Source of the DNA: Clostridia bacterium
GTDB lineage: Bacteria > Bacillota > Clostridia > Christensenellales > Borkfalkiaceae
Length of the DNA stretch: 38,735 nucleotides
Direction of reading: 5' to 3'
Assembly: GCA_029066845.1 (NCBI GenBank)
Contig: JAIEFR010000021.1
Location: 1 to 38,735, forward strand
Below are positions 1 to 38,735 of the stretch, in pieces. The notes beneath the pieces were generated by a model. The model worked only from the letters and a program-made list of their open reading frames with translations, searched no databases and was not told where the DNA came from. Position 1 is the stretch's first letter. Each line of letters opens with the position of its first letter. The position numbers were made by a program, and so were the translations under genes.

Positions 1-15
1 TTTGAAATAGTGTGA

Positions 16-21
16 TATAAT
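16..21 (+). promoter_or_regulatory. -10 element of cassette 1 promoter
   Basis: TATAAT lies 45 bp before the ATG at 61, the same distance as in cassettes 2 and 3. The matching -35 would fall before base 1 and cannot be seen. The TGTGATATAATTCC context is shared almost exactly with cassette 3. Confidence 0.75.
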
Positions 22-47
22 TCCAACACTCAAAGTATTTGTTACGT

Positions 48-53
48 AAGGAG
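48..53 (+). promoter_or_regulatory. Shine-Dalgarno that fixes the start upstream of the G tract
   Basis: AAGGAG sits 7 nt before the ATG at 61. It supports initiation upstream of the poly-G tract rather than at the TTG at 134, and so makes the tract part of the coding sequence. Confidence 0.85.
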
Positions 54-60
54 AAATATT

Positions 61-3000
61 ATGAAGATGTTTAAAATGACGACTGGGGGGGGGGCAAACA
101 CTTTTAAGAAATAAGCAAGCTTTAAAGAAAGCGTTGCTTTATATACTCACGCCCATATTCTGTGTCGCACTATTGTGTGGCGCAGTTTTTTCATTTTTAA
201 ATTTCAATAAAAAGGTATCCGCAAGCGCGGAAACAAATACGCCGACGGTTGAATTCGGCGCGGCAAGATACGTGGTAGAAGGCGGACCAAACTCGGCATT
301 GGCTGATAGAAATTTTTCGGCATTAAGCACAACTTCACTTGCCGGTTTTTCTAATTATCAGGCAACTTCCGGCTCAACCGGTAGCGTAAGCGTGACAATC
401 ACGTCACTTTACGGATCTGACGGAATTGTTCACAGATTTATCGTAGTTCCCGTAATAATAAAAGTTCAGGTTCCCGCTTACACTGCGTATGACGTCAGCT
501 ATACGAAAACTTTAAGTATGTCTGCCGGAGCACACGGCAAGTGTACAATGTTTTATAATAATTGGCAGGATGCGTCAAGCGGGACTTACGACGTAAGCTT
601 ACCGTTAAATATTCTTTCTTATCAGAATAGTGCCAGCGGCACCGATTGGAGCGGTAGGAGTGAAAGTGCCGAGTTCAGCAACGCAAACGGGGACGGAGTT
701 TTATTCTATAATGATACCGGCGCCCAAAAGGCATTGTCGTTATATTCTTTTTACCTTGCAAAAATAGGTGACGGTTGTACAGGCGGCTGTACTTGTACTT
801 TTAGCTTTTCAATCAGCCCCAGCGTAAATAAAGTGGTTGCAATCGGCACGACTAAAACTACGGACACGAATCCGGAAACGTATGACAAAACGGAGAAAAC
901 GTTTAACTTCACATATGACGAGCCCACCTATACGGCTTACGGTAATACGATAAACTATACAACCGCTTATAAAAATATAGAAACAACGGTTGAGGCGTTG
1001 GACTATGACGACAAGGCAATAGAAGAAACTACGTATAGTTTAAGTACAGAAGATGGAACGCTTACCGCAACCGAAGCGGGCAAATACAAAGTAAAGTTTA
1101 ATTTAAAGGCGGAAGCGAAAGCGTCCGGCATAGAATGGACTACCGGCGACACGGATGAAAAAATAATAACATTCGAAATCAAACGCAAGGCAATTTCTGT
1201 TCCCACAATATTAAATTCAACCCAGACTTATAAAGCCGACGAGTACGAATTTTATCCCGACGAAAAATTCGATGCGGATATTATGACCGTAAACGAAACC
1301 ACGTCTACTTCCAACGTGACGGGTGCAAGTATTACCTGGGACGAAACGAACAAGTCAATAAAGGCGACCGAAGCGGCGACCTATACCGTAAAATTCAAGC
1401 TGACCGATAAGAATTACATATGGAAGGTGGGAACGGTAGAAACTACCAACGAACAAAACGGCACGATAAAAATAACGCCCAAGAAACTTAAAGTGCCCAC
1501 GATAAGCGGCGACAAGGTTTATAACGGTTCGGCGCAGACCTTCCAGCTTTTCGATTTCGACAGCGGAAAGGATATTAAAGTAACCAAAGCGGAGGGAGCT
1601 AACGGTAAAACTATTACGGGCGTCGGCGGCGCTACCTGGACGGACAAGACCGAAAAGTTCGAAGCGAAGGACGCGGACACTTATACGATCACCCTTCAGC
1701 CGCGCAGTACGACCAACTACGCTTGGGACGATACTACGGGCGGCACTGGCGTGCGTACCTGTGAATTCGATATAACAAAAAAGGAAGTAAGCTTTACGTT
1801 CACCTGTTCGGAAACGAATAGCTCGTGGGAGTACGGTACGAGCGGCGTAACCGTTACGGCAACCGAGAACAGCCTTTCGACGGATAGTCTTTCCTTGGTG
1901 TTCTTTTATGATAATAAGTCAAATCTTTTGACGGGAACGCCCGACCTCGTTAACGGCAAGGTTACTGAAATAGAAATACCAGACAGCATAGCCAACGGCA
2001 AGCATACGCTGTATGCGGAGCTGAACGGCAGCACGGGCGCAAACGGCAACTATAAGCTTGCCGAAAACAAGAATTCGTTCAAGTTTAACGTTACTTCCGG
2101 TTCGATAGATTTAAGCAAAATCGAGTGGAATTACACGGTTGACGGCGCAACTGGCGGAAAGATAGAGGACGGCGACGAACTGCCTTTCAAGCTAAAGACG
2201 GGCAGCACTACGGTGGGCGTTCAGTACGAATTGAGCGCAATTATCCCCGACGATATGGACTTTATCGTCATAGATACTTCCAAGTATACCAACGGATACA
2301 ACGGGGATATTTTCAAGAATACGGTTACGGCGGACGGCAGTACATATACCTTGACGGTTGCGCTTAAATCGACGGACAACACCAAGGAATTCACCGACGA
2401 CAACGGCGACAAGTCGTCTACCTGTGATTTGACTATCACGTGGAAGATTGTCAAGGGCACGTTCGATTTATCGGGCGTAAAGTGGGAATATTATTATACC
2501 GATTCCAACGGCACGAAGCAGACCAAGGATTATACGGGCGCAATCGAATACGACGATATAAATTACGCCGTAAAGATAAAGGCAAGCACGTTGCCCGCGG
2601 GACTTACGCTTGTAGCCGACTATCAGTTCAGTGACAGGCAAAGGAACGTTGACAGCTATTCGGTGACGGCAAGTAAGTCGAACTTCAGCTGGAACCAAAA
2701 CTTCAACGAACCCGATATGTCGGCTTCAACGTTGACTTTGTCGTGGCAGATTAAGCAGAAAAACCTGTACACCAATTTCAAGTATGAAAGGGTGCAGGCA
2801 GCAAAGAGCGACGGCACGGTTGTAAGCTTCTACAACAAGGTGCTGGACATTGCCGAAAAGTATAAGAATTTCGTCAAGTACGAGTATACGGACTCTGACG
2901 GAACGGTCGTTTCCTTGCAGGAGATAATCGACGCGTTGGATATGACCTCGCCCAAAAAATATACGGTGCGCGCATACATAGACCCCGCGGCGACGGCAGC

Positions 3001-4867
3001 GGCAAACTTCGAAGTTGTCGATAACGGTTCAGATCCAACGGATACTATCACGACGGGCAGCAACAACGACCCCGTGTATGCGGTTATAGACGGCGTTATG
3101 ATAGACGGAATAAAAGCTTCGGACTACAAGGTGGTTTACGACGGTCAGCAACACTTTGACAAGCTTGAAATAGTCAGCGGTAACGGAGTGAAAATTTCCG
3201 ACTTTACCGTGACCTATTACAAGGGTGCAACCCTTACTGCGGAAAAGTTTACGGAAGGCGAATACCCCGTTAACGCAGGCGAATATATGATGGAAGTCAA
3301 GCTGGGCAGCAGTGCGCAGGACGACTATATTCTACTTCTGGACGTAATAAGAATTACGATAGAGAAGAAGGAAATCGCGCTTCCTACCGTGGGCGGAATT
3401 TTGTTCAGCGGCGAATATGTAAATCTTGCGGACTACTTGGGCGGCAGTTATGCCGAATATAAGGATATTATCAATTTAAGCGGTGACTACCTCGATATAA
3501 GGAACGTCAGCCAGAACGGATATAAGGCGCGTTTGACGTTGACAAACTCCAACTATAAGTGGGCAACTCAGACAACGGCGGAAACTGCAAGCAAAAAGCT
3601 GTTTGCGGTTAAGCTGTACGACAACGCGCCGGAAGTGCTGGACGATGCAACCGCAGAATTGAAGTGGAATATCGCGCCTCTGGTTGTGGACGTGAGCGAG
3701 ATGTGGAACAAGAGCGGCAAGGAGGGCGCAACGCTCAATTTGCCCGAGAATATCACCAAGCTTATAAATGCAGAAACGCTGAGCGTACTGTACAAGTACT
3801 ACGACGACGCGGACCAGTACATAGAAACTCCCGAGTTGAAGGGCGGCAAGTCGTTCAGGGTAGAAGCCGTGTTCGGCGGAATAGACGCGGAGAGCGGCAA
3901 CGTGCTGTTCAAGACTGCGGACGGCAATTTCGGAACGGTCAGCGACAAGATAAGCTATACCGTGCCTCAAAGCGCCGCAGCGGCGTTCCTGGGAAGCACT
4001 CTAAGCTTCTTAAAGGCAAACTGGCTGTGGCTGGTTATTGCCGCAGTTGCGTTAATACTTCTCATACTTATAATTGCGCTTGCGGCGCGTTCGGCAAAGA
4101 AAAAGCGTATCCGTGAAGAACAGCGCAGGCTGGAAGAAAAGGAAGAGAAAAAGCGCGAGCAGGAAGAACGCGAGCGCAAGGAAGAGGAGCGCAGGCAGCG
4201 TGAAGACGAACGCCGCCGCGAGGAGCGCGAAGAGCGTATGGCGGCGCGTATGGCTCAGCCCCAGATGATGCCGCAAATGCCCCAGATGATGGGCGGGCAG
4301 ATGCCTCAGTCTATGCCCCAGCAGGCACAGTCTATGTCGGCGGGCGGCGCAAGCTCTAACGAGATAGCCGAGCTCAAAGCCGAAATGGCGGCTATGAAAG
4401 CAACGCAGGATATGGCAAAGGAAATTGCCGAGCTGAGAATGGAGGTTATGCGCGCGGAGCAGAATGCGGTTATGCGCAGCGACGTAAACGCATTGCGCTT
4501 CGGCGGCGAACAGGCGGTCGGCGGCGTTACCTTGCAGGCGTTGACCGAAATTATAAGGACGGAGGTCAAGAACGCTTTGGCTAACGAAAAGGCTGCGGCT
4601 CAGAGCGCACCCGTTGCGCCCGAAAGCAGTGCGGCAACGCAGGTACCTCCCGATGCGGTAATGACTACTGTGACGACTACCAAGATAGACACGACCAAAA
4701 AGCCCGCGCAACCCGCGCAGGCGGCGCCTTCGGGCAGGACGGTTGTGCGTAACTTCGTTGCGCCTATGCCCGTAGACGACGGCAGGGTATTCGACGTGGG
4801 CGGCTTCTATACCCCCGCGGACCCGATAACCGATATGGGCTTCACGGACGACGAGAATAAGGACTAA
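61..4867 (+). CDS. Giant phase-variable surface protein, cassette 1 (OFF in this sequence)
   Basis: The ATG at 61 has a good Shine-Dalgarno and opens with MKMFKMTTGGG. With 10 Gs (85-94) it runs into a TAA at 112-114. With 9 or 12 Gs it joins, with no stop, the long frame that is open to 4867. The restored protein would be about 1,600 residues: a charged n-region, a hydrophobic stretch around LLYILTPIFCVALLCGAVF, and a likely cleavage site after VSASA. Then comes a distal ectodomain (bases ~240-900) with a CxxxCxC cluster, followed by 80-100-residue Ig/MBG-like repeats with TYTV and NYxW signatures (from ~1180). A membrane-proximal domain ends in VPQSAAAAF, and one TM helix lies at ~4021-4089. 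The ~255-residue cytoplasmic tail has a Glu/Arg/Lys-rich helix, a Met/Pro/Gln linker, a coiled coil and a conserved end (RNFVAPMPVDDGRVFDVGGF). There is no LPXTG motif. The function is unknown; an adhesin or surface receptor is an inference. Confidence 0.85.
85..94 (+). repeat. G10 homopolymer, putative phase-variation tract of cassette 1
   Basis: There are ten consecutive Gs right after ACG ACT, codons 7-8 of the reading frame from 61. Ten is out of frame; nine or twelve restores the full reading frame. Long G tracts inside 5' coding sequence are a classic substrate for slipped-strand mispairing. Confidence 0.85.
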
Positions 4868-4913
4868 GAGGCGTGTCGCCTGTGCCGAAAACAAACTTAA
4901 TCACAACAAAACC

Positions 4914-4947
4914 AAAAGCCGCGCGGCAATTACGCCGCGCGGCTTTT
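4914..4947. terminator. Bidirectional rho-independent terminator
   Basis: A stem AAAAGCCGCGCGGC / GCCGCGCGGCTTTT closes a 6-nt AATTAC loop. It has A and T runs on both flanks and lies between the convergent ends of cassette 1 (4867) and the helicase gene (4950). The same GC core is reused after cassette 2. Confidence 0.9.
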
Positions 4948-4949
4948 AT

Positions 4950-6161
4950 TCATCTTACCAATATCAATTTCTTTCGGGCGCGCGTGAGCGCGGTGTACAG
5001 CCAGCGGTTTTTGTCCTCCTTAAAGGCGTAGCTCTCGTCAAAGATAATGACGTTGTCAAACTCCGAGCCCTGCGCCTTGTGGCAGGAAATGCAGTAGCCG
5101 TATTCGAAGCGGTTGAGTGTGAAAACGCCCGTCGCCTCGCCGTTCTCGTCAAACTTGGCGAACGTGTCGCCGTGCTTATAGCGGTACTCGCCGTTTTCGA
5201 AAATGCCGTAATCGAAGGGCAGGGCGTCGGGGCAAGGCTCTTCCAAAAACTCGGGCTTGAACTGCATAAAGCCCATCATACTAGCCTTGTCGTAAAAGGG
5301 GTCGATTGCCGTGCCGATTATGCCGTTCACAAGGTTGAAGCGCGCCTCGCCGTCGATAAACTGCTCCCAATTGTTCTGTGTACATATGAGCTTGTCACCA
5401 TTTTGCGGTAAGCCCTCCAAACCCTTAGCCGCGCGCATAATGTCGTTGATTTTGGTGCGCGTACGGTTGAGTCCGCAAATGACCTGGTCGCTTCGCATAA
5501 GCAGTTTTTCGCGCCTTGCGCCTTCGAACTTCCTGCCGTATAAAACGAACGCCTTGTCGCCGAAATTGCCGAAGGGGATGGGTTTGCCCTCGCGCGCGAG
5601 CTGCGCAAGCATAATTATGGGGTTGTCAAGCTGTTGCCGCACGATGGCGGTAAGGGTGTAGTCGGGGTTTTTAAGGTAGGTGTTAAAGCCCTCCACGGGC
5701 GGAAGCTGCGCGTTGTCGCCGCACAAAAGCACCTTTACGCCGAAGTTTAAAAGGTCGGATAAAACGTCGTCCGACACCATAGAAGCTTCGTCCAGAACGA
5801 TAAGCTTAATAGCCTTGTCAATGTTCTCGCGGCGGCGGAAGGTCAGCCTTTCAACCTTGATCTTCTTGCCGTTGATTTCCACTTCCTGCTCGATAGTCTG
5901 CGACTGGTAGATAAGCCTGTGCACGGTGCACGCCGCAACGCCGTTTTTTATGAGAACGGTTGCCGCCTTGCCCGTGGGCGTAACGAAAGCCGCGCTCACC
6001 TCGTCGTCGAGGTTAAGCGTGTTTTTAACGACGTGCTTCAAAAGGGCAGTCTTGCCCGTGCCCGCGTATCCCGCAAGCACGAAAACCTGCTTTGTGCCCT
6101 TAAAAAACCATTCGCTTATTTTTTTGTCAGCCGCGGCTTGGTCGGCGTTAAGCACTATCAT
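4950..6161 (-). CDS. RecD/Dda-like SF1 DNA helicase
   Basis: This 403-residue protein is an ATP-dependent superfamily 1 helicase of the AAA_30/UvrD_C_2 type. Walker A is GYAGTGKTALLKHVV near residue 32, Walker B is VLDEASMVSD, and motif III is GDNAQLPPVEG. The C-terminal helicase motifs are SCHKAQGSEFDNVIIFDE and YTALTRARKKLILVR at the extreme end. It is shorter than RecD2 and lacks the long N-terminal domain, resembling stand-alone phage Dda-like helicases. I chose the ATG at 6161 (MIVLNADQAAADKKI) because the frame upstream is not conserved-looking and a promoter ends just before it. It lies between two surface-protein cassettes in the opposite direction. A role in repair or recombination is likely, but a specific link to the cassettes is only positional. 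Confidence 0.88.
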   Translation of the reverse strand: MIVLNADQAAADKKISEWFFKGTKQVFVLAGYAGTGKTALLKHVVKNTLNLDDEVSAAFVTPTGKAATVLIKNGVAACTVHRLIYQSQTIEQEVEINGKKIKVERLTFRRRENIDKAIKLIVLDEASMVSDDVLSDLLNFGVKVLLCGDNAQLPPVEGFNTYLKNPDYTLTAIVRQQLDNPIIMLAQLAREGKPIPFGNFGDKAFVLYGRKFEGARREKLLMRSDQVICGLNRTRTKINDIMRAAKGLEGLPQNGDKLICTQNNWEQFIDGEARFNLVNGIIGTAIDPFYDKASMMGFMQFKPEFLEEPCPDALPFDYGIFENGEYRYKHGDTFAKFDENGEATGVFTLNRFEYGYCISCHKAQGSEFDNVIIFDESYAFKEDKNRWLYTALTRARKKLILVR

Positions 6162-6167
6162 AGGACT

Positions 6168-6197
6168 ATTGTAACGCCAAAACGATTGTTTTCGCAA
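6168..6197 (-). promoter_or_regulatory. Putative promoter of the helicase gene, possibly leaderless
   Basis: On the minus strand TTGCGA (6197-6192), an 18-bp spacer and TACAAT (6173-6168) are followed by only 6 nt before the ATG at 6161. Transcription would begin at or next to the start codon, and no Shine-Dalgarno is visible. Confidence 0.5.
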
Positions 6198-6215
6198 GCG
6201 TTTTAAGGCTTTGAC

Positions 6216-6231
6216 CCACAATATCTTGTGG
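6216..6231. promoter_or_regulatory. NrdR-box-like palindrome, cassette 2
   Basis: CCACAATATCTTGTGG is a near-perfect dyad. Against the NrdR consensus as I recall it (acaCwAtATaTwGtgt) it matches 13 of 16 positions. A degenerate half-site GCACTAT begins 31 bp downstream (6247), the centre spacing typical of paired NrdR boxes. It lies exactly 85 bp upstream of the -10, as in cassette 3. It also lies between divergent genes, but its repetition at cassette 3, where the neighbour is dusB, ties it to the cassette. Confidence 0.5.
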
Positions 6232-6263
6232 TTGGTGTAATTTTTAGCACTATTTTAAAAAAT

Positions 6264-6272
6264 TTTGTCGAA
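6264..6272 (+). promoter_or_regulatory. Spo0A-box-like element, cassette 2
   Basis: TTTGTCGAA equals the 0A-box consensus. It starts 14 bp before the -35 and has the same position in cassette 3, which suggests control by the sporulation/transition-state regulator Spo0A. Confidence 0.5.
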
Positions 6273-6277
6273 AGGTA

Positions 6278-6306
6278 TTGAATTTTTCATTTATCTATGA
6301 TATAAT
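6278..6306 (+). promoter_or_regulatory. Sigma-A type promoter of cassette 2
   Basis: TTGAAT (6278-6283), a 17-bp spacer and TATAAT (6301-6306) lie 45 bp before the ATG at 6346. A Shine-Dalgarno GAGGAA at 6334-6339 is 6 nt before the start. Confidence 0.82.
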
Positions 6307-6345
6307 TCGTACACTAAAATAGTTTTTTGTTGTGAGGAAATCTTT

Positions 6346-9300
6346 ATGAAGATGTTAAAATTCACTACTGGGGGGGGCAAGCACTTTTAAGAAGTAAGCA
6401 AAGTGCCGTAAAGCGCGCGTTGCTTTATATACTCACGCCCATATTCTGTGTCGCACTATGTGTCGGCGCAGTTTTTTTGTGCCAAAACAGTAAAAAGGTA
6501 ACGGCTAACGCGGCGTCGGCGGTTTTGAACGATTCAACCGTAAAACCCGTGTTAACGTTCGGGGATATAAAATATAATCAAACGTCAACCATTGTAGCCT
6601 GGGGTGCTAAGGATAGCGATTCAAAAAGTTTTACTTATACCAATCATATGTCCGCTACGAATCCGGACAGTACAGCTATCCACTGTACTGCAACAACCAG
6701 CGGCGGAAATTCCGGCACAGTTACTACGTCTTTCAATATGACTTCTTCATCGAGAAGCAAAATCATAGCCGTTCCCATCTATCTGACTTTTGATTTGCCT
6801 GCAAATACCGTATATTATATAAAGTGGAATTGGTCGTTTTCCAGCATTGTAACCAACCAAGAGCACGCAATGCATCAATTTCAAGATTCATTCGATAACT
6901 TTGACTTATTGTTATATGGAGAATATTACGGTAACTGGTCAGCTTATGCAGCAGGTCCAAACGGCGATACAATAGTTTATAACAACACTGATACGGATAT
7001 AACGAATTATAGACTGTATTCGATGTACTATGCTTATGCTAATAATGCGACTAGCGGAACGCGTAGCTTTACGTTCAATATTTCGGTTGATCTTTTACAG
7101 GGACCGGAAATCGAAGCGCCGTCCACGGTCGGCAGTGTTGAAAAAATTTATACGGGAGATCCTTTACAGTTTGACTTTAAATATGCGGGCACGCCTCAGG
7201 TTGAGGAAGCTTATAGTTTTGATAGGGGTATTAAGGATACAGTAACTTACGACAAGGCTTACGAGTGCGTTGAAGCCTCGGTTACGGGTATCGATTTCGA
7301 CGGCAACCCCATAACGATAGACGACAGCACGGTGGAGCTGAACGGCACGGAAAACGGAAAAGGAACATTTAAACCTACCCAAGCTGGTAATTATAAGGTT
7401 AAACTTAAAGTTAAAGATTCGTTTGTGGCAAGCGGCGTAAAGTTCCAGGGCGGCATAACCGAAAAGGAGTTAGATTTCACCGTAAAGAGAAAGACGGTGG
7501 ACGCGCCTTCGATTACCGACTCGACGAAAACCTATAAAGCGGCGGAGTACGAGTTCGCTCCCGACGCAAAATTCGACGCGGATATTATGACCGTAAACGA
7601 GTCGGCTTCTTCTTCCGACGTGACGGGCGTAAATATCACCTGGGACGATACTAGCAAGATAATTAAGGCGACGGACGCTGCGACCTATACGGTCAAATTC
7701 AAGCTGACCGATAAAAACTACGTCTGGAAGGTTGGAACTACGGAAGTTGCTACCGACCAGAGCGCCACTATTAAGATTACGCCCAAGGTGCTTGACGTGC
7801 CGCAGGCAGTCACCACAGATTATAACGGCGGCGACCAGTCTTTAAAAACGCTTACTACAAAGCCTGGCTGGTACGATCAGTCGGTGTACACCGACCCCAC
7901 GATTTTAACGGTTGCTCCCGCAACGGTAAAGGCTGCAAACGAAAGCGGTCACACGGTTACCGTAACGCTGGTATCCAAAAACTACGCGTGGGCGAATAAG
8001 TCAAGCAATTCTTCCGCGGCAAGAACTTTTGCCTTTAAGGTAAACAAAAAGGAGCTGGACGTTGAGTTCGAGGATAAGGACGGTCTGCAAGTTGCAAAAT
8101 TTGCGGACGAAAGCCAGATTTTTATAACCGACAAGGACGGTACGGGCGCGCCGACGTTTACGCTTAAAACCAAATATTACGAGGAAGGAAACAGCCCCAA
8201 CAGCGCGGTAGACGCGCCTACAGGACTTGGCGACTGGGTTGCAATGGCTGTGCTTGAAGGCACGGGTGCGGAAAACTATAAGGTTGACGCGGAACAGTCC
8301 TTCAACGCGGCTAAAAAGAAGGTTGCATACCCCGTGCTTAACAGTGACAAAACGCTTGGTTACAACGGCAGTATGCAGGAATTCACCTTTACGGGCTTTG
8401 ACAGTGCAACTATGAACACGCCCGTAAAACCCAACGGCGCGGACAGCTTTGACGGCACTACTTTAAAGGCGACCAACGCAGGCAAGTACACGCCCGTGTT
8501 TACGCTTAAAGACCCTACGCTTTACGAGTGGAGCGGCACTGCGCCCGAAGCGGTTGAAATTACGGCCAAGTCGGTAACCATAATAGCCGACATCAACAAC
8601 AAGACGACGTGGGAAAAGGGTGAAGCTGTCAGCCTGACCTTTACCGCATACGCGCTTTCCGGCGAAAGCTTGCAGCTTGCGGCAACCTCTCAAAAGGAAG
8701 GTTTTGCCGCTACTGATATTGCCGTAACCAACAACGGCGACGGAACGCATACGGTTACTATTCCCGCAACGGCTACAAGGGGCAGTTATACGCTTACCGT
8801 AAAGGTGGCGGACAGCTCTTCCAACTACGTTGCGGCAAGTGAAATTACGCACGCGTTTACCATAACGGCGGCGGGCGCGGCGTTGGAAGAAAACGAGCTC
8901 GTATGGGTGATAGGCGGAAAAAATTATACGGTTGATGACCTGAACGATGACGGCGTTCTCGAAATAGAGTACACGGGGCAGAGCATATCGCCGACGGTGC
9001 ATAATGCGCCGCTTGTTGCCGCAGGGGTTAAGGTTGACGACAACGGCTACGGCGGCGACACTTCCGCAACGGACGTGGACGATTACGAAATTACCGTGCA
9101 TATTGTTGCGGACGGTGACGACGTTGCCTTTGACAAGACTTTCACACTGAAATATAAAATCGTGCCCAAGAAGCTCGATTTGTCCAATGCGGTTTGGCAG
9201 TGGCAGTACGAAGACGGCGGGGAAGAGTGGAAAACTCTGTCTGACAACGCTATGCCGTCGTTCGACAATAAAGCAGTATCAGTACGCATTTCGCCCGACT

Positions 9301-11564
9301 ATATGGCAAGCTTAGGGCTTACGACGGACGATTACAGCGTTACTTACAGCCATAACGGTAACCTGACCGAAAAGGGCGATAAAACGAGTACGGCAAAGGT
9401 CACCATAGCCAACTCCAACTACGTGGCGGAGGACGGCGGCGATTATATCGAAGTTCCCAAGAACTGGAAAATTACCGCAAAGTCGTTAGCCTATACGTGG
9501 GACGAGAAGGGACAGACCATTGCGGGACCCGACGGCAGGTCGTTTGAGATTTACGCAATAGTGTTTACGGACGGTAATACGTATACGGACTACTATGAGT
9601 ATTACTTTACCGTTGACGGTGTTGAGGGCGAAATGACGCGCGACGAGCTTGAAGCTTACGTTGCCGAAAACTGGTCTGAAACCGCGCCGGTAAGCGGAAA
9701 GGTTTACGTCAGAATGAAAGCTGACGCGTCCGACGAGTTTGTTATAAATTCGGGTTACCGCAGCTTTACGACGGGCACGCCCAAGACCGCGCTTACCGTT
9801 GCGGTTACGGGCAGCGGCGCGGAGTACGGTCTGGTTGATTTTAAGTTCAGCGTTGTAAGAGGAACTTCGGACGAAAGGGCGCGTACCACGGTTGTAATTT
9901 CCGGCGGCGCGCTTACCGAGGCGAAGAGCTATGACGGCAACGCCCCCGAACTGGTTGCGTTTGTAAACGGTCTGGGCGTGGGCAAATACGTTATTACCGT
10001 CAGTCTGAAAGCGGCTAGCGAAAGCTCCTACGTGCTGACCAAGAGCGTGTTCGACTTTGAAGTTTTAATAAGAAAAGTTATCGTTCCTCAGGTCACGAAG
10101 GATATAACGTATAACGGCGCATATATAAACATTGCCGACTATCTGGACAGCAATTATGACGCGAATATTATGAGTATGCTCAGCGGCTATACCAACAAGA
10201 CCGCGGGTGCATACACCGTGATTTTCAAGCTTCCCGACAGCAATTATATGTGGGTAGAGCCTACGAGTGCGGAGCCTATGAGCAAGCTGTTTGCAAAGGT
10301 GTTGTTTGTGAATGAAATCAGCATTGACAACTCCGAGCTTACCGCAACTTTGGGCTGGACTATCAACAAGATAGTGCTTTCTACGGATAGCTGGAATCTG
10401 AGCGGCAAGGAGGGCGTTAGCCTTAACGCGCTTGCCGATTATCAGAGTATGATAACGGCAAACGGACTTGAAGTTGCGATAGGTTACAGATACTACGACA
10501 CCAACGGCAACCTTATAGAAGAGCCTGTTCTGAAGGGCGGCGATAAGTATATTGTCGAGGCATATCTTGCAGGTGAGGACGCGGTGAACTTCGAGTTTGC
10601 TGACGGCACGGGTGACAAGAGTGTGTCCGCACAGCAGGAATACACCGTGCCCCAGAGTGCGGCGGCTAAGTTCTTCGGTAATGCGGTCGGCTTTGCAAAA
10701 GCCAACTTATTGTGGCTGATAATTGCGGCGGCGGTGTTGTTGTTCCTCATAATACTTATCTGCATAATCGCAAGCGCGAAGAAGAAAAAGCGTAAGCGCG
10801 AGGAGCTTGCCGAACAGCGCAGGCTGGAAGAAAAGGAGGAACGCAAGCGCGAGCAGGAGGAACGCCGCTTAGAGCGCGAGGAGCGTATGGCGCGTATGTC
10901 ACAAATGCAGGCGGCGCCTCAGCCCCAGTATATCCCCCAGCCTATGCCTCAGCCTCAGCCCCAGTACACACCTCAGACGCAGGCACAACCTGCGGCGTCT
11001 GGCGGCGGAACGGTAAGCGAAGCGCAATTCCTGCAGATGCAGGCTGAACTCAAAGCCGAAATTTCGGCGTTGAAGGCAGAGCAGTCGGCAAAGGAAATTG
11101 CCGCGCTGAGAGCGGAGGTCGCTATGCGCGACGACATAAGCGTGTTGCGCAGCGAGGGCAGAGGACAGATGCAGTCGGGTATGAACGTGGAAGCTATGAC
11201 CGAGATTATGACTATGGCACTTAAAAACGTGCTGACGTCTGCAACGCAGCAGGTCATTGCGGGACAGCCCGCACAGCCCGCGCAACTGACGGACGGCAGT
11301 GCAAATGCTTCCGCGGCAACGCAGGTTCCCCCCGACGCGGTTATGACCACCGTGACTACCACCAAGATAGACACGACCAAGAAAGCCGCGCAACCTGCGC
11401 AGACCAACGACCGCACGGCTCCCGCAGGCAGGACGATAGTGCGTAACTTCGTTGCGCCTATGCCCGTGGACGACGGCAGAGTGTTCGACGTGGGCGGCTT
11501 CTATACGCCCGCTGACCCCGTAGCCGATATAGGCTTGACCGAGGATACGGACAAAAACGAATAA
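6346..11564 (+). CDS. Giant phase-variable surface protein, cassette 2 (OFF in this sequence)
   Basis: The ATG at 6346 (MKMLKFTTGG) is followed by eight Gs, and translation stops at the TAA at 6388-6390. One extra G joins it to the frame open to 11564, giving about 1,740 residues. The restored N-terminus has a basic segment, the h-region LLYILTPIFCVALCVGAVF and an AxA-type cleavage site after VTANA. The distal ectodomain differs from cassette 1 and lacks its Cys cluster. Bases ~7480-7790 encode a repeat closely matching cassette 1 (~1180-1490, shared FDADIMTVNE and ATYTVKFKLTDKNY). The membrane-proximal domain (SGKEG, LKGGDKYIVEAYL), the TM helix (~10708-10780) and the ~260-residue tail are conserved: an ER/K-rich helix, a Pro/Gln linker, a coiled coil, TTTKIDTTKK and VFDVGGFYTPADP. 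This is a paralogue of cassette 1. Its biochemical function is unknown. Confidence 0.85.
6370..6377 (+). repeat. G8 homopolymer, putative phase-variation tract of cassette 2
   Basis: Eight Gs follow ACT ACT at codons 7-8. The tract begins 69 bp after the start of the -10, the same offset as in the other cassettes. Nine Gs would restore the reading frame. Confidence 0.82.
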
Positions 11565-11578
11565 TACGAATAAGCAAT

Positions 11579-11612
11579 ATAAAGCCGCGCGGCAGTCAGC
11601 CGCGCGGCTTTT
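11579..11612 (+). terminator. Rho-independent terminator of cassette 2
   Basis: AAAGCCGCGCGGC, a 5-nt loop, and GCCGCGCGGC followed by TTTT. The stem is nearly the same as the terminator of cassette 1, so the terminator appears to be part of the duplicated unit. Confidence 0.88.
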
Positions 11613-11671
11613 AATAATAATTAAATTTTTGATATACATAAAAGAGCGGCGGTTGATTAAAACTATCGTTG

Positions 11672-12679
11672 ATGAACGGTAAACTTTTACGCGGGCATAC
11701 TGTGTTTTTCAACAATGCGCCGCGAATCATTTCAACCTCGTCCGTGGCAGGTCCCAAGGAGTGCGCGGGCATTATAGGAGAGTACGTAGAAACCGCGCTT
11801 TCCGACGATATGTACGGCGAAAGCACGTTTGAAAAGGCGGAGTGCAAAATGCTTTCCAACGTTATCGACGGCGCGATTAAGAACGGCGGCTTCAAGCGCG
11901 AGGAAATAGACGTGCTGTTTTCGGGCGACCTTCTGAATCAGATTATTTCGGCAAGCTTTGCCGCGCGCGATTTCGACATTCCCTTTCTCGGCGTGTACTC
12001 GGCTTGCTCGACTATGAGCGAGAGTATGCTTCTGGCTTCGTCGATGGTAAACGCGGGCTACTGTCACCGCGCCGTTGCGGCAACGGGCAGTCACTTTGCC
12101 TCGGCGGAAAGGCAGTACCGCTATCCTTTGGAGCAGGGTACGACCAGACCTCCCCAGGCGCAGTGGACGGTTACGGGCGCGGGTGCGTGCCTCATTTCGG
12201 ACAACGGCGAGGGTGTGAAAATCGTCAACGGTACGATGGGCAAGGTGGTGGACTTCGGCGTGACCGACGTCAACAATATGGGCGCGGCAATGGCGCCCGC
12301 GTGTGCGGATACGCTTATCCGTCACTTCCGCGATACCGAAACTTCGCCCGAAGATTACGACCTGATTCTGTCGGGTGACCTCGGCGCGCTGGGCTCGCGT
12401 ATTTTAAAGGATCTGACCTGGGAGAAGGGGTTCGATATTTCCGAAAAACACGTCGATTGCGGCGAGATTATTTACAAGGTTATCGAGGACGAATTTCAAG
12501 GCGGCAGCGGTGCCGGTTGCAGCGCCGTGGTGCTCAATTCCTATATCCTTACAAAGATGAAGCTGGGGCAGTACAAGCGCGTGCTTTTCGCCGCGACGGG
12601 TGCGTTGCTTTCCACCGTATCGTCGGGGCAGGGGGAATCCATTCCTTGCATATCGCACGCGGTGCAGCTGGAAGTGTAA
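11672..12679 (+). CDS. spoVAD: Stage V sporulation protein AD
   Basis: This 335-residue thiolase-fold protein matches SpoVAD, part of the SpoVA complex that moves Ca-dipicolinic acid across the spore inner membrane. SpoVAD binds dipicolinate in known systems. Recognisable segments are VAGPKECAGIIGEYV, LGVYSACSTMSESML, TGSHFASAERQYRYPLE, TGAGACLIS and DYDLILSGDLGALGS. The length is close to family norms (about 338). The ATG at 11672 is preferred over the adjacent TTG at 11669; no strong Shine-Dalgarno is visible. spoVAE follows 24 nt later. The expected partner spoVAC is not directly upstream, where cassette 2 and its terminator lie. Forespore-specific (sigma-G) expression is expected from the family, but I could not identify a convincing sigma-G promoter. 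Confidence 0.92.
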   Translation: MNGKLLRGHTVFFNNAPRIISTSSVAGPKECAGIIGEYVETALSDDMYGESTFEKAECKMLSNVIDGAIKNGGFKREEIDVLFSGDLLNQIISASFAARDFDIPFLGVYSACSTMSESMLLASSMVNAGYCHRAVAATGSHFASAERQYRYPLEQGTTRPPQAQWTVTGAGACLISDNGEGVKIVNGTMGKVVDFGVTDVNNMGAAMAPACADTLIRHFRDTETSPEDYDLILSGDLGALGSRILKDLTWEKGFDISEKHVDCGEIIYKVIEDEFQGGSGAGCSAVVLNSYILTKMKLGQYKRVLFAATGALLSTVSSGQGESIPCISHAVQLEV

Positions 12680-12703
12680 AAGGCATATTACGGGGGCAAT
12701 TTT

Positions 12704-13087
12704 ATGGCAATGGAAGTTTTAGATATATTTTTAGCCTTTATCAAGGCGTTTGCGGTGGGCGGTGCTATATGCGTTATCGCGCAGATAGTTATAAATTTCA
12801 CCGACCTTACGGCGGGTAAAATACTCGTATACTTTATGCTTGCGGGCGTCGTGCTTACGGCGATAGGAGTGTATCAGCCGCTTGTCGATTTTGCTGGCGC
12901 TGGCGCAACGGTGCCCATTTCGGGCTTCGGCTATCTTCTGGCAAACGGCGCAATCAAGGGCGCGGAAAAAGGGTTTTTCTATGCGGTAACGGGCAGCCTT
13001 GCGGCGGCCAGCGCGGGCATAACTGCCGCCGTTGTGTTTTCATTTATAATGGCTCTTATCTTTAAAGCAAAAACCAAAAAGAATTAA
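12704..13087 (+). CDS. spoVAE: Stage V sporulation protein AE
   Basis: This small hydrophobic protein of 127 residues has about four membrane segments and the SpoVAE/SpoVAC-like pattern: FGVGG-type AFAVGGAICVIAQIVI, GYQP-like GVYQPLVDFAGAGA and PISGFGYLLANGAIKGA. It forms part of the SpoVA dipicolinate channel in the spore inner membrane. The ATG at 12704 has a G-rich GGGGG segment about 8 nt upstream. It is co-directional with spoVAD and ends just before a strong terminator, so the pair forms a two-gene unit. Confidence 0.9.
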   Translation: MAMEVLDIFLAFIKAFAVGGAICVIAQIVINFTDLTAGKILVYFMLAGVVLTAIGVYQPLVDFAGAGATVPISGFGYLLANGAIKGAEKGFFYAVTGSLAAASAGITAAVVFSFIMALIFKAKTKKN

Positions 13088-13095
13088 AACGAAAT

Positions 13096-13122
13096 GCCGC
13101 CGCGGCAAACTGCCGCGGCGGC
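13096..13122. terminator. Rho-independent terminator between spoVAE and fruK
   Basis: GCCGCCGCGGCA, loop AAC, TGCCGCGGCGGC, followed by a T-rich stretch. It lies between convergent genes and could serve both strands. Confidence 0.85.
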
Positions 13123-13138
13123 TTCAATTTTTATTTTA

Positions 13139-14056
13139 TTAAAGCATCAGGCTTTCGACGTAATCGATCTGTTCCTTGGTGGGAATGTCGGCTGTAAAGG
13201 CGCACGCGCTTCCCGCGGCGGTTGCAAAGTTTAGCGATTTGAAGTAGTTGCCCGTGCGCAGATATTCGTGCACGAAGCCTGCAATCATACAGTCGCCCGC
13301 GCCCACGGAATTTACAAGTTGACCCTTGGCCGCCCTGACGTACAGCGCCTGCTGCGTTTCGGTCACCATAACCGCGCCGCTCGACCCCAGCGAAACTATG
13401 ACGTTTCTTGCGCCCTGTTTTTGCAGCTTGCGCGCGTGCTCAGCAACGACCTTAGTATCGAAAGTGGTGGTGGCGGGCAGCCCGAAAATTTCGCACAGCT
13501 CGTAGTAGTTGGGCTTGATTAAAAAGGGCTTGTATCTGAGCGTGTTGGTCAGAAGTTTTCCGCACGCGTCCACTACGAAATTTACGCCGTTTATCTTTTT
13601 CAGTTCGCTTATGATATCTGCGTAAACGTCGTTGCCCAGATATGCGGGAGCGTTTCCGCAGATGAGGACGAAGTCGCCTTCCTTAAGCTTTTCTTTCAGC
13701 CGCGCCGTCAGCTTTTCTACGTCCGCCGCGGTGATGAGCGCGCCCGCGCCGTTTATATCCGTTTCCGCCGTCGATTTGATTTTTACGTTAATTCTGCTCC
13801 GTCCGTCAACCTCTATAAAGTCGTGCGTGATACCCGTCTTTTCAATCTCGTGCAAAATCTCCTGACCGGTAAAGCCCGCGATAAAGCCGAGCGCAACAGA
13901 CTCGTCGCCCAGCTTTTTCAGTTCGAGCGAGATGTTCACACCCTTGCCGCCGACGGTAAGCCTTTCGGAAGCCGTGCGGTTGACCGAGCCCGACTTTAAA
14001 TTATTAACTTTTAGATAATAATCCAGAGAAGGATTAAACGTTACGGTGTAAATCAT
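13139..14056 (-). CDS. fruK: 1-phosphofructokinase (PfkB family)
   Basis: This 305-residue PfkB-family sugar kinase phosphorylates fructose 1-phosphate to fructose 1,6-bisphosphate. It starts MIYTVTFNPSLDYYLKV, has the N-terminal glycine motif GGKGVNISLELKKLG and the catalytic C-terminal motif NSVGAGDCMIAGF with the Asp base. IKPNYYEL is also typical of the FruK/LacC group. The ATG at 14056 is chosen over an upstream in-frame ATG at 14095, because the family begins exactly at MIYTVT. No PTS transporter or regulator (fruA, fruR) lies beside it, so a tagatose-6-phosphate kinase-like specificity cannot be excluded. It is divergent from bioY with closely packed, back-to-back promoters. Confidence 0.87.
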   Translation of the reverse strand: MIYTVTFNPSLDYYLKVNNLKSGSVNRTASERLTVGGKGVNISLELKKLGDESVALGFIAGFTGQEILHEIEKTGITHDFIEVDGRSRINVKIKSTAETDINGAGALITAADVEKLTARLKEKLKEGDFVLICGNAPAYLGNDVYADIISELKKINGVNFVVDACGKLLTNTLRYKPFLIKPNYYELCEIFGLPATTTFDTKVVAEHARKLQKQGARNVIVSLGSSGAVMVTETQQALYVRAAKGQLVNSVGAGDCMIAGFVHEYLRTGNYFKSLNFATAAGSACAFTADIPTKEQIDYVESLML

Positions 14057-14066
14057 TGCCGTATAC

Positions 14067-14095
14067 ACTTTATAACTTTTGTCGCGTTTTGTCAA
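14067..14095 (-). promoter_or_regulatory. Putative promoter of fruK
   Basis: On the minus strand TTGACA (14095-14090), a 17-bp spacer and TAAAGT (14072-14067) end 10 nt before the ATG. TATAAA at 14074-14069 with a 15-bp spacer is an alternative. There is little or no leader and no Shine-Dalgarno. Confidence 0.55.
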
Positions 14096-14105
14096 TTCAA
14101 TTTAT

Positions 14106-14134
14106 TTGACATTTGCAGCCCGAAAATTTAAAAT
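14106..14134 (+). promoter_or_regulatory. Promoter of bioY, apparently leaderless
   Basis: TTGACA (14106-14111), a 17-bp spacer and TAAAAT (14129-14134) leave only 8 nt before the ATG at 14143. No Shine-Dalgarno lies between. No BirA-type palindrome is visible. Confidence 0.72.
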
Positions 14135-14142
14135 ACCGCTAT

Positions 14143-14724
14143 ATGAATAAATACTCGACAAAACTTATGGCGGTGGACCTTGCGGAGTGCGCGATTTTCG
14201 TTGCTCTAATGATAGTTGGCGCCTACATAAAAATTCCTTTTCCGTTTATGCCGCTCACATTCCAGACGGTGTTCGCCGTTCTTGCGGGCTTGCTGTTAGG
14301 GTGGAAGAAGGGCATTATCGCAATGACGGTTTACGCGCTCGTCGGACTTATCGGCTTGCCCGTATTCACAAGCGGCGGCGGTTTTTCCTACGTTTTAATG
14401 CCTTCGTTCGGCTATATTCTCGGGTTTATCGCCTCGGCGGGCGTTGCGGGAATAGCTTATTCCAGACAGAAAAAGCTTTGGCAGATTATTCTTTTAGCCC
14501 TTGCGGCGTTCCTTGCCGACTACGCTTTCGGCATTGCGTATTTCATTTTAATCTGGCAGCTGAACGGCAACGCGGGACTGTGGGGCGCGGTCGTTTCCTA
14601 CAACGTCGTATATATGCCCAAGGACGCGGTTTTAACTTTGCTTTCGGCGTTTCTTGCTTACGCGGTCATTCCCGTAATAAGAAAGATGCACCGCAGGACG
14701 GGTGTTAAAACCGAAAAGGGATAA
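14143..14724 (+). CDS. bioY: BioY biotin transporter, ECF S component
   Basis: This 193-residue integral membrane protein with about six TM helices is the substrate-binding subunit of an energy-coupling-factor biotin importer. Family features include IPFPFMPLTFQTVFAVLAG, the glycine-rich YALVGLIGLPVF, GGGFSYVLMPSFGYILGF and ADYAFGIAYF. It works with the shared EcfA/A'/T module, which is not in this window. I chose the ATG at 14143 because an upstream TTG (14113) lies inside the promoter. No biotin synthesis genes are adjacent. Confidence 0.93.
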   Translation: MNKYSTKLMAVDLAECAIFVALMIVGAYIKIPFPFMPLTFQTVFAVLAGLLLGWKKGIIAMTVYALVGLIGLPVFTSGGGFSYVLMPSFGYILGFIASAGVAGIAYSRQKKLWQIILLALAAFLADYAFGIAYFILIWQLNGNAGLWGAVVSYNVVYMPKDAVLTLLSAFLAYAVIPVIRKMHRRTGVKTEKG

Positions 14725-14746
14725 AAGGCAATCTGTTGCCAAACTA

Positions 14747-14775
14747 TTGCCAAACGCCCCGTTTCGTGGTAGAAT
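14747..14775 (+). promoter_or_regulatory. Promoter of alr and the following genes
   Basis: TTGCCA (14747-14752), a 17-bp spacer and TAGAAT (14770-14775) predict an mRNA leader of about 45 nt before the alr ATG. Confidence 0.65.
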
Positions 14776-14826
14776 AGTTTAAATAGGGGTTAACCTTTTT
14801 CTGACTTCGAAGCGTATTTATGTGGT

Positions 14827-15801
14827 ATGCAAAAAACGCTTTCAATAGTCAATCTTTCGGCAATACGCGCAAACGCGCTTTTCGTCCGCTCGCTGATAGG
14901 CAACCGCTTTTTCTGGGCGGTGGTCAAGGCGGACGCCTACGGACACGGCGCGGTAGAGGTCGCGCGCGCGACGGAGGACGTCGTGGACGGGTTCTGCGTG
15001 GCTCTCGTGGAGGAGGGCGCGGAGCTCAGAATTTGCGGCATAACCAAACCCGTGTTGGTGCTTGCGCCGCCGCTCGATGCGGAGGACGCCGCAAAAATCA
15101 GATATTATAATTTAACGCCTACGGTGACAGACCTGCGCAGTGCAAAGCTGGTTGACGGAGGCAAATGCCATATAGCTCTGAATACGGGTATGAACCGTTA
15201 CGGCTGTTTCGGTAAGGAGCTCGAAAGCGTGCTTTCCGCCCTGCCGCCCGAGAGCGTGGAGGGGGTATATTCCCACCTGTACGCGGTTGAAAACGTCGGG
15301 GAAAGTCAGAAGCAGCTCTATTCGTTCGACGCCGCCGTGGGAACGGTTAAGGCTTATGTGCCCGACGTGCAGGTACACATTGCGGCAAGCGGAGGAATAC
15401 TGCGCGGCGGCAAATATCTGTACGACGGCGTGCGTTGCGGTCTTATGCTGTACGGCTACGCGCCCAAGGGATTCAAGGTCACGGAGCTGACCCCTGCGCT
15501 CAAAGTATACGCGCGGCTTGCGCGCGAAACCCTGCCCACGGGCAACGGAGTGGGTTATAACGTTGCGGACAGAAAGTACGACAAGCTGTACACCTACCGC
15601 CTTGGCTACGCGGACGGATTCCGCCGCACCGTGCCGCTCGGCGAAAAAACGCTGTGTATGGACGCGTTTATTTCCAGGGACGGCAGAGCGCTTATGCCCG
15701 TGTTTACGGACGCCGACGAGTACGCCAAACGCTGCGGAACTATTTCCTACGAAGTGTTGTGCTCGGTCACGCACCGAAGCCAGAGGGTGTACATCACGTA
15801 A
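14827..15801 (+). CDS. alr: Alanine racemase
   Basis: This PLP-dependent racemase makes D-alanine for peptidoglycan. The PLP lysine is in VVKADAYGHGAVEVA near residue 34. The barrel motifs HIALNTGMNRYG, GVYSHLYAVEN, HIAASGG and VRCGLMLYGYAP follow. The second-domain catalytic Tyr region is NGVGYNVADRKYDKL / RLGYADGFRR, and the end, EVLCSVTHRSQRVYI, is typical. At 324 residues it is roughly 40-60 shorter than common Alr enzymes, mainly through a compact C-terminal domain. There is no clear Shine-Dalgarno. The next gene starts 5 nt after the stop, suggesting co-transcription. Confidence 0.92.
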   Translation: MQKTLSIVNLSAIRANALFVRSLIGNRFFWAVVKADAYGHGAVEVARATEDVVDGFCVALVEEGAELRICGITKPVLVLAPPLDAEDAAKIRYYNLTPTVTDLRSAKLVDGGKCHIALNTGMNRYGCFGKELESVLSALPPESVEGVYSHLYAVENVGESQKQLYSFDAAVGTVKAYVPDVQVHIAASGGILRGGKYLYDGVRCGLMLYGYAPKGFKVTELTPALKVYARLARETLPTGNGVGYNVADRKYDKLYTYRLGYADGFRRTVPLGEKTLCMDAFISRDGRALMPVFTDADEYAKRCGTISYEVLCSVTHRSQRVYIT

Positions 15802-15806
15802 AATTT

Positions 15807-16352
15807 ATGAAGGACCAACTTCGGCACAAATATAAAATCAAACGCAAATATTTTCAGCACTCCGCAAGGGAGGTTGCCGACGGCGCGATAGCTGACGCGA
15901 TTTTACAGGAGTTTGCGGATAAGAGCAGCTTTCTGGTATATTACAGCTACGGCTCGGAGGCGGATACGCACGCGCTCATCGCACGGCTTATTGCGGAGGG
16001 CAAAAGCGTCTATCTGCCGCGCGTTGAGGGCGAAAATATTGTGCCCGTAAAATATTCGGGAAACGAGGAGGAGCTTGAAAAGAGCGCACTCGGAATTTCC
16101 GAACCTAAGGGACAAGCCTACGACGGTGAGATTGACGTTTGCATAACGCCGCTGCTCGCCGTCAATTCGAGGGGCTATCGCTTAGGGTACGGCGGCGGAT
16201 ACTACGACAGATATTTTGCGGACGGCAAAAAAATAATCAAAGCCGGCATAGGCTACGGCTTACAGTATACGGACGAATTTGAAGAGGAGGAAAACGATAT
16301 TCCTCTGGATATATTCGTTTCGGAAAGGGGGATAATTACTTTTGGAAGATGA
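15807..16352 (+). CDS. 5-formyltetrahydrofolate cyclo-ligase
   Basis: This 181-residue ATP-dependent enzyme converts 5-formyl-THF to 5,10-methenyl-THF (YgfA/YqgN family). The diagnostic loop near the C-terminus is PLLAVNSRGYRLGYGGGYYDR. The substrate-side segment VYLPRVEGENIVPVKYS also fits. I chose the ATG at 15807, which comes 5 nt after the alr stop; the open frame upstream overlaps alr and is not family-like. The 3' end overlaps the next gene by 11 nt. Confidence 0.92.
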   Translation: MKDQLRHKYKIKRKYFQHSAREVADGAIADAILQEFADKSSFLVYYSYGSEADTHALIARLIAEGKSVYLPRVEGENIVPVKYSGNEEELEKSALGISEPKGQAYDGEIDVCITPLLAVNSRGYRLGYGGGYYDRYFADGKKIIKAGIGYGLQYTDEFEEEENDIPLDIFVSERGIITFGR

Positions 16353-16962
16353 AATAAAGCCCGAACAGCCGGCAGTTGATTCGAAGAGGAAAGTGCTGCT
16401 GGAAATAAAGGATATTCTTACGGGACTGGCATTTCCGTTCATACTTATGCTGGTCATAAGCGCAACCATAATCGTGTACGCAAGCTATGCGGACGATATG
16501 GCGGTAAGCTTAATCGCGCTCATAGGCGGCGAAATTATGATTGCGGCATCGCTGATAATTTTCGGCAGGGCAAACGGCTCGGCGGCTTACAACAAGACTT
16601 TGCTCAACGCGCAGAAGCGGGAGCTGGGCTCCACCGACGAGAGGGTTGTCTGCCATACGGGCGAGTACGAAATCTGGAAGGGCGCGTTGATAGGGTTTAT
16701 ACTCTGCGTACCGTTCATATTATTTCAGATTATCGAGCTGTGCGTGCACAACGTTGTGACAAGCTTCTGCCTGCAGTATATGTGCGGCTGGGCGTATTTC
16801 CCCTTTTCGTATCTCGGTACAGACTATCAGGCTCTCGGCTTTGTAATGATTATTCTGCCCGTGGGCGCGCATACGCTGGGCTATCACCTCGGCAAGCTTA
16901 AAAGACTTAAAGCCAAGGAGTACGAGGAAACAAACGCAAAGAACAAGAGGCGCAGAAAGTGA
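16342..16962 (+). CDS. Uncharacterised membrane protein with 4-5 TM helices
   Basis: This 206-residue protein is not recognised. It has a soluble acidic N-terminus (EDEIKPEQPAVDSKRK), then hydrophobic helices around residues 29-50, 55-77, 114-135 and 165-186, with a further partly hydrophobic stretch at 140-160. The C-terminus is very basic (NAKNKRRRK) and probably cytoplasmic. It starts at a TTG preceded by an AAAGGGG Shine-Dalgarno. It overlaps the cyclo-ligase by 11 nt and rsmD by 4 nt (GTGA), so it belongs to this tightly coupled operon. Confidence 0.8.
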   Translation: MEDEIKPEQPAVDSKRKVLLEIKDILTGLAFPFILMLVISATIIVYASYADDMAVSLIALIGGEIMIAASLIIFGRANGSAAYNKTLLNAQKRELGSTDERVVCHTGEYEIWKGALIGFILCVPFILFQIIELCVHNVVTSFCLQYMCGWAYFPFSYLGTDYQALGFVMIILPVGAHTLGYHLGKLKRLKAKEYEETNAKNKRRRK

Positions 16963-17495
16963 GAATTATCGGCGGAAAGCACAGGGGCAGAAAGCTTGCG
17001 GAATTCCCCGGCGACGATATACGCCCGACCTCGGACAGAGTGAAGGAGAGCCTTTTCAACATACTCTCCGCCAAGGTTGCGGGAGCGTCCGTTTTGGACT
17101 TGTTCTGCGGCAGCGGCAGTCTGGGGCTGGAATGTATTTCGCGCGGCGCGTCTTCGGTGCACTTCAACGATATATCGAAGGACAGTCTTGCGGTGCTCAA
17201 AAAAAATCTTGCGTGCGTTAAGGAAGAGGGCGCGGCAACGGTGACCAATAGCGACTATCTTGCGTGCCTCAACCGGACCGTCTTTAAATACGATTTGATT
17301 TTTATAGACCCTCCGTACAGGTTCGAATACGGCGCGCCCGCCTTGGAAGTTATCGCAAAGCGCAATCTGCTGAGCGACGGCGGCGTGGCTGTATACGAGC
17401 GCGACCGCGCGTTTGCGGGGCATATAGAGGGGTTGGAGCTTTACGACGAGCGCAAGTACGGCAAGACGTACCTTTCGTTTTTTAAAAAGATTTAA
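16959..17495 (+). CDS. rsmD: 16S rRNA (guanine(966)-N2)-methyltransferase
   Basis: This 178-residue Rossmann-fold SAM methyltransferase modifies G966 of 16S rRNA. It starts MRIIGGKHRGRKL. The RPTSDRVKESLFNIL segment, motif I VLDLFCGSGSLGLECISRGA and the catalytic DPPY at ~120 (FIDPPYRF) define RsmD/YlbH. The start is GTG, overlapping the previous stop (GTGA). coaD follows after 9 nt, as in Bacillus and most Bacillota. Confidence 0.95.
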   Translation: MRIIGGKHRGRKLAEFPGDDIRPTSDRVKESLFNILSAKVAGASVLDLFCGSGSLGLECISRGASSVHFNDISKDSLAVLKKNLACVKEEGAATVTNSDYLACLNRTVFKYDLIFIDPPYRFEYGAPALEVIAKRNLLSDGGVAVYERDRAFAGHIEGLELYDERKYGKTYLSFFKKI

Positions 17496-17504
17496 GGAGC
17501 ATAT

Positions 17505-17993
17505 ATGAAAACTTGCGTGTTTGCAGGCACGTTCGACCCGCCCACGTCGGGGCATAAGGAAGTGGTCGAAAAGGCTTTGAAAATTTTCGACGGCGTAACG
17601 GTCGCTTTAATGATAAATACGGACAAGACCTGCCTTTTCACAAGCGAGGAAAGGCTTGCGCTGTTAAAGGAGCTTTTCGGCGCGGACGAGAGAATTAAAG
17701 TCGTATCTTACGACGGCGCGGTGGTCGATCTTCTGAAAGAGGAGAACACGCCCTTCTACGTGCGCGGCGTGCGGGACACGATAGATTTCGAATACGAAAA
17801 CCGCAACCACTTCGCAAGCAAAAAGCTTATGGACGGGCTGATAACAATCTATATCCCCGCCGAGCAGGAAAGCCTGCACGTAAGCTCTACGCTGGTGCGC
17901 AACTCGCTTAAATTCAATAAGGAATTTTACGGATATATACCGTCGGAAATACGCGGAAGCGTAAGGAAAATTTTGGAGGCTAAGAATGTTTGA
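17505..17993 (+). CDS. coaD: Phosphopantetheine adenylyltransferase
   Basis: This 162-residue nucleotidyltransferase makes dephospho-CoA from 4'-phosphopantetheine and ATP. The TxGH motif is in GTFDPPTSGHKEVVEKAL, the substrate loop is FYVRGVRDTIDFEYE, and SSTLVRNSL is the equivalent of the ISSS(x)R motif. A Shine-Dalgarno (AAGGAG) lies just before the ATG. The 3' end overlaps the DAHP synthase gene by 8 nt. Confidence 0.95.
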   Translation: MKTCVFAGTFDPPTSGHKEVVEKALKIFDGVTVALMINTDKTCLFTSEERLALLKELFGADERIKVVSYDGAVVDLLKEENTPFYVRGVRDTIDFEYENRNHFASKKLMDGLITIYIPAEQESLHVSSTLVRNSLKFNKEFYGYIPSEIRGSVRKILEAKNV

Positions 17994-19008
17994 GAAGCAG
18001 ATAAGAATACCCGAACCCGAGGAAATAAAGGCGCAGATGCCCCTGCCCGAAAATCTTAAAGCGGTGAAGGAGGCAAGGGATAAGGCAATTTCGGACGTCA
18101 TAACGGGCGGCAGCGACAAGCTTATAATCATTGTCGGACCGTGCTCCGCTCACGCAGAAAAGCCCGTGCTGGACTACGTGGAAAGGCTGGGCAAGCTCAA
18201 CGAAAAGGTAAAGGACAAGCTTGTTCTGGTGCCCAGAATTTACACCAACAAACCGCGTACCAAGGGGGTGGGCTACAAGGGTATGTTTTCCCAGCCCGAC
18301 CCCAACAAGTCGGAAGATATTTTAAAGGGTATCAGGACCATAAGGGATCTGAACATAAAGGCTATCGGGGTGAGCGGACTTGCGGCGGCTGACGAAATGC
18401 TGTACCCCGCAAACTACGCGTATCTGGACGATTTGCTTTCATACGTTGCGGTGGGCGCAAGAAGCTCGGAAAATCAGCTTCACCGCCTTACGGCAAGCGG
18501 TATGGACGTTGCGGTGGGTATAAAAAATCCTATGAGCGGCTCCATTCTCGTGCTTTTGAATTCCATATACGCCGCGCAGTCGGGGCAGACCTTCAAGCTT
18601 AACGGCTGGCAGGTAAGGACGGACGGCAACCCTCTTGCCCACGCGATCTTACGCGGAGCGGTGGACGGCTACGGCAACGACATTCCCAACTTCCACTACG
18701 AAACGGTTATGCAGGTTATAGAGGGCTATGCAAAGTCGGGGCTTAAAAACCCTGCGATTATAATCGACGCAAACCACTCCAACAGCGGCAAGAAGTTCAA
18801 ACAGCAGATACGTATTGCCGAGGAGGTTATGAACAACCGCCTTTACGATAAGGACTTTAAAGCCAACGTCAAGGGCTTTATGATAGAGAGCTTTATCGAG
18901 GAAGGAAATCAGGCGGAGGACAAGGTTTACGGCAAGTCCATAACCGACCCCTGCCTCGGCTGGTGCGATACCGAAAGGCTTATTCTGGACATCGCAAATA
19001 AGGTATAA
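17986..19008 (+). CDS. 3-deoxy-7-phosphoheptulonate (DAHP) synthase, class I
   Basis: This 340-residue enzyme condenses PEP and erythrose 4-phosphate, the first step of the shikimate pathway. It belongs to the AroF/G/H (type I alpha) group: VGPCSAHAEKPVLDYVERL, VPRIYTNKPRTKGVGYKGM, ARSSENQLHRLTASGMD, IDANHSNSGKKF and GKSITDPCLGW. The length is normal for the group. It overlaps coaD and is followed by prephenate dehydratase, so the pair feeds phenylalanine synthesis. Which aromatic amino acid inhibits it cannot be read from the sequence here. Confidence 0.94.
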   Translation: MFEKQIRIPEPEEIKAQMPLPENLKAVKEARDKAISDVITGGSDKLIIIVGPCSAHAEKPVLDYVERLGKLNEKVKDKLVLVPRIYTNKPRTKGVGYKGMFSQPDPNKSEDILKGIRTIRDLNIKAIGVSGLAAADEMLYPANYAYLDDLLSYVAVGARSSENQLHRLTASGMDVAVGIKNPMSGSILVLLNSIYAAQSGQTFKLNGWQVRTDGNPLAHAILRGAVDGYGNDIPNFHYETVMQVIEGYAKSGLKNPAIIIDANHSNSGKKFKQQIRIAEEVMNNRLYDKDFKANVKGFMIESFIEEGNQAEDKVYGKSITDPCLGWCDTERLILDIANKV

Positions 19009-19061
19009 ATTTAATTGATTGAGCCATATGTGCGGCTCAAAAGGTGAAAAAGGAGGTATAT

Positions 19062-19892
19062 ATGGCAGTCAACGGTGATAAAGTCGGCTATCTCGGACCT
19101 GACGGCACGTACAGTTTTCTTGCCGCAAAAAAGCTTTGTCCGCAAGCGGATTTAACCGCTTATTCTTCCTTTTTTGTCGTCTTTAAAGCACTTGAGGACG
19201 GCGTTGTGAACGGCATTGTCGTGCCTGTGGAAAACACGGTAAACGGCGCGGTTACGCAGGTGCTGGACCTGTTGCAGGAGAGCGAAAATATCTGTGCCAC
19301 CGCCGCGTGCGCCGTCAAGGTGGACCACCGTCTGGCAACGTGCGAAGGCGCGGATTTAAGTAAGATAGAGCGCGTGTATTCACACTCGCAGGCGCTTGCA
19401 CAGTGTTCCAGATTTCTTGTGAATAACCTGCCGCAAGCTAAGCTTATTGAAACGTCGTCAACCGCCGAGAGCCTGGATAAAATCAAGAGCGCGGAGGACG
19501 CCGGCATAGTGGGAAGTCACTGCCAAAGGAAGAGCGTCGCGCTTTCAGATTATTCCGTTTCGGACGAGGAAAAGAACTACACGCAATTTCTGTATGCGCG
19601 CAAGGGCGCACCCGCGGACGACGCGTTCTCGGACAGAATTTTCTTTTCGGTTACCTGCCGTCACAGAGTGGGCGCGCTGGTTGAGCTACTTTCTATTTTG
19701 CGCGAAAGCTCCATAAATATGACCGAAATAGAGAGCCGCCCCATAAAGAACAGGACGGGCGAATTCCGCTTCTTTATCGAGGTGGAGGGCAACTATGCCG
19801 ACCCCGGAATAAAGAGAGCGCTTAAAAAGATAGAGACAGAGGCAAACTCTTATAAGCTTCTCGGCTGCTACGTCTGCGGCTTACCAAAGTGA
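19062..19892 (+). CDS. pheA: Prephenate dehydratase with ACT domain
   Basis: This 276-residue enzyme converts prephenate to phenylpyruvate for phenylalanine synthesis. The catalytic domain opens GYLGPDGTYSFLAAKKL, with PVENTVNGAVTQVLDLL, the helix HSQALAQCSRFL and ETSSTAESL. The C-terminal ACT domain (RHRVGALVELLSILRESSIN, then MTEIESRPIKNRTGEFRFF) carries the ESRP motif for phenylalanine feedback. It is monofunctional, with no chorismate mutase domain. The ATG at 19062 is set by AGGAGG 5 nt upstream. Its last 12 bases overlap the convergent ylbJ gene. Confidence 0.95.
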   Translation: MAVNGDKVGYLGPDGTYSFLAAKKLCPQADLTAYSSFFVVFKALEDGVVNGIVVPVENTVNGAVTQVLDLLQESENICATAACAVKVDHRLATCEGADLSKIERVYSHSQALAQCSRFLVNNLPQAKLIETSSTAESLDKIKSAEDAGIVGSHCQRKSVALSDYSVSDEEKNYTQFLYARKGAPADDAFSDRIFFSVTCRHRVGALVELLSILRESSINMTEIESRPIKNRTGEFRFFIEVEGNYADPGIKRALKKIETEANSYKLLGCYVCGLPK

Positions 19893-20828
19893 AAAGAGGC
19901 AAAGGAGCGCAAAGCATATCGCGCCCTGCAATAATTTGAAAGCGATAAAAAACCACGCCTTTACGCCGCACTTGCCCAGATAGCACATCTGTTGCGCAAT
20001 GATGGAAGCGCCGCCGAAGGTTATTAAAAAACCCGCAAGGGGCAGGGCGAAAAAACCGCCCGCGCCTGCAAGCGCAAAGCATCCGCCCGTCGCCTCGCAC
20101 AGACCCGTGCACAGACCGCCCGCGATTTCCTTGCCCAGCAGAGGCGCAAGAACGAATTCGAGCGGCATAAAAATATTGAAATCGGCAAGAACCTTGGATA
20201 GGGTGTAGAAAAAGCAGATAAAGCCGCCCGCGACAAGCGAGGCGATAACGCCGCCGTAGAAGCTGGAATACAGCACGTCGCCGCCGTTGGGCTTCATAAC
20301 TTTCAGTTCTTTGCCGTCATCTCGTTTTTTGGAAAAGAGGCAGTAGACGAGCGACGAGCCGACAACCGAAATGAGCGCAGCGCACAGGAGCTTGACCCCC
20401 GCGCCGTTGCCGCCGAACGCCTTTGCACCCACCGTGCCGAGGGCGAACAGCGGACCGCAGGTAGAGCACAGCGGCGCAAGCTTTTTGGTTTCGCTTTGAG
20501 TGATAAGTCCGCTCTCGCGGTACTCGCTTAAAATTCTGCTGCCCGCGGGATAGCCCGAGCAAACGCTCATAAAAAACAGCGGAAAGGCGGCGGCAGGCAG
20601 TTTGAGTTTTTTGGAAAGTTTAGCAAAGGGTTTTGCGGCTTTCTGCGCCGCGCCCATCTTGATAAGCAAGAGGGTTATGACCATAAAGGGAAAGAGCGAC
20701 GGCAGAACGCATTCCGCCCACAGACATATTCCGTCGAAGCAAACCGAAAGGTATCTGTCGGGGAAGGCTATCAGAACCGCGCCGAAAAAAATCAGCACGG
20801 CGCATAATACGACTTTTTTAAACCTCAT
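19881..20828 (-). CDS. ylbJ: YlbJ-like sporulation integral membrane protein
   Basis: This 315-residue polytopic membrane protein with about eight hydrophobic helices belongs to the nucleoside-recognition/YlbJ family. In Bacillus, YlbJ is a sporulation protein needed for spore heat resistance. Matching segments are ECVLPSLFPFMVITLLL, FMSVCSGYPAGSRILSEY, APLCSTCGPLFALGTVG, LLGKEIAGGLCTGLCEATGG and LITFGGASIIAQQMCYL. It is the expected neighbour of rsmD-coaD and the patatin gene but is transcribed in the opposite direction. Its stop lies inside pheA. Substrate unknown. Confidence 0.88.
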   Translation of the reverse strand: MRFKKVVLCAVLIFFGAVLIAFPDRYLSVCFDGICLWAECVLPSLFPFMVITLLLIKMGAAQKAAKPFAKLSKKLKLPAAAFPLFFMSVCSGYPAGSRILSEYRESGLITQSETKKLAPLCSTCGPLFALGTVGAKAFGGNGAGVKLLCAALISVVGSSLVYCLFSKKRDDGKELKVMKPNGGDVLYSSFYGGVIASLVAGGFICFFYTLSKVLADFNIFMPLEFVLAPLLGKEIAGGLCTGLCEATGGCFALAGAGGFFALPLAGFLITFGGASIIAQQMCYLGKCGVKAWFFIAFKLLQGAICFALLCLFSLW

Positions 20829-20860
20829 ACGGTAATAATTATTATAGGCAGGGTTGAATT

Positions 20861-21652
20861 ATGAGTAAAAAAATAGGACTTGCCCTCGGCAGCGGCGGTT
20901 CGCGCGGAGTGGCGCATATAGGCGTTATAAAAGCGCTGGAAGAGGAGGGTATCCGCCCCGACTATATAGTGGGCTGTTCTATGGGCTCGGTCGTGGGTGC
21001 GGCTTACGCCAACGGTCTGAGCGTGGACGAAATGTTCGAGGCGGTTTCCAAAATAAAGGCGTTGCAGCTTATCGACCTTTCCGCCGTGCCGCTTACCCGC
21101 CTTGCGCTTCTGCGCGGCAATAAGATGTTCAATCTTCTTGCCAATACCCTTGGCGACGTAACGTTCGACCGGCTTCAAATACCCTTCCGCTGTATTGCAA
21201 GCGATTTGTATTCGGGCAGGCTTGTCACCCTTTCGGAGGGTAGCGTAACGCAGGCGGTAAAAGCTTCAAGCTCCATTCCTGGAGTATTCCCGCCCGTAAA
21301 GCTTAACGGCAAGCTTTTGGTTGACGGCGGCGTACTCTGCCGCGTGCCCACCGAACAGGTCAAGGAAATGGGCGCGGACGTCGTCATTGCCGTGGACGTT
21401 CTGGACAACGCCAAGGAGAGCGTGACCGAGGTTAAAAACATAGTCGCTATGGTCGTGCGCGTGTTCGATATGATGGACCATAACCGCAACGAAATGCAGA
21501 AGACAATTACGGGCTGCAAGAACGAGGTTTGGGTCGTGCCCGAAATGAAGGGTATGGTGCAGTACGAAATCAAGAACTTCGACAGGGCGTACGAAGAGGG
21601 ATATGCCGCAACCAAAGCCAAAATGCAGGAAATAAAAGAACTGATTAAATAA
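20861..21652 (+). CDS. Patatin-like phospholipase (YlbK/RssA type)
   Basis: This 263-residue serine hydrolase of the patatin family has the oxyanion loop GSGGSRGVAHIGVIKAL, the nucleophile elbow GCSMGSVVG (Ser about residue 42) and the catalytic Asp in LLVDGGVLCRVPTEQV, giving a complete Ser-Asp dyad. Family members are lipid acyl hydrolases; the substrate is not known. In Bacillus the homologue ylbK follows ylbJ, and the same neighbour relation is kept here although ylbJ is reversed. No Shine-Dalgarno is clear beyond CAGGG upstream of the ATG. Confidence 0.92.
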   Translation: MSKKIGLALGSGGSRGVAHIGVIKALEEEGIRPDYIVGCSMGSVVGAAYANGLSVDEMFEAVSKIKALQLIDLSAVPLTRLALLRGNKMFNLLANTLGDVTFDRLQIPFRCIASDLYSGRLVTLSEGSVTQAVKASSSIPGVFPPVKLNGKLLVDGGVLCRVPTEQVKEMGADVVIAVDVLDNAKESVTEVKNIVAMVVRVFDMMDHNRNEMQKTITGCKNEVWVVPEMKGMVQYEIKNFDRAYEEGYAATKAKMQEIKELIK

Positions 21653-21664
21653 AAAATTTTTACT

Positions 21665-22975
21665 ATGGATTTATTCGACTTCAACGGCAACGAGGAGAGC
21701 GCAAAGCCGCTTGCCGAGCGTATGCGTGCAAACAACTTAAACGACTTTATCGGGCAGAAGCACATCGTTGCGGAAGGCTCGCTTCTTCGCCGCGCAATCT
21801 CGCTTGACAGACTGGGCAGCTGTATTTTTTACGGTCCTCCCGGCACTGGCAAAACCACGCTTGCCAACATAGTCGCTTCCACCACGCACGGCGAGTTTAT
21901 AAAGCTCAACGCCGTACAGGCGGGCGTTGCCGACGTAAAGGCAGCGGTAAAGCAGGCGGAAGACAATCTTAAAATGTACGGCAAGCGCACCTATCTGATG
22001 CTTGACGAGTGCCACCGTTTCAGCAAGACTCAGTCGGACAGTCTGCTGCCCGCAATCGAAAAGGGCACGGTTATTTTCATCGGTTCGACAACCGAAAATC
22101 CTTACGCTTCGATGACTCCCGCAATCGTTTCCAGATGCCGCGTCTTCGAGTTTAAAAGACTGACGGACGGAGAAATTTCGGACGCGCTCGAAAAGGCGCT
22201 TGCCGACAAAAGGCACGGCCTGGGCGGCTATCAGACGCAGGTGGATAATGAGGCAATTTCGCACATTGCGCATATGGCGGGCGGCGATTTGCGCGCCGCA
22301 TACAACGCGCTGGAGCTTGCCGTTTTAACTACGCCCGTCGGCACGGACGGCGTAATTCACGTGACCATATCCGACGCCGAACAGTCAATTCAGCGCAAGG
22401 CTCTTTCCTACGGCAAGGACGAATACTACGACTATCTTTCGGCATTCTGCAAGTCGTTGAGGGGGAGCGATTCGAACGCCGCGCTGTACTACGCAATGCG
22501 GCTTATCGAGGGCGGTTGCGACCCGCTTATGGTTGCAAGGCGGCTTGTCGTTCACTCGTCCGAGGACGTGGGAATGGCTGACCCGCGCGCTCTGCAAATT
22601 GCAACCTCCGCGCTGTACGCGTTCGAAAAAATCGGCTATCCCGAGGGGCTTATTCCCCTTTCAAACGCCATAATATACGTGTGCGAAGCTCCCAAATCGA
22701 ATACGGTCGTCACGGCAATGAACGCCGCAAAGAGGGACGCGAGAGAGGTGCGCGACGACGAGGGAGTGCCCGCATATTTAAAGGACAATTCCTACGGCGG
22801 CAAGGAGGACAAGGCGCAGTCGCGGCTTTACAAATACCCGCACGATTTCGGCGGTTACGTGGAGCAGCAGTATCTGCCGAACGCCTTAAAGGATCGCGTT
22901 TATTACACGCCCACCGACATCGGGTTTGAAAAAACAGTCAAAGAAATCCGCAAAACCAAAGGCAAGAAAAATTAG
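21665..22975 (+). CDS. rarA: RarA/MgsA replication-associated AAA+ ATPase
   Basis: This 436-residue clamp-loader-like ATPase is associated with stalled replication forks. It opens with the typical PLAERMRANNLNDFIGQKHI, Walker A GPPGTGKTTLANIVA, Walker B LDECHRF (most homologues have DEIHRF) and sensor 1 GSTTENPYASMTPAIVSRCR. The C-terminal tetramerisation domain includes LIEGGCDPLMVARRLV, SEDVGMADPRAL and PHDFGGYVEQQYLP. The ATG at 21665 follows the patatin stop by 12 nt without a recognisable Shine-Dalgarno. Confidence 0.95.
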   Translation: MDLFDFNGNEESAKPLAERMRANNLNDFIGQKHIVAEGSLLRRAISLDRLGSCIFYGPPGTGKTTLANIVASTTHGEFIKLNAVQAGVADVKAAVKQAEDNLKMYGKRTYLMLDECHRFSKTQSDSLLPAIEKGTVIFIGSTTENPYASMTPAIVSRCRVFEFKRLTDGEISDALEKALADKRHGLGGYQTQVDNEAISHIAHMAGGDLRAAYNALELAVLTTPVGTDGVIHVTISDAEQSIQRKALSYGKDEYYDYLSAFCKSLRGSDSNAALYYAMRLIEGGCDPLMVARRLVVHSSEDVGMADPRALQIATSALYAFEKIGYPEGLIPLSNAIIYVCEAPKSNTVVTAMNAAKRDAREVRDDEGVPAYLKDNSYGGKEDKAQSRLYKYPHDFGGYVEQQYLPNALKDRVYYTPTDIGFEKTVKEIRKTKGKKN

Positions 22976-22987
22976 CGCCGATATTGT

Positions 22988-23016
22988 TTGACAAGGGTGC
23001 AAAAAAATAATATAAT
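22988..23016 (+). promoter_or_regulatory. Consensus promoter of the aspS-gatCAB operon
   Basis: TTGACA (22988-22993), a 17-bp spacer and TATAAT (23011-23016) form a perfect sigma-A promoter, as is usual where a T-box leader provides the control. Confidence 0.88.
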
Positions 23017-23036
23017 TTACGTAAATTATAAATAAA

Positions 23037-23328
23037 GGCTGTGACGAAGACACGTTCCGCATAATCACCGTTTTACAGAGAGCGGGGGCAAGGTGAAAGC
23101 TCCGCAGACAAGGATATGCGTGAATAACACTTCCGAGCCGCTTAGCTGAACACGCACTGAAATGTGCGCAAAGTAGGGTAAGCCGCAAAACTTTCCCGCG
23201 TTAGTGGTTTATATGAGGGACCGTTCAAAAGACGGTAACTCGGGTGGCACCGCGAATTTTTCCGTTCGTCCCGAGAGATTAAAAAGTAATTATTTTTTAT
23301 TCTCTTCGGCGGGCGGCTTTTTTATTTT
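23037..23328 (+). ncRNA. T-box riboswitch, tRNA-responsive leader of aspS-gatCAB
   Basis: The signature GGGTGGCACCGCG at 23243-23255 is the T-box. Its TGGC bulge would pair with a GCCA tRNA 3' end, as in tRNA-Asn or tRNA-Asp (discriminator G). In Stem I, CGCATA (from ~23077) pairs with TATGCG (23115-23120). Below it, GAATAACAC places AAC (23126-23128, Asn) as the best specifier; no Asp codon sits in that loop. The antiterminator pairs CTCGGG with CCCGAG. The competing terminator pairs CCGTTCGTC (plus GAGAG) with CTCTTCGGCGGGCGG, followed by TTTTTT at 23318-23323. Uncharged tRNA should allow read-through. The specifier assignment is a manual fold. Confidence 0.93.
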
Positions 23329-23353
23329 CCGCGGAAGGGAAAAGGGAGCAGAT

Positions 23354-25099
23354 ATGTCAGATTTGTATCGTACCAAAAGAGCAGACGAGATTGGCGAAAG
23401 CCTTGTCGGTCAGCAGGTAAAGCTTGCCGGCTGGATTGAAAACGTGCGCGACCACGGCGGCGTTTCGTTCATTGATTTGCGCGACTACTACGGCGTTGTG
23501 CAGGTGGTTATGCGCGATACGGCTTTGCTTGACGGACTCAATAAGGAGGACTGCATTTCCGTAGAGGGCATAATCGAAAAGCGCGACGAGGAAACTTATA
23601 ACCCCAAAATTCAGTCGGGCACGGTGGAGCTCAACTGCAAGGCGGTTAAGGTTCTGGGCAAGGTGCGCGAACAGCTTCCCTTTGAAATTATAACCTCCAA
23701 GGAAACGAGGGAGGACGTAAGACTTAAATACCGCTTCCTCGATCTGCGCAACCGCAAGGTCAAGGACAACGTAATCTTCCGTTCGGAAGTGATTTCTTTC
23801 CTGCGCGCCAAGATGAGCGAGATGGGCTTTCTGGAAGTGCAGACGCCTATACTCTGCGCATCGTCCCCCGAGGGTGCGCGCGACTACATCGTTCCCTCGC
23901 GCCGCTACAAGGGCAAGTTCTACGCACTGCCCCAGGCTCCCCAGCAGTACAAACAGCTTTTAATGGTTTCGGGAATCGATAAGTATTTCCAGATTGCGCC
24001 CTGCTTCCGCGACGAGGACGCGCGTGCAGACCGTTCGCCGGGAGAGTTCTACCAGCTCGATTTTGAAATGGCGTTCGCCACGCAGGAGGACGTTTTCAAG
24101 GTGGGCGAGGAGGTGCTTTCCCAGACCTTTGCAAAGTTTGCCCCCGAGGGGTACGAAGTGACAAAAGCGCCCTTCCCCGTTATCCCCTACAAGCAGGCTA
24201 TGCTGGAATTCGGCTCCGATAAGCCCGATTTGAGAAACCCTCTTCGCATCATAGATTTGTCCGAATTCTTCAACAAGTGCACGTTCAAGCCCTTCCAGAA
24301 CAAGTGCGTAAGGGCGGTTAAGGTGCACGCCGAAATGAGCAAGGGCTTCCACGAGAAGCTGCTTGCGTTCGCGCTCTCCATCGGTATGGGCGGACTGGGC
24401 TATCTGGAAGTTATGCCCGATAAGACCTACAAAGGACCTATCGACAAATTTATTCCCGCGGAGCTTAAAGAGGAGATGCGCACGCTTGCAAAGCTGGAAG
24501 TGGGCGACACCATATTCTTTATTGCGGACAACAAGGAAAAGGCGCCCAAGTATGCGGGACAGATCCGCAACGAGCTGGGCGACAAGCTGGGCTTGACCGA
24601 AAAGAACGCCTACCGCTTCTGCTTTATCAACGACTTCCCTATGTACGAGCTGGACGAGGAGACGGGCAAGGTCGGCTTTACGCACAACCCGTTCTCTATG
24701 CCGCAGGGCGGTCTGGAAGCTCTGAACACCAAGGACCCGCTGGATATTCTGGCTTATCAGTACGACATCGTCTGCAACGGCGTGGAGCTGTCTTCCGGCG
24801 CGGTGAGAAACCACGACCTGGATATAATGGTAAAGGCGTTCGAGATTGCGGGCTACGACGAGCAGACCTTAAAGGATAAGTTCGGCGCGCTATATACCGC
24901 GTTCAAGTTCGGTGCGCCCCCTCACGCAGGTATGGCGCCCGGCGTTGACAGAATGATTATGCTCCTCAAAAACGAGGAGAATATAAGGGAAGTAATCGCA
25001 TTCCCGATGTCGGCTTCCGCGCAGGATCTGATGTGCGGCGCACCTAACGAAGTGACGGAAACGCAGCTGCGCGAAGTCCATATTAAAATCAGACAATAA
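23354..25099 (+). CDS. aspS: Aspartyl-tRNA synthetase, probably nondiscriminating
   Basis: This 581-residue class II bacterial-type AspRS has an N-terminal OB anticodon-binding domain (LAGWIENVRDHGGVSFIDLR), motif 2 (FRDEDARADRSPGEFYQLD), the inserted GAD domain and motif 3 (GAPPHAGMAPGVDRMIMLL). The RDHGG segment in the anticodon domain resembles enzymes that also charge tRNA-Asn, from memory of the family. The directly following gatCAB supports that role. The ATG at 23354 follows AGGGAG and lies after the T-box terminator; the frame extends upstream into the leader, but that part is RNA structure. The gap to gatC is 10 nt. Confidence 0.95.
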   Translation: MSDLYRTKRADEIGESLVGQQVKLAGWIENVRDHGGVSFIDLRDYYGVVQVVMRDTALLDGLNKEDCISVEGIIEKRDEETYNPKIQSGTVELNCKAVKVLGKVREQLPFEIITSKETREDVRLKYRFLDLRNRKVKDNVIFRSEVISFLRAKMSEMGFLEVQTPILCASSPEGARDYIVPSRRYKGKFYALPQAPQQYKQLLMVSGIDKYFQIAPCFRDEDARADRSPGEFYQLDFEMAFATQEDVFKVGEEVLSQTFAKFAPEGYEVTKAPFPVIPYKQAMLEFGSDKPDLRNPLRIIDLSEFFNKCTFKPFQNKCVRAVKVHAEMSKGFHEKLLAFALSIGMGGLGYLEVMPDKTYKGPIDKFIPAELKEEMRTLAKLEVGDTIFFIADNKEKAPKYAGQIRNELGDKLGLTEKNAYRFCFINDFPMYELDEETGKVGFTHNPFSMPQGGLEALNTKDPLDILAYQYDIVCNGVELSSGAVRNHDLDIMVKAFEIAGYDEQTLKDKFGALYTAFKFGAPPHAGMAPGVDRMIMLLKNEENIREVIAFPMSASAQDLMCGAPNEVTETQLREVHIKIRQ

Positions 25100-25109
25100 G
25101 GATATATTT

Positions 25110-25403
25110 ATGTCAGTTACTCAGAAAGAAATAAAGACGCTTGCGCGGCTTTCCAGACTTGAATTTTCGGACGAGGAAATTGAAAAGTTCGCGCCCGAGT
25201 TCGAGGAAATAATCGAGTTCGCAAACAGAATAAACGAACAGGTAGAAGGCGATACGGGCTCCATACGCGAGGTCGTTTCGCGCACCGTAAAGTGGGAGGA
25301 TTTGCGCGAGGACGATGTGAAGGAGAGCCTGCCAAACGAAAAGATAACCTCCAACGTTCAGGCGGAAGGCGGATACTTCCCCGTGAGGAGGGTGGTAAAG
25401 TGA
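25110..25403 (+). CDS. gatC: Asp/Glu-tRNA amidotransferase subunit C
   Basis: This 97-residue subunit of the GatCAB amidotransferase stabilises GatA on GatB. It opens with TQKEIKTLARLSRLEFSDEE, then EFEEIIEFANRINE, and ends with the strand/loop SNVQAEGGYFPVRRVVK. The length is normal. A Shine-Dalgarno-like AAGGA precedes the ATG. Its stop overlaps the gatA start (GTGA). Confidence 0.96.
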   Translation: MSVTQKEIKTLARLSRLEFSDEEIEKFAPEFEEIIEFANRINEQVEGDTGSIREVVSRTVKWEDLREDDVKESLPNEKITSNVQAEGGYFPVRRVVK

Positions 25404-26851
25404 AGAGCGTAATTTCCCTTTTATCGCAAAAGCTGCGCTCGGGCGAAATCACCAGCGCACAGCTCACCGAGCAGTACATTTCCGAAATAGAAAAACATAA
25501 CCCTACGTTGAACGCATACGTTCATCTGACGTTCGACGAGGCGAGAAAAAACGCCGCCGCCGCGGACAAGATGATTAAGGAAGGCAAGGCTACCGCGCTG
25601 ACGGGCATACCCTTTACGCTTAAGGACAACATTGCAACCGACGGTCTGCCTACGACTTGCTGCTCCAAGATTTTGCAGGGCTTGAAGCCTTACTACGACG
25701 CGACGGTTTGGAGTAAGCTCAAAGCGCAAGGAGCGGTGCTCCTCGGCAAGACAAATATGGACGAATTTGCAATGGGTTCGACAAGCGAATCTTCGTATTT
25801 CGGCGCGCCCTTAAACCCCGTGGACAATACCAAAGTTACGGGCGGTTCGTCGGGCGGCGTTGCCGCCGCGGTGTGCGCAAATATCGCCGCTTACGGTCTG
25901 GGTTCGGACACGGGCGGTTCTATCCGTCAGCCCGCTTCTTTCTGCGGCATAGTCGGCTTCAAACCCACCTACGGCGCGGTGTCGCGCTACGGGCTTATCG
26001 CCTACGGTTCGTCGCTCGACCAGATAGGTCCTATGACCCAGTCGGTCACGGACGCGGCTATCGTCTACGACGCTATCAGAGGAGAGGACAAAGCCGACGG
26101 TACCAGCGTGCCCACACCCGACGGAAAGACCGTTCTGAAGGGCGACGTCAAGGGGCTTAAGATAGGCATTGCGGAGGAGTATTTCGACGGCGTGCCTTCG
26201 GACATAAAGAGCGCGATAGACGGTATGGTTGCCGCCTACGAGAAGGCTGGCGCGCAGGTCGTAAAGGTCAGCATACCCGCGCTTAAACTTGCGCTTCCCG
26301 TTTACTATATTATCGCCTGTGCGGAGGCTTCCTCCAACCTGGGCAGATACGACGGAATACGCTACGGCTTCCGCGCTACGGGCTACACGAGCGTGGACGA
26401 TATGATAACCAAAACGCGTACGGAGGGCTTCGGCAAAGAGGTTAAAAAGCGCATAATGCTGGGCACCTACGTGCTGTCTTCGGGCTACTTCGACGCGTAC
26501 TATAAAAAGGCGTGCCTCATAAGAAAGGCGGTCGAAAGCCAGATGGCGGAAGCGTTTGAAAAATGCGACGTGCTATTTGCGCCCACCGCGCCCAATACGG
26601 CGTTCCCCCTGGGATATTCGGGGGGCAACGCGGTGCAGACCTATCTTTCGGACGTGTGCACAGTGCCCGTAAACATAGCGGGACTCCCCGCGATTTCCAT
26701 ACCCTGCGGTACGGATAAGGGCGGTATGCCGATAGGCGTTCAGATTATAGGAAAGAAGTTCGACGACGCGCGCGTTCTGGACGTTGCGTACTTCGCCGAG
26801 ATTAGCGACCTTTCAAAAACCGCTGAATTCAAAGGGGGTGTGCGCGTATGA
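25400..26851 (+). CDS. gatA: Asp/Glu-tRNA amidotransferase subunit A
   Basis: This 483-residue amidase-signature enzyme releases ammonia from glutamine. The Ser-cisSer-Lys triad is visible: Lys in PFTLKDNIATDG, the cis-Ser in KVTGGSSGGVAAAV, and the nucleophile region GSDTGGSIRQPASFCGIVGF. The GTG at 25400 is chosen because of the GAGGAGG Shine-Dalgarno before it and the 4-nt overlap with gatC. A longer open frame upstream lies inside gatC. It overlaps gatB by 4 nt (ATGA). Confidence 0.96.
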   Translation: MKSVISLLSQKLRSGEITSAQLTEQYISEIEKHNPTLNAYVHLTFDEARKNAAAADKMIKEGKATALTGIPFTLKDNIATDGLPTTCCSKILQGLKPYYDATVWSKLKAQGAVLLGKTNMDEFAMGSTSESSYFGAPLNPVDNTKVTGGSSGGVAAAVCANIAAYGLGSDTGGSIRQPASFCGIVGFKPTYGAVSRYGLIAYGSSLDQIGPMTQSVTDAAIVYDAIRGEDKADGTSVPTPDGKTVLKGDVKGLKIGIAEEYFDGVPSDIKSAIDGMVAAYEKAGAQVVKVSIPALKLALPVYYIIACAEASSNLGRYDGIRYGFRATGYTSVDDMITKTRTEGFGKEVKKRIMLGTYVLSSGYFDAYYKKACLIRKAVESQMAEAFEKCDVLFAPTAPNTAFPLGYSGGNAVQTYLSDVCTVPVNIAGLPAISIPCGTDKGGMPIGVQIIGKKFDDARVLDVAYFAEISDLSKTAEFKGGVRV

Positions 26852-28263
26852 AATACCGTCTTGTATCGGGACTCGAAACCCACGTGGAATTAGCCACCGC
26901 AACCAAGATTTTCTGCGGCTGTACTACGGCGTTCGGCGGCAGTCCCAACACGCACTGCTGTCCCGTCTGCACGGGTCAGCCCGGGTCGCTTCCCGTATTA
27001 AATAAAAAGGTTGTGGAGTACGCCATCCGCGCGGGTCTTGCAACCCACTGCACCATAAACACGACCACCCATTTGGACCGCAAAAATTACTGCTATCCCG
27101 ACCTGCCCAAGGCATACCAGATTTCGCAGTTCGACAAGCCGCTGTGCGAGCACGGCTACGTGGAGCTGGAAAGCGGCAAGAGGATAGGCATCACGCGTAT
27201 TCATATCGAGGAGGACGCGGGCAAGCTTGTGCACGAAAGCGGCTTCACCTACGTTGACTACAACCGCGGCGGCGTGCCCCTCATCGAGATAGTTTCCGAG
27301 CCCGACATTTCCTCGCCAGAGGAAGCCAAGGAGTACGTTGAAAAGCTGCAGCTCATTATGCGCTATATCGGCGTTTCGGACTGCAAGATGCAGGAAGGTT
27401 CTATGCGCTGCGACGTAAATATTTCGGTTATGCCCGAGGGCGCAACCCAGTTCGGCACGCGTACCGAAATAAAGAATATGAACAGCATTTCGTATATCGA
27501 AAAGGCTATGGCGTACGAATACCAAAGGCAGATTGAAGTCATAGAGGGCGGCGGCAGGATAGTGCAGGCAACGCTCCGTTACGACGAGCACACTGGCGAA
27601 ACGTCGGTTATGCGCACCAAGGAGGACGCGCAGGACTACCGCTATTTCCCCGAGCCCGACATACTCACTGTGGTCATTCCCGAAAGCAAGGTGGAGGAGA
27701 TTAAAAACTCCCTGCCCGAGCTTCCCACCGACAAGCTTCACCGCTATATCGACGAGCTTAAAATCAACCCCGCAACCGCCAAGCTATTATATAAGTACAA
27801 GCGCGTTTGCGACTTTGCGGAAAGGGCGTTTGCTCTCGGTGCGGGCGTAAAGAATACGGTCAATTTAATCGTGGGCACGCTCTATTCCAAACTGGAAACC
27901 GAGGAGGACAAGGAAAAGTTCGCCCTTCCCGTTTCGGCGGAGGAGATGGCAACGCTCGTTAAGCTTGTGGACGAGGGCAAGGTAAATATAACCCTCGCGC
28001 AGAAAACTCTTTCGGCAATGGCTGAGGAGGGCAAGCCCGTTTCGGCTTACATCAAGCCCGAGGACATTGCGGGTATGGACGACGGCGAGCTGGAAAGTAT
28101 TTGCCGCCAGGCTGTGGAAGCCAACGCAGGCGCGGTTGCCGACTTCAAGGCGGGCAAGGAAAAGGCGATTTTCGCACTGTACGGCTTCGTCAAAAAGGCT
28201 ACGCAGGGCAAGGCGGACATAAAGAAAGCCGACGAAATTATAAAGAAACTCATTCTCGGCTGA
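26848..28263 (+). CDS. gatB: Asp/Glu-tRNA amidotransferase subunit B
   Basis: This 471-residue subunit binds tRNA and performs ATP-dependent activation of the mischarged Asp or Glu. The start YRLVSGLETHVELATATKIFC carries the family GLExHxxL motif. The zinc-site Cys pair (FCGCTTAFGGSP, CCPVCTGQPGSLP), LDRKNYCYPDLPKAYQISQ, HIEEDAGKLVHE, DYNRGGVPLIEIVSEPD and KMQEGSMRCDVN are all family motifs. The C-terminal YqeY-like tail is complete. It is the last gene of the aspS operon, followed by a strong terminator. Confidence 0.97.
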   Translation: MKYRLVSGLETHVELATATKIFCGCTTAFGGSPNTHCCPVCTGQPGSLPVLNKKVVEYAIRAGLATHCTINTTTHLDRKNYCYPDLPKAYQISQFDKPLCEHGYVELESGKRIGITRIHIEEDAGKLVHESGFTYVDYNRGGVPLIEIVSEPDISSPEEAKEYVEKLQLIMRYIGVSDCKMQEGSMRCDVNISVMPEGATQFGTRTEIKNMNSISYIEKAMAYEYQRQIEVIEGGGRIVQATLRYDEHTGETSVMRTKEDAQDYRYFPEPDILTVVIPESKVEEIKNSLPELPTDKLHRYIDELKINPATAKLLYKYKRVCDFAERAFALGAGVKNTVNLIVGTLYSKLETEEDKEKFALPVSAEEMATLVKLVDEGKVNITLAQKTLSAMAEEGKPVSAYIKPEDIAGMDDGELESICRQAVEANAGAVADFKAGKEKAIFALYGFVKKATQGKADIKKADEIIKKLILG

Positions 28264-28283
28264 ATTTAATTTTTGAAATTAAC

Positions 28284-28320
28284 GCGCGGGCGCAATGAAA
28301 ATTGCGCCCGCGCTTTTTTT
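28284..28320 (+). terminator. Rho-independent terminator of the aspS-gatCAB operon
   Basis: GCGCGGGCGCAAT, loop GAAA, ATTGCGCCCGCGC and a run of seven Ts form a perfect 13-bp stem with a GNRA-type loop. Confidence 0.95.
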
Positions 28321-28487
28321 GCGTGCGCAAAAAAAGTCATAATCGCGCAGGGACAAAAATAATTTATATCACAGGGCGCGGACAAGGCGGCGCAAAATTT
28401 GCAAAGCCGCTTTCGTGTGAACTAGACAAAATAAGACAAAATCACAAAAATTTGTAGATTATGATTTTGCTAAAATAGGTGAGCAGT

Positions 28488-29252
28488 TTGACGGTGATAG
28501 TTAAATTCAAAAGCTTGATAGCGTGCGTTTTGACGGCTGTGGCAATAACGGCGCTTTCCCTCGGCGCGTATTTTTCGGGCGCATACGCCGTATGGTACGG
28601 CAACACTCCCAGGCTTCTGCCCATATATTCGGTGGAGAGGGACGATAAACTCATATCCATTTCCTTCGACTGCGCGTGGGGCACGGACTACACCGACCAG
28701 ATACTGAATAACCTGCGCATAGGCGAGGTTAAAGCAACCTGGTTTATGGTGGAATTCTGGTCGGAAAAATACCCCGAGTACGTCAAGAAGATCGACGAGG
28801 CGGGGCACGAAATAGGCACGCACTCGGCAACGCACTCCTATATGTCCAAACAGAACGCGGAGGAGATAAGGCTGGAACTCAAAACCTCGTCCGAGGCCAT
28901 TAAAAACGTAACGGGCAAGGACGTGGAGCTCTTCCGTCCGCCCTACGGCGACTATAACGACAGGCTGGTCAAGACCGCTTCTGAGGAAGGTTACTACTGT
29001 ATTCAGTGGGACGTCGATTCCCTCGACTGGCGCGACCTTTCGGCAACCGATATTGCAATGCGCGTAATCAACGGCGTAAAATCCGGCTCCATAATTTTAA
29101 TGCACAACAACGGTCTGCACACGGCGGAGGCGGTGCCCATAATCGTGGAAACGCTTAAAAACAAGGGCTATAAGTTCGTGCCCATAGGCGAGCTTATCTA
29201 CCGCGAAAATTACACTATGGACGTGACGGGCAGGCAGAAGCCCGCAAATTAA
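28488..29252 (+). CDS. PdaB-like sporulation polysaccharide deacetylase
   Basis: This protein of about 254 residues has one N-terminal membrane helix (LIACVLTAVAITALSLGAYF) and an outward NodB-type deacetylase domain. Motifs are SFDCAWGTDYT, the zinc-binding GTHSATHSYM (HxxxH), RPPYGDYND, WDVDSLDW and ILMHNNG. The second Asp of the canonical DDG motif is replaced by Cys. PdaB-type sporulation proteins also deviate here, so the match is to PdaB rather than to vegetative deacetylases. Activity on spore or cell-wall glycan is inferred. The start is uncertain: TTG 28488 has AGGTGA 5 nt upstream; GTG 28479 and GTG 28494 are alternatives. Confidence 0.85.
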   Translation: MTVIVKFKSLIACVLTAVAITALSLGAYFSGAYAVWYGNTPRLLPIYSVERDDKLISISFDCAWGTDYTDQILNNLRIGEVKATWFMVEFWSEKYPEYVKKIDEAGHEIGTHSATHSYMSKQNAEEIRLELKTSSEAIKNVTGKDVELFRPPYGDYNDRLVKTASEEGYYCIQWDVDSLDWRDLSATDIAMRVINGVKSGSIILMHNNGLHTAEAVPIIVETLKNKGYKFVPIGELIYRENYTMDVTGRQKPAN

Positions 29253-29287
29253 AACCAAAAAGAAATACAAAATATAGAGGTAAATTT

Positions 29288-29986
29288 ATGAACTACTTGA
29301 CCGAAAAGAACAACAGGGTGTATATCTGCGGAACGATAGCTTCTGACGCCGTTTTTTCGCACGAGGTATTCGGGGAGGGCTTTTACGAGTTTTTCGTTGA
29401 AGTCAACAGACTGTCGGGGCAGGCGGACGTCTTGCCCGTAACCGTGTCCGAAAGGCTGATGGGCGGCGGAATGAAGAAGGGCGACGAGCTGTGCGCCCTG
29501 GGGCAGTTCCGCTCCTACAACAAGCTGGAAAACGGAAAATCGAGGCTTATGCTCACCGTTTTCGTCAGGGAAGTTTTGGACTATCACCCCGGCAAAAACC
29601 CCAACAGCATAGTGCTTTCGGGCTACATATGCAAGCCGCCCGTTTACCGCACAACGCCCTTCAACCGCGAAATTGCCGACCTGCTTATCGCCGTCAACCG
29701 CTCCTATAACAAGAGCGACTATATCCCCGCGATAGCCTGGGGCAGGAACGCGCGCTTCGTCAAAAACCTTGCCGTCGGCGACAAGATTGCGCTGTCGGGC
29801 AGAATACAGTCGCGCGAGTACCAGAAAAAGCAGCCCGACGAAAGCTTCGTCACTATGACCGCTTACGAGGTGTCCGTTTCCAAGCTCGCCGCGTTCGACG
29901 ACGACAGCGACTTCGATATAGACGAGGAGTTCGACCTCTATTCGGTGCCCTCGCCCTCCGTGCAGAAGACGGGAGAGGGGGACTGA
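29288..29986 (+). CDS. Tandem OB-fold single-stranded DNA-binding-like protein
   Basis: This 232-residue protein contains two SSB-like OB folds in one chain: residues ~8-100 (NNRVYICGTIASDAVFSHE, then LCALGQFRSYN) and ~106-205 (NSIVLSGYICKPPVYRTTP, AWGRNARFVKNLAVGDKIAL). The second contains the classic SSB pattern (FNREIADLLIAVNR). An acidic segment follows (FDDDSDFDIDEEFDLYS) but the canonical C-terminal DDDIPF tip is missing. A GAGG Shine-Dalgarno precedes the ATG. The function is probably ssDNA binding or an accessory to a helicase; no partner gene is adjacent. Confidence 0.8.
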   Translation: MNYLTEKNNRVYICGTIASDAVFSHEVFGEGFYEFFVEVNRLSGQADVLPVTVSERLMGGGMKKGDELCALGQFRSYNKLENGKSRLMLTVFVREVLDYHPGKNPNSIVLSGYICKPPVYRTTPFNREIADLLIAVNRSYNKSDYIPAIAWGRNARFVKNLAVGDKIALSGRIQSREYQKKQPDESFVTMTAYEVSVSKLAAFDDDSDFDIDEEFDLYSVPSPSVQKTGEGD

Positions 29987-30048
29987 CCCTGTAAGAACTT
30001 AACATCAAGTGTTACGTTTGTGAAAGTTATAAACAATATTTTACATTT

Positions 30049-30078
30049 TTCGCCCGCCGGTTGCAATCGGCGGGCGAA
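30049..30078. promoter_or_regulatory. Perfect 11-bp inverted repeat overlapping the MATE promoter
   Basis: TTCGCCCGCCG, an 8-nt loop containing TTGCAA, then CGGCGGGCGAA. There is no T run after either side, so it is not a standard terminator. The candidate -35 lies in the loop and the -10 is just downstream, so it could be an operator. Confidence 0.55.
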
Positions 30079-30088
30079 GTGCTATAAT
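30061..30088 (+). promoter_or_regulatory. Putative promoter of the MATE gene, apparently leaderless
   Basis: TTGCAA (30061-30066), a 16-bp spacer and TATAAT (30083-30088) come 9 nt before the ATG at 30098. No Shine-Dalgarno lies between. Confidence 0.6.
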
Positions 30089-30097
30089 ATGGACGAT

Positions 30098-31474
30098 ATG
30101 AACGGACAAAAGACGGTTGATTTAACCAAGGGCAACGTGTGGAAAACGCTGCTTTTATATTCGCTTCCGCTGCTGGGCAGCGCAATGATTCAGCAGGCTT
30201 ATTCGCTTGCCGACCTCTTGATTGTCGGCAACTTTGCGGCGGACGGACAGACCGCGCTCACCTCGGTGGGCGAGGCTTCCACAATGGTCAATATTCTGCT
30301 GGCGTTCGCGCTGGGCTGCAACGGCGGCTGTTCGGTAACCGTGGCAAAGTTTTTCGGCGCAAAGAACAACCTCAAAGTGAGGGAAACGGTCAACACCGCG
30401 TTAATTACCTTTGCGGTGCTGTGCGCGGCGGTAATGGCTTTGGGGTTCGGGCTTGCGCGCCCCTCTATGTATATCCTGGACATAACCAACCCGATAATTA
30501 TAAAGGACAGTTTAAGCTATCTGTATATCTATCTCGGCTCGCTGCCCTTCGTATTTTTATACAATATCGGCTGCGGCATATGTTCGGCTCTGGGCGACAG
30601 CAAAATGCCATTTGTGTTCCTGGTATTTTCGTCGGTGCTCAACGTCGGACTGGACTTTTTGTTCGTCTGCGCGTTCCACTGGGACGTTGCGGGCGCGGCG
30701 TGGGCAACCTTCATTTCGCAGGCGGCGGCAACTATGCTGACCGTGTTCGTGTTGATAAGAAAGCTTAAAGCGGTAAAGAGCGAGGAAAAACCCGCGCGCT
30801 TCGACAAGCGCATATGTAAGGATTTAATTATTACTTCCGTGCCCATAATATTGCAGAACAGCTTTGTGTCCGTTGGCAACTTCTTCGTGGTAAAGCGCAT
30901 CAACCTCATTAGCGAGGACGCGGCGGCGGGCTTTACTACGGGCTTCAAGCTCGTGCAGATAGCCAACGTCGGCGTTGGCACTATGACCAACGGTCTTGCA
31001 AACTTTTGCTCGCAGAACAAGGCGGCGGGGGAATATAAGCGTATCAGACAGGGCTATCTCGCCGTGCTTACGTACGCAATGGCGACAAGCCTTCTGTTTT
31101 TGCTGCTGTGCGAAGTCATTCCCAAACCGCTGACTATGCTGTTTATAAGCAAGGATTCCGTAACCGAGGAGGCGGTGAACTGCTCCGTACTGTTTTTGCG
31201 GATAGTGGCGGCGTTCCTGCCCACGGTGTGCATAAAGATTGTTTCCGACGGCGCGGTGAGGGGGTGCGGCGGCAACCTCGGCTTTACCATATCGACCTTT
31301 ACGGACCTCATTTTAAGGGTCGCGTTCGTATATATTCTTGTCGGCAGTCTGGGCTTTTCGGGCGTTTGCTGGGCGTGGTCTATAGGCTGGTCGGTAAGTA
31401 TGTGCATAGCAATCGGCTTCTATCTGGCTATTCCCTGCCTGCGCCGCCGCAAAACCGAGGCTGAAAATACTTGA
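30098..31474 (+). CDS. MATE family multidrug/Na+ antiporter
   Basis: This 458-residue, roughly 12-TM transporter has two MatE halves. The first half starts NVWKTLLLYSLPLLGSAMIQ, then QAYSLADLLIVGNF, GCNGGCSVTVAKFFGAKN and ALGDSKMPFVFLVFSSVLN. The second half starts KDLIITSVPIILQNSFVSVG, with QNKAAGEYKRIRQGYL. Members export cationic drugs or toxic metabolites in exchange for Na+ or H+; the substrate is unknown. I chose the ATG at 30098; the earlier ATG at 30089 abuts the -10, and the open frame before that runs through the inverted repeat. Confidence 0.9.
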   Translation: MNGQKTVDLTKGNVWKTLLLYSLPLLGSAMIQQAYSLADLLIVGNFAADGQTALTSVGEASTMVNILLAFALGCNGGCSVTVAKFFGAKNNLKVRETVNTALITFAVLCAAVMALGFGLARPSMYILDITNPIIIKDSLSYLYIYLGSLPFVFLYNIGCGICSALGDSKMPFVFLVFSSVLNVGLDFLFVCAFHWDVAGAAWATFISQAAATMLTVFVLIRKLKAVKSEEKPARFDKRICKDLIITSVPIILQNSFVSVGNFFVVKRINLISEDAAAGFTTGFKLVQIANVGVGTMTNGLANFCSQNKAAGEYKRIRQGYLAVLTYAMATSLLFLLLCEVIPKPLTMLFISKDSVTEEAVNCSVLFLRIVAAFLPTVCIKIVSDGAVRGCGGNLGFTISTFTDLILRVAFVYILVGSLGFSGVCWAWSIGWSVSMCIAIGFYLAIPCLRRRKTEAENT

Positions 31475-31516
31475 TTTTTATGCACGTTTATGATACCTTA
31501 TACAATAAGGTTTATT

Positions 31517-33178
31517 ATGAAAAATTTCACCAAATATCGCAAACAGTATATTCTTCCGCCTGCCGAGTGTAAAAACTGGGCTAGCAAGGACTGCGTTGAA
31601 AAAGCCCCCGTGTGGTGTTCGGTTGACCTGCGCGACGGCAACCAGAGCCTTATCGAGCCTATGTCGCTCGAAACCAAGGTGGAGTTTTTTAAACTGCTCG
31701 TAAAAATCGGCTTCAAGGAAATAGAGGTGGGCTTCCCCGCCGCAAGCAAGACCGAGTACGACTTTTTAAGAAAGCTCATAGAGGAAAATCTTATCCCCGA
31801 CGACGTGACCGTTCAGGTGCTTACCCAGGCGCGCGAGCATATCATAAAGAAGACTTTCGAAGCTTTGAGGGGCGCAAAAAACGCCGTCGTTCACGTCTAT
31901 AATTCAACCTCCGTCGCACAGCGCGAGCAGGTGTTTGCAAAGGATAAAGAGCAGATTAAAAAGATAGCGGTGGAGGGCGCAAAGCTTTTAAAGCAGCTTG
32001 CAAGCGAAGAGGGCGCGCCCTACCGTTTCGAATACTCCCCCGAATCGTTCACGGGCACCGAGCCCGAGTACGCGCTGGAAGTTGTCAACGCCGTGCTCGA
32101 CGTGTGGCAGCCCACAGCCGACAGAAAGGCGATAATCAATCTGCCCGCAACGGTGGAAAACGCAATGCCTCACGTGTACGCGAGCCAGGTGGAGTACATA
32201 TCCGAAAATATGAAATACAGGGAAAACGTCGTGCTTTCGCTGCATCCGCACAACGACCGCGGCTGCGGCGTTGCAAGCGCCGAGTTCGGACTGTTGGCTG
32301 GTGCGGACAGAATAGAGGGTACTTTATTCGGTAACGGCGAGAGGACGGGCAACGTAGACATAATCACGCTTGCGGGCAATATGTTCTCGCAGGGGGTCAA
32401 CCCCGGTCTTGATTTTTCGGATATGCCTTACGTGACCTCTATGTACAAAAGCTTTACGGCAATGCCCGTAAGTCCCCGTCATCCCTACGCGGGCGAGCTT
32501 GTGTTTGCGGCGTTCTCAGGTTCCCATCAGGACGCAATCGCAAAGGGTATGGCTTTCCGCAAAAAGACGGGCAGAAAGATATGGGACGTTCCCTATCTGC
32601 CCATAGACCCCGCGGACGTAGGCAGGGTATACGAAACGGACGTTATCCGCATCAACTCCCAGTCGGGCAAGGGCGGAGTCGGCTACGTTATGCTCACAGG
32701 CTACGGCATAGATATGCCCGCAAAGATGAAGGAACATTTCGGCTACAAGGTCAAAAGCGTTTCGGACGAAGGACACAAGGAGCTCAAACCCGCGGAGGTG
32801 TACGAGGTATTCAGGAAAAACTATCTCGAACCCAAAAAGCGTTTCGATATATGCGAATGTCATTTCGTCCAGAGCGGCGGTATAGTTGCCACCTTAACCG
32901 TGCAGTATAATAAAAACAAGATTACGGTAACGGGCGAGGGCAACGGCAGACTGGACGCGGTTTCCAACGCGTTGAAGTCGTTTTTCAATCTCGACTACGT
33001 GCTTACGGGCTACGAACAGCACGCGCTTACCGACGGCTCGCGTTCGCAGGCTATTTCCTACGTCGGCGTGGAAAAGAGCGGCAGGACGTACTGGGGCGCG
33101 GGCGTTGACGACGACATTATCAAGAGCTCGTATTATGCTCTGGTCGCCGCCGTCAATAATTTAATGGAAGGCAAATAA
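31517..33178 (+). CDS. leuA: 2-isopropylmalate synthase (long, LeuA type)
   Basis: This 553-residue enzyme condenses acetyl-CoA with 2-ketoisovalerate, the first committed step of leucine synthesis. The metal and substrate motifs are WCSVDLRDGNQSLIEPM, LHPHNDRGCGVASAEFG (HxH metal ligands) and GTLFGNGERTGNVDI. The C-terminal LeuA dimer domain for leucine feedback is present (FVQSGGIVATLTV, GRTYWGAGVDDDI). The ATG at 31517 has AAGG 6 nt upstream; an ATG at 31490 gives an atypical extension. No leuBCD is adjacent. A Lgt-like gene starts one base after its stop. Confidence 0.95.
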   Translation: MKNFTKYRKQYILPPAECKNWASKDCVEKAPVWCSVDLRDGNQSLIEPMSLETKVEFFKLLVKIGFKEIEVGFPAASKTEYDFLRKLIEENLIPDDVTVQVLTQAREHIIKKTFEALRGAKNAVVHVYNSTSVAQREQVFAKDKEQIKKIAVEGAKLLKQLASEEGAPYRFEYSPESFTGTEPEYALEVVNAVLDVWQPTADRKAIINLPATVENAMPHVYASQVEYISENMKYRENVVLSLHPHNDRGCGVASAEFGLLAGADRIEGTLFGNGERTGNVDIITLAGNMFSQGVNPGLDFSDMPYVTSMYKSFTAMPVSPRHPYAGELVFAAFSGSHQDAIAKGMAFRKKTGRKIWDVPYLPIDPADVGRVYETDVIRINSQSGKGGVGYVMLTGYGIDMPAKMKEHFGYKVKSVSDEGHKELKPAEVYEVFRKNYLEPKKRFDICECHFVQSGGIVATLTVQYNKNKITVTGEGNGRLDAVSNALKSFFNLDYVLTGYEQHALTDGSRSQAISYVGVEKSGRTYWGAGVDDDIIKSSYYALVAAVNNLMEGK

Positions 33179-33179
33179 A

Positions 33180-34169
33180 ATGATAGACGGACCTCTTTTT
33201 TCAATCGGCAGTCTGCACTTCTATCCTTACGGGTTGTGTATGGCGCTGGGAATAATCGGTTGTTTCGTGTTTCTGCTGTATGCGTTTGCAAACCGCAACT
33301 TCAACGACGAAGCCATCGACAAAATGTTATTCATAGGTATTTTCGCAACAGGCTTCGGCGTGTTTATGGCAATGGTCTTCCAGGGGCTGTACGACTATAT
33401 CGAAAACCCCTCGGGCGGCTATCACCTCAGTTCTATGACCTTCCAGGGCGGACTTATCGGCGGCGTATCCAGCTTCCTTATCGTGTGGAATCTGTACGTT
33501 TTCGTAATTGCTCCGCGCGCTAAATCCAAGATTTTATCCAACCATATGAACGCCGCGCTTGCCGACGCTCTGCCCATAATACCCATAGGCATAACCATTG
33601 CGCACGCTTTCGGCCGTCTGGGCTGTACGTTCGCAGGCTGCTGCCACGGTGCAAGGACGGACGCGTGGTACGGCATATGGATGTACACCGCCGAGTACGG
33701 TCACGTAAAGGTAGTACCCACGCAGCTTTTCGAGTGCATATTCCTGGCCGTTCTCACGGCGATAATGGTGGTGCTGTTCTTCAAGTTCAAATTCAAATAT
33801 AACTTCGGTCTGTACGCAATTGCGTACGGCATATGGCGCTTTATTATCGAGTTTGCGCGCGACGATCACCGCGGCTCGTTCCTCGGCGCGATAACGCCCT
33901 CGCAGTTCTGGTCGATAATAATGGTCATTCTGGGCATAGGCTATTTCTTCCTCTGGAAATATTTCCTTACCCGTTTCGAAAAGCATCCCGAGCAGCAGCC
34001 TCCCGTAAGGCAGCCCAAAAAGAAGAAGGCGCTTGCAGACGGCGCAGAGGTTGTTGAAAGCACGGCTTCCGTTGAAAGCGAAGCAGTTGAAGTACCGTCC
34101 GAAGAACAGCCCGAACAACCTGCGGAACCCGTTGAAGAACAAAAGACGGAAGAGGGCGGAGAGGAGTAA
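33180..34169 (+). CDS. Lgt-like membrane protein with divergent active site
   Basis: This 329-residue polytopic membrane protein of the Lgt (PF01790-type) fold has about seven TM helices. MTFQGGLIGGVSSFL is in the place of the SFHGG motif and GRLGCTFAGCCHGARTD in the place of the GRIGNFINGE signature. YGIWRFIIEFARDDHRG matches the conserved C-terminal Arg region. A hydrophilic Pro/Glu-rich tail of about 60 residues (residues ~270-329) follows. The essential His is Gln and the signature Asn is Cys, so prolipoprotein diacylglyceryl transfer is uncertain; many Clostridia carry such GCCxG-type homologues. GGAAGG precedes the ATG, one base after the leuA stop. Confidence 0.78.
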   Translation: MIDGPLFSIGSLHFYPYGLCMALGIIGCFVFLLYAFANRNFNDEAIDKMLFIGIFATGFGVFMAMVFQGLYDYIENPSGGYHLSSMTFQGGLIGGVSSFLIVWNLYVFVIAPRAKSKILSNHMNAALADALPIIPIGITIAHAFGRLGCTFAGCCHGARTDAWYGIWMYTAEYGHVKVVPTQLFECIFLAVLTAIMVVLFFKFKFKYNFGLYAIAYGIWRFIIEFARDDHRGSFLGAITPSQFWSIIMVILGIGYFFLWKYFLTRFEKHPEQQPPVRQPKKKKALADGAEVVESTASVESEAVEVPSEEQPEQPAEPVEEQKTEEGGEE

Positions 34170-34203
34170 TCCGCACCTTAAAAACCGAATAAAACAAATC
34201 ACA

Positions 34204-34234
34204 ACCCGCGATTTTAAGTCACGGGTATTTTTTT
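34204..34234 (+). terminator. Rho-independent terminator after the Lgt-like gene
   Basis: ACCCGCGA / TCACGGGT stem with one internal mismatch, followed by ATTTTTTTATTT. Confidence 0.75.
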
Positions 34235-34279
34235 ATTTGTAATCGTACAAACTGTTTTTGTTGTATAAAAGGAGTTTTT

Positions 34280-34825
34280 ATGAAAGCAACAGGAATTGTA
34301 AGAAGAATAGACGAATTGGGCAGGGTGGTAATCCCCAAGGAAATAAGAAGCACCCTTCGCTTAAAGTCGGGCGACCCTCTGGAAATTTTTACCGACAGGG
34401 ACGAGCTTATGCTCAAAAAATATTCCCCTATAGCTTCCCTTGAAAAGTTTTCCGAGGGCACGGCAAAGAGCCTTTCGGAGCTTTCCGGTCACCTTGCAAT
34501 CGTCTGCGATACGGACGAGGTGCTTCACGCGGCGGGCAGCGGCAAGAGGGACGTAGCGGGCAAAGCCGTTTCGCACAAGCTGGATAAAATTATGCAGGAG
34601 CGCAAGAGCTATATTGCCAACCTTTCTGAAGGCGGCGACATAGTGCCCATCTGCGACGACGGCGCAAACGCCATTACCGCGCAGATAATCGTGCCCATAG
34701 TATCCAACGGCGACTGCCTTGGCGCAGTGGCTCTGATATCCACCGAGCAGGGCGCAAAGATAGAGCCCGCAGCCTGCAAGCTTGCACAGCTCAGCGCAAC
34801 CATATTAGCAAATCAGTTTGAATAA
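34280..34825 (+). CDS. spoVT: Stage V sporulation protein T
   Basis: This 181-residue transcription factor acts on late forespore (sigma-G) genes. Its N-terminal AbrB-type swapped-hairpin DNA-binding domain is diagnostic: MKATGIVRRIDELGRVVIPK, then EIRSTLRLKSGDPLEIF. A C-terminal GAF-like domain (residues ~55-180) ends IVSNGDCLGAVALISTEQG. The length matches the family (about 178). AAAGGAG is 5-6 nt before the ATG. The order spoVT, spoVB-like, yabN/mazG equals the spoVT-yabM-yabN order in Bacillus. Confidence 0.95.
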   Translation: MKATGIVRRIDELGRVVIPKEIRSTLRLKSGDPLEIFTDRDELMLKKYSPIASLEKFSEGTAKSLSELSGHLAIVCDTDEVLHAAGSGKRDVAGKAVSHKLDKIMQERKSYIANLSEGGDIVPICDDGANAITAQIIVPIVSNGDCLGAVALISTEQGAKIEPAACKLAQLSATILANQFE

Positions 34826-34849
34826 TTCCGCGCATATGCGTGTGTCAGA

Positions 34850-36214
34850 ATGAAAAAGCAGAGTTATCTTAAAGGCGCAATAATAATATCCGTGGGCGGC
34901 TTTCTTTCCAAGCTGCTGGGCGCGGTCTACCGCATACCCCTCGTCGCGTTTCTGGGCGGCGAGGGTATGGGCATTTACCAGATGGTATACCCCTTATACT
35001 GCATACTTTTAACGGTTTCGGCAAGCGGTATACCCACGGGTATTGCGCGGCTTATATCCTCGGGCGGAGCGCACGGCGCCGAGCGCAAGGCGTTTTATCT
35101 GTACGGGGGAATAGGGCTTATCGGCTCGCTTATAATGTTTGCGTTCTCCGCGCCGCTTGCCGCCGCTCAGGGCGAGGTCGAGGTTGCGCTGTGCTGCCGC
35201 CTGTTGTCGCCGTCGGTTTTTTTCGTCGCGCTTATTTCAGTTGTGCGCGGCTACTTTCAGGGTAAGGGCAATATGTATCCAACGGCGGTTACGGAGGTCA
35301 CGGAACAGGCTGTCAAGGTGGCGGCGGGCATTGCGCTTGCAAACTTTTTCCGCGGCAACGTGGCGCGCGCAACGGCGGCGGCTGTGCTTGCCGTTACCGT
35401 CAGCGAGGTAATAACCTGCGCGCTTGCCGCCGCGTTCTACCTGGGCGCGAGGGGCAAGGTAAGACCTCTGTACCGCGAAAGTCAGGTTTCCGCAAAAAGC
35501 ATACTCGCTTACACAATCCCGCTCACGTTCACGGCGATAGCTCTGCCCGCAAGCCAGCTTGCCGAAAGTATAGCGGTAGTCAACATTTTAAGAAGCTCGG
35601 CGGAAAACGCAACCGCACTGTACGGCATATTCTCGGGCTGTGCGGTAACCATAATCAACCTGCCCGTGTCGGTCACCTACGGACTGGCGGCGGCAAGCGT
35701 ACCCAACATTTCGCCTCTGGCTGCTAAGGGCGATTTCAAGGGCGCAAAAAAACAGGCGGGCAAAGCCATTCTGTACACGGCGGCAATCTCCGTGCCGTTC
35801 GCAATACTTTTATATATCTTCGCGCCCCTCGCCGCGCGCATAATTTTCCCCTCGCTGGGCGCAAGCGAAAAGGGACTGCTGATAACCTTGGTGCGCATAA
35901 TGTCCATAAATGCGGTCACATCGTCACTTGTGCAAACGTCGTCGGCGTGCATCACCTCGCTTGGCAGACCGCTGCTCGGTACCATAACGCAGTGGGTAAC
36001 GGCGGCAATGCGCGTTGCGCTGTCGGCGGCTCTGGTGGCGTTCACGCCCCTTTCGATAATCGGCGTAGCGGTTTCGGCAAACTGTTGTTATTTTGTTGCG
36101 GTCGTGCTCAATTTCTGCTATATTATTCTTATAAAGAATCAAAAGGGGCAGAACAATGTCAATAACGCTGATAGGCTTGGGAATAAGGGAAGGGGACTTA
36201 ACGCAGTCGGCTAA
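34850..36214 (+). CDS. SpoVB/YabM-like lipid-linked glycan flippase
   Basis: This 454-residue, roughly 12-14-TM protein of the MOP superfamily (polysaccharide biosynthesis/SpoVB group) starts MKKQSYLKGAIIISVGGFLS, then KLLGAVYRIPLVAFLGGEGM, GIYQMVYPLY, SGIPTGIARLIS and VRGYFQGKGNMYPTAVTEVT. The family moves lipid-linked cell-wall or spore-cortex precursors across the membrane. Position after spoVT favours the YabM/SpoVB role. The 3' end overlaps yabN by 59 bases, so the last ~20 residues (basic, hydrophilic) are coded in shared DNA. Confidence 0.9.
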   Translation: MKKQSYLKGAIIISVGGFLSKLLGAVYRIPLVAFLGGEGMGIYQMVYPLYCILLTVSASGIPTGIARLISSGGAHGAERKAFYLYGGIGLIGSLIMFAFSAPLAAAQGEVEVALCCRLLSPSVFFVALISVVRGYFQGKGNMYPTAVTEVTEQAVKVAAGIALANFFRGNVARATAAAVLAVTVSEVITCALAAAFYLGARGKVRPLYRESQVSAKSILAYTIPLTFTAIALPASQLAESIAVVNILRSSAENATALYGIFSGCAVTIINLPVSVTYGLAAASVPNISPLAAKGDFKGAKKQAGKAILYTAAISVPFAILLYIFAPLAARIIFPSLGASEKGLLITLVRIMSINAVTSSLVQTSSACITSLGRPLLGTITQWVTAAMRVALSAALVAFTPLSIIGVAVSANCCYFVAVVLNFCYIILIKNQKGQNNVNNADRLGNKGRGLNAVG

Positions 36215-37571
36215 GCGCGCGCTGGACGGAGCGGATAAAATTCTGGCTCGCACCGCGCACACTCAAAGCTTCAAAAGCCTGGCGGGCTACACCGTGGAAA
36301 CGCTGGACGGCGTTTTCGAAAGCTCGCGCAATTTCGATACGCTTAATAAAAATCTTGCAAAGTCGGTGCTTACCGCGGGCAAGCAAGGCGCGGTCTGCTA
36401 TTGCGTGGACGGCGCCGTCAGCGAGGACGAGGCTTGCAAGTTAATATTGAAAAGGGATAAAAACGCCGTCGTTTACGAGGGCGTTTCTCGCGTTTCGCAC
36501 GTAAAAAATCTGGCAAGGCTGAACAACGCCGCAGTTACCGCGCTTTCCGCTTACGAGGTGCGTTCTCTCAAAAGCAGCCGCGCGGCTGTCGTCTACGACG
36601 TGGACGACGACTTTGCGGCTTCGGAAGTCAAGATAGTTCTTTCCGATTTATTCGGCGAGGAAACGCCCTGCACGTTCGTGCGCGGCGACGAGGCGAAAAA
36701 AATAAAGATATACGAAATCGACCGCCAGAAAAATTACGATCTCACCTGCGCCGTTGCGGTTGAGGAGGGCGAGTTCTTAAAAAAGGACAGATACGACTTT
36801 GCCGACCTCGTACATATGGTTGAAGTCCTGCGCGCGCCGGGCGGCTGTCCGTGGGACAGAGCGCAGACCAACGCAAGCATAAAGAGCAACGTAGTCGAGG
36901 AGGCGTACGAGCTTGCCGACGCGATAGAGCGCGACGATGACGACGGCATTCTGGAAGAGACGGGCGATATACTTTTGCAGGCGGCATTCCACGCCGTGCT
37001 CAAAGAGGAGCAGGGCGCGTTCAACCACACCGACGCGACGACGGGCAACGTTAAAAAGCTTATTTTCCGCCACTCGCACATATTCGGCGGCGACAAGGCG
37101 GCAAGCGAGAGCGAGGCGCTGGGCGTGTGGGATAAAAACAAATTGAAAGAAAAGCATATGACCACATACGGCGAAAGCGTTGCGGCGGTTCCTAAAAATA
37201 TGCCTGCGTGTATGCGCGCGCAAAAGGTGGGCAAGCGCGCGGGCAAGAGCGGTATGGACTTTCTTTCCCCCGTATCCGCCTCCGAAAAGCTGTGGGAGGA
37301 GGTCAAGGAAATGGTGGAGGCAATGCAGGCGGGCGACAAGGCGGCAACCTTTGACGAGGCTGGCGACGTGCTGTTTGCCGCGGTAAACACCTGCCGTCTT
37401 GCGGGGGTGGACTGCGAGGAGGCTCTGCGCGCCGCAACCGACAAATTCGTAAACCGCTTCGTGCAGTGCGAAAAATTGATTATCACTGACGGCAAAAATA
37501 TGTCCGATATGGACGAGCTGGAATTGGACTATTATTGGGTGAAGGCAAAAAATGCGCTTAAAAAAGATTGA
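36156..37571 (+). CDS. yabN: YabN-type protein: tetrapyrrole methylase-like domain fused to MazG
   Basis: This 471-residue two-domain protein has an N-terminal TP-methylase fold (ITLIGLGIREGDLTQSAKRAL, residues ~1-210). A MazG nucleoside triphosphate pyrophosphohydrolase domain follows, with LRAPGGCPWDRAQTNASIKS and NVVEEAYELADAIE (EExxE) and EETGDILLQAAFHAVL (ExxD). A second MazG-like half is at LWEEVKEMVEAMQAGDKAAT. It hydrolyses aberrant NTPs; the role of the first domain is unknown in the family. The ATG at 36156 is backed by AAAGGGG upstream, despite the 59-nt overlap with the flippase gene. It overlaps dusB by 20 nt. Confidence 0.92.
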   Translation: MSITLIGLGIREGDLTQSAKRALDGADKILARTAHTQSFKSLAGYTVETLDGVFESSRNFDTLNKNLAKSVLTAGKQGAVCYCVDGAVSEDEACKLILKRDKNAVVYEGVSRVSHVKNLARLNNAAVTALSAYEVRSLKSSRAAVVYDVDDDFAASEVKIVLSDLFGEETPCTFVRGDEAKKIKIYEIDRQKNYDLTCAVAVEEGEFLKKDRYDFADLVHMVEVLRAPGGCPWDRAQTNASIKSNVVEEAYELADAIERDDDDGILEETGDILLQAAFHAVLKEEQGAFNHTDATTGNVKKLIFRHSHIFGGDKAASESEALGVWDKNKLKEKHMTTYGESVAAVPKNMPACMRAQKVGKRAGKSGMDFLSPVSASEKLWEEVKEMVEAMQAGDKAATFDEAGDVLFAAVNTCRLAGVDCEEALRAATDKFVNRFVQCEKLIITDGKNMSDMDELELDYYWVKAKNALKKD

Positions 37572-38490
37572 GATAGGAAAAATCACAACGTCCAACAATT
37601 TGTTCCTTGCGCCGCTTGCGGGCTACACCAACGCGGTGTTCCGCAATATGTGCATACGGCTTGGCGCGGGCGTGACCTTTACGGAAATGGTCAACGCAAA
37701 GGGGCTGTGCTTTAACAGCGAGGGCACCAAGGAGCTTTTGCAGACGGCGGAGGGCAACGCAATAAACGCGTGCCAGCTCTTCGGCGGCGAGGCGGAGTAT
37801 ATACAGAGGGCGGCGTGCAGCGAACACCTTGCACCGTTCGGACTCATAGATATAAATATGGGCTGCCCCGTGCCCAAGATTTTCAAAAACGGCGAGGGCA
37901 GCGCGCTTATGGCGAATATTCCGCTTGCGCAAAGCATAGTAAAAGCCGCAAAGACGAGCGGCAAAAGCGTTTCGGTAAAGTTCCGCACGGGGCTGGACGG
38001 CGAGCATATTATAACGCGCGACTTTGCTTTGGCAATGGAGGACGCGGGCGCGGATATGATTACCGTGCACGGCAGAACGCGCGACAAAATGTATTCGGGC
38101 GAGGTGGACTATAAGGAGATTGCCGCGGCAAAGGCGGCGGTTAAAATTCCCGTGATTGCAAACGGCGGCGTTTTTTGCAAAGCGGACGCGGATAAGCTTA
38201 TGGACGAAACTGGGGCGGACGGCGTTATGGTGGCGCGCGGCGCAATGTATAACCCTTTCGTGTTCGCCGAAATCACGGGTACGCAAGTTGCCGACAAAAA
38301 GGCGGTTGTAAAAAATCAGCTGGACGAAACATTCAAAGAGTACGACGAGCGGTTTGCAACCGTGTATATGCGCAAAATGATAGCCTTTTATATAAAGGGT
38401 CAGCCCAACGCCGCGGCGGTGCGCGTAAAGCTTATGGGGGCGGATAATAAGCGCGAAATTGAAAAAATTCTTAATTCGCTGTCGTTTTAA
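37552..38490 (+). CDS. dusB: tRNA-dihydrouridine synthase B
   Basis: This 312-residue FMN enzyme reduces uridines in the tRNA D-loop. The TIM-barrel motifs are LFLAPLAGYTNAVFRNMC, DINMGCPVPKIFKNGEGSAL with the catalytic Cys, VKFRTGLDG, TVHGRTRDKMYSGEVD, VIANGGVF and GVMVARGAMYNPFVF. The C-terminal helical domain is present (YIKGQPNAAAVRVKLMGADN). It starts inside the yabN 3' end, so it is co-translated with the spoVT cluster. No terminator is evident before cassette 3. Confidence 0.95.
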   Translation: MRLKKIEIGKITTSNNLFLAPLAGYTNAVFRNMCIRLGAGVTFTEMVNAKGLCFNSEGTKELLQTAEGNAINACQLFGGEAEYIQRAACSEHLAPFGLIDINMGCPVPKIFKNGEGSALMANIPLAQSIVKAAKTSGKSVSVKFRTGLDGEHIITRDFALAMEDAGADMITVHGRTRDKMYSGEVDYKEIAAAKAAVKIPVIANGGVFCKADADKLMDETGADGVMVARGAMYNPFVFAEITGTQVADKKAVVKNQLDETFKEYDERFATVYMRKMIAFYIKGQPNAAAVRVKLMGADNKREIEKILNSLSF

Positions 38491-38500
38491 GGGCTTTTGA

Positions 38501-38516
38501 CCACAATATATTGTGT
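38501..38516. promoter_or_regulatory. NrdR-box-like palindrome, cassette 3
   Basis: CCACAATATATTGTGT contains a perfect 14-bp palindrome and matches the remembered NrdR consensus at 15 of 16 positions. A degenerate half-site ACTAT begins within a second box 31 bp downstream (38532). It lies 85 bp upstream of the -10, exactly as in cassette 2. Confidence 0.55.
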
Positions 38517-38548
38517 TTTATGCAAAATTAACAACTATTTTTAAAAAC

Positions 38549-38557
38549 TTTGTCGAA
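38549..38557 (+). promoter_or_regulatory. Spo0A-box-like element, cassette 3
   Basis: TTTGTCGAA starts 14 bp before the -35 and 48 bp after the start of the palindrome, identical spacing to cassette 2. Confidence 0.5.
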
Positions 38558-38562
38558 AAGTA

Positions 38563-38591
38563 TTGAAATGTTTTAAAAAGTGTGATATAAT
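38563..38591 (+). promoter_or_regulatory. Sigma-A type promoter of cassette 3
   Basis: TTGAAA (38563-38568), a 17-bp spacer and TATAAT (38586-38591) lie 45 bp before the ATG at 38631. AAAGGAG at 38618-38624 serves as the Shine-Dalgarno. Confidence 0.82.
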
Positions 38592-38630
38592 TCCGACACT
38601 CAAAGTATTTGTTACTGAAAGGAGAAAATT

Positions 38631-38735
38631 ATGAAACTGTTTAAAATGACGACGGGGGGGGGGGGCAAGGAGTTTTAGTGTGTTAGCAAGGTGCCTGAAA
38701 GCGCGGGTTGCTTTATATAAACACGCCAATTTTAT
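38631..38735 (+). pseudogene. 5' end of a third poly-G cassette, cut by the window edge, possibly a remnant
   Basis: The ATG at 38631 opens MKLFKMTTGG like cassette 1 and stops at a TAG at 38676-38678. The aligned frame (CAA at 38666 onward) matches cassette 2 codon by codon for 15 codons. It has TAG where cassette 2 has AAG and TGA where it has GTA, then LLYINTPIL in place of LLYILTPIF. So restoring the G number alone would not give the cassette 1/2 product. Another frame (GCA AGG AGT) is open to the window end but is not similar. A decayed copy or a silent donor are both possible. Confidence 0.55.
38654..38665 (+). repeat. G12 homopolymer of cassette 3
   Basis: There are twelve Gs, of which the first completes ACG, leaving 11 after codon 8. 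This is out of frame relative to the homologous position in cassettes 1 and 2, which needs a multiple of three. Confidence 0.75.

Follow-up and report, generated by a model that had tools for sequence, protein, structure and literature searches.

A poly-G tract behind the start codon as a putative phase switch for a family of giant surface proteins in a Clostridia bacterium

Frame switching by poly-G tracts is a standard contingency mechanism, and in the poly-G/C genes of Campylobacter, Helicobacter, Neisseria and Bordetella it is the length of the homopolymer that sets expression. The Opa proteins of Neisseria are encoded by many unlinked copies, in each of which a repeat in the signal-peptide region switches translation, and the copies recombine with one another. 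Listeria is a Gram-positive genus to be considered beside these. Homopolymer phase variation is the subject of PMC2823697 and PMC1891110, and frameshifts at a 5' homopolymer in Listeria inlA are described in PMC2831843. In passages of a 2025 review that deal with Clostridia, these appear as Clostridioides difficile only, with invertible promoters and CmrRST (PMC11868660). A literature search, whose scope excluded most subscription journals and all bioRxiv preprints, returned no description of homopolymer phase variation in the lineage studied here. The mechanism proposed below is thus of a known kind, while the family of giant surface proteins with poly-G tracts seems to be undescribed.

The genes analyzed here resemble opa in their many copies with a 5' repeat near the signal peptide and, probably, in recombining with each other. 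Opa, however, has a pentamer repeat and small outer-membrane barrels, whereas here G tracts precede giant proteins with a C-terminal transmembrane segment and a charged tail. With the loci of Campylobacter, Helicobacter, Neisseria and Bordetella they share a long homopolymer in or before the 5' coding region and several loci per genome; unlike those, they occur in Clostridia with spoVA genes, where a single homologous module heads about 19 giant proteins and where MutS and MutL are present. Listeria inlA is likewise a surface-protein gene with a 5' homopolymer, but the run is poly-A and the gene a single one (cited section of PMC2831843). C. difficile shares clostridial phase variation, but by site-specific inversion (review passages in PMC11868660), and in three cassette regions of 411-501 bases we found no pair of inverted repeats of at least 12 nt, as an inverton would have. 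A pilE/vls-type arrangement, with one expression site and promoterless donors, is not what we see either, as 10 of 11 complete copies carry a -10 box, a ribosome site and an ATG of their own (by eye).

The window, by which we mean the whole analyzed stretch of 38,735 nucleotides, is the complete contig C14 of a 25-contig, 1.56 Mb genome from an uncultured Clostridia lineage. It contains genes of the SpoVAD and SpoVAC/SpoVAEB sporulation families and three cassettes with the following features:

16..21, plus strand: -10 box TATAAT of cassette 1, from sequence; the -35 box falls off the contig
48..53, plus strand: Shine-Dalgarno AAGGAG of cassette 1, from sequence
61..84, plus strand: ATG and first 8 codons (MKMFKMTT) of cassette 1, from sequence
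85..94, plus strand: G10 tract of cassette 1, out of frame as assembled
95..4867, plus strand: giant surface-protein frame of cassette 1 with signal peptide, variable ectodomain, one transmembrane segment and charged tail (features by eye)
4914..4947, plus strand: terminator-like hairpin 3' of cassette 1 (by eye)
6278..6306, plus strand: promoter-like site of cassette 2, TTGAAT-17-TATAAT (2 sites in the region vs 0.9 expected in shuffles)
6346..6369, plus strand: ATG and first 8 codons (MKMLKFTT) of cassette 2
6370..6377, plus strand: G8 tract of cassette 2, out of frame as assembled
6378..11564, plus strand: giant surface-protein frame of cassette 2, 1,728 codons after the tract
38631..38653, plus strand: start and leader of cassette 3
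38654..38665, plus strand: G12 run of cassette 3, whose first G completes codon 8; the contig ends 70 bp away

A preliminary description had read cassette 1 as a -10 box, Shine-Dalgarno sequence, ATG, G10 and early stop, and each of these elements was located, the stop being a TAA at codon 18 of the ATG frame. The giant frame of 1,577 codons that it placed in another register was reproduced: as assembled, the frame is out of register with the ATG, yields 1,577 amino acids when counted from a TTG at 134, continues for 1,590 codons after the tract and, being open from nt 80, spans 1,595 codons from stop to stop. The AxA site it named corresponds, in our by-eye reading, to KVSASA-E. Cassette 1 is no isolated case but one among about 19 such genes. 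In cassette 3 the letters beyond G12 differ from every other copy, which makes the frame logic unreadable there.

Across the genome, the module pattern occurs at 12 places, with no match in the reversed control (a looser version gave 6 control matches). A profile of the conserved tail gave 26 matches, and the 25 of them that were listed correspond to 24 genes, namely 11 complete genes headed by the module (1,497-1,883 codons), eight genes that are cut by a contig end and five family genes with a fixed start, which begin MKIKRKTF and thereby differ from the module. The eight cut genes have the same signal peptide, and in each of them the contig stops at the tract or no more than about 30 nt from it. 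Taken together, the family frames sum to ~41,000 codons, a figure that contains a few artefact codons and corresponds to about 8% of the genome. In all 11 complete copies the long frame begins immediately behind the tract and always in one register, and the remaining two frames close 3 and 5 codons past it. A slippable homopolymer lies in the 5' coding region of each of the 11, the tract behind codon 8 measuring G8 once, G9 three times, G10 six times and G11 once (C21 is counted as G10, one of its eleven G's being assigned to codon 8). Both frame states occur, with 3 of the 11 copies in frame, all of them G9. Runs of G9 or longer gave 106 overlapping matches in the genome. Among the 100 listed are 11 module runs (cassette 3 included, cassette 2 with its G8 not) and, outside the module, one at C12:73041 within a promoter-like spacer, besides the long runs in which contigs C9 and C12 end; the six unlisted matches equal the number expected from the tracts of C21, C22 and C24.

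The spacer run is a G10 at L048:7042-7051 (G000:C12:73041-73050) inside a promoter-like TTGACA-17-TAACAT (by eye), and it precedes a gene for a 587-aa lipoprotein-like protein. It is possibly a transcriptional contingency locus; ten relatives gave no counterpart beyond a 38-base match in G010.

The family proteins are laid out as signal peptide, ectodomain, one transmembrane segment, charged coil and a tail with the motif VRNxVAPMPVDDGRxFDVGGFY, signal peptide, ectodomain, transmembrane segment and charged part being assigned by eye. Pairwise identity averages 70% over the first 48 alignment columns, falls to 22% in the ectodomain and rises again, to 46% beside the membrane and 63% for the tail, a profile that has the usual look of a diversifying, presumably surface-located family. 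Searches of the 11 copies against Pfam and NCBIfam gave weak or local matches only, with Big_3 and DUF6273 each in 2 of 11. Matches to eukaryotic families in the transmembrane segment and charged tail were put down to composition. Neither the membrane-proximal profile nor the cassette 2 protein found a sequence match among solved structures, and of 600 stretches of viral contigs that fit the pattern of tail profile A1 none encodes a relative.

The five fixed-start paralogs (L109, L114, L118, L119, L121) have a long leader with a terminator-like hairpin just 5' of the ribosome site. The relatives L086, L089 and L093 belong to the same observation. Across 7 sequences, 6 of 18 predicted pairs carry changes on both sides, and the 5' side of the hairpin could pair with a GUACC stretch (by eye). 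The leader may be an attenuator-like RNA. In Rfam, one match passed the threshold for the five loci, an L10 leader in L119; low-threshold matches on six loci were taken as chance.

The preliminary description had proposed that related genomes be searched for the same start-plus-tract layout, and the module was indeed found in three related species. The tail profile was run on 93 genomes of the genus, ours being one of them, and matched in 47 at E<=0.001, with at least 6 matches in 11 of the 47 and 1-3 weak ones in the others. G023, G105 and G118 stand out with 16, 24 and 19 matches, many of them strong, and contain ten tracts with full leader, 8-11 G's long and in frame in 3 of 10; one of the ten, a G8 in G023:C100, is followed by unrelated letters near a contig end. 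The 45 named family loci come from three MAGs titled Clostridia. A start-plus-G9 pattern occurs in 9 of the 93 genomes, the two control matches both lying in one other genome. The matches in G043, G001 and G131 proved to be other sequence, which leaves six genomes, so that the pattern search did not find the module in 87 of 93. Two genomes, G010 (tracts of 11 and 10) and G040 (10 and 10), carry a diverged module with the same frame logic in 4 of 4 and none in frame, although one of the four, G010:C341, is visible for 35 codons only; a contig of G020 begins just past an apparent tract of the diverged type. In G010 (L125-L132) there are 28 tail-profile matches, several being possible per gene and 25 of 55 candidates having been scored, and all eight genes examined have a fixed start without a G run, in addition to two poly-G genes found by pattern.

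Copies that were permanently off would be expected to decay. Instead, 1,590-1,883 codons stay open under constraint: in the last 330 residues every one of the 28 pairs formed by out-of-frame copies has pN below pS, with a median dN/dS of 0.27, as do all 55 pairs overall, and the out-of-frame copies are under purifying selection in this region. The stops in both off frames recur in all 31 cassette rows covered (30 distinct places, as L046 and L112 are the same place; cassette 3 and G023:C100 do not fit the pattern and are left out). They persist while codon 6 changes between AAT, AGT, TCT and CGT (N, S or R), and random synonymous recoding creates both in 7-10% of cases; since shared ancestry or gene conversion may explain their conservation, we regard it as suggestive only.

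We consider it very likely that these genes form a phase-variable surface-protein family switched by slipped-strand mispairing, with recombination between copies in addition. The on/off switch that the preliminary description had proposed for one tract is supported by the shared frame logic and differing tract lengths of the 11 complete paralogs, by selection on out-of-frame copies and by the occurrence of the module in three related species. To the extent that the contigs reach, every gene has a promoter, ribosome site and terminator of its own, and start codon, seven further codons, G tract and signal peptide follow one another. Slipped-strand mispairing during replication would change the tract length; with nine G's, as in the six in-frame copies seen, ribosomes would run on into the giant protein, and otherwise translation would end 3 or 5 codons behind the tract. 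About 19 genes switching independently could give many surface types per clone, recombination between copies would probably re-pair leaders, signal peptides and ectodomains, and the role may be evasion of host antibodies, phages or competitors. Because MutS1 and MutL are both present in the genome, any switching occurs despite mismatch repair and may be slower than in repair-deficient species.

An alternative that is compatible with phase variation, and unlikely as the main account, regards the copies as an archive of gene-conversion donors, with the tract as the junction and switching as secondary. Mantel tests on segment distances in the 11 copies found 8 of 10 comparisons uncorrelated at p 0.05, and the distances of leader and signal peptide are unrelated across the tract (r=0.04), as an archive would predict. 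Correlation was seen for ectodomain and membrane-proximal segment (r=0.28, p=0.04) and for leader and tail (r=0.38, p=0.009), the latter speaking against an archive; 11 copies give the test little power, and the leader of C21 enters it with 28 nt only. In favor of exchange, pooled synonymous divergence is 0.17-0.19 near the tract and thus about 3 times lower than the tail median of 0.59. Furthermore, the sequence downstream of cassette 2 has syntenic counterparts in three relatives (88-89%), but the gene at this site in the relatives has a tail closer to cassette 1 (rows examined), and in G118 the flank on the upstream side adjoins another leader, with G10 in place of G8. With different leaders at syntenic sites, the family gave no clean length pair of the same allele. 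As segment distances are mostly uncorrelated and the cassette 2 site differs in relatives, exchange between copies is probable, and the sequences suggest a mosaic. Against an archive of donors, all complete copies but the cut C21 show a -10 box (10 of 11), and each has a start and a terminator-like hairpin (by eye).

Very unlikely, in our view, is an error of sequencing or assembly that hides one fixed in-frame length in every tract and makes the genes constitutive. At least 12 of 50 contig ends, both window ends among them, are no more than about 100 nt away from a cassette start, and artefact-like G/C runs of about 10-50 stand at contig ends beside cassettes (C9, C12; L058, L073, L087, L090); these are probably poly-G sequencing artefacts extended by assemblers from real tracts. 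Internal tracts, in contrast, are flanked by clean sequence on both sides, lengths vary from cassette to cassette within each of four assemblies, and G8-G11 behind a start codon is unusual in itself, all of which weakens this alternative. Programmed slippage of RNA polymerase or ribosome on the G run, by which every copy would make some full protein and DNA length would be minor, equally predicts intact, selected out-of-frame copies; we hold it to be highly improbable, as tract lengths vary among copies with no single slippery length and both off frames are closed at once. Programmed slippage of such a kind is known mainly on A/T runs. Least probable is an untranslated tract with translation from the downstream TTG (134 in cassette 1), which the preliminary description had set against its own proposal: all 11 complete copies have the TTG, and upstream of it substitutions show only a weak bias (pS 0.185, pN 0.155, a weak test), but the stretch from tract to TTG (14 or 15 codons including TTG) keeps frame and K/R residues and varies in length by a whole codon only, and a good ribosome site and ATG lie 5' of the tract while none is evident by eye before the TTG.

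Going beyond phase variation with recombination, we tentatively put forward, as a possibility that falls short of being probable, a two-layer engine of antigen diversity, in which a portable module of promoter, ATG, poly-G and signal peptide would switch about 19 giant surface proteins independently and also serve as a homology block for ectodomain swaps.

In the order as a whole, the start-plus-G9 pattern occurs in 25 of 396 genomes (own included) and its reversed control in 6 of 396. Because a frame of at least 200 codons follows in 10 of the 18 order loci printed out, many of these matches represent no evident switch. The 0.9 Mb genome G408, from another family of the order, has four listed poly-G start modules (L196-L199) with tracts of 10-12 ahead of a QPYCLTK-like sequence, and DUF6273 is present in both proteins scanned (2 of 4); if the first ATG is taken as the start, one of the four is in frame, one state depending on the ATG chosen. 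Two similar, secreted-looking proteins (by eye) from two species, L189 and L190 (G187, G454), have one G10 out of frame and one G9 in frame behind the start, and a prepilin-like protein (by eye), L153 (G131:C3), has an in-frame G9 soon after its start.

If the reading as phase variation is true, about 8% of a small genome is given to switchable or related surface proteins, and an investment of this size would point to strong pressure from host antibodies, phages or competitors. Since DUF6273 proteins in a further family of the order also carry poly-G start modules, the lineage, like Campylobacter, may depend on contingency loci of the homopolymer type. The range of such loci would extend to a lineage of Clostridia, the clostridial phase variation in the literature we found being by DNA inversion, and tract length would be a simple marker that can be counted in existing metagenomes.
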